Made by a program: the position numbers and the translations under genes. A stretch of 64,000 bases of DNA, from positions 62,001 through 126,000 of the forward strand of contig NZ_JACJKB010000003.1 in the NCBI RefSeq assembly GCF_016900375.1, written 5' to 3'. Source of the DNA: Collinsella tanakaei (lineage in GTDB: Bacteria; Actinomycetota; Coriobacteriia; Coriobacteriales; Coriobacteriaceae). Under the pieces are notes generated by a model. That model was not told the origin of the DNA, did no database searches, and worked only from the letters and a program-made list of their open reading frames with translations. Shown in pieces: positions 1-64,000 of this stretch (position 1 is the first letter of the stretch; each line of letters begins with the position of its first letter).

Positions 1-900
1 GGCCGCACGCCGCTGCTGGAGCTCACCGGCATCGAACGCAAGCTCGGCCTCACGGCGCGCGTCGTCGCCAAGCTGGAGCTGTTCAACCCCGCCGGCTCGG
101 TTAAGGACCGCGTCGCCCGCCAGATGCTCGACGACGCGGAGGCCGCGGGTACCATCCGTCCGCACGCGGGCTGCACCATTATCGAGCCCACGAGCGGCAA
201 CACCGGCGTGGGCCTCGCCGCGCTTGCGGCGGCCCGCGGCTATCGGCTGATCATCACCATGCCGGATTCCATGAGTCCCGAGCGCCGCAAGCTCATGGAG
301 GGCTACGGAGCCGAGGTCGTGCTCACGCCGGGCGCCGAGGGCATGGCGGGCGCCATCGCGCGTGCGGAGCAGATTGCCGAGGAGATCCCCGGCAGCATCA
401 TCGCGGGGCAGTTCACCAACCCCTCGAACCCCGCCGCGCACGTGGCGACGACCGGCCCGGAGATCTGGGAGGATACCGACGGCAAGGTGGACATCTTCGT
501 CGCAGGCGCCGGCACGGGCGGCACTGTGACGGGCGTCGGTCGGTTCCTCAAGGACAAGAAGCCCGAGGTGCGCGTCGTGGCCGTCGAGCCCGCCAGCTCG
601 CCCGTGCTCTCCGAGGGACGCGCCGGCGCCCACGGCATCCAGGGCATCGGCGCGGGATTCGTACCTGAAGTGCTCGACACCACCGTGTACGACGAGGTCC
701 TGCCCATCGCCGACGAGGACGCGCTCGCATGCGCCCGCATGATAGCGCGCACCGAGGGGGTACTCGTGGGCATCTCGTCGGGCGCTGCCGCCTGGGCTGC
801 CATCGAGCTGGCACGCAAGGCGGAAAACGCAGGCAAGACCATCGTCGTGCTGCTTCCCGATACCGGCGAGCGCTATCTGTCGACGGCGCTGTTCGCATAA
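1..900 (+). CDS. cysK: Cysteine synthase (O-acetylserine sulfhydrylase), 5' end outside window
   Basis: PLP-dependent fold-type II enzyme that makes cysteine from O-acetylserine and sulfide in the cytoplasm. The open frame runs through base 1, so about ten N-terminal residues are missing; an in-frame ATG at 124 lies inside the conserved domain and is not the start. Visible motifs are the PLP lysine in GSVKDR (bases about 97-114), the substrate loop TSGNTG near base 190, the phosphate-binding GTGGT near 517 and the PLP-pyridine SSGAA near 776. Length fits CysK (about 305 aa) with no C-terminal CBS extension. Cystathionine beta-synthase-type homologues are the main alternative. Confidence 0.93.
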
Positions 901-948
901 GGGCGGTCGGGCCGACACCACGCGTTTTTCGCGGCACCTCGGGCGGCG

Positions 949-977
949 GCTTCGGGCGGTGCGCCTCGCGCTACAAT
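949..977 (+). promoter_or_regulatory. Candidate mnmA promoter
   Basis: TACAAT at 972-977 is a good -10 match, 46 bases before the mnmA start; it sits inside the small palindrome CGCTACAATAGCG (970-982). No strong -35 is visible, only G/C-rich sequence around 949-956. The same TACAAT box recurs upstream of other genes in this window. Confidence 0.35.
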
Positions 978-1023
978 AGCGAGCTGCACCGCGTTTCGAG
1001 CAAGCGAGCAGGAAAGGAGCCTC

Positions 1024-2160
1024 ATGCCGAGCAAAGGCCGCGTACTTGTTGCCATGAGCGGCGGCGTCGACTCAAGCGTCACCGCGTTTCTGCTCAAGCA
1101 GCAGGGCTATGAGTGCGTCGGCGCCACGATGCTTCTGCACGACGGCGGCGCATGCGCCGACGGCCCCGGCGCATGCGGCTCGTCCCGCGATGCCGACGAC
1201 GCCGCGAGCGTTGCCCGGAGCCTGGGATTCCCCCACCGCGTGATCGACCTGCGCGAGGTGTTTGCGCGTGAGGTTATCGACAAATTCGTGCGCACCTACG
1301 AGGACGGCCGAACCCCCAACCCGTGCATCGACTGCAACCGCTACCTCAAGTTCGGCTCGCTGCTCGCCTATGCGCTCGAACAGGACTGCGATTACGTGGC
1401 GACGGGCCACTACGCGCGCATCGGCAGGAAAGTCGTAGCGGATGGCTCGCCGGACGCCTGGACCCTCGGAAAGGGTGTCGACTCCGCCAAGGACCAAAGC
1501 TATGTGCTCTACTCGCTCACCCAAAAGCGACTGGCGCACGTGCTGCTGCCCCTAGGCGGCCTGACCAAGGACCGTGACGTTCGCCGCATCGCCGCCGAGC
1601 AGGGCTTCTCGAGCGCGAACAAGCCCGACAGCCAGGGCATATGCTTCGTGCCGAACAACGACTTCGCCACCTACATCGAGCGCCGCGAGGGGCGGGCGCT
1701 GCCTGCGGGGGACATCCTCAACACGGGGGGAGAGGTCATCGGGCGCCATACGGGAGCGCTTCGCTACACCATCGGCCAGCGCAAGGGACTGGGCGTCGCC
1801 GCGGCGCACCCGCTCTACGTCTGCAGCATCGACGTGCGCGAGAACACCGTGACGCTCGGCGACGTGGACGACCTCATGGCATCTGCCCTTGTGGCCGATG
1901 ATTGGATCTGGAGCGCACCCGCAGCCGAGATGGAGGGCGCCGTGCGCGCCGCCGGCCCGGATGGCCTGCCCGTGGCCGCCAAGATCCGCTACCACCAGCC
2001 CGACCAGATGGCCCGCGCGCGCTTCGTGGATCCCTCCCGCGGTTCCGTCGGAGGCGTGCGCCTGGATTTCGAGGAGCCCCAGCGCGGCATCGCCCCCGGC
2101 CAGGCGGTTGTCATCTATAGCGGCGACATCGTGCTTGGCGGAGGCACCGTCCGCCGGTAA
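1024..2160 (+). CDS. mnmA: tRNA-specific 2-thiouridylase MnmA
   Basis: Cytoplasmic ATP-dependent enzyme that thiolates U34 of Lys, Glu and Gln tRNAs. The 378-residue protein has the PP-loop SGGVDSS at residues 12-18, the first catalytic cysteine in NPCIDC (Cys101, with Cys104) and the second in GICFV (Cys207); these are the persulfide-forming pair of the family. Length and motif order are typical. An AGGAGC ribosome site lies 4-9 bases before the ATG. The sulfur donor in this family is normally a cysteine desulfurase; none is adjacent, although the preceding gene is cysteine synthase. Confidence 0.96.
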   Translation: MPSKGRVLVAMSGGVDSSVTAFLLKQQGYECVGATMLLHDGGACADGPGACGSSRDADDAASVARSLGFPHRVIDLREVFAREVIDKFVRTYEDGRTPNPCIDCNRYLKFGSLLAYALEQDCDYVATGHYARIGRKVVADGSPDAWTLGKGVDSAKDQSYVLYSLTQKRLAHVLLPLGGLTKDRDVRRIAAEQGFSSANKPDSQGICFVPNNDFATYIERREGRALPAGDILNTGGEVIGRHTGALRYTIGQRKGLGVAAAHPLYVCSIDVRENTVTLGDVDDLMASALVADDWIWSAPAAEMEGAVRAAGPDGLPVAAKIRYHQPDQMARARFVDPSRGSVGGVRLDFEEPQRGIAPGQAVVIYSGDIVLGGGTVRR

Positions 2161-2197
2161 TCGAGCCCATACGAAGCCCGTGCGCCATCCCGACACG

Positions 2198-2224
2198 ACC
2201 CGCTGGATGCTTTCGCGGGTTTTG
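2198..2224 (+). terminator. Likely mnmA terminator
   Basis: Inverted repeat ACCCGC / GCGGGT (2198-2203 and 2215-2220) with an 11-base loop is followed by TTTTG, 38 bases after the mnmA stop. Confidence 0.5.
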
Positions 2225-2500
2225 TACCAGGGCGCGTCTGCGGATGGTCCGCTGACCCCGCTCTTCCCCTGCTGACATGGCCGGATTGTCCGGTTGGGGC
2301 GGCGGACAGGATGTCGTTTCATCTGCACAGCGCGGTTTTTGCGCTTTAGGCCGACCCGTATTCGACGCGTCCTCCGCCCAATGCTCGCGATCGACCTTGT
2401 CGTCCGGTACAAAAGTGGCACATTCATCCAAGCGACCGCAGCAAGGTGCCGCCGACATCCCAATCCGACCGCATATGCGCACCCGGATGAGACTTCGACA
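2225..2500. other. Intergenic stretch without a recognisable gene
   Basis: About 280 bases between the mnmA terminator and the terminator of the convergent dehydrogenase gene. Short open frames exist on both strands (for example minus 2111-2482) but none has a convincing ribosome site or a recognisable product. The DNA is less G/C-biased at third positions than the flanking genes, consistent with non-coding or decayed sequence. Confidence 0.4.
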
Positions 2501-2540
2501 AAGAAAACGGCCGGCCTCCCCACTCGGGAAGACCGGCCGT
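2501..2540 (-). terminator. Rho-independent terminator of the alcohol dehydrogenase gene
   Basis: On the minus strand ACGGCCGGTCTTCC pairs with GGAGGCCGGCCGT across a short loop (2507-2540) and is followed by TTTTCTTT (2500-2507). It lies 41 bases past the dehydrogenase stop. Confidence 0.85.
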
Positions 2541-2580
2541 GCAGATGTATGACAGTGGGAACCGTCCTACCTGCCACAAA

Positions 2581-3741
2581 CTACTTCATGATCTTGCGGA
2601 ACAGCTCCACGACGGTGGCGTGGTCGGCCTCGCGCGGGTTGCCCGGGTAGCAGGCGTCGGCGAGCGCGTCGTCGGCGATCTGGTCGAGCTCGTCCTCGGT
2701 GATGGCCTCGCAGACGGTCGGGATGTCGACATCGGCGGACAGCTGGCGCACCGCGGCGATGGCGGCATCGGCCGCCTCGTCGGTCGACATGCCGGTGGTG
2801 TCAACACCCATGGCGACGGCGACATCGGCCAGGCGCTCAGCCACGACGGGCTTGTTGAACTCCATGGCGATGGGCAGCAGCATGGCGCAGGCGACGCCGT
2901 GCGGAGTGTCGTAGTGCGCGGACAGGGTGTGCGCCATGGCGTGGTCGATGCCCAGACCGACGTTGGAGAAGCCCATGCCGGCGATGTACTGGGCGAGCGC
3001 CATGCCCTCGCGGCCTGCGCCGGGCTGACCGCTCTTGGCCTCAGCGACGGCGTCGCGCAGGCTCTTGGCGATGAGCTCGATGGCCTTCAGGTGGAACATG
3101 TCGGTGAGCTCCCAGGCGCCCTTCGTGGTGTAGCCCTCGATGGCGTGGGTGAGCGCGTCCATACCGGTGGAGGCGGTGAGGCCGGCGGGCATGGTGGCCA
3201 TCATCTCGGGATCGACGACGGCGACCTCGGGGGCGTCGTTGGTGTCGACGCACACGAACTTGCGGACCTTCTCGACGTCGGTGATGACGTAGTTGATGGT
3301 GACCTCAGCCGCGGTGCCGGCGGTGGTGGGCACGGCGATGGTGAACACGGCGTGGTTCTTGGTGGGGGCGACACCCTCGAGCGAGCGCACGTCGGCGAAC
3401 TCGGGGTTGTTGATGATGATGCCGATGGCCTTGGCGGTGTCCATGGCGGAGCCGCCGCCGATGGTCACGATGCAGTCGGCCTCAGCGGCCTTGAAGGCCT
3501 CGACGCCGTCCTGGACGTTCTTGATGGTGGGGTTGGGCTTGATCTCGGAGTACAGGCTCCAGGTGATGCCGGCCTCGTCGAGCAGGTCAGTGACCTTGGC
3601 GGCAACGCCGAACTTCACGAGGTCGGGATCGGTGCAGACGAAGACCTTCTTGAAGCCGCGACGCTCGATCTCGCCCGGAATCTCCTTGATGGCGCCGGAG
3701 CCGTGGTAGGAGATGGTGTTCAGAACGATACGATTAGCCAT
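2581..3741 (-). CDS. Iron-containing alcohol dehydrogenase
   Basis: Group III NAD(P)-dependent dehydrogenase of the lactaldehyde/1,2-propanediol/butanol dehydrogenase family, acting in fermentative aldehyde-alcohol interconversion in the cytoplasm. With the start at 3741 (AAGGAG six bases upstream; an in-frame ATG at 3777 lacks a site) it has 386 residues, close to FucO. The nucleotide-binding GGGS is at 95-98. The four metal ligands fit Asp195 and His199 in GMDALTHAIEG, His267 in GIDHAMAH and His281 in DTPHG. It stands alone with its own terminator. The substrate cannot be read from the sequence; fucO or a butanol-dehydrogenase name would be a guess. Confidence 0.9.
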   Translation of the reverse strand: MANRIVLNTISYHGSGAIKEIPGEIERRGFKKVFVCTDPDLVKFGVAAKVTDLLDEAGITWSLYSEIKPNPTIKNVQDGVEAFKAAEADCIVTIGGGSAMDTAKAIGIIINNPEFADVRSLEGVAPTKNHAVFTIAVPTTAGTAAEVTINYVITDVEKVRKFVCVDTNDAPEVAVVDPEMMATMPAGLTASTGMDALTHAIEGYTTKGAWELTDMFHLKAIELIAKSLRDAVAEAKSGQPGAGREGMALAQYIAGMGFSNVGLGIDHAMAHTLSAHYDTPHGVACAMLLPIAMEFNKPVVAERLADVAVAMGVDTTGMSTDEAADAAIAAVRQLSADVDIPTVCEAITEDELDQIADDALADACYPGNPREADHATVVELFRKIMK

Positions 3742-3835
3742 AACATTCTCCTTCTTTCGAGAGGGATGGTCGGCCATCCCTTGCCTTAACGCTCATTTTA
3801 TGCCTAGCTGCTTGAGAAAATCGCCCTGTCGAGTT

Positions 3836-3847
3836 GCGATATATCGC
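3836..3847. promoter_or_regulatory. Perfect 12-bp palindrome upstream of the dehydrogenase
   Basis: GCGATATATCGC lies about 95 bases upstream of the dehydrogenase start, in the 228-base gap to the ThrE gene. It could be an operator, but no known regulator motif matches well. Confidence 0.25.
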
Positions 3848-3969
3848 CCAATTTCCCTTTTCCGCCGGTGGAAATGGCAAAACGTTTTAGCACCGATTTG
3901 CCAACGGTAGGATTCCCCCGGCGAGCGGCGTCCGCCTTCCGGGCCGGGCCCCGCGGGCGGACAATGCCG

Positions 3970-5367
3970 CTACGAGCAGTAGCGCCAATCCGGATCGGTG
4001 ATAGCACGCGCCAGGCCGAGGCCCATCGGCAGGAACAACACGATCATGACGGCGCGGATGATCCACTCCATGGCGTCGAGCGTCTGGAACACGCCCATGT
4101 AGTACACGGCGCGATACATATACAGGCCAGGCACCATGATCACGATGGACGGCACCGTGATGGAGATGCGCGGGAAGCTCGTCTTGGTCCCCGCCGCCGA
4201 CGCGAGCAGGCCGGCGGTGACGGCGCCCACGAACGCCGCCGCCTCGGGCGGCATGGCGACGAAGTCCACGAGCGAGAGCCTCAGGGTGTTCGCGATCGCG
4301 CCGACCACACCCGCCGTCGCGCACATGCGCATAGGCGAGTTGAACATCATCGAGAACCCGAACACGCCCACGAAGCTCGCCACGAAGCGCAAGATGAGCT
4401 CGATGCCCACGCCCAAGCCCTGGTCGGCGAACTCATCGGGATGCAGCTCCACCATCATAGCCACGAGCCAGGCCACGAGCGTCGCCACCACGATCACGGC
4501 GACCGCATAGGCCAGACGCTCCAGGCCCGATCGGAAGTCGAGCTTGGCGATGTCGAGCCCGCTCGTGATGAGCGGGAATCCAGGAATGACGAACAGCATG
4601 GCGCCGATATAGCCCGCCTCGTGATCGAGCGCGGCCGGCATCGCCAGCGACAGCAGCGACAGGCACCCGAGGTACGTGAGGCACGCGACGGCGACGGCGA
4701 TGCCGATGGACACGAAGTGCGTCAGGTGCCGGTCGAGCAGATGACGGCGCACGAAGTTGCCGAGACCGGCACCGACGAACGCACAGCCCATCTCGATGGG
4801 GCCGCCGCCCAGCAGGAACACGAACGCGGCGCATGCCGCAGCGGACGCCAAGCCGACCTGCCAGGGCGCGTAGTTGCCCGCCGTGTGCTCGATATCATCC
4901 ATGCGCTCATGGAACTCGCTAACCGTCCAGGTCTTTCCCGCGCGCTGCGCCTCGCACACGAACCGTTCCATAAGCCAGATGCGCTCCGTGTTGACGCCGG
5001 TCGTGGGCAGCGAGATGACCTCCGAGAAGCTCCGATGCCCCTCGATGCAGGTGCACTCGATCGTGGTCAGGCTCACTGCGACCGAGATCGTGACCCCCAG
5101 CACCTCGGCGATCTTGTTCATGCAGTCGCGAACGCGCCAGCTCCCCGTGCCGCCCGCGAGCTTGAGCAGGCCGGCGCGGCAGATGATCGAGCTCTTGTCG
5201 TCGAGGTCGGCGTCGATGGCGAGCATGTCGTCGCAGTCGGTCACCTCATGCCAGGGCACCGCCATGTGGTTTCGATGGCGGATGCGCGCGCGGTGCACAT
5301 GCGGCAGGGGCGCGTGCGCGATGGCTTCGCGAATTCCCGCGGCGGTCCGTTTCTGCTCGTGGTCCAT
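3970..5367 (-). CDS. Threonine/serine exporter family protein (ThrE-like, both domains fused)
   Basis: Integral membrane protein combining the DUF1212-type N-terminal domain (polar first 130 residues, then helices) and the DUF3815-type C-terminal domain, as in Corynebacterium ThrE; in Firmicutes the halves are often separate genes. At least nine to ten hydrophobic segments lie between about residues 145 and 455. The N-terminal part carries the hydrophilic putative hydrolase-like region of this family. The start at 5367 is chosen because AAAGG lies eight bases upstream; an ATG at 5391 has no site. Length is 465 aa. Substrate assignment (Thr/Ser efflux) rests on family knowledge only. Confidence 0.82.
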   Translation of the reverse strand: MDHEQKRTAAGIREAIAHAPLPHVHRARIRHRNHMAVPWHEVTDCDDMLAIDADLDDKSSIICRAGLLKLAGGTGSWRVRDCMNKIAEVLGVTISVAVSLTTIECTCIEGHRSFSEVISLPTTGVNTERIWLMERFVCEAQRAGKTWTVSEFHERMDDIEHTAGNYAPWQVGLASAAACAAFVFLLGGGPIEMGCAFVGAGLGNFVRRHLLDRHLTHFVSIGIAVAVACLTYLGCLSLLSLAMPAALDHEAGYIGAMLFVIPGFPLITSGLDIAKLDFRSGLERLAYAVAVIVVATLVAWLVAMMVELHPDEFADQGLGVGIELILRFVASFVGVFGFSMMFNSPMRMCATAGVVGAIANTLRLSLVDFVAMPPEAAAFVGAVTAGLLASAAGTKTSFPRISITVPSIVIMVPGLYMYRAVYYMGVFQTLDAMEWIIRAVMIVLFLPMGLGLARAITDPDWRYCS

Positions 5368-5529
5368 GGGGCGCCTTTCGATGGGATGCACGGTTTACCC
5401 ATGGTACCGTGCGGGCGCGCCCGCTTGAAAACAAAGGGGTGTCCAAACCGGACAAGCGGTGCGTTTTGGCGCGCGCAAGGGAGATGCCGGCAGGTCCCCT
5501 TCACGCCGGGCGCCCGCGTCCGCCAGGGG

Positions 5530-6216
5530 CTACGGGCGACCGGCGACCGCCCCTGCGCGGGCGGGCTTGCGCTCGCGATCGATGAACATGATGGCGAACG
5601 CCGCGACCAGAAGCCCCGGGCACACGCCGATGGCCATGTGCCCCAGGCGGCCGACGCACCAGTTGCCGAGCACCGCGCCCGCGGCAAAGCAGGCGATCAG
5701 ACCGAAGTAGAGCAGGCCGTTTTCCAAAAAGCCGCGGTCGCGGTTGAGCAGGTAGTCGTCCATGTTCTGCATGGCGGAACGCAGGTTGCCGATGCACATG
5801 GTCGTGGCGATGCCGTGCCCGTGGATCTTCCGGAACGACTCGACCTGCATGCCGCACGCGAACGACGTCACGCAGTTCGCCGCGACATCGGGCACGATGA
5901 AGGCGACGGCGAGCAGGGCGGCCGCCTCGAGCAGCACGATGACCTGCCTCCAGTGCAGCGCGCTCGAAAAGCGGCAATGGACGAGATCGGCGATCACGAT
6001 GCCCGCGGCGAACGCGAGCACCGGCAGCGCGTAGTGGACCATGCCGGCCCAATCGCCCTCGGAAAGATGCACGCCGCACAGCAGGATGTTTCCCGTTTGC
6101 GCGTTGGCGAACACCCCGCCACGCGCCATGTAGGAATAGGCGTCCATGAATCCCCCGGCAAGGGCCATGATGACGCCGAGCTCGATGGAATCGGATATCT
6201 GACGTGCACGCTCCAT
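5530..6216 (-). CDS. YoaK/DUF1275 family membrane protein
   Basis: 228-residue protein with six to seven hydrophobic segments. The N-terminal GGFMDAYSY and ANAQTGNIL motifs (about residues 21-47) are signatures of the DUF1275 family, whose function is unknown. It is on the same strand as the ThrE-like gene downstream but separated by 162 bases. A GGGAGAGGGCGCC ribosome site precedes the ATG. No promoter was confidently identified. Confidence 0.85.
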   Translation of the reverse strand: MERARQISDSIELGVIMALAGGFMDAYSYMARGGVFANAQTGNILLCGVHLSEGDWAGMVHYALPVLAFAAGIVIADLVHCRFSSALHWRQVIVLLEAAALLAVAFIVPDVAANCVTSFACGMQVESFRKIHGHGIATTMCIGNLRSAMQNMDDYLLNRDRGFLENGLLYFGLIACFAAGAVLGNWCVGRLGHMAIGVCPGLLVAAFAIMFIDRERKPARAGAVAGRP

Positions 6217-6382
6217 GGCGCCCTCTCCCCTTCATGTCGAGCGGAGCGCACCGCGCCCGCCCCGTCGTCTTGCGCCGCGATCCCACAGCGACGCGCCCGC
6301 TGAGCCGCACGACGAATCGAGCGGCCAGCAGAAAAGCGTAGCGTAATCGTGCGCACCCCGCGCAAAAACGAGATACGGTAAT

Positions 6383-6399
6383 CGAATTGGTACAATTCG
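6383..6399. promoter_or_regulatory. Operator-like inverted repeat overlapping a -10 box before the radical SAM gene
   Basis: CGAATTG GTA CAATTCG is a perfect 7-bp inverted repeat. Its centre contains TACAAT (6391-6396), the likely -10 of the gene starting at 6456, so a bound regulator would cover the promoter. The upstream DNA (6330-6380) is moderately A-rich. Confidence 0.4.
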
Positions 6400-6455
6400 A
6401 CACGATCAGAATCGCGCGATGCCCGCCACCGCGCAGGTAATGGATTGGAGTCCCC

Positions 6456-8486
6456 ATGGCCGACCGCTCGCAGTTCCTTCCCGTCTCCCGCGCCGACATG
6501 GACGCGCGCGGCTGGGATGCCTGCGATTTCGTCTACGTCTGCGGCGACGCGTACGTGGATCACCCCTCGTTCGGCATGGCCATCATCACGCGGGTGCTCG
6601 AGGCGCACGGATACCGCGTCGGCATCATCTGCCAGCCGGATTGGCGCGACCCCTCAAGCATCGCCGCGCTCGGCGAGCCGCGCCTGGGCTTTTTGGTCTC
6701 CGCGGGCAACATGGACTCCATGGTCAACCACTACTCCGTCACCAAGCATCGTCGCCGAACCGACGCCTACACGCCCGGCGGCGTCGCGGGCGCGCGGCCC
6801 AACCACGCCGCCGCCGTCTACGGCAACCTCATCCGCCGCACATTCAAGCACGTCCCCATCATCTTGGGCGGCATCGAGGCGAGCCTGCGCCGCCTCGCCC
6901 ACTACGATTACTGGTCCGACTCCCTCAAGCGGAGCATCCTGCTCGATTCCGGCGCGGACCTCGTCATCTACGGCATGGGCGAGCACGCCGTCGTCGAGGT
7001 CGCCGATGCGTTGGCGGCAGGGCTTCCCGTGGAGCAGATCACCTACGTGCCCGGAACCGTCTACCGCGTGAGCGGAGGCGCCGACGCGCTCGCCGAGGTC
7101 TACGACTACGAGATGCTGCCCTCGTGGGACGAGCTCTCAGCCGACCGTCTGGCCTACGCGCGCAGCTTCGCCCTGCAGTACCGGAACATGGATCCCATCA
7201 CGGGCAGCAGACTGGTCGAGCCCTATCCGCACGGCGTGTACGTGGTGCAGAATCCGCCGGCCGCCCCTCTCACCACCGAGGAGCTGGACGCCGTCTACGA
7301 GCTCCCCTATGCGCGCGCCTGGCACCCCGACTACGACGCGGCCGGCGGCGTGCCCGCGTTTTCCGAGATCAAGTTCTCCATCACGTCCAACCGCGGCTGC
7401 TTCGGCGAGTGCTCGTTTTGCGCGCTCGCCTTCCACCAGGGGCGCATGCTGCAGGTCCGCAGCCGCGAGAGCATCATCCGCGAGGCGAAGGCCCTCACGC
7501 GCGACCCCGACTTCAAGGGATACATAAACGACGTGGGCGGCCCCACAGCGAACTTCTTCCGCCCCGCTTGCGACAAGCAGCACGAGCACGGCGTATGCAC
7601 GAACCGCCGCTGCCTGTGGCCGACCGTCTGCAAGAACATGGTCGTCGACGAGGACGGCTACGCCGACCTGCTGCGCGACCTGCGCCGCCTGCCCGACGTG
7701 AAGAAGGTCTTCGTGCGCAGCGGCATCCGCTTCGATTACGCCATGGCCGACCGCTCCGATATGTTTCTGGAGGAGCTCGTGCGCCATCACGTGAGCGGAC
7801 AGCTCCGCCTGGCGCCCGAGCACGTGAGCGACGCCGTGCTCTCCGTCATGGGCAAGCCGAGCCGCGCCGTGTACGACGCGTTCTGCAAGCGCTTCCGCGA
7901 GCTTTCCGCGCGCTGCGGGCTCGAACAGTATGTGGTGCCGTACCTGATCAGCAGCCATCCCGGCTCGACCATGAAGGAAGCGGTCGAGCTCGCCGAGGCC
8001 GTGCGCGACATGGGCTACATGCCCGAGCAGGTACAGGACTTCTACCCCACCCCGTCCACGATGTCCACCTGCATGTACTACACGGGCGTCGACCCGCGCA
8101 CCATGGAACCCATCTACGTTGCGCGCGATGCGCACGAGAAGGCGATGCAGCGCGCGCTCATCCAGTATCGCAAGCCCGAGAACTACAAGCTCGTGCGCGA
8201 GGCGCTCGTGCGCGCAGGCCGCGAGGACCTGATCGGCTACGGTAAGAACTGCCTGATCAGGCCCGTGCCCCCGAAGCCCGGCGAGCAGCAGGCCGGGTCC
8301 AAACGCGGCAAGGGCGGTGGCAAGGCGCCGCGCGGCAAGGGCGCCCAGGGCGGGTCGCGCGGCCAGGCTTCAGGCAAGGGCGGCGGCGGACGCGGAGGAA
8401 AGGGCGGTCCCATGGGCGCCGCCCCGCACGGGCGCAACCGCGCAGCCCAGGGCCGCGAGGGAGCCCGTGGCGGACGCAGGCGCTAG
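6456..8486 (+). CDS. YgiQ family radical SAM protein
   Basis: Large radical SAM enzyme of the YgiQ/UPF0313 family, substrate unknown. The N-terminal 300 residues form the YgiQ-specific domain; the cluster motif is C315-x3-C319-x2-C322 (RGCFGECSFC), followed by the SAM-binding region and a C-terminal domain. The last 60 or so residues are a Lys/Gly/Arg/Gln-rich low-complexity tail with many GKGG and RGG-like steps, resembling an RNA-binding tail. The start has GGAG spaced ten bases before the ATG. It stands alone, preceded by an operator-like repeat and followed by two hairpins. Confidence 0.93.
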   Translation: MADRSQFLPVSRADMDARGWDACDFVYVCGDAYVDHPSFGMAIITRVLEAHGYRVGIICQPDWRDPSSIAALGEPRLGFLVSAGNMDSMVNHYSVTKHRRRTDAYTPGGVAGARPNHAAAVYGNLIRRTFKHVPIILGGIEASLRRLAHYDYWSDSLKRSILLDSGADLVIYGMGEHAVVEVADALAAGLPVEQITYVPGTVYRVSGGADALAEVYDYEMLPSWDELSADRLAYARSFALQYRNMDPITGSRLVEPYPHGVYVVQNPPAAPLTTEELDAVYELPYARAWHPDYDAAGGVPAFSEIKFSITSNRGCFGECSFCALAFHQGRMLQVRSRESIIREAKALTRDPDFKGYINDVGGPTANFFRPACDKQHEHGVCTNRRCLWPTVCKNMVVDEDGYADLLRDLRRLPDVKKVFVRSGIRFDYAMADRSDMFLEELVRHHVSGQLRLAPEHVSDAVLSVMGKPSRAVYDAFCKRFRELSARCGLEQYVVPYLISSHPGSTMKEAVELAEAVRDMGYMPEQVQDFYPTPSTMSTCMYYTGVDPRTMEPIYVARDAHEKAMQRALIQYRKPENYKLVREALVRAGREDLIGYGKNCLIRPVPPKPGEQQAGSKRGKGGGKAPRGKGAQGGSRGQASGKGGGGRGGKGGPMGAAPHGRNRAAQGREGARGGRRR

Positions 8487-8501
8487 GCAGGAGACCTGCA
8501 C

Positions 8502-8585
8502 CGTGGCAGCGCAAGAAGCGCTGCCACGACACGGATGGGCCCCGCTTGGCCGCAGCTGATCACCAGCTGCGGCCAAGCGGGGCCC
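8502..8585. terminator. Two tandem perfect hairpins after the radical SAM gene
   Basis: Hairpin 1 (8502-8528) pairs CGTGGCAGCGC with GCGCTGCCACG around a 5-base loop. Hairpin 2 (8537-8585) has a perfect 22-bp stem, 8537-8558 with 8564-8585, around a 5-base loop and is followed by GTTTATG. Hairpin 2 is much longer than a normal terminator stem. Confidence 0.6.
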
Positions 8586-8642
8586 GTTTATGCAGGAAGT
8601 ACGGGGCTTTTTCCGCACTGGAAAGCCCCTCGGTACCAAAAA

Positions 8643-8806
8643 CGCGACTTTTGAGATACCCCACCAGTTTGATAGGCTGAGTATGCCCTATTCGAAGCCA
8701 CCTAAATGCATACGAGAACATGCGTTTTCGCAGGTCGCGAATGCCTCAATGTATAAAACGCAGCGACGGCAATTTGACTGCCCTGCATACCCTCTCAAAA
8801 GTCGCG
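8643..8806. repeat. Non-coding segment bounded by 14-bp perfect inverted repeats
   Basis: CGCGACTTTTGAGA (8643-8656) is repeated in reverse complement at 8793-8806. The enclosed 136 bases are relatively AT-rich and hold no credible gene. A further hairpin, GGGGCTTT / AAAGCCCC within 8599-8636, precedes it. The layout resembles a small non-autonomous element or a decayed fold-back repeat; no transposase is present. Confidence 0.5.
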
Positions 8807-8841
8807 GATTTGACACCAGCCCTTCTCAGCCGATGCCAAAC

Positions 8842-10131
8842 CTATCTGCGGACCGGCATCTCGGCCTGAGTGGACGGCGCGCTCGTGCGCACGAAGATCG
8901 CCGCGCCCGCCACGGTGACGAGCACCGCGAGAAGAACCGCCGGCATCACGCCGGCAAACTCGAAGACTCCCGAGATCTCGCCTACGAAATACGATGAGAA
9001 GTTCACCACAAGATGTAGACCCATCGACCATGCCAAGCTGCCCGTGCGCCACACGAGCCAGCCGAGCACGAGGCCGAGCAGAAACGCGTAGGTTCCCTGC
9101 ACGATGTTCAGGTGAAGGATGCCGAACAGCAAGGCCTGAATCGTGTTGGCAATCCAGAAGCGAGAAGGGGGCACCGCGGGAAGCCGCCGGGCGGGCATGC
9201 CGGTCCTTTGGCACCACCTGCGGTCGCGCCAACGCGCCGACCATGCAGGGCACACCGCACGCAAGGCGAACTCCAAGATGACGCCACGGCAGGCGAGCTC
9301 TTCGGTCAGCGGTGCGCCGATGGCAACGACCAGAAGCGACAGCACGGTGAGCTCGTTCATGACGGGATCGCTCATGAGCTCGGTGTATTCGGCCTCGAGG
9401 TCGGGCACGAGCGGCAGCACGAAGGTCAACGCATAGCCCACGAGCAGCTGGAACCCGATACCCATGAGCACGATCGCCGCCACGCGCAAGACGGTCGAAC
9501 CAGCCGCCTTGCGCGACGACGAACGCCGCATGGTGATGAGCGACCCGTGCCTCAGGTGGCGCCACCAGGGCAAAAAGACAGCCAGGCATCCGATTTCCGC
9601 CACAAGCATAAGGGGGCCGAGAAACTCGGTCTCGAGGTCGGAGGCAGAAAAGCTCTGGAACGCGAAGAGCGAGACGACCATGAGCGCGATGGCCCCCGCA
9701 GCCGTGAAGACGACCTGGCTTGCGAGCACCGAGCAGAAGCCACCGAACGCAGCGAGCAACCATGTCAGCGCGTTGCGCAGCGGCGAGACGGGCTTGTCCG
9801 ATGGGCGCGGGGGAAGCTGTCCCTCTCCCATCGCGATAGACGCCGTGGCAGCGGGCCCGTGGGTGTCGTCGGAATGCGGTGCGGCATGCCGCCCGCTGGA
9901 TGCCTCGAGATCCTGATAACGAAGAAGCGCTGGGTTCGTGGCGGATGCCGGGACATAGCCGGCCATCACCGTCTCGCGTTCAGGTGAGGGCGCATGCTCC
10001 GCCGGGCGCGGGGCAAAATGCGCCGGGCGATAGGACTGCCGCTCGAAATCGCTCCCGCTGCCTGACGGGCGGGCGGAAGGCGGGGCCATATGACGCCCGA
10101 TGGGGGCGCCGTTTGTCTGCTGGTCGCTCAT
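8842..10131 (-). CDS. CPBP family intramembrane metalloprotease with long N-terminal extension
   Basis: Membrane protein of the CAAX protease / bacteriocin-processing (Abi, CPBP) family. Motif 1 is the glutamate pair in LTEELACRG (Glu277-Glu278), motif 2 is His340 in GILHLNIVQG, and motif 3 is His373/Asn377 in GLHLVVN; all catalytic residues are present. About 120 N-terminal residues before the first helix are Pro/Ser/His-rich and probably disordered and cytoplasmic. GGGAGG seven bases before the ATG at 10131 decides the start; an ATG at 10170 has no site. A tail on a CPBP protein is uncommon, and its role is unknown. Confidence 0.87.
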   Translation of the reverse strand: MSDQQTNGAPIGRHMAPPSARPSGSGSDFERQSYRPAHFAPRPAEHAPSPERETVMAGYVPASATNPALLRYQDLEASSGRHAAPHSDDTHGPAATASIAMGEGQLPPRPSDKPVSPLRNALTWLLAAFGGFCSVLASQVVFTAAGAIALMVVSLFAFQSFSASDLETEFLGPLMLVAEIGCLAVFLPWWRHLRHGSLITMRRSSSRKAAGSTVLRVAAIVLMGIGFQLLVGYALTFVLPLVPDLEAEYTELMSDPVMNELTVLSLLVVAIGAPLTEELACRGVILEFALRAVCPAWSARWRDRRWCQRTGMPARRLPAVPPSRFWIANTIQALLFGILHLNIVQGTYAFLLGLVLGWLVWRTGSLAWSMGLHLVVNFSSYFVGEISGVFEFAGVMPAVLLAVLVTVAGAAIFVRTSAPSTQAEMPVRR

Positions 10132-10211
10132 GAGATCACCTCCCGAACAGTATCCCCGAAGCGCCAGCATCCCATACGGCTAACCGCCCGATGCGCAGCA
10201 ACAACCCACCC

Positions 10212-10246
10212 AAGAAAAAGAGGGCCGCCGAAGCGACCCCCTCTCA
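10212..10246 (-). terminator. Rho-independent terminator of the helicase gene
   Basis: On the minus strand a GAGGGGGTCGC / GCGGCCCTC stem closed by a TTCG tetraloop is followed by TTTTTCTT, within 40 bases of the helicase stop. Confidence 0.85.
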
Positions 10247-10251
10247 TGAAG

Positions 10252-12159
10252 CTATCGACGCCCGCCGCGATCGCCCGGGCGACGGCCGGTGCGGCCGCGC
10301 CCCTGCTGACCGTAGCTTCCACGGTTATCGCGCCCGCCGGCACGGCCGCCGCGCGAGCCGGACGGACGGCGCCCCTCGCGCGAGCCGGGCTCGTCGTAGT
10401 TGCGCCAGTCGTTGCGCTCGCCCTGGGAGGCGCGACCGGTGCGCGAGCCGCGTGCCGGGCGTCCCGAGCGGGTGCGCTCCCCTCGCGCCTCATCGCGACC
10501 GTGCGCGGCATCGCGACGGGAGCGCTCGGGCGCATCGCCGGCAAAGCGCTCGGCGCGGCGAGCGGCGCGGTTCTGAGCGCGATCCGCGTGGCCACCGCGC
10601 TCGACGGCACGCTCGGTGCGCGTCGTCTCGACCGCCTCGTCCGCATGCACGCGAACCCTGCCCGGACGCTTGCGCGACGACGGGCGCGACGAGCTCTCCT
10701 CGCGCTCGACGCGGGCGGTATCGCGGGCGGCGCGGCGCTCGATGTCGCGCTGGCGCGGCGAGCGCTGACGGCCCTCGCGGGAGGCGCGTTCGCGCTTCTC
10801 CGCCGCTTTCTTCGCACGCTGCTTACGGCGCTTCTTCTCCTTCTTGCCCGCAGGATGCGATGCCGGCACGCGGTCGGGGTCGACATGCGGTGCGGCCTCG
10901 CCCGTCTCGATGCCCGAGGCATCGTACATATCGGCGGTCTTGCCCATGAGGGCCTCGATGTCGTAGAACTCCGCCACGTCCTCCTTCGTGACGAACGTGA
11001 GCGACCAGCCCTCCTCGCCGGCACGGCCCGTGCGGCCGATGCGGTGGATGTAGTCGGTCGGCTCCTCGGGCACGTCGAAGTTCACGACGTAGCGCACGTC
11101 GGTGATGTCGATGCCGCGCGCGAGCACGTCGGTCGCCACGAGCACCTGCACCTTGCCCTCGCGGAAATCGCGCAGAGCGCGCTCGCGCTGGGCCTGGCTG
11201 CGATCGCCGTGGATGGCGGCGCAGGTGATGCCCGCGCGGCCGAGCCTGCGCGCGCAGGTGTCGGCGCGGCGCTTGGTGCGAACGAAGACGATGGCGCGCT
11301 CGGCACCCTCCTTCTTGAGCACGGCGGTCAGGGCGCCGTTCTTGGCGTCGAGCGACACGGGCAGCACGTACTGGTCGACCGTATCGGCCGTCGAGGTCAC
11401 CGGGGCGATCTCGACGCGCGCGGGATCGCGCACCAGATCGGTGATGGAGCTCACGCGGCTCTCGTCGAGCGTCGCCGAGAACAGCAGGGTCTGGCGCTCG
11501 TCGCGGCACTCCCCCACGATGCGGCGCACCTGGGGCAGAAATCCCATGTCGAGCATGCGGTCGGCCTCATCGAGCACGAGCACCGACACCTCGTCGAGGT
11601 TCGCGGACCCCTGCTCGATCAGGTCCACGAGGCGGCCGGGCGTGGCCACGAGGATATCGCAGCCGCGGGCGAGCGCCTGCTTCTGGGGCACGTAGCCCAC
11701 GCCGCCCACCACGGTCACGGCAACGTGGCGCGTGCGCGCGGCGACGGCGCGGCAGACCTCCTCGATCTGCTGGGCGAGCTCGCGGGTCGGCGTGATCACG
11801 AGCATCGAGGGGCCGCGACCGCGGGCGGCGTTGGCGCGACGACGGCCGCGCTGGCCCTTCTTGGCGGGCGGCACCACGTGCGGGAGGCGATCCATGATCG
11901 GCAGTAGGAATGCCGCGGTCTTGCCGGTACCCGTCTGGGCAGCGGCAAGCAGGTCGCGACCGGCAAGCACCTCGGGGATGGCCGCCGCCTGCACGGGCGT
12001 CGGCGTCTCGTAGCCCATGTCGGCCACCGCGGCAAGCACGGTCTCGGACAGCCCGAGGTCGGCGAAGCGCACCGTCTTTGCGGCGGACATGGACTCACGC
12101 GTCTCGTCGACAGCCTGGATATCGGCCGCCGGGCGAAGATCATGTTCAGTTGTAGGCAT
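10252..12159 (-). CDS. DEAD-box RNA helicase with long basic RG-rich tail
   Basis: ATP-dependent RNA helicase, 635 aa. The Q motif lies near residues 52-57, motif I AQTGTGKT at 74-81, then motif Ia PTRELA, motif II DEAD, motif III SAT, and motifs V/VI ARGIDI and HRIGRTGRAG. After the helicase core, about 230 C-terminal residues are rich in Arg, Lys, Glu and Gly, ending in RG-rich repeats. This fits the Csd/DeaD/RhlE class used in ribosome assembly and cold adaptation, but the exact orthologue is unclear. The ATG at 12159 has GGAG nine bases upstream; upstream in-frame ATGs lack a site. Confidence 0.92.
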   Translation of the reverse strand: MPTTEHDLRPAADIQAVDETRESMSAAKTVRFADLGLSETVLAAVADMGYETPTPVQAAAIPEVLAGRDLLAAAQTGTGKTAAFLLPIMDRLPHVVPPAKKGQRGRRRANAARGRGPSMLVITPTRELAQQIEEVCRAVAARTRHVAVTVVGGVGYVPQKQALARGCDILVATPGRLVDLIEQGSANLDEVSVLVLDEADRMLDMGFLPQVRRIVGECRDERQTLLFSATLDESRVSSITDLVRDPARVEIAPVTSTADTVDQYVLPVSLDAKNGALTAVLKKEGAERAIVFVRTKRRADTCARRLGRAGITCAAIHGDRSQAQRERALRDFREGKVQVLVATDVLARGIDITDVRYVVNFDVPEEPTDYIHRIGRTGRAGEEGWSLTFVTKEDVAEFYDIEALMGKTADMYDASGIETGEAAPHVDPDRVPASHPAGKKEKKRRKQRAKKAAEKRERASREGRQRSPRQRDIERRAARDTARVEREESSSRPSSRKRPGRVRVHADEAVETTRTERAVERGGHADRAQNRAARRAERFAGDAPERSRRDAAHGRDEARGERTRSGRPARGSRTGRASQGERNDWRNYDEPGSREGRRPSGSRGGRAGGRDNRGSYGQQGRGRTGRRPGDRGGRR

Positions 12160-12409
12160 AGAGCGTTGCTCCGTTTCTGCACGGCATGTCGGCAGCGCGC
12201 AGCGTGCCGGCATCAGCCGAGCTGGTACATCATATCTATCATGGCGGTTCGCGCACGGAGCGCCGTGATACGGCCGCTCGCACGGATGCGCGATGGAGCA
12301 GGATCCGCCGCAGGAAAGTATACGGATGGGGTGGCCACGCGCTGTGGGCAAGCGATGGAGTCACCCGAAGACCACGAATCGTCCGCATCCTGCCAGAAAG
12401 TGCAGGCGC
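12160..12409. other. Intergenic region upstream of the helicase
   Basis: The 250 bases between the helicase start and the zinc-ribbon gene end hold no supported gene. They should contain the helicase promoter and 5' leader, but no box stands out. Confidence 0.35.
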
Positions 12410-13171
12410 CTACTTCAGCTTCGTGCCGCACTCCATGCAGAACAGGTCGTCGTCATCGACGGGCTTGCCGCAGCTCGGGCAGACAGGCTGCGCCGAAGAC
12501 GCATCCGCGACATCCGAGGAGCCCGGCTCGCCAGGACCGGGTGCCGGCGCCTCGGCAGATGCGCCGGCGGCAATACCCGCCTTCGCAGCAGCCTGGGCCT
12601 CGGCGATGTTGCAGCCGCAGGCGATGCAGAAGACCGCATCCGGAACGAGGGGCTCGCCGCACCGCGGGCACGCGGTCGGGACGGCCGGCGTCGCCGCCTC
12701 CTGCTCGGCGCGGCGGCGCGCAGCAACCTCGGCACGCACCTCGGACGCCGGGCGTCCGCATCCGCCGCAGAAGCGGTTCTCGGGCTCGACGGCCGTCCCG
12801 CAAAACGGACAGGTGCACGGGCCATCCTCGTCTTGCTCCACCGCGGCAAGGCGGGGCGCCTCGGCGGCAGCGCGCTCGGCCGCCCGACGCGCCTCCAGCT
12901 CGGCGACGATGCCGCGCGCCTCCTCCACGCACCGATCGATCTCGGCATCGCTCGCCGCGATGCCGTCGTAGAGCGCCTCGCGCCCTGCACGGAAATGCGC
13001 GTCGGCCGCCGTCGCCTCATACAGGGAGGCGCCCAGGAGCTGCTCCCAGCTCATGCGCTGGCTGCCTGCATCCTCCACCCGCTTCATCAGCCGGTCGAAT
13101 GCGGAGCGCTCCTCCGGAGGTGCGCTTCCCGCCAGCTCCTGCAGGGTATCGAGTGCGTCGGTTGCCTTCAC
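12410..13171 (-). CDS. Triple zinc-ribbon protein, function unknown
   Basis: Cytoplasmic protein of 253 aa. The first 110 residues are mostly helical and contain an Ala/Glu/Arg-rich stretch that may form a coiled coil. Three zinc ribbons follow, each with two CxxC knuckles: CPFCG / CGGCG, CPRCG / CIACG and CPSCG / CMECG, the last at the extreme C-terminus. The spacers between ribbons are Ala/Pro/Ser-rich. The GTG at 13171 is preferred because GGGAGG lies four bases upstream; the alternative is an ATG at 13183 without a site. Such proteins often act as adaptors, but no function can be assigned. It is divergent from copA. Confidence 0.75.
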   Translation of the reverse strand: MKATDALDTLQELAGSAPPEERSAFDRLMKRVEDAGSQRMSWEQLLGASLYEATAADAHFRAGREALYDGIAASDAEIDRCVEEARGIVAELEARRAAERAAAEAPRLAAVEQDEDGPCTCPFCGTAVEPENRFCGGCGRPASEVRAEVAARRRAEQEAATPAVPTACPRCGEPLVPDAVFCIACGCNIAEAQAAAKAGIAAGASAEAPAPGPGEPGSSDVADASSAQPVCPSCGKPVDDDDLFCMECGTKLK

Positions 13172-13258
13172 GGTGCCTCCCATCGGTCGTCATGCAAACA
13201 GCATACCCCTCAATCCCGCATGCGCGAGCATCATCCCCACACGAAAGCCCATTCATAC

Positions 13259-13318
13259 TGGACACCCCCCGGGGGTGTAGGTGTATGATGTGTTCAAGCA
13301 AAGGCACCCCCAGGGGGT
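13259..13318 (+). promoter_or_regulatory. copA promoter with two CsoR-like operators
   Basis: TGGACA (13259-13264) and TATGAT (13284-13289) form a promoter with a long 19-base spacer. The spacer holds ACACCCCCCGGGGGTGT (13262-13278), and a second G/C palindrome ACCCCCAGGGGGT lies at 13306-13318 just downstream of the expected transcription start. Runs of C then G with flanking A/T match the CsoR operator type. A csoR gene lies at the end of this operon, which supports Cu(I)-controlled autoregulation. Confidence 0.7.
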
Positions 13319-13351
13319 ATTCCCTCTGGGCCATCCATAGAAAGGAGCCCC

Positions 13352-15682
13352 ATGGCTCACGAGAAATTCGATGTGGGAGGCATGACCTGCGCAGCATGCC
13401 AAGCGCATGTGGACAAGGCGGTCTGCAGCCTCGCCGGCGTGAACGACGTCTCGGTGAACTTGCTTTCCGGATCGATGACCGTCGACTACGACGAGTCGCA
13501 GCTCACCCCCGAAGACATCTGCGCCGCGGTCGACCACGCCGGCTACTCAGCCTCCCCCGTGGCAGCTGCCGGCGCAGGCGGCGCCGTCGCGGCGGGACCG
13601 GGCGCTGCCCATCACGAGAGTCCCACCAAGAAGCTCGAAGCGGCTGCCGCCGCCATGAAGACGCGCCTGATCGTCTCCATCATCTTCTTGATCCCCCTCT
13701 TCTATATCGGCATGGGGCATATGCTGAGCTGGCCGCTGCCCACCGTCTTCACCGACCACATCCACTCGATGACGCTTGCGCTCACCATGTTCATGCTGCT
13801 CCTGCCCATCCTGTACATGAACCGCGCGTACTTCATCAACGGCTTCAAATCGCTTGCCCACCGCGCCCCGACCATGGACGCGCTCATCGCCATCGGCGCC
13901 ACGGCGAGCGTGGCGTGGTCGGTCTACGCCATGTTCCTCATGGCCGACCAGCTGGCGTACGGCGACGTGCACGGCGCCGCCGCGACCGCCATGGACAACC
14001 TGTACCTCGAGAGCGCGGGCACCATCCTCACGCTCGTGACCGTGGGCAAGTACCTGGAGACGCGCTCCAAATCCAAGACGGGTTCGGCCATCGAGGCGCT
14101 CATCGACCTCACCCCCAAGACCGCCTGCGTGGTGGAATCCGATGGCAGCGAGCGCACGGTCGACGTCGACGCCATCCAGGTGGGTCAGACCGTGCGTGTG
14201 CGCCCCGGGGAATCGGTGCCGGTCGACGGCATCGTGCTCGAGGGCACATCGGCGATCGACGAGGCGGCGCTCACGGGCGAGTCCATCCCCGTCGAGAAGA
14301 ACCCCGGCGACACCGTGCACGCCGCGACGGTCAACCGCACCGGCTCCTTCACCTTCCGCGCGACGCGCGTGGGTGCCGACACGAGCCTCGCCAAGATCAT
14401 CCAGCTCGTGGAGGACGCCAACGCGACGAAGGCGCCCATCGCGCGCCTGGCCGATAAGGTCGCCGGCGTGTTCGTCCCCGCGGTGCTCGTCATCGCGCTC
14501 GTGACGTTCATCATCTGGATGGCGCTCACCGGCAACATCAACGAGGCGCTGACCGCCGGCGTGGCGGTCGTGGTCATCAGCTGCCCGTGCGCCCTCGGCC
14601 TGGCGACACCTGTGGCCATCATGGTGGGAACCGGCAAGGGCGCCGAGATGGGCGTGCTGTTCAAGAGCGCCGAGGCGCTGGAGACCCTGCACGATGTGGA
14701 CACCGTCGTGCTCGACAAGACCGGAACCGTGACGCAGGGCCGCCCCGCCGTCACCGATATCCTTCCCGCCGTACGGGCCGACGGGTCGACCATGAGCGAA
14801 AAGCAGCTGCTGAAACTCGCTTGCGCCCTCGAGAAGCAAAGCGAGCACCCACTTGCCGAGGCGATCATGGCCGAGGCGGATGCGCGCGGCATCGTGGCGC
14901 GCCCCGTGGCCGACTTCGCCGCCGTGCCGGGCCGCGGCGTGACCGCGCGCGAGGGTCAAAACGCCATCGCAGCCGGCAACGCCCAGCTCATGGCCGAACT
15001 CGGCATCGAGGTGGACCGCTCGCAGCTCGAGGCCTTCGCCCGCGCAGGCAAGACGCCGCTGTTCTTTGCACGAAACGGCGAGCTCGCCGGCACGATCGCC
15101 GTGGCCGACGAGGTCAAGCCCACAAGCCGTGCCGCCATCGAGGCCCTCGGGCGCCTGGGCGTGCGCGCGGTCATGCTCACCGGCGACAACCACCTGACCG
15201 CGCGCGCCATCGCGCAGGCCGTGGGCCTTGCCGACGACGCCGTGATCGCCGACGTGATGCCCGCCGACAAGGAGCGCCACGTGCGCGAGCTGCAGGAGCA
15301 GGGACATACGGTCGCCATGGTGGGCGACGGCATCAACGACTCCCCCGCCCTGGCGCGCGCCGACGTCGGCCTCGCCATCGGCGCCGGCGCCGACGTTGCC
15401 AAGGAGGGCGCCAGCGTCGTGCTCATGCACAGCGACCTGCTCGATGTGGCGCGCGCCATCGAGCTCTCGCGCGCGGTCATCCGCAATATCAAGCAGGACC
15501 TGTTCTGGGCGCTGTTCTACAACAGCCTGGGCATCCCGCTCGCCGCCGGCGTCCTCTACCCGATTCTGGGTTGGCAGCTCTCGCCCATGTTCGGCGCCGC
15601 CGCCATGAGCCTGTCGAGCGTATGCGTGGTGACCAATGCCCTGCGTCTTCGCACCTTCCGCTCCAAAATCGTGGGAGAATGA
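13352..15682 (+). CDS. copA: Copper-translocating P-type ATPase
   Basis: P1B-type ATPase exporting Cu(I) across the membrane, 776 aa. One N-terminal heavy-metal domain carries MTCAAC at residues 10-15. Eight membrane segments are expected; the transmembrane metal site is the CPC at residues 411-413, the phosphorylated aspartate is Asp455 in DKTGT, TGES lies in the actuator domain and GDGINDSPA marks the hinge. It is the first gene of a copper operon and is preceded by CsoR-type operators. Silver is a possible second substrate. The start has AAAGGAG six bases upstream. Confidence 0.95.
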
Positions 15683-15719
15683 AGGGCAAGATCGGGCATC
15701 TGAGCGACAAAGTCAACCA

Positions 15720-15820
15720 GGCCCCGTCAGATGCCCCAGATTGGGGCGAAAGAGGAGGGAGCACGCCTCGTGCGCGGCAACCGACCGAATGAGCCCCAAG
15801 GTGGGGCATCTGACGGGGCC
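15720..15820. repeat. 101-bp inverted repeat between copA and copZ
   Basis: Two 28-base arms (15720-15747 and 15793-15820) match at 26 positions when one is reversed, around a 45-base loop. Each arm also contains a small GCCCC..GGGGC hairpin. The right arm ends 12 bases before the copZ ribosome site, so a transcript folding here could attenuate or stabilise the downstream copZ-csoR message. Whether it is a mobile repeat or a local regulatory structure is not known. Confidence 0.7.
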
Positions 15821-15840
15821 GTTCAGAAAGGAGTAGAGCT

Positions 15841-16062
15841 ATGAAGTTTACGATCAAGACTGAGGGTCTGCACTGCGGCCACTGCGACGCCGCTGTGGAG
15901 AGCGCGCTGCTCAACGTGGAGCACGTGACCGACGCAGACGCCGACCACGAGACCAACGTCGTCGTCGCCGAGTGCGATGAGGTCGTGGCACCCGAGGACC
16001 TCATCGCCGCCGTCGAGGGCGCCGGCGAGGGCTTCAAGGTCGTCGACATCCAGGTGGCATAA
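15841..16062 (+). CDS. copZ: Copper chaperone / heavy-metal-associated domain protein
   Basis: Stand-alone HMA domain of 73 aa that would carry Cu(I) to CopA in the cytoplasm. The metal site is CGHC, preceded by GLH rather than the usual GMT. Beta-alpha-beta-beta-alpha-beta spacing and length fit Atx1/CopZ. The protein is unusually acidic in the middle (many Asp/Glu). AAAGGAG precedes the ATG. It lies between copA and csoR, five bases ahead of csoR, so translation of the last two is probably coupled. Confidence 0.88.
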   Translation: MKFTIKTEGLHCGHCDAAVESALLNVEHVTDADADHETNVVVAECDEVVAPEDLIAAVEGAGEGFKVVDIQVA

Positions 16063-16067
16063 CCGCC

Positions 16068-16340
16068 ATGATGGCCGACCACGCGCGCATCACGCGCCTG
16101 CTCAAGACCGCGCGGGGGCAGATCGACGGAATCCTTCGCATGGTGGAGGACGACCGCTACTGCATCGACATCTCCACCCAGCTCATGGCAACCGAATCGC
16201 TGCTCGCGCGCATCAACGCCGACGTGCTCAAGGCTCACGTGGAGGGCTGCGTGCGCACGGCCATGGAATCCGGCGACGAGAGCGAGAAGGCGGAAAAGCT
16301 CGCTGAGATCGAGACCGTGATCGAGAAGCTCGCGAAGTAA
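16068..16340 (+). CDS. csoR: CsoR family copper-sensing repressor
   Basis: Helical repressor of 90 aa (89 if the second ATG at 16071 is used). The Cu(I) ligands fit the family C-x-x-H-x-x-x-C layout: Cys in RYCIDI, then His and Cys in KAHVEGC. The N-terminal part has the conserved RLKxxxGQI-like segment (RLLKTARGQIDGI) that contacts DNA. It would repress the operon from the G-C palindromes upstream of copA and release on Cu(I) binding. Confidence 0.92.
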   Translation: MMADHARITRLLKTARGQIDGILRMVEDDRYCIDISTQLMATESLLARINADVLKAHVEGCVRTAMESGDESEKAEKLAEIETVIEKLAK

Positions 16341-16378
16341 TCGCCGACGCCAGCGATCTGCAACCGCTCGTTGACCCA

Positions 16379-16419
16379 AGCGCCCGGAATCGTCCCTGCG
16401 ACGCCGGGCGCTGGTTTTT
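16379..16419 (+). terminator. Terminator of the copper operon
   Basis: AGCGCCCGG pairs with CCGGGCGCT (16379-16412) around a 16-base loop and is followed by GGTTTTTG, 39 bases past the csoR stop. Confidence 0.85.
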
Positions 16420-16522
16420 GCACGGAACTTATGCCCAAGACGGGCAGTTTTCGGCATGCCGCGCAAAAACAGGTAAAATCGTGCCTGTTCGTATCTTTAC
16501 TAGGAAACGAGGCTAAGGAATC

Positions 16523-16978
16523 ATGCAGGATTTCATGAATGGCCGTCGCGGCGCCGATGAACTCACGACCGCGCTCGGCGCCCTGAGCATGGTGTTCGCG
16601 CTGATCGGCTCGATCTTCTCGCTCCCCGTGCTGGGTTGGATCGCGCTGATCATCGTCGTGCTCGCGCTGGTGCGCGCCTTCTCCACCAACATCGCCGCCC
16701 GCGAGCGCGAGAACAACATGTTCCTCGACGCCGTCGGCAAGCTTCCCTTCGCCAAGGGCGCTGCCTCCCAGGGCGCCAGCCGCCAGCAGAGCGCCCAGAG
16801 CGCTCCGAGCGACTTCGATCGCAAGAAGCGTACCGCTCAGAAGATGTGGGACAACCGCAAGACCACGATGTACTTCAAGTGCAAGAACTGCGGCCAGATG
16901 CTCTCCGTCCCCCGCGGCAAGGGTCGCATCCGCGTCACCTGCCCGCGCTGCGGCACCAAGGTCGAGAAGAAGTCCTAA
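16523..16978 (+). CDS. Membrane-anchored zinc-ribbon protein, function unknown
   Basis: Protein of 151 aa with two adjacent hydrophobic helices (about residues 17-53) and a soluble C-terminal half ending in a zinc ribbon: CKNCG near residue 116 and CPRCG near 140, spaced as in a single four-cysteine ribbon. A basic linker with Ser/Gln/Ala joins the two. The family of short membrane zinc-ribbon proteins is common in Coriobacteriia, but no function is known to me. It is a single-gene unit with a terminator directly after it. GAGGCTAAGGAATC precedes the ATG. Confidence 0.72.
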   Translation: MQDFMNGRRGADELTTALGALSMVFALIGSIFSLPVLGWIALIIVVLALVRAFSTNIAARERENNMFLDAVGKLPFAKGAASQGASRQQSAQSAPSDFDRKKRTAQKMWDNRKTTMYFKCKNCGQMLSVPRGKGRIRVTCPRCGTKVEKKS

Positions 16979-17007
16979 GGTGCCGATCGCCCGTATATCG
17001 CCTTTGC

Positions 17008-17040
17008 AAGACCGCCCCGATTGCCGGGGCGGTCTTTTCT
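17008..17040 (+). terminator. Rho-independent terminator
   Basis: AAGACCGCCCCG pairs with CGGGGCGGTCTT around a 5-base loop and runs into CTTTTCT, 30 bases after the zinc-ribbon gene. Confidence 0.9.
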
Positions 17041-17068
17041 ATATCGCGGCCCAAGCAGCGGCACGTGA

Positions 17069-17174
17069 GCGCGTCCGCCTTTCCCACAAAGAATGAGATT
17101 CCCGACAGGCAGCACCCGATTTCGGCCTCTACCTGTCGGGAATCTCATACTTTGCGGGGAAAGCGGAAACGCGC
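17069..17174. repeat. 106-bp inverted repeat between convergent genes
   Basis: Left arm 17069-17109 and right arm 17132-17174 are reverse complements except for a few mismatches and a 2-base indel; the inner 23 bases (17087-17109 with 17132-17154) differ at one position. The loop is 22 bases. It lies between the terminator of the upstream gene and the stop of the PHP gene, so it is not needed to explain termination of the former. Confidence 0.75.
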
Positions 17175-17194
17175 GCACGCGTCGTTATCGCGGC

Positions 17195-18034
17195 CTACGC
17201 GATGGGCATGGCCTCCCAGGAGCCATCGGCGCGCGGCACCTCGACCGTACGGTAGCCGATGCGCGCCGCATGGTCGTAAGCGGCGGCGATGCCGTCGCAG
17301 ATGTCGCCCGGCACGTGGCCGTCGGAACCCACGGAAATCGGCACACCTGCCTGGAAGAAGCGCTCGAGCAGGCCTTCTGCGGGATAGTAATCGCCCACGC
17401 CCTTGCGCCAGCCGGCGGTCGAAAGCTCCACGCGCTTGCCTGTGTCGCGGGCGCAGGCGACCATCTCGTCCCACAGCGGCGCCAGGTCGATTGTAGGCGC
17501 GAACCCGTCGTTCGCAAAGCGCATGGCTAGGTCGGGATGGGCCATGATGTCGAACAGCGGGCACGAGCAGGCGGCGCACCACGTCTCGCAGTAGCGGCGC
17601 CACACCTCGTCTGCACCGAGCTCCTCCCAGATGTGCCGGTCGCTCGTGTCGTCGATCCACGCGCCGCCGTCCTGCGGCCCCAGCCAGTGCACCGAGCCCA
17701 GGCGCACCTGGGCGCCAGCGCTCCAGCGGACGATGTTGTCCTCGCAGCCCTCGTACCAGTCGCATTCGAAGCCGTAGAGGTACTCGAGATCAGGATGTGC
17801 GTCGCGCGCGGCCTCCCACGCAGCCCGGTGCGCCGCAAGCTCATCTGTCGTCACCTGGACCTCGCCTTCGGGATCCATGATGCGCGGCAGCGTGAGGTGG
17901 TCGGTCGACACGATCACACGGGCGCCGGCGGCACGTGCGGCCTCGGCGTTTTGCTCGAAGGTGCCCACTCCGTCGGAGAAATGCGTATGGGTATGGGTGT
18001 CCACGATGGAACGCGGCGGAAGTGCGATGGGCAT
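17195..18034 (-). CDS. PHP-domain phosphatase (histidinol-phosphatase type)
   Basis: Metal-dependent phosphoesterase of 279 aa. The N-terminal DTHTHTHFSDG gives the first metal-binding histidines of the PHP fold; STDH, MAHPDLA and SVGSDGHVP supply the later ligands. Family members include HisK-type histidinol phosphatases and uncharacterised sugar phosphatases; no his genes are adjacent. The start at 18034 has GAAAGGGG six bases upstream; earlier starts would run into the neighbouring acetyltransferase gene. The first four residues (MPIA) happen to match the last four. Confidence 0.82.
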   Translation of the reverse strand: MPIALPPRSIVDTHTHTHFSDGVGTFEQNAEAARAAGARVIVSTDHLTLPRIMDPEGEVQVTTDELAAHRAAWEAARDAHPDLEYLYGFECDWYEGCEDNIVRWSAGAQVRLGSVHWLGPQDGGAWIDDTSDRHIWEELGADEVWRRYCETWCAACSCPLFDIMAHPDLAMRFANDGFAPTIDLAPLWDEMVACARDTGKRVELSTAGWRKGVGDYYPAEGLLERFFQAGVPISVGSDGHVPGDICDGIAAAYDHAARIGYRTVEVPRADGSWEAMPIA

Positions 18035-18152
18035 GGCATCCCCTTTCACGGCAGCATTCAGGGTGACCGCCTCCATTCGCGCCAAGCGGCGCAAGACGGC
18101 CTCCCTTATTGTCCCAAAACGGCAGAGGGCCATGTGCGGGAGCGGCAACAGT

Positions 18153-18797
18153 TTACGCAGCGCCATCCGTGGGAGAATCGACCCAGTGCTCGGGATAACG
18201 CTCCCAATATCCCCGGTAGGTAGAGGCGTCCTTGGCGATGTCGATCTGATACATGCGGAAGACCACGTCGTAGTCCTTGGGCATCCAGTGCTCGCGGTAC
18301 GAATAGCGGCAATCCATCCCGCTAGCGCGCATGACATGACCGCTCGCAGGATTCAGCTCGTCGTGGGTGGCGGTCAGAAACGGAAGGCCCTCCGCGCGCG
18401 CCCGTGCGACCATGGCACGAGCCGCCTCGGAAGCGTAACCGTGCCCCCATGCATCATGCACGTAGGCGTAACCGAAGTCGTGTGCCTCATCGCCGTCGAT
18501 CTGGATGTAGCCGATCAGGCGCGCAGGAGCGCCCGCCGCGTCCTTGAGGCACACCGCGAACTTCAGGTCGAGCGGGCACCCATCTGCGCCCCGCTCCCCC
18601 GCGTCCGCCCTCGCGTAACTGCTCAAAAACGTACGGTCGATAAACGAGCGCGCCTCCTTTTCGTCTGCAGGCGCGAAAAGCGGCAGGAACTTGGAGACCC
18701 GCTCATCGGAAAGCATCTCGAGCAGCGCGGGCGCGTCGTCAACGCTCATGCGCCGCAGTATCAGGCGCGGCGTCTCAATCAGATTGGCATCGTCCAC
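18153..18797 (-). CDS. GNAT family N-acetyltransferase
   Basis: Acetyltransferase of the RimJ/RimL-like class, 214 aa. The N-terminus RLILRRMSVDDAPALLEM is the typical opening strand-helix, and the acetyl-CoA loop fits the segment GHGYASEAARAM. The likely start is GTG at 18797 with GAGGGG seven bases upstream. The substrate is unknown. It follows the Bax-inhibitor-like gene on the same strand, separated by 48 bases that are filled by a copy of the dispersed 33-bp palindrome. Confidence 0.85.
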   Translation of the reverse strand: MDDANLIETPRLILRRMSVDDAPALLEMLSDERVSKFLPLFAPADEKEARSFIDRTFLSSYARADAGERGADGCPLDLKFAVCLKDAAGAPARLIGYIQIDGDEAHDFGYAYVHDAWGHGYASEAARAMVARARAEGLPFLTATHDELNPASGHVMRASGMDCRYSYREHWMPKDYDVVFRMYQIDIAKDASTYRGYWERYPEHWVDSPTDGAA

Positions 18798-18814
18798 GAC
18801 GCGTCCCCTCTTCG

Positions 18815-18845
18815 TGAAAGTTTGGGGCCTGTCCCCAAACTTGCA
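18815..18845. repeat. Dispersed near-palindrome, copy 1
   Basis: AAGTTTGGGG / CCCCAAACTT around a 5-base loop, with outer TGAAAG matching TTGCA imperfectly. It begins one base after the stop of the Bax-inhibitor-like gene. It belongs to the same family as repeats at 38105, 42324 and 48748. Confidence 0.75.
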
Positions 18846-19529
18846 TTAGCGGCGATCGGCGATATCCAGGGCGCGGATGAAGATGTTCATGATGTCCAGG
18901 AACAGGTTGGACGCCATGAAGACCGCGTTGGGCAGCGTGGGCTCCACGACGGAAGCCTGGTACATGTCGTAGCCGATAAACCCGCAGAACACGACGATGA
19001 TGGCGATGTCAAGCCAACTTTGGTCAACCCCCATGAGCGCCATGACGATCTGCGCGAGGCACAGCGCGACAAGCGCCACGACCAGCGCGCCGATGATTCG
19101 CTGGAACACCTTGGGAAACGTCAGGCCAAGGATGCCGAACACGACCGTGATAGCCGCCGTGGCGATGAAGGCAGTATTGATGGTCGGCAGGTCGTACTGG
19201 GCGATCGCGGCCGCGCAGAACAGGCCGAACGTCGTGACGAAGATGGCGTAGCCGATAAGCGAGTGCACCACGGACTGGCGCTTGACCGCACCGGACATGA
19301 GAATGACGCCCACGATCGGGCCGCCGATCAGCAGGATGAGACCGAGCAGGCCGTTCGCGTCGAACCAAGCCATGAACCCGGCATTCGTGACGATGCCGAC
19401 ACCCAAGCCTATGACGCAGAAGCCCAGAAAGATGAGGCCCGCCATGACAAGGTTGAACAGGCGCGCGCTGATGCGGGGTGCGTTCGACTCCATTTGAGTC
19501 GGGATAATCCAACGCTGGAGAGTGTTCAT
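18846..19529 (-). CDS. Bax inhibitor-1 / YccA family membrane protein
   Basis: Seven-helix membrane protein of 227 aa from the BI-1 (TMBIM) family, which in bacteria includes pH-gated calcium leak proteins and YccA, a modulator of FtsH. Hydrophobic helices follow each other from about residue 24 to 222; the last helix region contains the FLDIMNIF segment typical of the family. Located at the end of a minus-strand group with rubredoxin and flavin reductase upstream, but a strong terminator separates them. An AGAGGAGGG site precedes the ATG. Confidence 0.88.
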   Translation of the reverse strand: MNTLQRWIIPTQMESNAPRISARLFNLVMAGLIFLGFCVIGLGVGIVTNAGFMAWFDANGLLGLILLIGGPIVGVILMSGAVKRQSVVHSLIGYAIFVTTFGLFCAAAIAQYDLPTINTAFIATAAITVVFGILGLTFPKVFQRIIGALVVALVALCLAQIVMALMGVDQSWLDIAIIVVFCGFIGYDMYQASVVEPTLPNAVFMASNLFLDIMNIFIRALDIADRR

Positions 19530-19664
19530 GATGCCCTCCTCTCTTACGATGTCTGCATTCTAGCAAAGCAACTTGAGGTCCCCGCCCCCGGGGCGCCTCC
19601 ACGGCACGAACTGTCGCTCGCGGAGCGCGAAATGCCCGCTGCGGAAGCGCGACGCATACGGACT

Positions 19665-19703
19665 GGAAAACAAGAGCGCCCCGACCGCTATGGCCGGGGC
19701 GCC
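19665..19703 (-). terminator. Rubredoxin terminator
   Basis: On the minus strand GGGCGCCCCGGCC pairs with GGTCGGGGCGCTC around ATAGC and is followed by TTGTTTTCC, about 21 bases past the rubredoxin stop. Confidence 0.85.
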
Positions 19704-19724
19704 CTGAATGCTCTTGCGCGTTCG

Positions 19725-19865
19725 CTACTCCTCGACGAGCTCAAACTGATCCGGGCCGACGCCGCAGACGGGGCAGACGTAATCCTCGGGCAGCTCGGGG
19801 GTGTCAACCTCGACCTCGTAGCCGCAAACGACGCACACGAACTTATACTTCTTCTCGTCAGCCAT
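19725..19865 (-). CDS. Rubredoxin (46 residues)
   Basis: Small Fe(Cys)4 electron carrier. The two iron-binding loops are CVVCG at residues 11-15 and CPVCG at 31-35, with the family aromatic residues Tyr, Phe and Tyr in the expected places. It is acidic, as usual, and slightly shorter than typical rubredoxins (about 52 aa). GAAAGGAAG precedes the ATG. The flavin reductase gene lies 141 bases upstream on the same strand. In Moorella-type high-molecular-weight rubredoxins these two modules are fused, so they probably act together as an NAD(P)H- or ferredoxin-fed electron shuttle, for example in oxygen or nitric oxide removal. Confidence 0.93.
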
Positions 19866-20006
19866 GGTGACTTCCTTTCGTTGGCGATGAACGTACCGCT
19901 AGTATATCCAGCTCGCCGAAATTCTAACCGGCAATTCCGTCTACGGCATATCTTCGCAATTAGGACACATTCTCGATAATAATTCAGACGAGCATCCGCT
20001 CCTGCG

Positions 20007-20510
20007 CTACCCCTGATAGCTCGACGCCTTGGGCGGTGTCTTGCCCTTGAGGGTGGAGTGGTAATAGCTATACGTAAGCGGCTCTTCGTCGGACAGCTTC
20101 TGAGCGTCGACCACATCGCCGATGAACAGCAGGTGCGTGCCGACATCGACGGTCTCGACGACCTTGCAGGCAAAGAGGGCGCATGCGTGCTCGGGCGAAT
20201 AGGGGCTTCCGACCGCGGAGGTCTCGCACCCGTACTTCTCAAACTTGTCGTAGTTCGCGCTCGTGCGGAAGCCGAAGTTACCGATGAACGGCATGTCGGC
20301 TGTCATGTCGATCGCCGTCACCGTGAAAGCGCCGGCGCGGCTGATGGCACCCGTCGTCACGTTGTCCTTATGCACGGCGACCATCAGGCGCGGCGGCTCG
20401 GCGGTCACCTGGGTTGCAGTGTTGATGACGCAGCCCGCCTTCTGCCCATCCGCCTCGGCCGACACGACGTACAGGCCGTAGCTCATCTTGAAAAACGCGG
20501 TCATGTCCAT
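20007..20510 (-). CDS. Flavin reductase domain protein
   Basis: FMN-binding split-barrel protein of the flavin-reductase-like family, 167 aa. Features are the N-terminal MSYGLYVVSA strand, the NTATQVTAEPP loop that binds FMN, and KDN followed by TTGAI. It resembles the flavin domain of high-molecular-weight rubredoxin (Hrb) and flavoredoxin. It precedes the rubredoxin gene, supporting a two-component version. The ATG at 20510 has GAGAGGGGAGCAACCC upstream. Partner diflavin protein (FprA) is not in the window. Confidence 0.85.
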   Translation of the reverse strand: MDMTAFFKMSYGLYVVSAEADGQKAGCVINTATQVTAEPPRLMVAVHKDNVTTGAISRAGAFTVTAIDMTADMPFIGNFGFRTSANYDKFEKYGCETSAVGSPYSPEHACALFACKVVETVDVGTHLLFIGDVVDAQKLSDEEPLTYSYYHSTLKGKTPPKASSYQG

Positions 20511-20997
20511 GGGTTGCTCCCCTCTCGGTACGCGAGCCGATTACGGCCCTGCCCCATACATACCCCCAAAGAAGCCGACGCAATCGTCCTCCGAACGCAC
20601 TCGAGACGATTTGTCGGAAGGGCACCGGACAAATGAGATCTTTCTACGCACGAAACAAGTGCGCGATGAACTGCACTCCCCCGACAATGCAGTTGCGTGG
20701 ATGAAAAGATTGGTTATGTACCGCCATGGAATCATGAGCTATAGGACTCAATAGCATTTTTCATATTGAAGACAATATGAAAAAGTTTTTAGGCTCAAGA
20801 CCTTCCGCACAAGCCCTCCGTATCCGATCGAAAGCAGGCAGTTAGGTACCTCACAGGTACAAAAATACCGATTTCATCCCTGACCGTCGCCGCAAGTGTC
20901 GGCATCGCCTCCGGCACGCCCGATTAAATACCAAAGATCCCGCACGCACCATTTCACCTAGCTCGGCAAAACATCATCCCCCGAGCGCTCACAAGAA
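20511..20997. other. AT-richer intergenic region with one hairpin
   Basis: About 490 bases between divergent-oriented transcription ends and starts. It is clearly AT-richer than its surroundings. A 12-bp perfect hairpin, TTTTTCATATTG / CAATATGAAAAA (20757-20784, 4-base loop), stands in the middle and could end transcription in either direction. Since tmRNA genes often neighbour smpB, I looked for one here; no tRNA-like 3' end or tag-reading frame is visible. An open frame at 20488-20754 plus has no credible start or product. Confidence 0.45.
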
Positions 20998-21019
20998 GGC
21001 ACCCCGCGAACGGGGCGCC
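20998..21019 (-). terminator. Probable smpB terminator
   Basis: GGCGCCCCG TTCG CGGGGTGCC on the minus strand, a 9-bp stem with a TTCG loop, followed by TTCTTGT. It is 28 bases past the smpB stop. Confidence 0.7.
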
Positions 21020-21046
21020 TCGACATCAAGCGAATTCAATTAGCTG

Positions 21047-21517
21047 CTACCGGCTGCGAGCCTTGAGGGCGCGATCGATCTCGCGCTGCATGTCGCGCTT
21101 GGCCATGTCCTCGCGCTTATCGTAGAGCTTCTTGCCGCAACCGAGGCCGAGCGTGAGCTTCACGCGGCCGTTATCGTCGAAGTACAGCTCAAGCGGCACG
21201 AGCGCATAGCCGCGGTTGCGCAGCTTCGCGTCGAGATAATCGATCTGCTTGCGATGAAGCAGCAACTTGCGCCTGCGATCGGGATCGCGGTTGAAGATGG
21301 TGCCGTGGCTGTACGGATGGATATGCACGCCCACAAGCCAGCACTCTCCCCCGCGGATGAGGGCGAAGGTGTCGGTGATCTGGCAGGCGCGCTCGCGCAG
21401 GCTGCGCACCTCGGTGCCCGCGAGCACGACACCGCACTCGAACGTCTCCTCGATGAAGTACTCGTGGTGGGCCGAGCGGTTCTTGGCGATGGTCTTGCGC
21501 TCCTTACGGCTCCGCAT
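21047..21517 (-). CDS. smpB: SsrA-binding protein SmpB
   Basis: RNA-binding protein (156 aa) that delivers tmRNA to stalled ribosomes in trans-translation. The core has the N-terminal NRSAHHEYFIEETFECG segment, GTEVRSLR and the C-terminal KKLYDKREDMAKRD helix that enters the mRNA channel. AAAGGAGG six bases before the ATG at 21517 fixes the start. This start overlaps the end of the upstream TPR gene by 14 bases, so the two are probably translationally coupled. It is the last gene of the ftsE-ftsX-rnr-TPR-smpB group. Confidence 0.95.
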   Translation of the reverse strand: MRSRKERKTIAKNRSAHHEYFIEETFECGVVLAGTEVRSLRERACQITDTFALIRGGECWLVGVHIHPYSHGTIFNRDPDRRRKLLLHRKQIDYLDAKLRNRGYALVPLELYFDDNGRVKLTLGLGCGKKLYDKREDMAKRDMQREIDRALKARSR

Positions 21518-22406
21518 GGCCAGCCTCCTTTTGCTCGTCCGCATCGCCGGCCGCGGCGGCGCGCTCCTCGGCAAGCTCGGCATCGGACTCACGGATGAGC
21601 TTCACGAGCGTACGGCATGCCTCGTCGCCGATCAGGCCGCGTGCGCGAACGGTCAACTGCGTCGCCTCGTTGCGATCGCCCGCTGCAGCCGCATCGGATG
21701 CGCACATGAGCAGGCAGATGGCGACCTCGGCAGAGGGACTCGTCTCCACGCCCTGGGTCGCGAGCTCGCCCAGGGCCTCCTCGTCGGTTGCCTCCTGGGC
21801 CTCGGCGCGCTCGGCCGTCATGCGGCCGACCAGCGCCTGAACGCGACGGTCGGCGGGTGCCAGCTTCTGAGCCAAGCGCATGCAGCCGGTCGCCGCGAGC
21901 GCGTTGTGCGACTCCAGGAAGAACTCGCCCAAATTCGCGTAGGCACGGGCCGCTGAGCGCGCATCGGAAGCGCGCTCGACGACCGAATGGCTCAGCGCCG
22001 CCCATTCCTGGATATTGCCCAGCGCGCGGTAGAGCTCGGCCAAGTCGAGACGATACGAGCAGTTCATGGGGTTCCAGCGGACTGCCTGCGTCAGAGCGTT
22101 GCGGGCGCTGATGTAATCCTCGGTACCGATGTAGACGAACGCCAGCGCGGAGTACAGGCGGTCGAACGGCGCCGGGACCTGCACGAGCTCGCGCGGATCG
22201 CGCTCGACGCGGCGATACGCCAGGCGCTCGAAGGCGTCGGCAAAGCTGAAGTACTGGACGGCGTCGGTCGCCTGACACTCAGCATCGATGTACTCCTCCA
22301 CCTGCTCGACCAGACGCTCGATCATCGGCGCCGCGGTCGACAGGTCGCCGGCAGCAAGATAGCTCTCGGCGTAGGCGATATCGCTTTCGGTAACGGTCAG
22401 CTCCAC
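21504..22406 (-). CDS. TPR-type helical repeat protein, function unknown
   Basis: Soluble 300-residue protein made of helical pairs; the segments around residues 85-115, 118-145 and 150-185 read like three tetratricopeptide repeats (ALAFVYIGTEDYISARNALTQAV is the clearest). The start is GTG at 22406 with GAGGAG five bases upstream. It lies 31 bases after rnr and overlaps smpB, placing it between two RNA quality-control genes. A role as scaffold in that process is a guess from position only. Confidence 0.7.
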   Translation of the reverse strand: MELTVTESDIAYAESYLAAGDLSTAAPMIERLVEQVEEYIDAECQATDAVQYFSFADAFERLAYRRVERDPRELVQVPAPFDRLYSALAFVYIGTEDYISARNALTQAVRWNPMNCSYRLDLAELYRALGNIQEWAALSHSVVERASDARSAARAYANLGEFFLESHNALAATGCMRLAQKLAPADRRVQALVGRMTAERAEAQEATDEEALGELATQGVETSPSAEVAICLLMCASDAAAAGDRNEATQLTVRARGLIGDEACRTLVKLIRESDAELAEERAAAAGDADEQKEAGHAEP

Positions 22407-22437
22407 AAGGGCTCCTCACAATCGTTTATCTGCCGTA

Positions 22438-24564
22438 TCAGTGTAGCGCACGGCTCGCATGGATCAGCTTGAAATCGAGATGGCCCCGCACGGGGTCGGT
22501 GCCGAGCACCTCCACGATCACGCGGGTGCCGAGCGTGATGGTCCGCCCGCTCGCGCTCCCCTGCAGCACGAAGAGGTCCTCGTCGAGATCCCACCACTCA
22601 TCGCCGCCGAGCGCCGACAGCCTCACCAGACCCTCCGCCCCCGTCTCGTCGAGGCGCACGAAGGCGCCCATGGTATCGATCCACGACACCGAGCCGGAGA
22701 AGCGCTCGCCCACGCGCTCCTGATAGTACTGAGCGACCTTGACCTTCTGGGAGGCGTGCGCGGCAGCGTCGGCGATGCGCTCGCGCGTGCTCGCGTGGCG
22801 GCAGAGCTGCGGCAGCACGCGCACGAGCGACGAATCGCCCGAGCCGGTCAGATACGGGGTGCGCTCGCGCGCCGCCGCGCGCCCCAAGCGCTCCTGCGCC
22901 AGCGCGCGCTTGAGCTCACGGTGGACAAGCAGGTCGGGATAGCGACGGATAGGGCTCGTGAAGTGGCAGTACGCGTCGGCACCCAGGGCATAATGCCCCA
23001 GGTTGTGCGGTCGATACACCGCGCGCTGCATGGCGCGCAGCAGCAGCGCGTTTACCAAGGGAGCAAAGCCGCTCGTCCGGCTCGCCTCCACGGCAGCCTC
23101 GATGGCCGCAGGGTCGCCCGCCTTGATGCCCGCTGCTTGCCCACGGTCGATGGCACCGATCTCGCACAGCACCTTCGCCGCACCGGCAAGATCGTCGGGA
23201 GAAGGCGGCTCGTGCACGCGGAAGGCGGCGTCGAGACCGCGATCGGCGAGCCACGACGCCACACACTCGTTGGCAAGCAGCATGGCCTCCTCGATGAGCG
23301 AGGTCGCACGGGTCCGCGCGCGGCACACGATGCGCTCTGGCATGCCGGCATCGTCCAGCAGCGCGTGGACCTCCACCGTGTCGAAGTCGATGGCGCCGCG
23401 CGCATGGCGGATACCGACCCGAAGCTGCGCCAGCGCATCGGCCTCGCGCAGAAAGGCCTTGAGATCGACTTCTGCGCCGCGCGCAGCGGCGCAAGCATCG
23501 AGCGCACGTTTTTCCGCGGCAGCACGGGCACCGTCCGCTGGCTCACCGGCAGCGCCTCCGTCGGCACCATCGTCGTCCAGCAGGACATCGACCGCCTCGT
23601 AATCGAGCCGGATGCGGGAGCGGATGACGCTCGGGAACAGCGAGAAGGATCGCACCCGACCGCGGCGATCGAGCTCCATATCGACCGTCATGGCAAGGCG
23701 GTCCTCATCGGGGCGAAGCGAGCACAGGTCGCACGAAAGCGCCTCGGGAAGCATCGGCAGCACGCGGTCGGCAAGGTACACCGAGGTTGAGCGCCTGCGC
23801 GCCTCGAGGTCGAGCGACGAGTCCCAGGCAACGTAATGCGACACGTCGGCGATGTGCACGCCGAGCTTCCACGTGTCCTTGGGCGTGCGCTCAAGCGAGA
23901 TGGCGTCGTCGAAATCGCGGGCATCGACCGGATCGATGGTCAGAAGGAAACGGTCGCGCAGGTCGCGCCGCAGCGGATCGGCAAGCGCCGCGTCGACATC
24001 GAGCGCAGCCTCGCGCGCCTCGTTCACGGCACCCTCGGGATAGCCGTCCTCCAGGTCGTAGCGCGCCATGATGCAGCGGATGCCAAGGTCGGGGGCATCA
24101 GGTCCACCAAGACGGCGCTCGATGGTAGCCACCCCCGATTCGTAGCGCGAAGGGTAGCTCACGATGCGCGCCGATACGACGTCACCTACGCCCACACCCT
24201 CGCGCGCGGCGGAGGTGTCGCGCGGCAGCACGAAGAAATCCTGCTTCACGCGGCTGTCGAGCGGCCGGATGACACCCAGCGGACCCGTCTGATCGTAGGT
24301 TCCCACAATCGTGGAGGTCGAGCGCGTCAGCGTGCTCTCGACCACGGCGCGCTGGCCTCCGCCCGGACCGCGATGCAGGCTCACGGTTACGGTATCGCCG
24401 TTCATGGCCTCGCGGATACCGCGCTGCGTCAGGCGGAACATGCCCTCAGCCGTCTCCACGAAGGCACCAGCATCGGTCACGCGAACGGTGCCCGTCACCC
24501 GCGCGCTGTGCCGCGAGCGCGTCGGCCCCTTGCGCGGCGCCCTTCCCCTGTGCTTGCGTCCCAT
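22438..24564 (-). CDS. rnr: Ribonuclease R
   Basis: 3'-5' exoribonuclease of the RNB family, 708 aa. N-terminal basic region, then cold-shock/OB domains, the RNB catalytic core with DPVDARDFDDAIS near residues 211-223 supplying the Mg-binding aspartates, and a C-terminal S1 domain (RVGERFSGSVSWIDTMGAF). In E. coli RNase R works with tmRNA-SmpB to degrade faulty messages; its place two genes upstream of smpB fits that link. GGGAGG five bases before the ATG at 24564 decides the start; an upstream ATG at 24684 gives a 40-residue non-homologous extension. Confidence 0.94.
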   Translation of the reverse strand: MGRKHRGRAPRKGPTRSRHSARVTGTVRVTDAGAFVETAEGMFRLTQRGIREAMNGDTVTVSLHRGPGGGQRAVVESTLTRSTSTIVGTYDQTGPLGVIRPLDSRVKQDFFVLPRDTSAAREGVGVGDVVSARIVSYPSRYESGVATIERRLGGPDAPDLGIRCIMARYDLEDGYPEGAVNEAREAALDVDAALADPLRRDLRDRFLLTIDPVDARDFDDAISLERTPKDTWKLGVHIADVSHYVAWDSSLDLEARRRSTSVYLADRVLPMLPEALSCDLCSLRPDEDRLAMTVDMELDRRGRVRSFSLFPSVIRSRIRLDYEAVDVLLDDDGADGGAAGEPADGARAAAEKRALDACAAARGAEVDLKAFLREADALAQLRVGIRHARGAIDFDTVEVHALLDDAGMPERIVCRARTRATSLIEEAMLLANECVASWLADRGLDAAFRVHEPPSPDDLAGAAKVLCEIGAIDRGQAAGIKAGDPAAIEAAVEASRTSGFAPLVNALLLRAMQRAVYRPHNLGHYALGADAYCHFTSPIRRYPDLLVHRELKRALAQERLGRAAARERTPYLTGSGDSSLVRVLPQLCRHASTRERIADAAAHASQKVKVAQYYQERVGERFSGSVSWIDTMGAFVRLDETGAEGLVRLSALGGDEWWDLDEDLFVLQGSASGRTITLGTRVIVEVLGTDPVRGHLDFKLIHASRALH

Positions 24565-24648
24565 GGGACCTCCCTTCTTCTCTCCTGTATACCCAGCGCG
24601 TCGCGCGAAAGCCACCGGATCTGTAGGCGGCGTTGTACATGCGCCCTT

Positions 24649-24685
24649 CATGCAATCGGGCCGCCACGAAGGCGACCCGATCATG
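24649..24685. terminator. Strong hairpin between ftsX and rnr
   Basis: ATCGGGCCGCC / GGCGACCCGAT with outer CATGCA / TGCATG extensions forms a long imperfect stem closed by ACGAA. There is no T-run, so it may be a processing or attenuation structure rather than an intrinsic terminator. Confidence 0.4.
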
Positions 24686-24714
24686 CAAGCAAGCTGTCGT
24701 TTTTGTCGGAGCGG

Positions 24715-25662
24715 CTACACCTTGAGGTAGCGTCCCATGGCGATGGCCGAACCGAACAGACCGATGACGATACCCACGATCACGAGCGCAGCGTATGTCA
24801 TGAGGTACATCTGGATGGGGATGTTGAACGAGATGAAGTTCACCGCATGCTGCAGCGCAGGCATGCCGAGGTTGCGGATGAGCTCCAGCGCGCCGATGGT
24901 GAGCAGCGAACCCAGGATGGCCTGGATGACGCCCTCGGTGATGAACGGCCCGCGGATGAAGCTGTTCGACGCGCCCACGAGGCGCATGATACCGATCTCG
25001 CGGCGGCGCGCGGTGATGGAAAGGCGAATCGTGTTGTTGATGAAGATGAACGCGATGAAGGTGAGCAGCGCCACGAGCACGACGGCGGCGATGCGGATAT
25101 ACGCGGTCACCTGGAACAGGCGGCCGACCTCCTCGCGGCCGTACAGGACGCTCGCGTTCACATCGGCCTCGACGTCGTCGACATCGGGGTCCTCGTCATC
25201 GACGATCTGACGGAAGAGCGAGTCCTCCTTGATGCGCTCGGCGGTGGACTCGACCTGAGAGGGGTCGTCCATCTCGATCACGAACGAGCGGGGCAGCGGG
25301 TTCTCGCCGTCCAGCGCCGCAAGCGTCGCCTCGGCGTTGTTGGAGATGTTGCCGCGATAGTCCTCGAGCGCGTCCTCCTTGGTCTTGAACGTCACGCTGG
25401 CGACGTTCTCCCAGCCCTCGATCTCGTCGCGGAAGGCCTGGATGTCCTCGTCGGTCGCCTCGTCGGAAATGAAGGCGTTGATGGTCACCTGCTGCTCGAC
25501 CGTGCCGATCACCGAGTTGACCAGAGCGGAACCCAAGATGAACAGACCGATGATGAACAGCGACAGGAAGATGGTGATGACCGCGCCAATCGAGGTGCCG
25601 AGGTTGCGGACGAAATGGCTGCCCGCCTCGCGCAGTGAATACCCAAAGTTGCTAGGCACCAT
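24715..25662 (-). CDS. ftsX: Cell division protein FtsX
   Basis: Membrane subunit of the FtsEX complex that controls peptidoglycan hydrolases at the septum, 315 aa. One helix near residues 25-50, an extracellular domain of about 150 residues (the hydrolase-activating loop), then three helices at the C-terminal end: the 4-TM FtsX layout. The ATG at 25662 overlaps the ftsE stop by 11 bases, which implies coupled translation. The RRREIGIMRLVGAS segment is the coupling region that contacts the ATPase. Confidence 0.94.
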   Translation of the reverse strand: MVPSNFGYSLREAGSHFVRNLGTSIGAVITIFLSLFIIGLFILGSALVNSVIGTVEQQVTINAFISDEATDEDIQAFRDEIEGWENVASVTFKTKEDALEDYRGNISNNAEATLAALDGENPLPRSFVIEMDDPSQVESTAERIKEDSLFRQIVDDEDPDVDDVEADVNASVLYGREEVGRLFQVTAYIRIAAVVLVALLTFIAFIFINNTIRLSITARRREIGIMRLVGASNSFIRGPFITEGVIQAILGSLLTIGALELIRNLGMPALQHAVNFISFNIPIQMYLMTYAALVIVGIVIGLFGSAIAMGRYLKV

Positions 25663-26830
25663 AGTTACCGTAGCCTCCCCTCTCCTGGTCGCGAACGATG
25701 TGGCCTGCCTCGAGCGCGATGACGCGACGGTGCATGGAGTCGACCATCTCACGGTCGTGCGTGGCCACGATGACGGTGGTGCCCGTGCGGTTGATGCGCT
25801 CGAGCAGCTTCATGATGCCCAGCGAGATGGCCGGGTCGAGATTGCCGGTGGGCTCGTCGCAGATGAGCAGCGGCGGGCGGTTGACCATGGCGCGCGCCAC
25901 GGCGACGCGCTGCTGCTCGCCGCCGGAGAGCTGATCGGGCATGGAGTCCATCTGGTCGGCCAGGCCGACGAGGCGCAGCACCTCGGGAACCTGGCTGCGG
26001 ATGACGGCCTTGGGCTTGCCGATGCACTCGAGCGCGAACGCGACGTTCTCGAACGCGGTCTTGTTGGGCAGCAGGCGGAAGTCCTGGAACACCGCACCGA
26101 TCTGGCGGCGCAGGAACGGGACCTTGCGGTTCTTGATGCGCATGAGGTCCTGGCCCGCAACGAGAATGCGGCCCGAGGTGGGCTTGACGTCGCGGATCAT
26201 CGTGGAGAGCAGCGTGGTCTTACCCGAACCGGAATGGCCGACGAGGAAGACGAACTCACCCGGATAGATCTCGAGGTTGACGTCGTCGAGCGCGGGCTTG
26301 TTGGGCTGCGCAGGATAGATCTTGGTCACGTGCTCCATGAGAATGACCGGCTCGACGCCGGCGTCGCGCGCCATCTTCTTGCGCGATTCCTGCACCGGGG
26401 CGAACACCGAGGTGAAGTCGGGGCTCGCGAGCGCCGCGTCGACGTCGGCGATCTGGCGCTGCTCGGAAGCGTCGGTGGAGGGAACGGCGGGACCTGCCTG
26501 CGTCATGAACACCTCGGGTGCAGCCGGATCGGCCGGCGAGGGCACGTTGATGGCGGGCGCGGCAGGCGCGGGGTCATCGGCCTGGGACGACACCGCGGCG
26601 GCGAGCGGCGAGCTCGGGACCTCTACCTGGGGCATATCCTCCACAGAGGGGACATATGCGAACGGATCGGGTGCACCCGCCTGCGGGGCGGTCGCCTCGG
26701 TAGCCTGCGCGCCAAGATCGCCCGGAACGACTTCGGGCATCGGCGTTGAGCTGCTGGCATCCATCTGGTCCAGCGCGGGCGCCTGCTGCGCCGCCTGCTC
26801 GTCACCGGGCTTACGGAAGTGGTTACCCAC
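25652..26830 (-). CDS. ftsE: Cell division ATP-binding protein FtsE with long N-terminal extension
   Basis: ABC ATPase partner of FtsX, 392 aa, against about 225 aa for ordinary FtsE. The ABC domain starts near residue 161 (VILMEHVTKIY), with Walker A GHSGSGKTT at 198-206, signature LSGGEQQRVAVARA and Walker B LLICDEPTGNLD. The first 160 residues are Pro/Ala/Ser/Asp-rich, probably disordered, with no predicted helix bundle. The GTG at 26830 is chosen from an AAGGAG site seven bases upstream; it keeps the extension, because no good start lies next to the ABC domain (an in-frame ATG near residue 153 has no clear site). Confidence 0.9.
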   Translation of the reverse strand: MGNHFRKPGDEQAAQQAPALDQMDASSSTPMPEVVPGDLGAQATEATAPQAGAPDPFAYVPSVEDMPQVEVPSSPLAAAVSSQADDPAPAAPAINVPSPADPAAPEVFMTQAGPAVPSTDASEQRQIADVDAALASPDFTSVFAPVQESRKKMARDAGVEPVILMEHVTKIYPAQPNKPALDDVNLEIYPGEFVFLVGHSGSGKTTLLSTMIRDVKPTSGRILVAGQDLMRIKNRKVPFLRRQIGAVFQDFRLLPNKTAFENVAFALECIGKPKAVIRSQVPEVLRLVGLADQMDSMPDQLSGGEQQRVAVARAMVNRPPLLICDEPTGNLDPAISLGIMKLLERINRTGTTVIVATHDREMVDSMHRRVIALEAGHIVRDQERGGYGNYGA

Positions 26831-27000
26831 TAGAAGCTCCTTCGTGTCGTGCGATTGAACTACATATACGTCCACGTATTTTAACAGCCGTAGCCGATAT
26901 GCACAGAAGAAGCACGGAACGGGCAGGAACGGGCCGCCGCGCGCGGTTCCCAAGACGCGAGCGGCGTACCCTGCTATCGCAGAGCGCCTGATGCGAGTAG

Positions 27001-27055
27001 GCAAAATACGAACGGCCGCGCCGGCACGTCCTCACAGGACATGCCGACACGACCG
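27001..27055 (-). terminator. Terminator of the DUF2975-HTH operon
   Basis: 20-bp stem (27036-27055 with 27013-27032) closed by GTG. Read as minus-strand RNA every position pairs, with the differences from perfect complementarity being G-U wobbles; read on the plus strand they would be A-C mismatches. TTCGTATTTTGC follows. A second long hairpin (about 27099-27142) lies nearer the HTH stop. Confidence 0.8.
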
Positions 27056-27173
27056 GTTGAAGGGGCAGTTGCCCCTATAAGGTTATTATGCAATGGGCCC
27101 ACCCGACGCGCGCCCTTCCGCAGGGAAGCGTGACGCCCGGGTGCGATGGTGCAGCAAGCGCTGCGGGGCTTCG

Positions 27174-27419
27174 CTATTCCTCGGGCAGCTTGCCGAACGC
27201 GGCGACGTACTCGTCGTCGTCCATCCAGTCGATGATATCGCCGGGCTTGCAGTGAAGCGCCTCGCACATGGCGGTCAGCGTGGAAAAGCGGATCCCCTTC
27301 AGCCGCCCCGTCTTGATACGGGAAACGTTGACCGGCGAAATGCCGATCTTCTCCGCCAGCTCGAGCGAAGTCATCTTGCGGTCCGCCATCACGCGGTCGA
27401 GTCGCATCACAATGGGCAT
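27174..27419 (-). CDS. Cro/XRE-type helix-turn-helix regulator
   Basis: Small DNA-binding protein of 81 aa consisting of one HTH_3/XRE-like domain. The helix-turn-helix is MTSLELAEKIGIS and VNVSRIKTGRL. It belongs to the short YozG/YvaO-like class that is nearly always encoded beside a DUF2975 membrane protein, as here (9 bases downstream). The pair is likely co-transcribed and the membrane protein may modulate the regulator. GTAGGGGGTATCT precedes the ATG. Confidence 0.9.
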   Translation of the reverse strand: MPIVMRLDRVMADRKMTSLELAEKIGISPVNVSRIKTGRLKGIRFSTLTAMCEALHCKPGDIIDWMDDDEYVAAFGKLPEE

Positions 27420-27428
27420 AGATACCCC

Positions 27429-27974
27429 CTACAGAATGCCGTCCGAATCTTGCTGTAGGATTCTACCGTACTCGAACGTTCCTGCAAGCGCAAAAAACGT
27501 CACAGAAAGCATAAGAGACGCTAAATCCAGCTCGGGCGCAGCGGCAACGGCCAAAACAGCCGCACTTGCATCAACTGGAGGAACATACGCGGGGATGAGC
27601 AATCCCGTGACGGCGCCGAGGGCATCGATGCCGCCCAGCACCATAAGCCGGGCGGTCTGCGCCCGGGAGAAGAACTCCGCGCGACGGCCGACCGACAGCA
27701 CGAACGCGATGAACACGATAAGCGCGATCGCGTCGAGCACGATGTTGAGCCCGCTTACCAGCAGATAGCGCTCCTCCATAAAGGTGAGACCCCTGACGAA
27801 CGCGCTGGTCACAAGCCGCAGCAGCTCCCAGGCGTTCATCGCGACCCCCACCACCAGCAGGGCGCACATGCCGTAAAGCACCCAAACCAAAATCCCGTTC
27901 CGACCTTTTACGGGCATCAACCGTTCCATTTGCTTTTCCTGCGGCTCCACGCCGCACAGGGCTTTGCAATCCAT
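27429..27974 (-). CDS. DUF2975 domain membrane protein
   Basis: 181-residue protein with four hydrophobic helices (about residues 28-52, 68-92, 105-125 and 140-165), matching the DUF2975 family in size and topology. The family is usually paired with a small XRE-type regulator, and that gene follows directly. Function is unknown; a regulatory or stress role has been inferred from genomic context. AGGAAAGG six bases before the ATG fixes the start at 27974. Confidence 0.8.
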   Translation of the reverse strand: MDCKALCGVEPQEKQMERLMPVKGRNGILVWVLYGMCALLVVGVAMNAWELLRLVTSAFVRGLTFMEERYLLVSGLNIVLDAIALIVFIAFVLSVGRRAEFFSRAQTARLMVLGGIDALGAVTGLLIPAYVPPVDASAAVLAVAAAPELDLASLMLSVTFFALAGTFEYGRILQQDSDGIL

Positions 27975-28490
27975 AAATTAGCCTTTCCTATGACCAGAGG
28001 AGACGCTGCACGCTCTTTCGCGCGAACCGGCTCCCTCGCCGTTTTGACCCGTGTGCACCATCCCCTCTTCGCATCTGCTGGAATCACGGCGCCCTGAGGG
28101 TCGGCTGAGCCGCCTTCCCGCGGTTGCGGCAGGCGGATGCGAAGCGCTCGCAGCGCGATAGCAGGCTGCTGGGCAACGATATCGAATGGGATCCGTTCGG
28201 CGCCGAAACACCGACACCCCACGTGCGCGCGAGCCGGCTTGACCCTATCGCCATACTCCCCTCCTTTCTTCATCCCCCTATCATTCTTTAGATGCGTGTG
28301 TAATGTTGATAGCACAGAGCATTATATGGTTAAGCATATTTGACCACGTGCCGTGAACGGTACGTATTAATCCCTCAATGACTATCTCATTGGTAGCATT
28401 TTGCCCATCGAGCAGCACGGGGCAGCGAGCGCCCGGCACCCCACGGCACGCTCCAGATGCCCGGCGGCCAAAACGTTTCCTCCTGCGGGC
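27975..28490. other. Intergenic region without a gene
   Basis: About 515 bases upstream of the DUF2975-HTH operon and downstream of the anchored protein. Composition is mixed: G/C-rich up to 28260, then a local AT-rich patch (28270-28390) that may hold a promoter. No supported ORF or RNA gene was seen. Confidence 0.4.
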
Positions 28491-28492
28491 AC

Positions 28493-28525
28493 GAAAAAGC
28501 CCCGCACCGCGAACAGCGGTGCGGG
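28493..28525 (-). terminator. Terminator of the anchored-protein gene
   Basis: CCCGCACCGC / GCGGTGCGGG with a 5-base loop, followed on the minus strand by GGGCTTTTTCG; 27 bases after the gene's stop. Confidence 0.9.
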
Positions 28526-28551
28526 CGGAACATGACAAGCGCGAAAGCTCC

Positions 28552-29895
28552 CTACGAATGCATCAGCGTGCCGGCAATCTCCATCGTCTCGTTCGTGGGC
28601 TCGCCGAACAGCAAGGGACGTCGCGTGTAGTCGCATGTCAGCGAGATGACGAGCGTGCCGTCAAGGCCCACGACACCCTGCAGGTACGCCGTCCCCTCGC
28701 CTCCTGAGCTCGAGCCCTCGCCCGCGAAGGTATACACGGCGCCGTCGACCTGCACGTAGCCGCCCGTGGTATCGCCGGGCTCGGCAGGGGAAATCGAGCA
28801 CGAGATGACGCCGCTCACGGCGCTGCTGCCCAGGCCGGGGGCAACCGCGCGATACTCCACGGCAAAGGTGTTGGTCGCGGGGTCGAAATTGGAGATCGTG
28901 AAGGAGGCGACGCTCGCCGCATCGACGTCGGTGGGGGCGTAATCGCCCTGAAGCGCCGTGCCGTCGTAGGTCACGGTCGAGGTGCGCTCGCCCTCGGAGC
29001 GCAGCCACGCATTGCCGTCGAAGGCGTAGGTCACTGGCGTGGACACCGTGTCGGCACCGAACCAGAAGGAGTACTCGGTCGACGCCGTGAAGGTGCAGGT
29101 CTGCGCCGCGGCATCGAACGTCGGCGCAAAGCCCTCGGGAAACGCGGGGTCGAACGTGACGCCTGCGATCGCCTTCGTCGAAGCCGTCGCCTGCAGAACC
29201 GTTCCCGCCCAACCGGAGGCGTCCTCCTGCGCATGGGCGAGGTCGGGGAAGCGGTCCTTGTCGTCGGCACGCGCGATGAGCAGCGTCGCGGTCACGTCGC
29301 TTTCGAAGCTCTCGTTGACAACGGTCGCGGTGGCATCGACCGTGAAGGCGCCGTCATCGCCCTTCGTGAGCCCGGTCACCGCGACATCGGAGAGCTCATA
29401 GGGCGTCTCCTGCACGTAGTCGTTGACGGCGAAGCCGTCCATGATATCCGGGTCGGCGGCGAGAATCTCGGTGACCACGGCCTCATCGGGCTCGGCCATG
29501 AGCTCGGGCAGCACGAGCACGACGAACGCCGCGACGGCTGCCGCCACGACGGCCACAGAGGCGATTACAGCGAGCGCCCGGCGCACCCAACGGCGGCGCG
29601 GCTTTCCCGCAACCTCGCCCGAAGGCGTCGCGGCGGCATCGGGTGCCTCGACCGAAGGCGCATCCATCGGGCGCAGACCCGCGGGCAGCTCCTGCGTCCC
29701 CCCGGAGCGCGTGTTCAGGTTGAGCATTGCCGTCGCCGAGAGCGGGATATGCGCCAGCGTCTCGAGCGCCTGATCGTGCTCATGGAGATCGAGCATGGCT
29801 TGACCGGCGACCTCGCAGGCGTCAGCAAACGCTGTGGTCGCCGTGGGCGCCAGCTCGCGCGTCTCCTGCTCGTCTCGATGTGTCGTATCGCTCAT
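28552..29895 (-). CDS. Single-pass membrane-anchored protein of unknown function
   Basis: 447-residue protein. Residues 1-100 are soluble and probably cytoplasmic; a basic stop (KPRRRWVRR) precedes one hydrophobic helix at about 107-132; the remaining 315 residues are Thr/Ser/Ala/Asp-rich, beta-type and presumably extracellular. The outer part seems to hold two or three repeated beta-rich modules but no domain I can name. The layout (cytoplasmic start, one helix, large outer domain) resembles zinc-ribbon-plus-TM sensor proteins of Coriobacteriia, but no zinc ribbon is present. CAGGAG precedes the ATG. It is monocistronic. Confidence 0.7.
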   Translation of the reverse strand: MSDTTHRDEQETRELAPTATTAFADACEVAGQAMLDLHEHDQALETLAHIPLSATAMLNLNTRSGGTQELPAGLRPMDAPSVEAPDAAATPSGEVAGKPRRRWVRRALAVIASVAVVAAAVAAFVVLVLPELMAEPDEAVVTEILAADPDIMDGFAVNDYVQETPYELSDVAVTGLTKGDDGAFTVDATATVVNESFESDVTATLLIARADDKDRFPDLAHAQEDASGWAGTVLQATASTKAIAGVTFDPAFPEGFAPTFDAAAQTCTFTASTEYSFWFGADTVSTPVTYAFDGNAWLRSEGERTSTVTYDGTALQGDYAPTDVDAASVASFTISNFDPATNTFAVEYRAVAPGLGSSAVSGVISCSISPAEPGDTTGGYVQVDGAVYTFAGEGSSSGGEGTAYLQGVVGLDGTLVISLTCDYTRRPLLFGEPTNETMEIAGTLMHS

Positions 29896-30103
29896 AGGAA
29901 TGCTCCTGTGTCATGATCCAAGGGCAACAGCCCGGTTTGGAACCTTCCGGCGCGTGCCTGGCATACATCGAGCGCCGCGCCCCGCACGCTGCGGACCACG
30001 GCGCTCGACAAAGCGTATGGTTGGAGTGTACCACCCCGCGACGATGGTCATGCACGGGGCGAACCTAGGACATGCGGTGCGGAGCGTACCGCACGAAAAC
30101 CTC

Positions 30104-31045
30104 CTACGCCATGAACTCCTTGACGGCGGTCGCGACGCCCTCGGCGTCCAGGCCGTACTTGTGGAGCAGGTCGACGGCGGGGCCGGACTCGCCGAACACG
30201 TCGTTCACGCCGACCTTCTTGACGGGGACGGGATGCCTCTCGGCGAGCGCCGCGCAGACGGCGTCGCCCAGGCCGCCGATCACCGAGTGTTCCTCGCAGG
30301 TGACGACGCGGCCCGTCTTCTTGGCGCTCTCGACGATGATGTCCTCGTCGAGCGGCTTGACGGTATGGATGTTGATGACCTCGGCGTCGATGCCAGCCTC
30401 GGCCAGGGTCTCGGCGGCCTCGAGCGCGGCCTGGACCATGAGGCCGCAGGCGACGATGGTCACGTCTTTGCCCTCGCGCAGCTTGATGCCGCGGCCGATC
30501 TCGAACTCGTAGCCGTCATGGTCGTTGATGACCGGCACGGCGAGGCGGCCGAAGCGCATGTAGACGGGGCCGTCGAGCTCGTAGGCGGCGCGCACGGCGG
30601 CGCGGGCCTCGACGTCGTCGGAGGGCACGATCACGGTCATGCCCGGGATGGCGCGCATGAGGGCGATATCCTCGCAGCACTGGTGCGTGGCGCCGTCCTC
30701 GCCCACCGAGATGCCGGCGTGCGTGGCGCCGATCTTGACGTTGAGGTGCGGGTAGCCGATGGAGTTGCGCACCTGCTCGAACGCGCGGCCGGCGGCGAAC
30801 ATCGCGAAGGTGCTCGCGAACGCGACGCGCCCCGTCGTGGCGATGCCGGCGGCGAGGCCCATCAGGTTGGACTCCGCGATGCCGGCGTCGTAGAAGCGCT
30901 CGGGGTAGGCGGCCTTGAACTTGCCGGTCTGCGTGGCGGCGGCGAGGTCGGCGTCCAGGACGACGAAGTCGTCGTGCTCGGCGCCGAGCTCCACGAGTGC
31001 CTCGCCGTAGCTCGCGCGCGTGGCGATCTTCTTCACGTCTGCCAT
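30104..31045 (-). CDS. Transketolase, C-terminal subunit
   Basis: 313-residue half of a split transketolase: the pyrimidine-binding domain followed by the C-terminal domain. Visible features are RFYDAGIAESNLMGLAAG (the glutamate that activates thiamine pyrophosphate), TFAMFAAGRAFEQVRNSI and HAGISVGEDGATHQ. It would act with the N-terminal subunit in the non-oxidative pentose phosphate pathway. Its ATG lies three bases after the stop of the N-terminal gene. Split transketolases are common in Gram-positive and archaeal lineages. Confidence 0.93.
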   Translation of the reverse strand: MADVKKIATRASYGEALVELGAEHDDFVVLDADLAAATQTGKFKAAYPERFYDAGIAESNLMGLAAGIATTGRVAFASTFAMFAAGRAFEQVRNSIGYPHLNVKIGATHAGISVGEDGATHQCCEDIALMRAIPGMTVIVPSDDVEARAAVRAAYELDGPVYMRFGRLAVPVINDHDGYEFEIGRGIKLREGKDVTIVACGLMVQAALEAAETLAEAGIDAEVINIHTVKPLDEDIIVESAKKTGRVVTCEEHSVIGGLGDAVCAALAERHPVPVKKVGVNDVFGESGPAVDLLHKYGLDAEGVATAVKEFMA

Positions 31046-31048
31046 CTC

Positions 31049-31870
31049 CTACGCCTCCTTCGCGAGCTCGGCCATGGCCTGCTCGAACTGCTCGTCGTTG
31101 GGTGCCTTTCCGTGCCACCCGACGTTGTTCTCCATGAAGGACACGCCCTTGCCCTTGACGGTCTCGCACACGATGCACGTGGGCGCGCCCTTCGTCCCGC
31201 GGGCCTCGGCGAACGCGGCGCGGAGCTGGGCCATGTCGTTTCCGTCCGCGACCTCGATGACATGGAACTTGAAGGCGCGGAACTTGTCGGCGATGGGCAT
31301 CGCGGAGTTGACCTCCTCGATGGTGCCGTCGATCTGCAGGCCGTTGTGGTCCACGATGAGGACGAGATTGTCCAGGCCGTGGTTGCCGGCGAACATGGCC
31401 GCCTCCCAGACCTGGCCCTCCTCGATCTCGCCGTCGCCGAGCAGGCAGTAGGTGCGGTACGTGTCGCCCCAGTGCTTGGCGGCGAGCGCCATGCCCACGG
31501 CGGCGGAGATGCCCTGGCCCAGCGAGCCGGTGGACATGTCCACGCCCGGCGTGTCGTTCATGTTGGGGTGGCCCTGCAGGTGGGACCCGATGTGGCGCAG
31601 GGTCTCGAGGTCCTCCTTGGGGAAGTAGCCGCGCACGGCGAGCGCCGCGTACAGCGCCGGGGCGCAGTGGCCCTTGGAGAGCACGAAGCGGTCGCGGTCT
31701 GCCTTCCTCGGGTCGGCCGGGTCGATGTCCATCTCCTCGAAGTACAGGTAGGTGATGATGTCGGCTGCGCCGAGGGAGCCGCCGGGATGGCCCGACTTGG
31801 CCGCGTGGACGGCGGTCACGATCCCGCGGCGGACCTCGTTGGCAACCTTCTTGAGCTCGTCGTCGCTCAT
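31049..31870 (-). CDS. Transketolase, N-terminal subunit
   Basis: 273-residue half carrying the diphosphate-binding domain of thiamine pyrophosphate: SGHPGGSLG near residue 27, SKGHCAPALYA near 68, and the GDGEIEEGQVWEA metal/cofactor motif near 150. AAAGGAGG before the ATG at 31870 fixes the start; an ATG at 31972 gives a non-homologous leader. It forms a two-gene operon with the C-terminal subunit. Confidence 0.94.
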   Translation of the reverse strand: MSDDELKKVANEVRRGIVTAVHAAKSGHPGGSLGAADIITYLYFEEMDIDPADPRKADRDRFVLSKGHCAPALYAALAVRGYFPKEDLETLRHIGSHLQGHPNMNDTPGVDMSTGSLGQGISAAVGMALAAKHWGDTYRTYCLLGDGEIEEGQVWEAAMFAGNHGLDNLVLIVDHNGLQIDGTIEEVNSAMPIADKFRAFKFHVIEVADGNDMAQLRAAFAEARGTKGAPTCIVCETVKGKGVSFMENNVGWHGKAPNDEQFEQAMAELAKEA

Positions 31871-32062
31871 GGTGCCTCCTTTCGTGGGTACGCGCGAAAA
31901 GATGCCCCTTCCCGCGCGCGCATGGTCCCATTGGTACATCTTCCACAGTACCATACGCGACCTGCGAAACACCCTTTATCTCGCAGCGGGAGGACGAACG
32001 GTCGCCAACGCGATGTTCTCGATGTGTGTCCGTATGGGACGCTTAGAGGAGAGCTGGATCGC

Positions 32063-32965
32063 CTACTCCCCCAGCTCCTTGAAGCCTTCACCGAACGCCT
32101 CGGTGATGTCGGAAATAAAGACGATAGCCTCGGGGTCGTGCTCGGCCACGATCGTCTTCAGAAGCGAGACCTCGCGGCGGTCGAGGATGATCATGAGCAT
32201 GGGGCGGTTCTTGCCGCTCCACACGCCGCGGGCGGCGATCTCGGTCACGCCGCGGCCCATCTCGTACATGACGTCGTCCGCGATGTCGCCGTGGTACTCC
32301 GAGATGACATACGCGGCGCGGCGACGGTCGGAGCCGTCGACCACGCGGTCGATCACATACCCCATGAGCACCATCGAAAGCGCCGCGTACAGGGCATTCT
32401 CGACGGAGAAGACCGGGGCGCTCGCCGCGCAGACGGCGACGTCGATGGCCATGACGGTCGAGCCCACAGGCAGCGACGTCTTGCGCGAGATGATCTGGGC
32501 GATGGTATCCGAGCCGCCCGTGTTGACGCCGCAGCGGAACACCAAGCCGTATCCGACGCCCGACACGATGCCGCCCCACAGCGCGGCGAGCATGAGGTCG
32601 CCATCGCCAAGCGGCACCACGAAGGGCGCGAACAGGTCGGTGAAGAAGCCGAAGAGGACGAAGCCGGTGATGGTCTGGATGGCATAGCGCGCGCCGCCCG
32701 TGCGCACCACAAACAGCAGCAGCACGGCGTTCATGATGATGGTCTGCAGACCGACGGGGAACTCAAAGCCCGCACGGCGCGTGAGCTCAGCGATGATCGT
32801 GGCCAAGCCCGTCACGCCGCCGGCGGCCAGGCCGTTGGGGACCATGAACATGTCGACCCCGAGCGCGGCAACGGCACACCCCAGCGCCACGAGAGGCAGG
32901 TCGCGCACGAACTTCGAGCGGATCACCCGATCCAGATCGATCACGTTACCGGCACGCTTCGGCAT
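32063..32965 (-). CDS. YitT family membrane protein (DUF161 plus DUF2179)
   Basis: 300-residue protein with five to six hydrophobic helices in the first 190 residues, including the family FMVPNGLAAGGVTGLATI segment, and a C-terminal cytoplasmic DUF2179 domain (about 215-300) of the type that senses small ligands. Function is not established. GGGGAGGGGAACC before the ATG at 32965 decides the start. It lies downstream of prfB, separated by a terminator. Confidence 0.88.
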   Translation of the reverse strand: MPKRAGNVIDLDRVIRSKFVRDLPLVALGCAVAALGVDMFMVPNGLAAGGVTGLATIIAELTRRAGFEFPVGLQTIIMNAVLLLFVVRTGGARYAIQTITGFVLFGFFTDLFAPFVVPLGDGDLMLAALWGGIVSGVGYGLVFRCGVNTGGSDTIAQIISRKTSLPVGSTVMAIDVAVCAASAPVFSVENALYAALSMVLMGYVIDRVVDGSDRRRAAYVISEYHGDIADDVMYEMGRGVTEIAARGVWSGKNRPMLMIILDRREVSLLKTIVAEHDPEAIVFISDITEAFGEGFKELGE

Positions 32966-32980
32966 GGTTCCCCTCCCCTT

Positions 32981-33028
32981 AAAACACGCCCTTCCGGTCG
33001 CCCCGCAGGGCTGCACCGAAAGGGCGCG
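32981..33028 (-). terminator. Terminator of secA-prfB
   Basis: On the minus strand ACGCGCCCTTTCGGT pairs with ACCGGAAGGGCGTGT across a G/C-rich loop and runs into TTTTAA; 20 bases past the prfB stop. Confidence 0.85.
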
Positions 33029-33047
33029 TCGGTTTTCTTGTTAGCGG

Positions 33048-34198
33048 CTATTCCTCGCCATCCGTCTCGTCGGGCGTGTAGTCGGCGTTGCCCGTGGCCC
33101 AGCGATGGTACCCCACGATGAACGGGTCCAGGTCGCCCTCCTCGAGCACGCTGTCGACGTTGCCCGTCTCCACCCCGCAACGCAGGTCCTTCACCATCTG
33201 GTACGGATACAGGACATAGCTGCGAATCTGGTTCCCGAAGCCGATATCGTGCTTGGGACCGCGGATCTGGTCGAGCTCGTCGGCGCGCTTCTGCAGCTCC
33301 AGCTCGTACAGGCGCGCCTTCAGGATCTGCATGCACGCCGCCTTGTTCTGAATCTGGCTGCGCTCGTTTTGGCAGGTGACGACGATGCCCGTGGGCAGAT
33401 GGGTCACGCGGACGGCGGAGTCGGTGGTGTTGACACCCTGGCCGCCCGGACCGCTCGCATGGTACACGTCGACGCGGATGTCGTCGGGGGCGATCTCGAT
33501 ATCGATATCGTCGGGCAGGACGGGAATCACCTCGACGCCCGCGAAGGTCGTCTGGCGACGCTTCTTGGCGTCCGTGGGGCTGATGCGCACCAGACGGTGC
33601 ACGCCGGCCTCGGCGCGCAGCATGCCGAAGGCGTCCTTGCCCTCGACCGTGAACGTCGCGCGGTCGATACCGATGACCTCGGCTGCCGGGCAGTCGTTGA
33701 TCGTCACCTTCCAGCCGCGGCGCGCGCAGTACTTCATGTACATCTTGAACAGCATGAAGGTCCAGTCCTGGGCCTCCAGACCGCCCTGGCCGGGCTTGAT
33801 GGTCACGATGGCGCCGCCGTGGTCGTACTTGCCGGTGAACCAGCTCGAGAGCTCCATGTCGTCGATCTCGCGCGTGAGCTGCGCGACGGTGGCGGCGGCT
33901 TCGGAGACGAGCTCCTCGTCGCCATCCATCTCGGCGGCGAGCTCGAGGGCGGCGCAGGCATCGGCCAGCCCCTCGTGGGCCCGCTCGACGGCCTTGATGT
34001 CGTCGCGATCGCGCGCGAGCTCGGCCATCAGGGCACGCGCCGCATCGGCATCGTCCCAAAAGCCAGGTGCCGCGCTCTGGCGCTCAAGGTCCTCGACGCG
34101 CCCGCGCTTCTCCTCGAGATGGAGGTAGGACTCCACCTCGGCGAGCCTGGTCGCGAGCGCATCGAGGTCCGCGGCGGTGAGCGGTGCGGACTCGGCCA

Positions 34199-34199
<1 letters not shown>
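33048..34199 (-). CDS. prfB: Peptide chain release factor 2
   Basis: Class I release factor, 383 aa, which recognises stop codons and triggers peptidyl-tRNA hydrolysis. The catalytic GGQ is at residues 252-254. The codon-recognition tripeptide, normally SPF in RF2, reads SPT here (207-209, RISPTDAKKRR). The frame is open from the ATG with no internal TGA or slippery CTTTGA, so the usual +1 frameshift control is absent; at the equivalent place the sequence is SYLHLEE. The ATG shares its A with the TAA stop of secA (TAATG), which implies coupled translation. The secA-prfB order is common in Gram-positives. Confidence 0.95.
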
Positions 34200-37003
<2,804 letters not shown>

Positions 37004-37292
37004 ATGGTTTCCTTCTCGTATCTCGTGCGCGGACACGCGCATGCACAGTCGCTGACCACTTTAACCATTTGCGCCTGCCGCAATGCGCAGGTTGCATGCA
37101 GTCACAGGGAAACCACGGTAGACACCCCGTCAGAACGCGTGCGCATCGGCATAGAGCGCCTGCTTTCAGCAGGTAGACCCTGCTTTTGTCATCTGAGCCG
37201 ACGTCAAGGCACCTATCGGCGGGCACGGGCGCGAACGCCCGCGGAAAACTGCGGCTCAGCGCGCGATTTCAGGTCCGAACCGAGGCTGTCGG
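37004..37292. other. secA upstream region
   Basis: About 290 bases upstream of secA with no supported gene. It should hold the secA promoter. A run of TGC-rich sequence (37070-37190) shows no clear structure. Confidence 0.35.
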
Positions 37293-37484
37293 TAAAGTTA
37301 GTTCAGATATGCGTTACCTATCATCTCGGTGGGATGCGAATTCTACCGGGATCATGAGAGCGGAGGACCGTTTTTCAGGCTATCTGACCTTAGCAGACGT
37401 CTGTAAAGCGGACATTTCATCCCTAACGGCCAAAACGTTATTCCCACCATTTTGATGCGCTTACGCATATCTGAACTAACTTTA
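37293..37484. repeat. 192-bp fold-back element with 21-bp perfect terminal inverted repeats
   Basis: Bases 37293-37313 are the exact reverse complement of 37464-37484. The element is flanked by TA on both sides if the outermost TA is taken as duplicated target. The two halves are also related internally: both contain a GGTGGGA then GGGAT-ATG series in inverted orientation, so the whole element looks like two diverged inverted copies. It is AT-richer than its surroundings and has no ORF. This is the layout of a MITE of a TA-inserting transposon family, without a transposase nearby. Confidence 0.7.
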
Positions 37485-37609
37485 TATAACTGACCCCCAT
37501 CAGAGAAGATCCGCCCCATGCGGGCGGGCGCGACACCCAAAACTCGTGGGCTATGCAGCTTCGCACTACAATATAGAGGCGAAATCGCCAAGGCCATGGG
37601 GAGGACACC

Positions 37610-38116
37610 ATGAGACATATGAGACTCGCCAAACGAGAGATCACCGACAAGGCTCGGATATGCGAGATCGTCGAGACCTGTCAGGTACTGCGAATAGGCG
37701 TCGTTGATGACGAGGGGATGTTCATCGTGCCGGTGAACTACGGTTACACCTGGGATGAGGACGCAGCGCTCCCCCGCTTCTATATCCACTCGGCGCGAGA
37801 GGGGCGAAAGGCCGACGCGTTCCGCTCGCAGGGCGACGCCGGCATGCCCGTGGCGCTCGAGCTCGATCAGGATCGCGGGACCATCGCCGGCAGCTACTCG
37901 TGCGCATACTCGCGCAGCTACGCGAGCATCATGGCTGCCGGACGCGTGCGCGAAGTCGCCGACGAGGACGAACGCCAACATGCTCTCAAGCTCATCATGG
38001 CACACGCGGCCCCGGAGGCGCCGACATCGTTCACGCCCGAAGGGGTCGCCCGCGTCGCCATCTTCCGCATCGACGTCGACCACCTGACCGCCAAAGAGCG
38101 CCAGATGAAAGTTTAG
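37610..38116 (+). CDS. Pyridoxamine 5'-phosphate oxidase family protein (NimA-like)
   Basis: FMN-binding split-barrel protein, 168 aa, of the class that includes nitroimidazole-resistance proteins. Features: MRLAKREI opening, a VLRIGVVDDEGMFIVPVNYGY strand pair and FYIHSAREGRKADA, with the GSYS and AGRVREV strands later. The molecular function is unknown; such proteins are often putative flavin-dependent reductases. An in-frame ATG at 37619 is an alternative start. The last residues (MKV and the TAG stop) are encoded by the dispersed 33-bp palindrome at 38105, so the repeat forms the 3' end of the gene. Confidence 0.85.
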   Translation: MRHMRLAKREITDKARICEIVETCQVLRIGVVDDEGMFIVPVNYGYTWDEDAALPRFYIHSAREGRKADAFRSQGDAGMPVALELDQDRGTIAGSYSCAYSRSYASIMAAGRVREVADEDERQHALKLIMAHAAPEAPTSFTPEGVARVAIFRIDVDHLTAKERQMKV

Positions 38117-38190
38117 GGACAGGTCCCAAACTTTCATGGCGGGCGGCGCCGCGTCAGGATGAAAGTTTGGGACCTGTCCCCGAAATTGCA
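38105..38190. repeat. Dispersed near-palindrome, copies 2 and 3
   Basis: Copy 2 (38105-38137) folds ATGAAAGTTTAGGGAC with GGTCCCAAACTTTCAT; copy 3 (38159-38190) reads ATGAAAGTTTGGGACC then GTCCCCGAAATTGCA. They lie 21 bases apart between the convergent PNPOx-like and rpmE genes. The TAG in copy 2 (38114-38116) is the stop codon of the upstream gene. Confidence 0.8.
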
Positions 38191-38214
38191 AAGGGCCGCC
38201 CTAGGGCGGCCCTT
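38191..38214 (-). terminator. Palindrome after rpmE
   Basis: AAGGGCCGCCC TA GGGCGGCCCTT, a perfect 24-bp palindrome 28 bases past the rpmE stop. On the minus strand it runs into TTGC only, so termination strength is uncertain. Confidence 0.6.
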
Positions 38215-38241
38215 CAGCTCAGTTGCGATGCGAGCGAGATG

Positions 38242-38682
38242 CTACTCGGCAGCAGCCTCGGTGGCCTCGGCCTCAGCAGCGGGAGCCTCGACGGCCTCAT
38301 CGGCAGGAGCCTCAGCGGCCTTCTTGGCAGCCTCGGCAGCGGCCTTCTTCTCGAACTCAGCGGCACGCTTGGCCTTGGCAGCAGCCTTAGCCTCACGCTC
38401 GGCGGCACGCTTAGCGGCCTCCTCCTCGGCCTTCTTGGCGCGCTCGGCCTTCTTGGCGGCCTCGCGCTCGAGAGCGGCCTGAGCGGCGCCGCCGAACTTG
38501 TCGGCGAAGCGCTGGACGCGTCCACCGGTGTCGACGAACTTCTGCTGGCCGGTGTAGAACGGGTGGCACTCGTTGCACAGCTCGACCTGGATCTCAGGCT
38601 TGGTCGAGCGGGTCTTGAAGGTGTTGCCGCAGCTGCAGCGCACCGTGCACTCGACGTACTCGGGATGGATACCAGACTTCAT
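38242..38682 (-). CDS. rpmE: Ribosomal protein L31 with long Ala/Lys/Glu C-terminal tail
   Basis: The first 68 residues are a normal zinc-type L31: [10 protein letters not shown], then CSCG and [24 protein letters not shown] with the metal-binding cysteines. L31 normally ends near here. The remaining 75 or so residues are almost only Ala, Lys, Glu and Arg, first in a basic coiled-coil-like stretch, then acidic, ending in [10 protein letters not shown]. The same ten residues end L17 in this window. The ATG at 38682 has GAGGAG upstream; an ATG at 38718 lacks a site. The total is 146 aa. Confidence 0.95.
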
Positions 38683-38815
38683 GGCAGGGCTCCTCTTCTT
38701 CGTTGTCCTGGTTACCAATCAGGACATAAGGGGTGTCTTGGTTTCCGACCAAGACAAAACAGCCTGCCTAGAATAGCACAGGGCGCGCGCTCCCACAAAA
38801 GGTTCACGCGAACAT

Positions 38816-38887
38816 GTGACAGGTAGGACGGGGCCCAGCGTCATGCTTTTGCAAAAGCATGACGCTGGGCCCCGTCCTACCTGTCAC
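38816..38887. repeat. Perfect 72-bp palindrome without loop
   Basis: Bases 38816-38851 are the exact reverse complement of 38852-38887, 36 bp per arm, with the centre at GCTTTTG/CAAAAGC. The right end contains the TGA stop codon (38884-38886, minus strand) of the small membrane protein gene, so the palindrome begins inside the gene's last codon. It lies between that gene and rpmE, both on the minus strand, so it may end the former's transcript. Confidence 0.9.
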
Positions 38888-39162
38888 GCTCGACGAAGGA
38901 GGGCGATGGCGTTGAGAAGGAGAACGACCGCACCAAGCCCGACGGAGCACATGACGTAGGCGCCCGCCGTGTCGAGAATCATCGAGATGTCGCCCGCCTC
39001 GGCAGCATCCCTGAAGAACGGGATGACAAGCACAGCCGGCGCCATCGCCAAGGCGAAGCTCGCAAGGACGCAGGGCACCGCCGCCCTCTGGTAGAACGCG
39101 CCCGCCAGGGCAACGACCACGGCCAGCGTCCCAAACCCGATCTGCAGCGATACGAGATCCAT
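38884..39162 (-). CDS. Small three-helix membrane protein, function unknown
   Basis: 92-residue protein with hydrophobic helices at about 5-24, 30-50 and 68-90. No family recognised. GGAAGGGAGG before the ATG at 39162 makes it a credible gene. The stop is part of the 72-bp palindrome that follows. It is divergent from the ACT-domain gene. Confidence 0.72.
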   Translation of the reverse strand: MDLVSLQIGFGTLAVVVALAGAFYQRAAVPCVLASFALAMAPAVLVIPFFRDAAEAGDISMILDTAGAYVMCSVGLGAVVLLLNAIALLRRA

Positions 39163-39205
39163 AGCGCCTCCCTTCCGCCTGGCTTTACGCATTTGTACCC
39201 ATCGT

Positions 39206-39242
39206 GCGCGACAAGTTTGCACCCGGCCCCATCTTGTCGCGC
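39206..39242. promoter_or_regulatory. 10-bp inverted repeat in a divergent promoter region
   Basis: GCGCGACAAG (39206-39215) and CTTGTCGCGC (39233-39242) are perfect inverted copies 17 bases apart, i.e. centred 27 bases apart. A TACAAT -10 box for the ACT gene follows at 39250-39255. Possible operator controlling both divergent genes. Confidence 0.4.
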
Positions 39243-39294
39243 GAATCGGTACAATGTGTCCGACTGCACACGCATCCAAGAGAAAGGTCCCCTC

Positions 39295-39582
39295 ATGGCC
39301 GAGACCGCATCCAACCGTATCGTCATCACCGTGCTGGGCAAGAACCGCCCCGGCATCGTCGCCGGCGTCACCCGCGTGCTCGGCGAGGCCAACGTCGACA
39401 TCCGCGACATCACGCAGTCCATCCTGGACGACATCTTCACCATGACGATGCTCGCCGACATCTCCGCCTCCAAGCTCGACTTCCACGAGCTGCAGGAGGC
39501 CCTGTCCGAGGCGGGCGACCTGTCCGGCGTCACGGTGACCGTCCAGCGCGAGGACGTCTTCAACTTCATGTACCGCCTGTAG
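39295..39582 (+). CDS. ACT-domain protein (UPF0237 family)
   Basis: 95-residue protein made of one ACT fold: VITVLGKNRPGIVAGVTRVL gives the ligand-binding Gly-rich turn, followed by ANVDIRDITQSI. This stand-alone family is found beside PFL-like glycyl radical proteins in other genomes; that partner (DUF711) is not here. It probably senses a small metabolite. GAAAGG before the ATG at 39295 decides the start. A 15-bp perfect hairpin follows it. Confidence 0.9.
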   Translation: MAETASNRIVITVLGKNRPGIVAGVTRVLGEANVDIRDITQSILDDIFTMTMLADISASKLDFHELQEALSEAGDLSGVTVTVQREDVFNFMYRL

Positions 39583-39614
39583 CGGGCACGATCGCTCACG
39601 AATAGAGACGCCGT

Positions 39615-39654
39615 GGGACGCGGCGCCCGGCAGATGGATCGGGCGCCGCGTCCC
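39615..39654 (+). terminator. 15-bp perfect hairpin after the ACT gene
   Basis: GGGACGCGGCGCCCG pairs with CGGGCGCCGCGTCCC around a 10-base loop. No T-run follows, so it may be a weak or Rho-assisted terminator. Confidence 0.55.
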
Positions 39655-39686
39655 TCGCATATCGGCGACTGTCGGAAAGGACTCAT

Positions 39687-40535
39687 ATGATCGTCTTCTC
39701 CGATCTGGACGGGACGCTCCTCACGACCGCCAAGGAGGTGTCGGCCGCGACGTGGCGCGCGCTCGACGCGCTCGCGGAGAGCGGCTTCGATTTCGTCCCC
39801 TGCACCGGCCGGCCGCTCGCCGGGGTCTACCCCGACCTTCTGCGCCATCCCGCGGTCCGCTTCGTCGTGAGCGCGAACGGCGCCACCGTGTCCGAGCTCG
39901 ATCCGGATGACCCCGCAGCGAGCAGCGCCCGAACGATCCACAGCGCCCTGCTCGACCGCACGTGCGCCCTCGCGGTGCTCGAGATCGCCCGTGATTACGA
40001 CGTGACGTTCGACGTGTTCGCCGACGGGTGCAACTACCTGCGCCGCGACCTCTACGAGCGCCTGCCCGAGTTCATGGGCGAACCCGACATCCTGAAATCG
40101 ATGGTCGACACGCGCATCCCGGTCGACGAGGACGCGGACGCCACCATCCGCCGCGTGCGCGACCTCGAGCGCGTCTCCATGTATTGGAAGGATCCGCGCG
40201 ACCGCGATGCCATACTCGAGAGGCTCGCGGACGTCCCCAGCATCGACATCACGCGTTCCTACCCCACGAACATCGAGGTCATGGCCCATGGTGCGTCCAA
40301 GGGCTCGGCGCTTGCATGGCTGTGCGCGCACATCGGCGCCAGCACGGACGATGCGGTCGCCTTCGGGGACAACCTGAACGACCTCGAGATGATCCGCTGC
40401 GCGGGCATCGGCGCGGCGGTGGCCAACGCCGACGCGGACGTTCGCGCGGAGGCGGACGTCGTCTGCGGCACGAACGACCAGGACGGCGTGGCGCGCACGA
40501 TCATGAACCTGCTTGCGCGCAGGGCGCGAGCATAA
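39687..40535 (+). CDS. HAD-superfamily (Cof-type) phosphatase, copy 1
   Basis: Haloacid-dehalogenase-like hydrolase of the Cof/YbiV class, 282 aa. Motif I is FSDLDGTLL (catalytic aspartates near residues 5 and 7), motif II CTGRP, and motif IV AFGDNLNDLEM near residue 225. The cap domain lies between. Substrates in this class are sugar phosphates or cofactors, and none can be assigned. It is closely similar to the next gene, evidence of tandem duplication. GGAAAGG precedes the ATG. Confidence 0.92.
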   Translation: MIVFSDLDGTLLTTAKEVSAATWRALDALAESGFDFVPCTGRPLAGVYPDLLRHPAVRFVVSANGATVSELDPDDPAASSARTIHSALLDRTCALAVLEIARDYDVTFDVFADGCNYLRRDLYERLPEFMGEPDILKSMVDTRIPVDEDADATIRRVRDLERVSMYWKDPRDRDAILERLADVPSIDITRSYPTNIEVMAHGASKGSALAWLCAHIGASTDDAVAFGDNLNDLEMIRCAGIGAAVANADADVRAEADVVCGTNDQDGVARTIMNLLARRARA

Positions 40536-40551
40536 GCGAAAGGACTCACGT

Positions 40552-41412
40552 ATGGACCGCCTGCCGGCAATCGTCTTCTCCGATATGGACGGAACCTTCC
40601 TCACCACCGACAAGCGCATCGGCGATGCTGCCTGGCGCGCGCTCGATGCGCTCGCCGAGCGGGGTATCCCCTTCGTGCCCTGCACCGGCAGGCCGTTCAC
40701 GGGACTGCCCGCGGAACTGCTCGCGCACCCCGCGGTGCGCCATGCCATCAGCGCGAACGGGGCATCGGTGTTCGAGCTCGACGAGACGGACAAGCGCTCC
40801 TGCGCGGCACGGACGATCCATACCGTGCCGCTGGGGGCAAAGCGCGCGCTCGCCGTGTGGGACCTCGTGCGCGGGCGCGACGCGACCTTCGACATCTTCG
40901 CCGGCGGGCGCACCTACCTCATGCGCTCCCTCTTCGACCGGCTGGAGGACATCATCCCCGACGCCGAGACCATCGCGCTGATCCGGCGGGTCCGCACGCC
41001 GGTCGACGAGACGCCGGAGCAGACGATCGGGCGCGTCGGCGACATCGAGCGCGTGGGCATCTACTGGCACGACCCGGCAGACCGCGACGCGATCCTCGCG
41101 GGCCTGGACAGCATACCGGGCATCGTGCACACCCGCTCCCACCCGACGAACATCGAGGTCATGGCCGCTGGCGCCACCAAGGGCACCGCGCTTCGCTGGC
41201 TGTGCGCGCACCTCGGCATCGACGTGCGCGACGCCCTCGCGTTCGGCGACAGCCTGAACGACATCCCCATGCTCGAGGCCGCGGGCGCAGGCGTCGCCGT
41301 CGCCAACGCGGAACCCGCAACCCAGGCGGCCGCGGACCTCGTTATCGCAAGCAACGACGAAGGCGGCCCCGCCCACGAGATCCTCACACGGCTCGGTGTC
41401 GACGACGCCTGA
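40552..41412 (+). CDS. HAD-superfamily (Cof-type) phosphatase, copy 2
   Basis: 286-residue paralogue of the preceding gene. Motif I is FSDMDGTFL, motif II CTGRPF, motif IV AFGDSLNDIPML. Identity with copy 1 is high along the whole length (shared RTIH, CNYLRR/RTYLMR and YPTNIEVMA/HPTNIEVMA blocks). GCGAAAGG precedes the ATG at 40552, chosen over an ATG at 40513 that overlaps copy 1. The 16-base gap implies an operon. Confidence 0.92.
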   Translation: MDRLPAIVFSDMDGTFLTTDKRIGDAAWRALDALAERGIPFVPCTGRPFTGLPAELLAHPAVRHAISANGASVFELDETDKRSCAARTIHTVPLGAKRALAVWDLVRGRDATFDIFAGGRTYLMRSLFDRLEDIIPDAETIALIRRVRTPVDETPEQTIGRVGDIERVGIYWHDPADRDAILAGLDSIPGIVHTRSHPTNIEVMAAGATKGTALRWLCAHLGIDVRDALAFGDSLNDIPMLEAAGAGVAVANAEPATQAAADLVIASNDEGGPAHEILTRLGVDDA

Positions 41413-41427
41413 TCGCATCCGCCAGGA

Positions 41428-42228
41428 TCAGCGCTCGTCCAGGCTCTCCAGCACGCGCCGCAACTCCTGCTGCACGGCGTGGTCGCGGTTGAAGCCGATG
41501 ACACGGTCGGCGACCGCGCGCAGGGCGGGACGACCGTTCGCCATGGCGCAGCCCTGGCCCACCAGGCGGATGATCTCGTAGTCGTTCATGGAATCGCCGA
41601 ACGCCATGACCTCGTCGGCGTCGATGCCGTAGTGGTCCATAAGCTGCTGGATGCCGGACGCCTTCGACACGCCGCGCTGCATGGCGTCGATCCATGCGCT
41701 GCCCGAGGGCGCGAACACGAACTCGTCGCCCAGCTCGCGCTCGAGCACATAGGCATAATCCATCACGGCGCCGTCGTCGCAGAACACGCTGGCCTTGATG
41801 ATGCTCACGTCGGCTGAGGGCAGCTCCCAGATGCGCTCGGCGTTTGGCAGGTCCTTGTCGATCTCGCGCACGAACTTGCTCTCATCGTCCAGCAGATACG
41901 ACTTCGAGCGGTCGAACAGCGCCAGATGCAGATTCTCGAACATGCCGACCGTACGCGCCAACCGCTTGATGGCAAGGTGCGAGTACACCTCGCGATCGAC
42001 GAGCCTGCCGTCTGCATAGACCTGGGCGCCGTTCGAGGCGACGAAGTCCATGCGGTCCTTGATGGGCGCGAAGAACTCGCACAGCCGGTCGTAGCGGCGC
42101 CCCGAGGACGCGGCGAAGCGCACGCCCCGCTCGCGCAGGGCAAGAATGAGATCGTAGGTCTCGGGCGGCACCTGGCTGTGCTCGTCGAGCAGGGTACCGT
42201 CCATATCCGATGCGATGAGTTTGATCAT
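41428..42228 (-). CDS. HAD-superfamily (Cof-type) phosphatase, copy 3
   Basis: 266-residue Cof-type hydrolase on the opposite strand, converging on copy 2 with a 15-base gap. Motif I SDMDGTLLDE, motif II SSGRRYD, motif IV AFGDSMNDYEII. It is more distant from copies 1 and 2 and closer to classical Cof/YidA proteins. AAGGAGGAG precedes the ATG. Three such enzymes in 2.6 kb is unusual, although HAD paralogues are numerous in most bacteria. Confidence 0.92.
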   Translation of the reverse strand: MIKLIASDMDGTLLDEHSQVPPETYDLILALRERGVRFAASSGRRYDRLCEFFAPIKDRMDFVASNGAQVYADGRLVDREVYSHLAIKRLARTVGMFENLHLALFDRSKSYLLDDESKFVREIDKDLPNAERIWELPSADVSIIKASVFCDDGAVMDYAYVLERELGDEFVFAPSGSAWIDAMQRGVSKASGIQQLMDHYGIDADEVMAFGDSMNDYEIIRLVGQGCAMANGRPALRAVADRVIGFNRDHAVQQELRRVLESLDER

Positions 42229-42323
42229 GGGGTCAGCTCCTCCTTATAAAAACTGTTTCTCCGGGAGCCTACCCGACCGAGGCTCGCGCCATACGGGCGG
42301 CGCGCAACCCTAACCGAATCCTG

Positions 42324-42356
42324 ATGAAAGTTCGGGACCTGTCCCCAAACTTTCAT
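42324..42356. repeat. Dispersed near-palindrome, copy 4
   Basis: ATGAAAGTTCGGGACC and GTCCCCAAACTTTCAT form the two arms of a 33-base near-palindrome. It lies directly next to the tyrS terminator, between tyrS and the minus-strand HAD gene. Confidence 0.8.
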
Positions 42357-42385
42357 GAAAAGGGCCCCGCAGCTGCGCGAGGCCC
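42357..42385 (-). terminator. tyrS terminator
   Basis: On the minus strand GGGCC..GCGCAGCTGC..GGCCC is followed by TTTTCAT; it begins 35 bases after the tyrS stop. Confidence 0.8.
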
Positions 42386-42419
42386 AAAACAGGGTGAAAG
42401 CGTATGTCCCTCTGCGGCG

Positions 42420-43634
42420 CTACACCAGGCGCGCGTACTTGCGCTTGCCGACCTGCAGCACGACGCCCGGATGAAGCAGGGCGGGCTCGATGTTGTAGCT
42501 CTTGGGGGCCACGGGCTGCTGGTCGATCTTCACGCCGCCGCCGTCGATCAGGCGACGCGCCTCGCCCGCGGAGGCGGCAAGACCGGCATCCTTGAGCAGG
42601 CCGGCCAGGTAGACCATGCCCTCCTCGTTCACCGGCACCTCGACGTGGACCTCGGCGATGTCCTCGGGCAGCTGGGACTCCTTGAACACGCGGTCGAACG
42701 CCTCCTCGGCGGCCTCGGCGGCCTCGGCGCTGTGGTAGGCCGTGATGATGTTCTTGGCCAGCGCGCGCTTGAGCGCGTAGGGGTCGGCCGAGCCGTCGGC
42801 GAGCGCACGGTCAATCTCGTCGACCTCGTCGACGGAAAGCGTCGAGGCCAGACGGTAGTACTTGCCGATCATCTCGTCGGGGATGGACATCGTCTTGCCG
42901 AACATATCGGCAGGCTCATCGGTAAGGCCGATGTAGTTGCCGTAGGACTTGGACATCTTGCGCACGCCGTCGGTGCCCTCGAGCAGCGGCATGGTGAGCG
43001 CGACCTGCGGCTCCATACCCATCTTCTCCATGAGCTCGCGGCCGGCGAGCAGGTTGAAGAGCTGGTCGGTGCCGCCCATCTCGACGTCGGCCTCGATCTT
43101 CACGGAGTCGAAGGCCTGCATCACGGGGTACAGGAACTCGTGCAGGGCGATGGGCGTCTGCGACTGGTAGCGCTTGGTGAAGTCGTCGCGCTCGAGGATG
43201 CGCGCCACGGTGAACTTGGAGCAGAGCTCGAGCATGCCCTTGAGGTCGAGCGACAGAATCCAGTCGCCGTTGTGGACGATCGTCGTCTTCTCGGGGTCGA
43301 GGATCTTCATGGCCTGCGCCACGTAGGTGGCGGCGTTGGCCTCGACCTGCTCCTGCGAGAGCTGCGGGCGGGTCGAGTTCTTGCCGGACGGGTCGCCGAT
43401 CATGGCGGTTCCGTTTCCGATGATGAGGGTCACCTTATGGCCGAGGTCCTGGAACTGGCGCATCTTGCGCAGCGGGACGGCGTGGCCCAGGTGCAGGTCG
43501 GGGCTCGTGGGGTCGACGCCCAGCTTGATGTTCAGCGGCACGCCGCGCTCGAGCTTCTTCTTGAGGTCCGCCTCAGGCACGATCTGCGCGGCACCGGAGG
43601 TGATGATGCGCATCTGCTCATCGACTGGAAGCAT
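42420..43634 (-). CDS. tyrS: Tyrosyl-tRNA synthetase
   Basis: Class I aminoacyl-tRNA synthetase, 404 aa, charging tRNA-Tyr. The HIGH-type motif is HLGH, the KMSKS motif is intact, and a C-terminal S4-like RNA-binding domain begins near residue 345 (GLAASAGEARRLIDGGGVKID). This is the TyrZ-like form (S4 domain at the C-terminus, short). AGGAGG ten bases before the ATG at 43634 fixes the start. I saw no T-box leader upstream. Confidence 0.96.
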   Translation of the reverse strand: MLPVDEQMRIITSGAAQIVPEADLKKKLERGVPLNIKLGVDPTSPDLHLGHAVPLRKMRQFQDLGHKVTLIIGNGTAMIGDPSGKNSTRPQLSQEQVEANAATYVAQAMKILDPEKTTIVHNGDWILSLDLKGMLELCSKFTVARILERDDFTKRYQSQTPIALHEFLYPVMQAFDSVKIEADVEMGGTDQLFNLLAGRELMEKMGMEPQVALTMPLLEGTDGVRKMSKSYGNYIGLTDEPADMFGKTMSIPDEMIGKYYRLASTLSVDEVDEIDRALADGSADPYALKRALAKNIITAYHSAEAAEAAEEAFDRVFKESQLPEDIAEVHVEVPVNEEGMVYLAGLLKDAGLAASAGEARRLIDGGGVKIDQQPVAPKSYNIEPALLHPGVVLQVGKRKYARLV

Positions 43635-43870
43635 GTCTGCATCCTCCTTGACATCGTTAGCACCCTCGCCCGCATCCGGGCGGTGCTGGATAGCACATAA
43701 CTGCATTAGTGTAGCCGAGTTGCGCGGGCGCGCCGGCGAGAACGCCAAGCGCCCACAGGGTCACCGCGCGCTGTCGGGGACTCGAGCGAGGCGCTTCGCG
43801 CCGGAGCGTCCTGAAACACGGAGCGTGCGGACGCGGCGACCAAGCGATGAGCAGGCGATGGCCTATTAAT

Positions 43871-43962
43871 ACTGACCCCTGGCGAGACCGCTGTTTCTCT
43901 CTCTAATCGCGCCATTAGAGGTGAGTTAGAGAGAGGAATGGCGGTCTCGCCAGGGGTCGGTT
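43871..43962. repeat. 92-bp inverted repeat after the U32 peptidase gene
   Basis: Left arm 43871-43907 and right arm 43925-43962 are near-perfect inverted copies (GACCCCTGGCGAGACCGC is exact; the inner TCTCTCTAA is exact; a few bases between differ). The loop contains CTCTAAT CGCGCC ATTAGAG, a second hairpin that competes with the main stem. It starts two bases after the peptidase stop. No T-run marks it as a simple terminator. Confidence 0.75.
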
Positions 43963-43963
43963 A

Positions 43964-46063
43964 TTACCGAAGCGTCGAGAGCGTCTGCTCGACGATGTCG
44001 ATCGCCGCCTGCTCCCCCACAAGGTCGGCGTCGATCAACAGGGTGCCGAAGCCCGCTGCGGCCACATCGCAGAGCGCGCCCAGGCGATCGAGCGGAGCGG
44101 CATCGTAGATGCGCGTGCGGCCAAGGCTATCCACGTGGACCGGCAGGCGCGCACCCTCCTCCACCAGATACCGCTCGGAGCGGCGGCGCGCGCAGCGGTC
44201 GTGATCGCCGTCGCAGGGCCCCTCTGCCGTGAGCAGGCAATGCTCGCACACCATGAGCTGCGGTACGCCGTAGACCAAAAGGCCGCAGGCCCGTCGAGCA
44301 GCAGCACGGGCGATAGCGCAGGCGCGCTCGATCGGCAGCTCGTCGGGCAGCCAAACGCGCTGCGCCCCGAGAGATACAAGCCAGTCCACCGTCTCGCTGT
44401 TGGTAGCGGAGACCGGCGCCGCCACCTCGAACGCGGCGCCCTCCGCGCGGGCGAGCTCGATGGCCCCCAGGTTGCGGCACACGACGCGCGACGCGCGCCG
44501 GCACAGGTCACGAACGCGCGCCTCGTCGGCAGCGCGGCTGGGTTCGTCGAGGATGACCGCCACGCCGCCGAGCATGTCGTCCCACGCGGGATCCTCCAGC
44601 ACGCGCGAGGCTCGTACGTAGACGCCGGGCTGGCGGCCATCACCGAGCAGGCGCTGCGCCAGCTGCGGCGAGTTCGCCACGACTGCCACCGCGGGAGCGT
44701 GCGATGCGGCGTCCGGTGCACCACCCGCCGAGCAGCGCGGCTTCTCCCCCGCCACCCAGTCGCCGCGATCCGCGAACTCAGCCACGGCCCCTGCCGGCGC
44801 CAGCTCGAAGGCCTCCGCACGCATCGCTGCCACCGCCACCTCGGCCTCGGAGCGCACCCCGGCGCTCGCCGTGAGGTACACGGGGCTGCCCGGCGCCACG
44901 CGCCGCTTGCAGCGCACACGGATCCGATCGCCCGCCGCGCCGTCGACCTCGCAGGGCACGAGCGGCCAGCGCGCCGGCACATCCGGCGCGGCGTCCTCGG
45001 GCAGGATCGTGCGAATCTCGAGCGTATCGCCCGCCGCCACCGCGCCCTCGAGCGCCACGACGACCTCGCGGCAGCCGCGCTCGACCACCTCGCCCACGCG
45101 GATGCCCTGGTTGATGGCCCGCTCGAAGCTCATGAGCTCGGCGCCTGAGGTTCCGCGCAGGTAGGCATCGGTGAATCCGCGATTGAAGGAGCGGCCGAGC
45201 TGCGCGGTAAGCGCGGCCGGATCGATCTCCGCGCCGGTCGCGAGCGCATCGAGTGCCACCCGGTAGGTGCGCACCACGTTGTACACATAGTCGGGGTTCT
45301 TCATGCGGCCCTCGATCTTCAGGGCCGACACCCCCGCGTGGCAGAGCTCTTCGAGGTGCCCGATCGACAGGTAATCGCGCGGGCACAGCAGGCGATCGCC
45401 CGAAACCCCCGCGACCGAGCGGCCCGAGCCATCCACCAGCCCATAGGAAAGACGGCAGGGCTGCGTGCAATCGCCCCGGTTGGCGGAACGGCCCCGGCGC
45501 AGCGCCGAGAACGCGCAGGCGCCGGAATAGCAGATGCAGATGGCGCCATGGCAGAACACCTCGATGCCCGTACCCGTCCGGCAGAGCTCGGCGATCTCGC
45601 CGCACGAGAGCTCGCGGGCGCACGTCACGCGCTCGACGCTGAGCTCGCGGGCAGCCAGGCGAACGCCCGCAGCGGACATGACGCCCGCCTGGGTGGAGAG
45701 ATGCAGCTCGAGGCCGGGCAGCTCGCGCCGGACGAGGCGAGCGAACCCCGCATCCGCGACGATGAGCGCGTCGGCACCCGCCTCATGGGCGCGGTACGCC
45801 AGCGCGAGGGCGCAGTCGAGCTCGCCCTCGCGCAGGTAGACGTTCTCGGCCACGTACACGCGCACCCCGTGGGCGTGCGCAAGGCGGCAGGCGCGCGCGA
45901 AGTCCTCGAGCGCGATATCGCGGGCCGCCGCGCGCGCGTTGAAGGCACCGAGACCCGTGTACACGGCGTCGGCGCCCGCTGCCACCGCGGCATAGAGCGC
46001 CTCGATCGATCCGGCGGGCGCCAGCAGCTCGGGCACGCGCAGGCCGCACGCGTTGTTCTCCAT
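43964..46063 (-). CDS. U32 family peptidase (collagenase-like, RlhA/TrhP type)
   Basis: 699-residue protein. The N-terminal 330 residues are the U32 TIM-barrel core with ELLAPAG, CHGAICICYSGACAFS and RGDCTQPCRLSY, whose cysteines bind an iron-sulfur cluster or metal in RlhA and TrhP, enzymes of prephenate-dependent tRNA/rRNA hydroxylation. The second half has a DUF3656-like domain, then a second, degenerate barrel ending in a cysteine-rich segment (CEHCLLTAEGPCDGDHDRC). GGGGGAGG precedes the ATG at 46063; an ATG at 46129 lacks a site. Confidence 0.88.
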   Translation of the reverse strand: MENNACGLRVPELLAPAGSIEALYAAVAAGADAVYTGLGAFNARAAARDIALEDFARACRLAHAHGVRVYVAENVYLREGELDCALALAYRAHEAGADALIVADAGFARLVRRELPGLELHLSTQAGVMSAAGVRLAARELSVERVTCARELSCGEIAELCRTGTGIEVFCHGAICICYSGACAFSALRRGRSANRGDCTQPCRLSYGLVDGSGRSVAGVSGDRLLCPRDYLSIGHLEELCHAGVSALKIEGRMKNPDYVYNVVRTYRVALDALATGAEIDPAALTAQLGRSFNRGFTDAYLRGTSGAELMSFERAINQGIRVGEVVERGCREVVVALEGAVAAGDTLEIRTILPEDAAPDVPARWPLVPCEVDGAAGDRIRVRCKRRVAPGSPVYLTASAGVRSEAEVAVAAMRAEAFELAPAGAVAEFADRGDWVAGEKPRCSAGGAPDAASHAPAVAVVANSPQLAQRLLGDGRQPGVYVRASRVLEDPAWDDMLGGVAVILDEPSRAADEARVRDLCRRASRVVCRNLGAIELARAEGAAFEVAAPVSATNSETVDWLVSLGAQRVWLPDELPIERACAIARAAARRACGLLVYGVPQLMVCEHCLLTAEGPCDGDHDRCARRRSERYLVEEGARLPVHVDSLGRTRIYDAAPLDRLGALCDVAAAGFGTLLIDADLVGEQAAIDIVEQTLSTLR

Positions 46064-46370
46064 CGTCCTCCCCCATTGCTCCGACAGCCGGCGAGCAGCG
46101 CCGGCGGCACCCTTGCGAAGCGCCGCCATCAGGGTCCGCTTCCGCCCATCAACGCGCGCTTCAAGTCGACGCCCGCGGCGCCGGCGCCTCGCGCCGAGCT
46201 GCCCTGCTCACCATATGCAGTCGGTCTGGAATTTGCTTTTCTCCCAGCATACACGAGCGATGCCGTCGCGCCTTACGGTAATGTGTTCTTACGTATGCGC
46301 ACACACCCTGTGCGCACGGCCCGCGGCGACGGCACACGTCGCTCAACGTCCAACGATTGGAGATGCAGCT
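46064..46370. other. Divergent intergenic region with a short hairpin
   Basis: About 307 bases between the divergent U32 and PBP genes. It contains TGCGCAC..GTGCGCA (46295-46315) and is AT-richer near 46240-46290, where promoters for both genes may lie. No gene seen. Confidence 0.4.
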
Positions 46371-48704
46371 ATGGGTCCACGCGAGCGCCAGACACGCCAT
46401 CGCTCCAAGACGCATACCCTTCCCGTCATCATCGGCTCGTTCTTCGGGTTCTTCCTGATCCTGTGCGTTGCCTTCGGCATCGGCATGGTCGGCAACGTCA
46501 CCCGTTGGCTGTCCGACCTGCCCGACTACACGAATGCCGACAACTACCTGGCATCCGAGCCCACGAGCATCCAGGACGCCTACGGCAACGAGATCGCGAG
46601 CCTCTACATCCAGAATCGCGAGACCGTCTCCTACGACCAGATCTCGCCTTACGTGCTGACCGCCATGGTCGATGTCGAGGACGAGCGCTTCTATGAGCAT
46701 CCGGGCGTCGACATCATCGGCATCATGCGCGCCGTGGTGAGCCAGCTGACCGGCGGCTCGCAGGGCGCCTCCACCATCACGCAGCAGCTCGTGCGCAACA
46801 CGATCCTGTCGGAGGAGCAGTTCGACGACACCATCGAGCGCAAGGTCCGCGAGGCGTGGATCGCCCTCCAGATGGAGAAGATCTTCTCCAAGGAGGAGAT
46901 CCTCACCATGTACCTCAACACCGTCTACTACGGCCACGGCGCCTACGGCATCCAGGCTGCCGCGCAGACCTATTTCTCCAAGAGCGCCTCCGACCTGACG
47001 CTCGGCGAGGCCACGCTGCTCGTGGGCCTGCCCAACGCGCCGGACTACCTCGACCCCACCAAGAACCCCGAGGGCGCGAGCGACCGCCGCAACGTCGTGC
47101 TCTCCGCCATGCTGCGCCTGGGCCACATCACCCAGGAGGAGTACGACGCCACCGCGAACGAGCCCATCACCCTCAACGTGAGCGAGCAGCCTGTCAACGG
47201 CACGCTTGCCTACCCCTACTTCGTCGACTACGTGAAGGGCCTGCTCTCCGAGGAGTTCTCCACCGACGTCCTGTTCGCCGGCGGCCTCACCATCAAGACG
47301 ACGATCGACCCCACCATCCAGGCGGCGGCCGAGCAGGCTGCGTACGAGCGCATGGACTCCCTGAGCGTCGACGACCTCGACGTCGGCATGACCGTGCTCG
47401 ACCCCAACACCGGCTATATCCTGGCCATGGTGGGCGGCCGCGATTACTACGCGGACGACTCGCACATCAACCACGCCACCTCGCGCCGCTCCACCGGCTC
47501 GTCGTTCAAGGCCATCACCCTTGCCGCGGCGATCAACGAGGGCATGGACCCCAACACCCGCATCAACTGCTCCTCGCCCATGGCCATCGAGCCCTACTAC
47601 ACCAAGGACGAGCCGCTGCGCAACTACGGCAACCACGACTACGGCGTGTGCACGCTCGCCCGCGCCACGGCGCTTTCGGCCAACACGGGCTTCGTCCAGG
47701 TGGCGCTCGCCATCGGCAACGACAAGATCATCAACATGGCCCAGGCCCTCGGCATCGACACCGAGGCCGCGGGCATGGATCCCTATGCCGCCTCGCTGAC
47801 CCTGACGGGCGGCGCCTACGGCTGCTCCACCCTCGAGATGGCGGAGGCGTTCTCCACCTTCGCCGCCGGCGGTGAGCACCGCAACACCGTCGCCATCACC
47901 CAGATCACCAACCGCGAGGGCGAGGTGCTCTACCAGCACTCCGACGCTCCCGAGCGCGTCATGACCACCGGCGTTGCCGAGGTCATCAACGAGTGCCTCG
48001 AGGGCGTCATGACGGGCTCCGGCACCGGCGTGTACGGCTATCCCTACCAGATCAACCAGCCCGTGGCCGGCAAGACCGGTACCGCCGGTACCGCCAACGA
48101 CACCACCGACCTGTGGTTCGTCGGCTACACCCCGCAGCTCTCCGTTGCCGTGTGGGTCGGCCACTCCAACTCCAACAGCGCCATCCCCTACCTGGGCACG
48201 GCCGACACTGTCCTGCCGATCTTCGAGAACTTCATGAACTCGACGCTCGCGGGCGTGGCGCGCGAGGAGTTCCCCACCGGCGATACGCCCGAGTACAAGG
48301 ATGCCGACGAGTGGGATTTCGAGGGCGGCAACTACGGCAGTGGCAGCAGCTGGGATGACGACGACAGCTACAACACCGATGAGCCCGCCGAGGAAGGCCA
48401 TATCGATACCGAGCCCGCCGGCAGCGACCAGAACCAGCCCACCGAGCCGACCGACCCGAACGCCGGCGGCACCCCGAGCGATAACACCGGTGGCAATACC
48501 GGCGGGAACACCGGTGGCAACACGGGTGGAAACACGGGCGGCAACACGGGTGGCGGCGGAACCGACCCGACGCCCACGCCGGATCCTGAGCCCACGCCCG
48601 AGCCGGAACCGACCCCTGAGCCGGAGCCGACGCCCGAGCCGGAACCGACCCCTGAGCCGGAGCCGACACCCGAGCCCACGCCCGATCCCGCACCGGCAGC
48701 CTAG
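46371..48704 (+). CDS. Class A penicillin-binding protein (PBP1A type)
   Basis: Bifunctional peptidoglycan synthase, 777 aa. Short cytoplasmic start, one helix (about 18-43), GT51 transglycosylase with VEDERFYEHPGVD and GASTITQQLVRN, then the transpeptidase with active serine in STGSSFK, SANTG and KTGTAG. A C-terminal tail of about 130 residues is rich in Asp/Glu, then Gly-Gly-Asn-Thr repeats, then Glu-Pro-Thr-Pro repeats, resembling a wall-spanning spacer. The ATG at 46371 is chosen because the upstream open frame has no homology; GGAG lies nine bases upstream. Monocistronic with its own terminator. Confidence 0.94.
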   Translation: MGPRERQTRHRSKTHTLPVIIGSFFGFFLILCVAFGIGMVGNVTRWLSDLPDYTNADNYLASEPTSIQDAYGNEIASLYIQNRETVSYDQISPYVLTAMVDVEDERFYEHPGVDIIGIMRAVVSQLTGGSQGASTITQQLVRNTILSEEQFDDTIERKVREAWIALQMEKIFSKEEILTMYLNTVYYGHGAYGIQAAAQTYFSKSASDLTLGEATLLVGLPNAPDYLDPTKNPEGASDRRNVVLSAMLRLGHITQEEYDATANEPITLNVSEQPVNGTLAYPYFVDYVKGLLSEEFSTDVLFAGGLTIKTTIDPTIQAAAEQAAYERMDSLSVDDLDVGMTVLDPNTGYILAMVGGRDYYADDSHINHATSRRSTGSSFKAITLAAAINEGMDPNTRINCSSPMAIEPYYTKDEPLRNYGNHDYGVCTLARATALSANTGFVQVALAIGNDKIINMAQALGIDTEAAGMDPYAASLTLTGGAYGCSTLEMAEAFSTFAAGGEHRNTVAITQITNREGEVLYQHSDAPERVMTTGVAEVINECLEGVMTGSGTGVYGYPYQINQPVAGKTGTAGTANDTTDLWFVGYTPQLSVAVWVGHSNSNSAIPYLGTADTVLPIFENFMNSTLAGVAREEFPTGDTPEYKDADEWDFEGGNYGSGSSWDDDDSYNTDEPAEEGHIDTEPAGSDQNQPTEPTDPNAGGTPSDNTGGNTGGNTGGNTGGNTGGNTGGGGTDPTPTPDPEPTPEPEPTPEPEPTPEPEPTPEPEPTPEPTPDPAPAA
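48481..48701 (+). repeat. Coding tandem repeats in the PBP tail
   Basis: A 15-base unit coding GGNT-type repeats (about 48484-48553) is followed by an 18-base-type unit coding EPTPEP (about 48583-48690). Such tandem repeats can change copy number by slippage, so tail length may differ between strains. Confidence 0.8.
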
Positions 48705-48718
48705 ATGTATCGCCAAGC

Positions 48719-48747
48719 AAAAAGCCCCTCTCAAGAGGGGCTTTTTC
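48719..48747 (+). terminator. PBP gene terminator
   Basis: AAAAAGCCCCTC TCAA GAGGGGCTTTTT, a bidirectional-type intrinsic terminator 14 bases past the stop. Confidence 0.92.
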
Positions 48748-48881
48748 GTGAAAGTTAGGGCATGCAATTTTGGGGACAGGTCCCAAACTTTCATTTGTGC
48801 AAGGGCAAGCCTAGAGGAAGGATGCCTGATGAAAGTTTGGGACCTGTCCCCAAAATTGCATGCCTGTCCCCTAACTTTCAC
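48748..48881. repeat. Composite inverted repeat built from the dispersed palindrome family
   Basis: Left arm 48748-48794 (47 bases) and right arm 48829-48881 (53 bases) are inverted copies; the right arm has six extra bases. Each arm contains the dispersed motif (ATGAAAGTTTGGGACC..) joined to a second module reading CATGCAATTTTGGGGACAGG, so the element is a nested double palindrome. It lies between convergent transcripts of the PBP and argR-sORF genes and ends two bases before the sORF stop codon. Confidence 0.8.
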
Positions 48882-48882
48882 G

Positions 48883-48990
48883 TTATCGGGATGCACGCGA
48901 CCGGATGAAGTACCACACGAGCAGGGCAATGAGTGCGATCGGCAGGAGGATCAGCAGCGCGAGCACGAGGATATGGATGGCGGCGATCAT
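48883..48990 (-). CDS. 35-residue hydrophobic peptide immediately after argR
   Basis: Small ORF with start ATG at 48990 directly following the argR TAG stop (TAGATG), 35 residues. Residues 4-29 form one hydrophobic helix (Ile/Leu/Val/Ala with a Pro near the middle), followed by the basic RSRASR end, which would place the C-terminus in the cytoplasm. No clear ribosome site precedes it, so it would depend on translational coupling or reinitiation after ArgR. It is not a known family to me and could be a chance ORF. Confidence 0.45.
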   Translation of the reverse strand: MIAAIHILVLALLILLPIALIALLVWYFIRSRASR

Positions 48991-49428
48991 CTACTTACGC
49001 ACGCTCCTCAGCTTGGCGATCATGTTCTCCAGACGCTCACCATCGGCTTCGGTGCGGGCGATCACCAGGATGGTATCGTTACCCGCGAGCGAGCCGAGCA
49101 CATCGGGAAGCTCCGCTGCGTCGATGGCAGCGGCGATGCCGGACGCCGTGCCGGGCTGAGCCTTCACGAGCACGAGGTTGTCCGCGCGGGAGACCTCGAT
49201 GACGAGCTCGGAGACCATACGCTGAAGATGAAGGTCCTCGGCGAGCACATAGACGCCCTCGGGAAGCTTGCGAAGCCCCATGTCGGCGATATCTCGGGAG
49301 ACCGTCGCCTGCGTACAATCGAATCCACTAGCCTTGAGCTCGTCGACGAGCATACGCTGGGTCCGCACGTCCTTCTCTCGAACTATCTCGCGAATCGCAT
49401 CCTGGCGACCGTTGCGCTTTTTTGCCAT
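48991..49428 (-). CDS. argR: Arginine repressor ArgR
   Basis: Hexameric arginine-sensing regulator of 145 aa. The N-terminal winged helix has TQRMLVDELKASGFDCTQATVSRDI, and the C-terminal domain carries the arginine-binding GTASGIAAAID and GNDTILVIARTE motifs. No arg gene is adjacent, so it acts in trans. The start has GGGAGGGATAGG upstream. Promoter and operator boxes are likely within 49429-49667. Confidence 0.95.
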   Translation of the reverse strand: MAKKRNGRQDAIREIVREKDVRTQRMLVDELKASGFDCTQATVSRDIADMGLRKLPEGVYVLAEDLHLQRMVSELVIEVSRADNLVLVKAQPGTASGIAAAIDAAELPDVLGSLAGNDTILVIARTEADGERLENMIAKLRSVRK

Positions 49429-49667
49429 GGGACCTATCCCTCCCTCGGGTTAAACCTGTGTCCAAACACGTCGGCTTCAAACTGTACATGCATGGCGGGC
49501 CATCGGCCGACGAGCCGCCATGATTTAACAGTTATGACTCAATACGCCGGATTTGGCCTATTTTATCAAAGCTTGTTGCATAGTTCAGCCGTTAATACCG
49601 ACATTCGCGCATATGCGAACAGGTCAGCAGACAAACCCGCAGACATACGGGATGCGCAGTAAACGAC
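49429..49667. other. argR upstream region
   Basis: About 239 bases separating argR from the glycosyltransferase, both minus strand. The central part (49510-49600) is markedly AT-richer, a likely promoter zone; no ARG-box-like palindrome was found by eye. Confidence 0.35.
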
Positions 49668-50732
49668 CTACAGCATGAATCCGAGCGGAAGGTGCGACAT
49701 CCTCACGAACTCGCGCAGGCGCGACCCCATGCAGCACCACGCGGCATTTCGCTGCGACATGGGACGGTACATGATGCCGAACTCCCCCGACATCGCCTCG
49801 ACCGCAGCGAGCGAATCGCGCACGTCCTCGTCGTCGATCATGCTCTGCACGCAGCTCAGGCGCTCGGATGCGGAAATGCCGCTCGAGCCGACGCTCGCGT
49901 TGTCGATGCAATCGATCAGATTGCGCACATGCCTGCGGTGCACAGCGGTCACCGCTTCGGGGTCCGCATCGGCGCCCCCGGAGCGCAGCAGGTCCATCAT
50001 AAGGCGGTGCTCATGCGCGCAGCGTACCGCATACGCAGGATTGAACGGGATGGATGCGCCCGGCGTCACGACCACATCGTGATAGCCCGGACCGCCGGAG
50101 ACGCCGATGCGCTCGGCATCGCCCACGCAGGCAGCCATGAACGGAAAGCCCTCGTCTTCCCCCACAGCAAGCAGGTCGCGGTGCGCCGCGGCGATGCCGC
50201 GCGCGATGAGCACGCCATAGGCATCGCTCAGCAGGCCCCGCTCATAGAGTTTGGCGGCAGCGCGATAAAACCCGTCGTCGCGGCCCCACACCCCGGCATC
50301 GACCCGCCGTTCGGTCGTGGAGGCGACACGGCCCTTGCTGTCGATCGCATCCTCCAGACGGCCGAGAAACGCCATGTCGAGCGCGTCATCTCGGGCGCAC
50401 GCCGCCAGCGGCTCGAGCGCATCGGGGGCAAGCCAGCAATCCTGGCGCATGAAGAGCACGAACGAGCCGCGGGCACGGTCCAGTGCCGCCGCCATGCCGC
50501 CCGCGATATCTCCGTCATCGCGCTCGACGAGCTCGACGCGGATATCGCGGTCGTGGAAGCCCTGCAGCAGCGCCGGCGTGCGGTCGCGCGACGCGCAGTC
50601 GGCGATGATGAGTTCAAGATCGGTATAGGACTGGTTGAGGATGCTTTCCACCGAGCGCGCAAGATGCCCCGCGCCGTCACGCACAGCCATGACGACGGAT
50701 ACACAAGGACACTTTGAAACGCGATGCGCCAC
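49668..50732 (-). CDS. Glycosyltransferase family 2 protein
   Basis: 354-residue GT-A type glycosyltransferase. The N-terminal VSVVMAVRDGAGHLARSVESIL is the UDP-sugar binding strand, followed by the family LELIIADCAS and an FMRQD metal-binding-type motif near residue 95 in place of DxD. Acts on surface polysaccharide or lipid-linked sugar; exact product is unknown. The GTG at 50732 has GGGAGG five bases upstream; the longer ATG start at 50777 has no ribosome site. Confidence 0.85.
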   Translation of the reverse strand: MAHRVSKCPCVSVVMAVRDGAGHLARSVESILNQSYTDLELIIADCASRDRTPALLQGFHDRDIRVELVERDDGDIAGGMAAALDRARGSFVLFMRQDCWLAPDALEPLAACARDDALDMAFLGRLEDAIDSKGRVASTTERRVDAGVWGRDDGFYRAAAKLYERGLLSDAYGVLIARGIAAAHRDLLAVGEDEGFPFMAACVGDAERIGVSGGPGYHDVVVTPGASIPFNPAYAVRCAHEHRLMMDLLRSGGADADPEAVTAVHRRHVRNLIDCIDNASVGSSGISASERLSCVQSMIDDEDVRDSLAAVEAMSGEFGIMYRPMSQRNAAWCCMGSRLREFVRMSHLPLGFML

Positions 50733-50908
50733 GTCGGCCTCCCGGTGATACTGCCAATACTGCCATGGTAGCATCACGTTTTCGCACGCTCAGCTGCGCT
50801 TTGCGCGCTCACGCCATGCACAGACGAATCACACCCGGCCAACACAGGTTCATCATCATCGAGCGCAGCGCCCGTCCGAACGTCTCCGAATCCAGCCAGC
50901 CCGTCGTC

Positions 50909-51793
50909 CTAGGGGCAGCGCGTCAGCACGCCCTCGTCGTAGGCGACATCCATGAAGCACAGGCCGCGCGCCGGCGCCGTCGGGCCGGCAGCCGCGCGGT
51001 CGCAGGCGGCAAGGACCTCATCGACCCATGCGGGCTCGCGGCGATGGCATCCGACCTCCACGAGCGTGCCGACGATCGCCCTCACCATGGAATGCAGAAA
51101 CGCGTTGCCGCGGATGGTGAACGCCAGGCACTCCTCCCCCAGGTTGCGCTCACGGGCGAAGGAGACCTCCTGGACGTTGCGATGCGTGGGCTTGCCCACG
51201 GCCGACGACGTCTTGCAGAAGCTCTTGAAATCGCGCTCGCCGAGCAGGCGCTGCGCGGCGTCCTCCATGGCCGCCACGTCGAGCGGCCAGCGATGCCACC
51301 ACGTCACGTTGCGCGTGAGCAGCGGGGGCGCATCGCCCGTGGCGATGCGATAGGTATAGGTGCGCGACCGGGCGTCGAAGCGAGCGGAGAACCCCGGGGC
51401 GGCATGGTAGACCTCGGAAACGGCGATCTCGCGCGGCAGCAGCGCAGCGAGCGCCCTCATCCACCGCGAACGGGTCACCTCGAGCTCATCGGCGGTTGCC
51501 GACAGGCTGATGTACTGCCCCACCGCATGGACGCCGGCGTCGGTGCGCCCCGCGCAGGTGAGGTCGATCTCGCGGCGCAGGAAGGTCTCGAGCGCGCGTC
51601 GAATATCGCCGGCCACGGTGTGCTGGCCCGGCTGTTCGGCGAAACCCGAGTACCCCGTGCCGTCGTAGCCCAAACGGAACACGAGCGTGCCGTCCAGCAG
51701 CTCGCAATCGGCCTCGGCGCCCTGCAGGGCATCGGACGCGCCCGTCAGGTCCGTATCGGGAGTATCGAGGACCGCTCGATCCATATCAGCCAT
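50909..51793 (-). CDS. truA: tRNA pseudouridine synthase TruA
   Basis: Modifies U38-U40 of tRNAs, 294 aa. The catalytic aspartate sits in AGRTDAGVHA, preceded by GYDGTGYSGFAEQ; the C-terminal FLHSMVRAIVGTLVEVG helix is typical. About 35 N-terminal residues precede the core, slightly longer than usual. GGAGGCGAC precedes the ATG. Position directly downstream of the ribosomal cluster and next to ecfA/ecfT is common in Gram-positives and Actinobacteria. Confidence 0.95.
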   Translation of the reverse strand: MADMDRAVLDTPDTDLTGASDALQGAEADCELLDGTLVFRLGYDGTGYSGFAEQPGQHTVAGDIRRALETFLRREIDLTCAGRTDAGVHAVGQYISLSATADELEVTRSRWMRALAALLPREIAVSEVYHAAPGFSARFDARSRTYTYRIATGDAPPLLTRNVTWWHRWPLDVAAMEDAAQRLLGERDFKSFCKTSSAVGKPTHRNVQEVSFARERNLGEECLAFTIRGNAFLHSMVRAIVGTLVEVGCHRREPAWVDEVLAACDRAAAGPTAPARGLCFMDVAYDEGVLTRCP

Positions 51794-51847
51794 GTCGCCT
51801 CCGGCAGAATCCTTGATGGTTACCGAACATGTCGCGCCGACGCGCGC

Positions 51848-52648
51848 TCACAGCAGGTGCGCCGCCAGCGGCAACAGCAAACAGAATGCAAGTCCCAGCA
51901 CGAGCACCGCCCGGCTACGCGCGGAAAGCGGCGCCCTCGGGGCCGTCACGTCGGCGCTATCAGCATAGCATCGCTGGGCCATGGACTCCCCCAGGCGGTC
52001 AGCACGCCGAAAGAGCCGCACCACGAGCGGTGTCAGCACCGACGCCCACGACCTGATGCGTGCAACGAGCCCACCCGCCTCGAAGTCGACGCCGCGCGAG
52101 CGCTGCGCCAGCTGGATGCGCGAGAACTCCTCCGACACGATGGGAATGAACCGCAGCGCAAGCGAGAGCATGAGGCCGATATCGGCAACGGGCACGCCGA
52201 TGCGCCCCAAGGGCCGCAGCAGGCGCACGCAGGCATCTGCAAGCTGGGGCGGCGTCGTGGACGAGGACACGCACAGCGCGAAACCGAGCAGGATGGCGAT
52301 GCGGAGCACCGCGGTGGCGCCGCGCAGCGCGCCGGCTGTATCGATGCCGACCGGCCCCGCCAAGGCGATGTCCCCGTGCCCATCGAGCGCGAGGGCGTTG
52401 GCGATAAGCGTGAACGCGAGGATGAAGGCGACAGGGGCAAGGACGCGAAGATGGGACGAGAGCCGCATCCCCGACACGCGCATGGCGAACGCGAGCACCA
52501 CGATCCACAGCGCGAGGACCCACGACCCGGCTGTCGCGAAGATGCCGACCGTCGCCGCGAGCAGCAAGATCAGCTTGACGCGTGCGTCGATACGCGCCGC
52601 AGGCGTATCGGCCGACACGAACGAGCCCAAGGGGGAAAACGGCTTCAT
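51848..52648 (-). CDS. ecfT: Energy-coupling factor transporter transmembrane protein
   Basis: Transmembrane scaffold of ECF vitamin transporters, 266 aa, with five to six helices and the family coupling motif region (ARRRGVD-like: AQRSRGVDFEAGG) near residue 180. It begins with GSFVSADTPAARIDARVKL, typical of EcfT. Its start overlaps the end of the fused ecfA by 4 bases (ATGA). No substrate-binding EcfS component lies in the window, so this is a shared group II module. Confidence 0.93.
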   Translation of the reverse strand: MKPFSPLGSFVSADTPAARIDARVKLILLLAATVGIFATAGSWVLALWIVVLAFAMRVSGMRLSSHLRVLAPVAFILAFTLIANALALDGHGDIALAGPVGIDTAGALRGATAVLRIAILLGFALCVSSSTTPPQLADACVRLLRPLGRIGVPVADIGLMLSLALRFIPIVSEEFSRIQLAQRSRGVDFEAGGLVARIRSWASVLTPLVVRLFRRADRLGESMAQRCYADSADVTAPRAPLSARSRAVLVLGLAFCLLLPLAAHLL

Positions 52649-54336
52649 GAGGCGCTCCCATCCGCGAGGGCATCAGCGAGCATAGCGTCGAGCTCGAACG
52701 AAAGCGGCGCTCGCAGGCCCGCGCGCGCGAACGCATCGGCCCTGCCCGCAAGTTCAGCGGCCATGCCCTCCCAGACAACGGCCCCCGACGCCATGAGGAG
52801 CACGCGATCGACCTCGCCGAGCCACTCCTCGAGGTCGTGGCTGATCACCACCATGGCGCAACCCTTGTTCGCGCAGGCCCGCACCGTCTCGTGAAGCGCG
52901 CGCCTGCCCGCGGCATCGAGGCCCGCGGTCGGCTCATCGAGCAGGTAGACCCCCGCATCGAGCGCAAGCACCGAGGCGATCGCCACGCGGCGCGCCTGTC
53001 CGCCGGAAAGGTCGAAGGGATAGCGATCGAGCAGGTCGTCCTCAAGGCCCACGAGGCGCGCGGCCGCCTCTGCCCGACAGGCGGCCTCCTGAGCCGTCGC
53101 GCCGAGGTTGAGCGGCGCGAAGGCGAGCTCATCGCGCACGCTCTCGCAGAACAGCTGGTCTTCGGGACGCTGAAACGCGATGCCCACCGATCCGGTGCGT
53201 ACGGGCGCCCCGTTGACGCGGACGCTCCCAGCGTCGGCATCGAACAGGCCTGAAGCCACGCAGGCAAGCGTCGACTTGCCCGAACCCGAGGGACCGGCCA
53301 CAAGTGCGACCTCGCCGGGCTGGACGGCAAGATCGATATCGCGGAGGACGGGCTCGCACCCATCGTAAGAAAAGGTGACCCCATCGAGCAGCAGGGCATC
53401 GGAAGCCACGTCGTCGACAGCGGCAGCGAATGCGCGACCCCTGCCTGTCGCGGCCTCAGGCGCCCTCAGAGCGGCTTTGATGGACCGCAGGGCATCGGGA
53501 GCAACCTGGCGGTGCCGATGGGCTTCAGCGGCCCATGAGACGGCGCCCTGCGGCTCGCAGCCCATCTGCTCGGGCAGCCCTGCGTCGATGCAGGCTCGCA
53601 CCGCCCGAACAGAGGGATCGTCCACGACCGTATCGCTCCAAAGGTCAAAGCGATCCGACAGCAGGCGCCGCGGCGAGCCATCGAAGATAACGGAGCCCGC
53701 CTCGAGCACCACGACGCGATCGGACGCAAGGATCTCCAGCGGGTCGTGGGTCACCTGGACCACGCCCAGCCCAACCTCATGGGCAAGCCGCGTCACGAGC
53801 GCGCGCATCGCAGGACGCGCAGAGGCGTCGAGCATGGAGGTCGCCTCGTCGAGCACCATATAGCTGGGTTCCATAGCAAGGACTCCGGCCACCGCGAGCA
53901 GCTGCTGCTGGCCGCCGGAAAGCGCACCGGTGTCGCGCCCCTCGAAGCCTTCGAGGCCGACGCGCGCCAGCGCGCGCTCGACCCGAGCCGCAACGTCGTT
54001 CGGCTCCAAACCGAGATTGCGCGGGCCGAACGCCACCTCATCGGCAACCGAGGTGGACACGAGCTGGTCGGCCGGATGCTGCCTGACGAAGCCCACACGG
54101 CGGCGGACCTCGCGACGGGCCGCCGCTGAGGAGGCCGGATCGAAGCCGTCGACGGAAACGCTCCCATCACCGGGCAAGCGCAGGGCGCAGAGCAACGATG
54201 CGAGCGTCGACTTGCCCGACCCGTTCGCACCCACAAGGGACAAGACCTCGGCGGGCAAAACCGTGAGGGAGATATCGGACAGCGCCGCGCGCTCATCGGC
54301 GTGATAGCGCACGGAGACGCATCTTACCTCGATCAT
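52645..54336 (-). CDS. ECF transporter ATP-binding protein, two ABC domains fused
   Basis: 563-residue protein containing two complete ABC ATPases: domain 1 with GANGSGKST near residue 36, signature LSGGQQQLLAVAGV, and domain 2 with GPSGSGKST near residue 350, signature LSGGQARRVAIASV. In most bacteria these are separate EcfA1 and EcfA2; here they are one polypeptide joined by a linker of about 50 residues. It would pair with EcfT and interchangeable S components to import vitamins or metals. The gene follows rplQ and its terminator on the same strand. Confidence 0.93.
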   Translation of the reverse strand: MIEVRCVSVRYHADERAALSDISLTVLPAEVLSLVGANGSGKSTLASLLCALRLPGDGSVSVDGFDPASSAAARREVRRRVGFVRQHPADQLVSTSVADEVAFGPRNLGLEPNDVAARVERALARVGLEGFEGRDTGALSGGQQQLLAVAGVLAMEPSYMVLDEATSMLDASARPAMRALVTRLAHEVGLGVVQVTHDPLEILASDRVVVLEAGSVIFDGSPRRLLSDRFDLWSDTVVDDPSVRAVRACIDAGLPEQMGCEPQGAVSWAAEAHRHRQVAPDALRSIKAALRAPEAATGRGRAFAAAVDDVASDALLLDGVTFSYDGCEPVLRDIDLAVQPGEVALVAGPSGSGKSTLACVASGLFDADAGSVRVNGAPVRTGSVGIAFQRPEDQLFCESVRDELAFAPLNLGATAQEAACRAEAAARLVGLEDDLLDRYPFDLSGGQARRVAIASVLALDAGVYLLDEPTAGLDAAGRRALHETVRACANKGCAMVVISHDLEEWLGEVDRVLLMASGAVVWEGMAAELAGRADAFARAGLRAPLSFELDAMLADALADGSAS

Positions 54337-54409
54337 GTCCCACCTCCCTGTCCACAGGTGTACGCTTCAACAACCCGGCCTTTCGTCGAAGGCCAAGGGC
54401 ATCATAACG

Positions 54410-54440
54410 AAAAAGGGACGCGCCTAACGACGCATCCCTT
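54410..54440 (-). terminator. Terminator of the ribosomal cluster
   Basis: AAGGGATGCG / CGCGTCCCTT on the minus strand is followed by TTTTTCG, 35 bases past the rplQ stop. Confidence 0.85.
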
Positions 54441-54474
54441 CTCATTCAGCAAATACCGATATGCCGTGCGGCAG

Positions 54475-54972
54475 TTACTCGGCGGCAGCCTCAGTGGCCT
54501 CAGCCTCGGCCTCGACGGCCTCGGTCTCGACAGGCTCGGCAGCGGGCTCCTCGACCTTCTTGGGGGCCTTCTTGGGAGCGGCAGCCTTCTTCGGGGCCTT
54601 CTTCACCACAGGCTCGCAGACGAGCTCGATGATGACCATCTCGGCGTTGTCGCCCTTGCGGGTGCCGAGCTTCATGATGCGGGTGTAACCGCCGTTGCGG
54701 TCGGCCCACATGCCCTGAGCGGCCTTGTCGAAGATCTCCTTCACCAGGTCCTTGTCACCGAGCTTGGCGATGGCCAGACGGCGGGAGTGAAGGTCGCCCT
54801 TCTTAGCCCACGTGACGATCGGCTCAGCGTAGGAGCGGAGCGCCTTGGCGCGGGTGATGGTGGTCTTGATGCGGTCGTTGGTGAAGAGCGCCTGGGCGAG
54901 GCTCTTCTTCATGGCCTTGGTGTGGCTCGCGTCGGTGCCGAGCTTCAGGCCCTTCTTTCGATTGTGACGCAT
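54475..54972 (-). CDS. rplQ: Ribosomal protein L17 with acidic C-terminal tail
   Basis: 165 aa. The first 120 residues are ordinary L17 (MRHNRKKGLKLGTDASHTKAM opening is abbreviated here). The last 45 residues are an added tail: Lys/Pro/Ala-rich first, then Glu/Ala/Thr/Val, ending in [10 protein letters not shown], the same ten residues that end L31. The last eleven codons agree in protein but differ at four third positions and in the stop (TAA here, TAG in rpmE). Last gene of the cluster. Confidence 0.95.
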   Translation of the reverse strand: MRHNRKKGLKLGTDASHTKAMKKSLAQALFTNDRIKTTITRAKALRSYAEPIVTWAKKGDLHSRRLAIAKLGDKDLVKEIFDKAAQGMWADRNGGYTRIMKLGTRKGDNAEMVIIELVCEPVVKKAPKKAAAPKKAPKKVEEPAAEPVETEAVEAEAEATEAAAE

Positions 54973-55008
54973 AGCTATGGTCTCCTCTGGTTACACGGGT
55001 AGCGCGAT

Positions 55009-55950
55009 TTACGCCTTCAGGCTCAGGCCCATGGACTCAAGCTTATCCTTGACTTCCTCAATGGACTTCACGCCGAAGTTGCGGATGTTGAGCAGGTCGT
55101 TCTCGGAGAACTCGACGAGCTGACGCACGGAGTGGATGCTCGCGCGCTTCAGGCAGTTGTAAGAGCGCACCGAGAGGTCGAGGTCCTCGATCTGCTTGTC
55201 GAGCTCAGCGTTGTCGCTGGTGGTCTCGGGGGCAAAGATGGAGACCTCTTCCTCAACCTCGGGCGTCTCAGCGAGGTTCATGAAGGCAGCCATGTGCTGG
55301 TTGATGATGTTGGCAGCCTGGACGACGGCGTCGCGCGGGGCAACCGCGCCGTTGGTCTCGATCTCAAGGACCAGACGGTCGTAGTCGGTGTGCTGGCCAA
55401 CGCGACAGGCCTCGACGAGCTTGGCGCAACGGCGGACAGGCGAGTACAGCGAGTCGACGTGGATGACGCCGATGGGGTCGTTGTCGCGCTTGTTCCCCTC
55501 GTAGGAGACATAGCCGCGGCCATAGCCGATGCGCATGCTCATGGTCAGGTGACCACCCTCGTTGAGCGTGGCGATGTGCTTATCGGGATTGACGAGCTCG
55601 AACTCCGAAGGGATGAAGAAGTCCGCGCCGGTAACCTCGCAGGGACCGTCGACCGAGATGGTCGCGGTGCCCTCGTCGGTGGTGCCGAGCGAACGGAACA
55701 CCAGGCCCTTGACGTTCAGGACGATATCCGTGACATCCTCGACCATGTTGGGGATGGTCATGAACTCGTGCTGGGCGCCATCGATCTGGATGGCCTCCAC
55801 CGCAGCGCCCTCGAGGGAGGACAGCAGCACGCGGCGCAGCGAGTTGCCGAGCGTATCGCCGTAGCCACGCTCGAGCGGCTCGACGGACACGCGGGCGGAC
55901 GTCTCGTTGATCTCCTCAACCTGAACCTGAGGCCTAATGAATTCTGACAT
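55009..55950 (-). CDS. rpoA: RNA polymerase alpha subunit
   Basis: 313 aa with the alpha N-terminal dimerisation domain (residues 1-225) and the C-terminal domain (about 245-310) containing the UP-element-binding helices in EDLDLSVRSYNCLKRASIHSVRQL and LLNIRNFGVKSIEEVKDKL. GGAGGTATTAC precedes the ATG. It is placed between rpsD and rplQ, the normal alpha operon order. Confidence 0.97.
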   Translation of the reverse strand: MSEFIRPQVQVEEINETSARVSVEPLERGYGDTLGNSLRRVLLSSLEGAAVEAIQIDGAQHEFMTIPNMVEDVTDIVLNVKGLVFRSLGTTDEGTATISVDGPCEVTGADFFIPSEFELVNPDKHIATLNEGGHLTMSMRIGYGRGYVSYEGNKRDNDPIGVIHVDSLYSPVRRCAKLVEACRVGQHTDYDRLVLEIETNGAVAPRDAVVQAANIINQHMAAFMNLAETPEVEEEVSIFAPETTSDNAELDKQIEDLDLSVRSYNCLKRASIHSVRQLVEFSENDLLNIRNFGVKSIEEVKDKLESMGLSLKA

Positions 55951-55982
55951 GTAATACCTCCAGCCTCAGCAGCCCAAATGGA

Positions 55983-56576
55983 CTACTTAGAGTAGAGCTC
56001 GACGATGAGCTGCTCGTTGATGTCGCCGCTGATCTGCTCACGGCTCGGCATGGCGAGCACGTTGCCGGACAGCTTCTCGATATCAACCTCGAGCCAGCCA
56101 GGAACCTCAAAACGCTCGGACTGGATGAGGGCCTCCTTGATAGGAAGGAGATCACGATACTTCTCGCCCACGGCGATGACGTCGCCGGGCTTGACGAGGT
56201 AGGAGGGGATGTCGACACGACGGCCGTTCACGGTGAAGTGGCCGTGACGCACGGTCTGACGGGCCTCCTTGCGGGTGCGGGCGAAGCCCAGACGGAAGAC
56301 CACGTTGTCGAGACGGGTCTCGAGAATCTTCATCAGGTTCTCGCCGGTGATGCCGGGCATCTTGCGGGCGCGGACGAAGTAGCTGTGGAACTGCTTCTCG
56401 AGCACGCCGTAGATGAACTTAACCTTCTGCTTCTCGCGAAGCTGAATACCATACTCGGATTCCTTGCGACGACGCTTGGGCTGACGCTTGGATTCCTTAC
56501 CGCTGTAGCCCAGCTCAGCGGGATCGATCCCGAGCTGACGGCAGCGCTTGAGAACCGGAGTCCTATCGATTGCCAT
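55983..56576 (-). CDS. rpsD: Ribosomal protein S4
   Basis: 197 aa primary 16S binder and assembly starter. The S4 RNA-binding domain is at about 90-155 (RLDNVVFRLGFARTRKEARQTVRHGHF). It lacks the N-terminal zinc cysteines of the C-plus form. It lies after rpsK in the alpha cluster. Confidence 0.97.
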   Translation of the reverse strand: MAIDRTPVLKRCRQLGIDPAELGYSGKESKRQPKRRRKESEYGIQLREKQKVKFIYGVLEKQFHSYFVRARKMPGITGENLMKILETRLDNVVFRLGFARTRKEARQTVRHGHFTVNGRRVDIPSYLVKPGDVIAVGEKYRDLLPIKEALIQSERFEVPGWLEVDIEKLSGNVLAMPSREQISGDINEQLIVELYSK

Positions 56577-56598
56577 AGTTTATCGATCCTTTCAGGAG

Positions 56599-57006
56599 TT
56601 ACACGCGGCGACGCTTCTTGGGGCGGCAGCCGTTGTGCGGAATGGGGGTCTTGTCCTGGATGCTCGAGACCTCGAGGCCGGCGGCCTGGAGGGAGCGGAT
56701 GGCGGTCTCGCGACCGGAGCCGGGGCCCTTCACGAAGACGGCGACCTTGTGCATGCCGTGCTCCATGGCGATCTTGGCGCAAGCCTCGGCAGCCATCTGG
56801 GCGGCAAACGGCGTGGACTTACGTGAACCCTTGAAACCAACGGTGCCAGCGGACTTCCAGGCGATAACGTTGCCCTGGCCGTCGGTGATGGACACGATGG
56901 TGTTGTTGAACGTGGAACGGATGTGGGCCTGACCCACGGAGATGTTCTTACGGTCGGAACGCTTGATGCGAGCAGCCTGACCGCGCTTGTTCTTAGCAGT
57001 AGCCAT
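56599..57006 (-). CDS. rpsK: Ribosomal protein S11
   Basis: 135 aa small-subunit platform protein; [15 protein letters not shown] and the C-terminal [16 protein letters not shown] are diagnostic. It follows rpsM by 13 bases. Confidence 0.97.
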
Positions 57007-57019
57007 TAGTCAGTCTCCC

Positions 57020-57394
57020 TTATTTCTTCTTCTTGGCACCGATCTGACGCTTCGGACCCTTGCGGGTGCGAGCGTTGGTGTGGGTGCGCTGGCCACGGAC
57101 AGGGAGGCCCTTGCGGTGACGGAGGCCACGGTTGCAGCCGATGTCCATCAGGCGCTTGACGTTCTGGTTGCGCTCACGGCGGAGGTCACCCTCGACCATG
57201 ATGTGGTTCTGATCGATGTACTTACGGATCGCGTCGACTTCCTCGTCGGTGAGGTCGCGGACGCGGGTGTCAACGTTGATGTTGCAATCGTTGCAAATCT
57301 TCGTGGCGGTGGTGCGGCCGATGCCGTAGATGTAGGTCAGACCGATCTCAACGCGCTTCTCGCGCGGAAGGTCGACACCATTAATACGGGCCAA
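57020..57394 (-). CDS. rpsM: Ribosomal protein S13
   Basis: 124 aa head protein of the small subunit. [19 protein letters not shown] and [22 protein letters not shown] are diagnostic. It follows rpmJ by 15 bases. Confidence 0.97.
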
Positions 57395-57409
57395 CTTTGG
57401 TCTCCTCTC

Positions 57410-57523
57410 TTAGCCCTGGCGCTGCTTGTGACGGGGGTTCTCGCAGATAACAAGAACCTTGCCGTGACGCCGGATGATCTTGCACTTATCGCACATCTTC
57501 TTGACCGAAGGACGTACCTTCAT
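57410..57523 (-). CDS. rpmJ: Ribosomal protein L36
   Basis: 37-residue zinc-type L36: [15 protein letters not shown], then [13 protein letters not shown], with Cys-Cys-Cys-His metal ligands. AAAGGAAGAACG precedes the ATG at 57523. It lies between infA and rpsM as is usual. Confidence 0.97.
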
Positions 57524-57679
57524 CGTTCTTCCTTTCGGTAGTGCTCAAACTACAAATGGAATGTATCTACTCGCCCAGCCGCAGGCGTGAATAACTGATG
57601 GCTGGCCTCGCCTCATGCAAACGCGATCGTAAGGCTGAGCGGACCTTGCGATCGACGATGTGCACTATGCGAACTGTCG

Positions 57680-57907
57680 CTACTTGTAGCGATAGGTGAT
57701 GCGACCACGAGTCAGATCGTAGGGGGAAAGCTCCACCACGACCTTGTCACCCGGGAGAATACGGATATAGTTCATGCGGATCTTGCCCGAGATGGAGCAC
57801 AGAACCGAATGACCGTTCTCGAGCTCGACGCGGAACATGGCGTTCGGGAGCGGCTCAGTGACCGTACCCTCGAGTTCGATAGCATCTTCCTTCTTCAAAG
57901 CAATCAT
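57680..57907 (-). CDS. infA: Translation initiation factor IF-1
   Basis: 75-residue OB-fold factor; [22 protein letters not shown] and [18 protein letters not shown] are diagnostic. It starts ATG ATT with a weak site (AGAAAG). Its upstream leader runs through the 557-base gap to map, which contains two related hairpin elements. Confidence 0.96.
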
Positions 57908-58007
57908 CTTTCTCTAGAAAACGACAGCAACTGAGAATGATAACAAAAAGCTTAACAACAGGGTCAGATTCGTAATGGCTCCACAATTGGTGGGGTGACT
58001 GGGCGGA

Positions 58008-58090
58008 CCGGCGCATATATATCCCCCGTGCTCAAACAGTCCTCGGCCTGCGGCCTGCGGAACTACGCGCGGGGGATATATATGCGTCGG
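58008..58090. repeat. Structured element A
   Basis: A 20-bp stem (58008-58027 with 58071-58090, one G-T wobble) encloses a 43-base core beginning GTGCTCAAACAGTCCTCGG. The same core occurs, inverted, in element B with only two base differences over about 38 positions. Confidence 0.85.
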
Positions 58091-58356
58091 TTCGCCACAG
58101 CTCACCCTTTGTTGGGCTTTGCGAATGCGAGGCTGCCTTGCTTCGCCATTCTCAGCTGCGGCAGCCGTTTTACTCTCGGGCGGGGGACCCAGTCGATACG
58201 TTAACCTCTCCCCTGCCTGCACCTTCTTGACAACTGTTGGGTAAGGAGGAGTGCATGCTTTAGCATGTGCCAGCGTCAGGGAGCGGCGCTGTTAAGCGCC
58301 CGACCTGACGCTGCAGCTCGCTTTGCGTTGACGCGCGGGCGCATACCTTTGCAGCA

Positions 58357-58440
58357 GGACCCCCGGTATATCCTTACGGCGCAGTTCCGCAGGCCGTAGG
58401 CCGAGGACTGTTTGAGCACGGAAGGATATACGGGGGGTCC
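58357..58440. repeat. Structured element B
   Basis: A 19-bp stem (58357-58375 with 58422-58440, one mismatch) encloses the same core as element A, on the opposite strand. Stem sequences of A and B differ, yet both are self-complementary, as expected for a structure kept by compensatory change. Confidence 0.85.
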
Positions 58441-58464
58441 CAGTAGACCTATGGGAATAGACAG

Positions 58465-59253
58465 CTAGAGCTGACCGCCCTGCATGGAGCACCAGGGTCC
58501 CATCTCATCGACGGTCAGAATCACGGGGCCGTCTTCAGTGATGGCGATGGTGTTCTCGTAGTGGGCGGCGGCCAGATGGTCGTTTGTCGTGACGACCCAG
58601 CCGTCGGCACCCGTGGTCACGTGGTTCGTGCCGAGCGTGATCATCGGCTCGATGGCGATGACCATGCCGGCCTGGAGACGCACGCCGCGGCCCTTCTTGC
58701 CGTAGTTCGGCACGTTCGGGTCCTCGTGCATCACGCGGCCGACGCCGTGGCCGACGTAATCGCGCAGCACGCCGTAGCCATGGCCCTCGGCGAGGGTCTG
58801 GATGGCATGGCCGATGTCGCCCAGGTGGTTGCCGGGCACAGCCTGCTCGATACCGACCTTGAGGCAGTCGCGCGTTACCTCGCACAGCGCCTGCACGTCG
58901 GCGGAAGGCGTGCCGCAATAGAAGGTCCAGGCGTTATCGCCCACCCAGCCGTCGACGATCGCGCCGGTGTCGACCGACACGATATCGCCGTCGCGCAGGA
59001 TGACATCCGGGTTCGGGATGCCGTGGACGACCTGGTCGTTCACGCTCGCGCAGATGGTTCCCGGGAAGCCGGCGTACCCCTTGAACGCGGGGATGCCGCC
59101 GTGCATGCGGATGATCTGCTCGGCGAGCTGGTCGAGCTCGAAGGTCGACACGCCGGGGCGCACCATGGCCCCAACGCGGCGGAGCGCCATCTTAGACAGC
59201 GCTCCAGCCTTCTTCATCTGCTCGATTTCTTCTGCAGACTTGATCTTGATCAT
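58465..59253 (-). CDS. map: Methionine aminopeptidase, type I
   Basis: 262 aa metalloenzyme that removes the initiator methionine. Metal ligands fit DTGAIVDGWVGDNAWTF (two Asp), GHGVGRVMHE (His) and the two glutamates in IAIEPM and TEDGP. Its ATG overlaps the adk stop by 4 bases (ATGA). Confidence 0.96.
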   Translation of the reverse strand: MIKIKSAEEIEQMKKAGALSKMALRRVGAMVRPGVSTFELDQLAEQIIRMHGGIPAFKGYAGFPGTICASVNDQVVHGIPNPDVILRDGDIVSVDTGAIVDGWVGDNAWTFYCGTPSADVQALCEVTRDCLKVGIEQAVPGNHLGDIGHAIQTLAEGHGYGVLRDYVGHGVGRVMHEDPNVPNYGKKGRGVRLQAGMVIAIEPMITLGTNHVTTGADGWVVTTNDHLAAAHYENTIAITEDGPVILTVDEMGPWCSMQGGQL

Positions 59254-59876
59254 AGGGCGAGGACTTCCTTCGCACGGGCGTAGACATCCTCGATCGCGCC
59301 GGTGCCGTCGACGATCTTGAGCTTGCCCTGGCCGCGGTAGTACTCCACGAGCGGGGCGGTGTTCTTCTCGTACACGTCGAGACGGTTGGCGATGGTCTCC
59401 GGCTTGTCGTCATCGCGCTGGTACATCTCGCCTGCGCACTTGGGGCAGGTCTCATCGGCAGCGGTGCCGGTGTAGCCGCACTCCTTGCAGGCGCGACGGG
59501 AGGACAGGCGATCGATGATGACGTCGGCGGCGACGTCGACGAGCAGCGCGCACTCAAGCGGCTGGCCGAGCGTGGAGAGCTCGGAATCGAGGGTCACGGC
59601 CTGAAGGGTGTTGCGCGGGAAGCCGTCGAGGATGAAGCCCTTCTGAGCGTCATCGGCGGCAAGGCGCTCCTTGACGAGGTCGATCACGAGCTGGTCGGGA
59701 ACGAGCTCGCCGGCATCCATGTACTTCTTGGCCTGGATGCCGAGCTGCGTGCCGCCCTTCACCGCGGCGCGCAGAAGGTCGCCGGTGGAGATGTGGGCCA
59801 CGCCGAACTCGGCGACGAGCTGCTGGGCGAGGGTGCCCTTGCCGGCACCGGGAGCTCCCAAAAGCACGATTTTCAT
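59250..59876 (-). CDS. adk: Adenylate kinase with zinc-binding LID
   Basis: 208 aa; P-loop GAPGAGKGT at residues 7-15, and a LID domain with CKECGYTG and CPKC, the Gram-positive zinc-binding type. Lies between secY and map as in most Gram-positives. Confidence 0.96.
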   Translation of the reverse strand: MKIVLLGAPGAGKGTLAQQLVAEFGVAHISTGDLLRAAVKGGTQLGIQAKKYMDAGELVPDQLVIDLVKERLAADDAQKGFILDGFPRNTLQAVTLDSELSTLGQPLECALLVDVAADVIIDRLSSRRACKECGYTGTAADETCPKCAGEMYQRDDDKPETIANRLDVYEKNTAPLVEYYRGQGKLKIVDGTGAIEDVYARAKEVLAL

Positions 59877-59895
59877 GGGTTGCCTCCTTGTTCCC

Positions 59896-61185
59896 TTACT
59901 TGAAGAATCCGTCGTAGTCGTACATCTTCAGCTGGCTCTCCACCTTGGAGATGGTATCGAGCACAACGCCGACCATGATGAGGATGGAGGTGCCGCCGAA
60001 AGCCTGGATCAGCTGGTTGCCCGTGAACGAGAAGACGATCGACGGGACGATGGCGATGATGGCCAGGAAGATGGCGGACGGGAGCGTGATCTTGTTGAGC
60101 GCGTTCTTGATGTAGTTCGCGGTCGCACGGCCCGGACGGACGCCCGGGATGAAGCCGCCCTGGCGCTTGAGGTTCTCGGCCGTGTCGTCGGGATTGAACA
60201 CCATGGAGGTGTAGAAGTACGCGAAGAACACGATGAGGACCACGTTCAGGACCCAGTTGAGCCAACCGGACGAAAGCGCGCCGGCCACGGCCTGAATCCA
60301 GTCGATGCCAGGGAAGAACACGGCGATCTGCGCCGGGAAGTACAGCAGGGCGCTCGCGAAGATGATGGGGATGACGCCGGCCGTATTGACCTTGATGGGC
60401 AGGTAGGTGGCCTGACCGCCCATGATGCGACGACCCACAACGCGCTTGGCGTACTGCACGGGGATGCGGCGCTGGCCGCGCTCGACGAACACGATCAGCG
60501 GGATGACCGCGATGATGATCACGGCGATGACCACCGTGAGGATCATGCCGGCCGTGCCGCCGTCGGAAACGGACTGGAAGATGGCCTGAGGCAGACCCGC
60601 CATGATGTTGGCGAAGATGATCAGGCTCATGCCGTTGCCGATACCGCGCTGGGTGATGAGCTCACCGATCCACATGATGAGCATGGCGCCCGCGACGAGC
60701 GTGCCCACGACCATGATGTCGAAGATGATCTCGGGAGCACCGGCGCCCGTGAAGGAGATGCCGAAGCTCTTGAACAGGAAGAGGTAGCCGATGGCGTTGA
60801 GAATAGCCAGGGCGAGCGTGAGGTAGCGCGAGTACTGGGTGATCTTGGTCTGACCGACCTCACCCTCACGCGCGAGCTCATGCAGGGAAGGCACCACGGC
60901 CTGCAGCATCTGCAGGATGATGGAGCTGGTGATGTAGGGCATGATGCCCAGCGAGAACACCGAAACGTAGGAAAGCGCGCCACCCGAGAACAGGTTCAGA
61001 AGTGCCATGGCGCCACCAGCGACCGAATCACCGGCCGACTGGAAAAGGCCCAGCATCCCCTGGAAGGGAATGCCGGGCACGGGAACGTGCGCACCTACAC
61101 GGTACAGCACGAGCATGGCGATAGTGAAACAGATCTTGCCGCGCAGCTCCTTGATTCGGAATGCGTTTTTAAGACCAGTTAGCAC
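59896..61185 (-). CDS. secY: Preprotein translocase subunit SecY
   Basis: 429 aa, ten membrane helices, channel of the Sec system. The plug/TM2 region IPFQGMLGLFQSAGDSVAGG and the cytoplasmic loop with the conserved arginines in QRRIPVQYAKRVVGRR are present. Its start overlaps rplO by 7 bases. Confidence 0.96.
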   Translation of the reverse strand: MLTGLKNAFRIKELRGKICFTIAMLVLYRVGAHVPVPGIPFQGMLGLFQSAGDSVAGGAMALLNLFSGGALSYVSVFSLGIMPYITSSIILQMLQAVVPSLHELAREGEVGQTKITQYSRYLTLALAILNAIGYLFLFKSFGISFTGAGAPEIIFDIMVVGTLVAGAMLIMWIGELITQRGIGNGMSLIIFANIMAGLPQAIFQSVSDGGTAGMILTVVIAVIIIAVIPLIVFVERGQRRIPVQYAKRVVGRRIMGGQATYLPIKVNTAGVIPIIFASALLYFPAQIAVFFPGIDWIQAVAGALSSGWLNWVLNVVLIVFFAYFYTSMVFNPDDTAENLKRQGGFIPGVRPGRATANYIKNALNKITLPSAIFLAIIAIVPSIVFSFTGNQLIQAFGGTSILIMVGVVLDTISKVESQLKMYDYDGFFK

Positions 61186-61628
61186 GGGAACTCGACCTTT
61201 CCGCCTGCGGCCTCGATCTTGGCCTTGGCGGAAGCCGAGACCTTGTCGACCTTAACCGTGAGCTTCTTCGTGATATCGCCGTCGCCGAGCACCTTGACGG
61301 GCTCGAACTCCTTCTTGATGATGCCAGCGGCAACGAGGGAAGCGCCGTCGACGACAGCGCCGTCCTCGAACTTCTCCTCGAGACGGGAGACGTTCACAGC
61401 GGTGAACTCAACGCGACGAGGATTCTTGAAGCCCGGGAGCTTGGGCAGGCGCATCGCGAGCGGGGTCTGGCCGCCCTCGAAGCCTGCGCCCTTGGTGCCG
61501 CCGGAGCGGGAGCCCTGGCCGTTCTGGCCGCGGCCCGAGTAGGTGCCGGTGCCAGAGGAGTTGCCGCGGCCCACGCGCTTGCGCTTATGCGTGGAACCCG
61601 CGCTGGGGGTAAGATCATGAAGCTGCAT
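61179..61628 (-). CDS. rplO: Ribosomal protein L15
   Basis: 149 aa large-subunit assembly protein; RKRVGRGNSSGTGTYSGRG opening and FEGGQTPLAMRLPK are diagnostic. The start follows rpmD with 2 bases between. Confidence 0.97.
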   Translation of the reverse strand: MQLHDLTPSAGSTHKRKRVGRGNSSGTGTYSGRGQNGQGSRSGGTKGAGFEGGQTPLAMRLPKLPGFKNPRRVEFTAVNVSRLEEKFEDGAVVDGASLVAAGIIKKEFEPVKVLGDGDITKKLTVKVDKVSASAKAKIEAAGGKVEFPC

Positions 61629-61630
61629 TG

Positions 61631-61810
61631 CTACTCCTCTACAATCTCGACAAGGTGCTTGACCTTGAAGATCATGCCGCGAACGCTCTCGTTGTCGGTG
61701 ATCTCGCGAACCTCGCGGATGCGATGCAGACCGAGGGCGCGGACGGTCCTCTTCTGGTCCTCCTTGCAGCCGTTGATGCTGCGGACCTGCTTAATCTTGA
61801 TGGTGGCCAT
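61631..61810 (-). CDS. rpmD: Ribosomal protein L30
   Basis: 59 aa; ATIKIKQVRSINGCKEDQ and the C-terminal MIFKVKHLVEIVEE are diagnostic. It sits between rpsE and rplO with 2-base gaps on both sides. Confidence 0.96.
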   Translation of the reverse strand: MATIKIKQVRSINGCKEDQKRTVRALGLHRIREVREITDNESVRGMIFKVKHLVEIVEE

Positions 61811-61812
61811 GC

Positions 61813-62337
61813 CTACTTCTCCTTCCCGACAAACAGCTGGGAAACGGTGAGGCCGCGACGGGAAGCGACATCCTCGGGGCTGGAGAGCTCCTTCAGGCCC
61901 TCGGCAGCGGCCTTGATGATGTTGAGGCCGTTGTCGGTACCCAGGGACTTGGACAGGACGTTCTTGATGCCGGCGAGCTCGAAGAGGGGGCGCACGGCGC
62001 CACCGGCGATGACGCCGGTACCCTCGACAGCGGGCTTGATGATGATGCGGCCGGCACCGAAGTGACCGATGACCTCGTGCGGGATGGTGCCCTCCTCGGT
62101 CACGGGAACATGGAACATGTTCTTCTTGGCGTCGAGCGAAGCCTTGGAGATGGCCAGGGGCACCTCAGCGGACTTGCCCATGCCCAGGCCGACGTTGCCC
62201 TTGCCGTCGCCGACGACCACGAGGGCCACGAGCGACATGCGGCGACCGCCCTTGACGGTCTTGGACACACGGTTGATGAAAACGACGCGCTCCTCGAACT
62301 CGGAGGCCTCGCGCTGCTGCTTTTGATTACGAGCCAT
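61813..62337 (-). CDS. rpsE: Ribosomal protein S5
   Basis: 174 aa; the double-stranded RNA-binding fold begins at [20 protein letters not shown], followed by [14 protein letters not shown]. Preserves translational accuracy. Confidence 0.97.
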
Positions 62338-62350
62338 AGCTACTTACCTC

Positions 62351-62713
62351 CTAGAACTGCAGGCCGGCGGCGCGGGCGCCATCGGCGAGGGCCTTAACAC
62401 GGCCGTGATAGATGCGGCCGCCACGGTCGAAGGTGACCGCCGTGATGCCGGCCTCGAGGGCGCGCTCGCCCACGAGCTTACCGACCTTCTCGGCAGCCTC
62501 CTTGTTCGAGGTGGTCATGCCCTCGAACTCCTTCTCGAGCGTCGAGGCGGAAACCAGGGTGTGGCCCTTGGTGTCGTCGACGATCTGAGCGTAGATGTTG
62601 GCGTTGGTGCGGGTGACGCGGAGACGCGGACGCTCGGGCGTACCGAAGATCTTGCCGCGGACGCGACGCTGACGGCGCTTGAGGCCCGCCAGCTTCGCCT
62701 TATGCTTATCCAT
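62351..62713 (-). CDS. rplR: Ribosomal protein L18
   Basis: 120 aa 5S rRNA-binding protein. [18 protein letters not shown] and TVTFDRGG-like [14 protein letters not shown] are diagnostic. AAGGAG six bases before the ATG at 62713 fixes the start. Confidence 0.96.
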
Positions 62714-62784
62714 GGAAAACTCCTTCGAAGTCATGTGCCAGCACCTGACGGGGTACTGGTCTTGGACGAAGCGCTGAGCGCCTA

Positions 62785-63321
62785 CTACTTGGCGGCCTTA
62801 CCGAGCTTGCGACGGATGTGCTCGCCCACGTAGTGGATGCCCTTGCCCTTGTAGGGCTCAGGCGGACGCTTGGAGCGAATCTCGGCGGCAACCTGGCCGA
62901 CCTGCTGCTTGCTGATGCCCTTCACGTGGATGTGCGTGTTGTCGGGCACCTCGAAGGTGATGCCCTCGGGGGCATCGTAGGTCACCGGGTGCGAATAGCC
63001 GAGCGAGAGGTCCAGGGTGTTGCCCTTGAGGGCGACACGGTAACCGACGCCGGCGAGCTCGAGGGACTTGGTGAAGCCCTCGGAAACGCCCACGACCATG
63101 TTGTGGATGAGGGCGCGGGTGAGGCCGTGCATAGCGCGGGTCTCACGCTCGTCGTCAGCGCGGGAGACGGTCAGAACGCCGTCCTCGACGTTGATGCTGA
63201 GCTTCTCATAGAAATCGTTCTCAAGGGTGCCCTTGGGGCCCTTGACGGCGACATGGGTGCCGTTGACTGCCACTTCGACTCCGGCGGGAATCTGGACAGG
63301 CTTATTACCGATACGAGACAC
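62785..63321 (-). CDS. rplF: Ribosomal protein L6
   Basis: 178 aa with two alpha-beta domains; [17 protein letters not shown] opening and the C-terminal [16 protein letters not shown]-like [10 protein letters not shown] are diagnostic. Confidence 0.97.
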
Positions 63322-63354
63322 GGGTGTATCCTTTCCTTCTACTCGCCGTAACCG

Positions 63355-63753
63355 TTACCAAACGAACGCGATGATCTCGCCGCCGACGCCCGTGGTGCGG
63401 GCATCGCGGTCGGTCATGACGCCGCGGCTGGTGGAGACGATGGCGGTACCAAGGCCACCGCGGACGCGGGGCAGGTCGGCGACGCCGGCGTACTTGCGCA
63501 GACCAGGCTTGGAGATGCGCTTGATGCCGTTGATGACCTTCTGCTTCTTGGGACCGTACTTGAGGGTGATGTGGAGGGTCTTCTGGGGCTCGGTGTCCTC
63601 GACGGTGTAACCGGCGATGTAGCCCTCCTCGTAGATGACGCGCGCGATCTCCACGAGCTTCTTGCTGCTCGGCATGGAGACCTCGGCCTTGTTCGCAGAA
63701 TTCGCGTTGCGAATGCGCGTAAGCATATCTGCGATCGGGTCAGTGACGTTCAT
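63355..63753 (-). CDS. rpsH: Ribosomal protein S8
   Basis: 132 aa; [19 protein letters not shown] opening and the C-terminal [20 protein letters not shown] are diagnostic. The 121-base gap to rpsZ contains GCGGAT CGA ATCCGC (63844-63858) inside a longer inverted GCCAGCG/CGCTGGC pair, a possible leader structure. Confidence 0.97.
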
Positions 63754-63874
63754 GCAGATTCTCCTTCGTTCTTGATGAACCTGTGCCAGCGGTTCTCATC
63801 CACCCATAGCGGACAAGCCGGCTGACACGATCTTCCGTGCAGAGCGGATCGAATCCGCCTGCGCTGGCAGTGAC

Positions 63875-64000
63875 TTACCAGCTGGCCTTCTTGATGCCGG
63901 GAAGTTCGCCCTTGAGCGCGAGCTCGCGGAAGCAGACACGGCACAGGCCGAACTTGCGGTACACAGAGTGCGGACGGCCGCAACGCTGGCAACGCGTGTA
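63875..64000 (-). CDS. rpsZ: Ribosomal protein S14, zinc type, 5' end outside window
   Basis: The visible 41 C-terminal residues carry CQRCG and CRVCF zinc knuckles and end in [11 protein letters not shown]. The missing start is about 20 residues beyond the window. This short zinc form is the standard type in Gram-positives. Confidence 0.95.

Follow-up and report, generated by a model that had tools for sequence, protein, structure and literature searches.

BIMEs are mosaic palindromic units of enterobacteria that lie between genes and in which inverted units are arranged around a central motif. In attC sites, which lie beside integrase-driven cassettes, the conserved boxes are at the ends and the centre is variable. 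The REP sequences of the GTAG and CGTC superfamilies (PMC3733652) and the REPINs (PMC3116915) are interspersed, intergenic palindromes with stems of 5-13 bp and a small loop; their stem is conserved, an unpaired tag stands at one end, inverted doublets are frequent, and the GTAG type adjoins RAYT genes. The REP survey names no Actinobacteria (PMC3733652).

The hairpin family described here is previously unnamed and resembles REP repeats, but it has a different build. It was encountered in a window of 64,000 nucleotides from Collinsella tanakaei, in which a first-pass annotation had noticed two elements in opposite orientation within the 557-base gap between infA and map; orientation and gap were both borne out. 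The identities of rpsM, infA, map, adk and secY in the window are backed by Pfam. The downstream neighbor is infA, encoding IF-1 (57680..57907, minus strand; PF01176, E 1.5e-29), and the upstream neighbor is map, encoding methionine aminopeptidase (58465..59253, minus strand; PF00557, E 3.7e-52), beyond which lie adk and secY. Element A, on the plus strand, extends over 57993..58107 as a whole palindrome after gapped extension, with 30-nt arms at 58002-58031 and 58067-58096 and a core at 58028..58069 (GTGC-TCAAA bulge-CAGTCC-TCG hairpin CTGC-GGAACTA-CGCG). Element B (58357..58440, minus strand) starts ~25 bases past the map stop codon and contains the same core, inverted (58378..58419), between arms at 58357-58378 and 58419-58440. 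The two cores are alike over the stretch of about 38 bases originally compared, with two differences, G/A and A/G, and the arms contrast as reported, with CCCCC/GGGGG in A vs. CCTTCC/TAAGG in B. The stems had been put at 19-20 bp; the arms are indeed complementary in both elements according to a repeat search (90% over 30 nt in A, 91% over 22 nt in B), but those of A are longer than was assumed. Likewise, the position given, upstream of infA, is correct for A, whereas B sits directly behind map. The folds of A and B, each on both strands, were better than those of 200/200 shuffled sequences (z -5.3 to -10.4), and a covariance model, R1, built on 25 copies, matched A at 58013-58082 (73.1 bits) and B at 58366-58434 (60.6 bits). 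The right foot of B reads CC|TGC and bears a CTGC tag (see below); A has no right-foot tag.

The infA-map gap of five species contains orthologous copies with the core kept and the arms wholly changed yet matching, and in other Collinsella species the gap is short and empty. In two species, it is occupied by inserts of ~1.2 kb that seem to contain small genes and have no hairpin elements (L238, L243). The segment inside the convergent pair A/B (58108..58356, unstranded) contains two more hairpins at ~58253-58315. These are also seen at L227-L230, L233 and L236, covary in six species with double changes in 13/26 pairs, have a CTCCTCC end on the minus strand and found no match in Rfam. The placement in the ribosomal cluster had been called unusual; it is one among many such sites and not special to that cluster.

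In the family at large, a fixed asymmetric core, CTCAAACAGTCCTCG-hairpin-CTGCGGAACT, of 26-58 nt sits on top of a long helix with a median arm length of 29 bp. The arm helix leads to a five-base bulge, TCAAA (with TCGGA and TCAGA as variants), which faces one base; then follow an inner helix, in which CAGTCC pairs with GGAACTG with one A bulged, and an apical hairpin, which is free in sequence and either short or ~30 nt long. A second core type reads CCCAGTCG-CTCAAACAGTCC...GGAACTCGCTTTGTGGG. Three copies in the window's own genome (L408, L409, L410) constitute a sub-family without the TCAAA bulge, with GCGCGCGTCCTCG-hairpin-CTGCGGGATTGCGCGC between matching arms. A minority of copies carries short tags at the feet. 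Among 154 copies with independent flanks, TGTCC was present at the left foot (TGTCC|G...) of 14 and at the mirrored place of none, whilst CT[AG]C was present at the right foot (...C|TRC) of 32, against 4 in the mirrored place and 4-7 in control windows. Read on the opposite strand, this right-foot tag is 5'-GYAG, ahead of the stem.

From fold stability and the asymmetry of the near-core mismatches, we infer that the folding strand is the one opposite to the core as written. This strand folds better in 131 vs. 31 of 164 copies, by a median difference of 4 kcal/mol, and among core-proximal mismatches A.C, which corresponds to G.T/G.U on the opposite strand, outnumbers G.T by 88:12 (119 arm clusters), an asymmetry that is absent from the distal arm mismatches (33:31). 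Mismatches were counted on arm clusters because related copies inflate raw counts. Alternatively, the near-core asymmetry could reflect a constraint imposed by binding of double-stranded DNA.

The view that a conserved core with covarying stems represents a folded nucleic acid is supported across copies. When copies with distinct left arms were picked by core sequence alone, the arms matched in 103/128, compared with 0.9% for partners from other copies, a match having to exceed the 99th percentile of the scores obtained when arms were paired across different copies. Within the genome G107, the copies have identical cores and unrelated arms; in Lachnospiraceae and Hydrogenedentota, copies in one genome have the whole unit in common. 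In an alignment filtered for pairing (A2), the covariation score was 0.417 vs. 0.102 when shuffled (0/500) and 0.07-0.13 when slid, and double changes were found in 11/16 arm pairs, mostly with all four Watson-Crick types. Several other counts also rest on copies pre-filtered for matching arms and cannot prove arm matching, since the filter already demands it. The further step from covariation to selection on the fold is incomplete, because inverted repeats undergo template switching, which needs no selection to homogenize arms and to invert spacers (PMC8604942, PMC8794818); compatible signs, i.e., a flipped core and chimaeric arms, are seen (see below).

Further copies are plentiful, and Collinsella is full of them. 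Of the two outcomes named beforehand as refuting the idea, a lack of copies elsewhere and arms that do not pair, neither was observed. A 13-base core word is present in 13/45 Collinsella genomes, and all intergenic-looking copies fold with long arms. A gapped core pattern, of which the reversed control gave no match, was found in 56/298 genomes of the class, and R1 detected the element in 42/45 genomes of Collinsella. The window's own genome gave 9 R1 matches at E<=0.01, six of them at E<=0.001; of four other copies inspected there, one is canonical and three belong to the TCAAA-less sub-family. Among 246 genomes of the phylum, 15 were positive with R1, 14 of which were from the window's class. 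Copies were found in Collinsella, Enorma, Ellagibacter, Atopobiaceae and Eggerthellaceae, and copies with arms also in assemblies of Hydrogenedentota, Omnitrophota, Lachnospiraceae and Dormibacterota, several of these genomes containing 4-24 copies; multi-copy sets were seen in Lachnospiraceae, Omnitrophota and Hydrogenedentota. Collinsella and its class commonly carry the family, which is sporadic in other bacterial phyla; it comprises at least 200 distinct copies, and the copy number is patchy, ranging from 0 to 50 per genome. Rfam contained nothing relevant at E<=1 for the window region or at E<=10 for 20 loci. Similarity searches with the core in phage and plasmid records gave no match, nor was a relevant match obtained when the core sequence was sought in published papers. 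Carriage by phages or plasmids was considered and rejected; the 17 pattern matches in viral contigs lack arms and look like chance.

Some of the copies in distant phyla have features of their own. In the Hydrogenedentota assembly (L070, L071, L074, L104, L130, L139, L165, L477-L482), a T-run follows the stem of the repeat unit, and several copies have a recurring word like CGAGAATYGCTG on either side. In Lachnospiraceae (L458, L459, L466-L476), copies lie within short stems, e.g., GAAGCGGG/CCCGCTTC, some of which are followed by T-runs; they look as if inserted in terminator loops. A Myxococcota assembly (L142 / L464) has a core-like sequence in tandem repeats, CTCAAACAGTCCTCGCC...GCGGAACTCGGACATCGAATTATCCAA, from which the usual arms are absent.

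Besides many single copies, pairs at most 600 bp apart occur, of which 36 are convergent, 3 tandem and none divergent; the convergent ones represent at least 14 independent loci, the remainder being orthologues. Thus, the inverted doublet is found as a unit, as in REPINs, and the doublets surround one or more additional hairpins. By approximate counts from simple ORF calls, copies are near their upstream neighbor in 70 cases and far in 25, as compared with 25 near and 58 far for the downstream neighbor, and 45/70 are co-oriented with the near upstream neighbor. Beyond orthologous loci, no neighbor gene recurred among 187 loci, and no transposase was found adjoining. Orientation relative to replication was not significantly biased (66 vs. 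46, p 0.07), and a trend suspected from a single genome was not borne out.

Orthologous sites reveal how the element evolves. At one site in 24 close relatives, behind a gene that is 92-100% identical, several arm alleles exist that have their outermost bases in common; a single copy has been flipped (L336), and three others have chimaeric arms that do not match. At a doublet locus compared in 23 relatives, G001 and G004 have the entire doublet in inverted orientation, and G001, G005 and G032 each have one element with one chimaeric arm. Copies in different genera behind the same stop codon (L308, L315, L316) are orthologous and have wholly changed arms. In L285, a complete element lies inside the apical loop of another, of which both the core halves and the arms are intact, and the orthologues L311 and L313 are nested similarly. 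Target duplications of 3-6 bases were found at chance level and longer ones in 1-2 matches only, and no empty/filled pair was found among closely related sites. All genomes compared within the Collinsella aerofaciens-like group carry the element at the same loci. That orthologous sites keep their copies points to either a function or slow loss.

Taken together, A and B seem, by a slight preponderance of the evidence, to be copies of a palindromic DNA element that is non-autonomous and REP/BIME-like. This element was probably once mobile, and selection and/or template switching probably maintain the match between its arms. In favor of this explanation, we counted the arm matching in copies chosen by core, the covariation, the absence of a common neighbor gene, the convergent doublets, the strand asymmetry, the G107 copies with one core on unrelated arms and the Lachnospiraceae units inside terminator-like stems; counted against it were the lack of observed movement and of a mobilizing enzyme, the restriction of the tags to a minority of copies and the possible dsDNA-binding constraint. 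A mobile origin is supported by the patchy copy number, the nested and tandem copies, the spread over phyla and the tagged feet, yet it is undemonstrated, because no movement was found between close relatives. In the proposed mechanism, the folding strand, 5'-GYAG-arm-AGTTCCGCAG...CGAGGACTGTTTGAG-arm-GGACA-3', would act as single-stranded DNA (or RNA). An enzyme acting in trans would have recognized the folded strand by its core and tag and moved the element, possibly with a preference for hairpin loops as targets. Once inserted, copies would be inherited, their arms staying matched because mismatches would be selected against or overwritten through template switching, whilst recombination between strains could shuffle arm alleles via the common core. 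A more specific version is doubtful: a new class of mobile DNA whose insertion targets are hairpin loops, including those of its own copies, and in which the core and the GYAG/TGTCC feet constitute the element, the arms are largely accumulated targets and the mobilizing enzyme is not a RAYT.

The structured RNA suggested as an option in the first-pass annotation is possible, although we consider it rather unlikely. The element would then lie in the 3' untranslated region of the upstream gene, as a hairpin by which the transcript is ended, protected or processed, with a protein binding the conserved internal loops. The closeness of copies to their upstream neighbor, with 45 of the 70 near copies co-oriented, the fixed internal loops amid helices of free sequence, and the orthologous copies behind the same stop codon across genera with changed arms, as at L308, L315, L316 and infA-map, all fit such a role. 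However, the strand expected in transcripts is the less stable one and its mismatches next to the core are A.C, not G.U, the co-orientation is partial (45 vs. 25 of the near copies), and, besides the failure to match Rfam, a T-run (U-tract) follows the stem in only 9/207 copies. Intrinsic transcription terminators with a decorative core are a very improbable reading, in spite of the position of copies behind genes and the Hydrogenedentota and some Lachnospiraceae copies in stems followed by T-runs: the 9/207 refers to other copies than these, and no terminator was predicted across 57600-58800.

Largely neutral palindromes, i.e., relics whose arms are kept complementary by replication template switching without any selection on the fold, would account for the arms changing faster than the flanks at the def-linked locus and for the flipped core of one relative (L336) and the chimaeric arms of others, and the mechanism is documented in the literature cited above. 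They would leave the invariant core, the tags, the orientation of the doublets and the spread to new sites and phyla unexplained, which makes this an improbable explanation; template switching is more plausibly a process that the element undergoes than an explanation of it. The inversion of the whole doublet in G001 and G004 and the flip of a single element in G022 might recall a site for a site-specific recombinase, either an inverton or an attC-like cassette site, but no recombinase gene was found beside the copies and the arms are variable where a fixed crossover site would be expected. The att-like interpretation fails on layout as well, with a conserved centre and variable ends here (alignments A1 and A2), the reverse of attC, and a recombinase site of either sort is highly unlikely.

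The REP/BIME-like reading raises the question of a RAYT partner. None of 20 Y1_Tnp loci had an element nearby at E<=0.1. Y1_Tnp was found in 37/56 element-bearing genomes vs. 105/242 others (Fisher p 0.003, uncorrected for phylogeny) and is absent from 19/56 element-bearing ones. With such weak co-occurrence and no adjacency, and with a different repeat at the Collinsella RAYT loci, RAYT was rejected as the partner. That other, palindromic repeat, GGGAAAATRGGGAC/GTCCCYATTTTCCC, is present near Y1_Tnp genes of Collinsella (L445 1000-1030, 1900-1946, 2625-2655; L232) and probably belongs to those genes.

Compared with known systems, the element shares several characteristics with REP sequences and REPINs (PMC3733652, PMC3116915): it is interspersed, intergenic and palindromic, has in a minority of copies (32/154) an asymmetric tag at one foot, which is GYAG-like here, forms frequent inverted doublets, shows compensatory stem changes and sometimes sits within larger palindromes. 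The earlier comparison with REP elements therefore stands as far as the many intergenic copies, the convergent doublets and the tagged feet are concerned. Membership of a described REP family is not supported, because the stems are too long (~29 bp), the arms are unrelated between copies and RAYT linkage fails. In addition, conservation falls on an asymmetric internal core instead of the stem, and the tags in doublets face inward (TT type), whereas the HH type predominates in REP/REPIN. Like BIMEs, the element forms intergenic sets of palindromic units inverted about a central motif, but it differs in sequence, core and tags, and the central motif is another hairpin. It is small, non-coding, multi-copy and devoid of a gene of its own like MITEs, but lacks their target duplication and constant terminal inverted repeats, with the exception of a TIR-like CCTGCCCCTAAA in one Atopobiaceae lineage. 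Palindromic candidate structured RNAs from the human microbiome are likewise conserved palindromic structures, and some are not terminators; the main text of that study names no such Collinsella element (PMC8040213). A class of bacteria common in the human gut thereby gains an undescribed repeat family, the surveys compared reporting none there. Since series of close relatives have matched, chimaeric and flipped versions of the element at a single locus, the speed at which palindromes are repaired in nature can be measured directly. Moreover, a conserved core that sits on any pair of matching arms separates selection on the fold from the mechanical copying of arms, two processes that are mixed in studies of REP.
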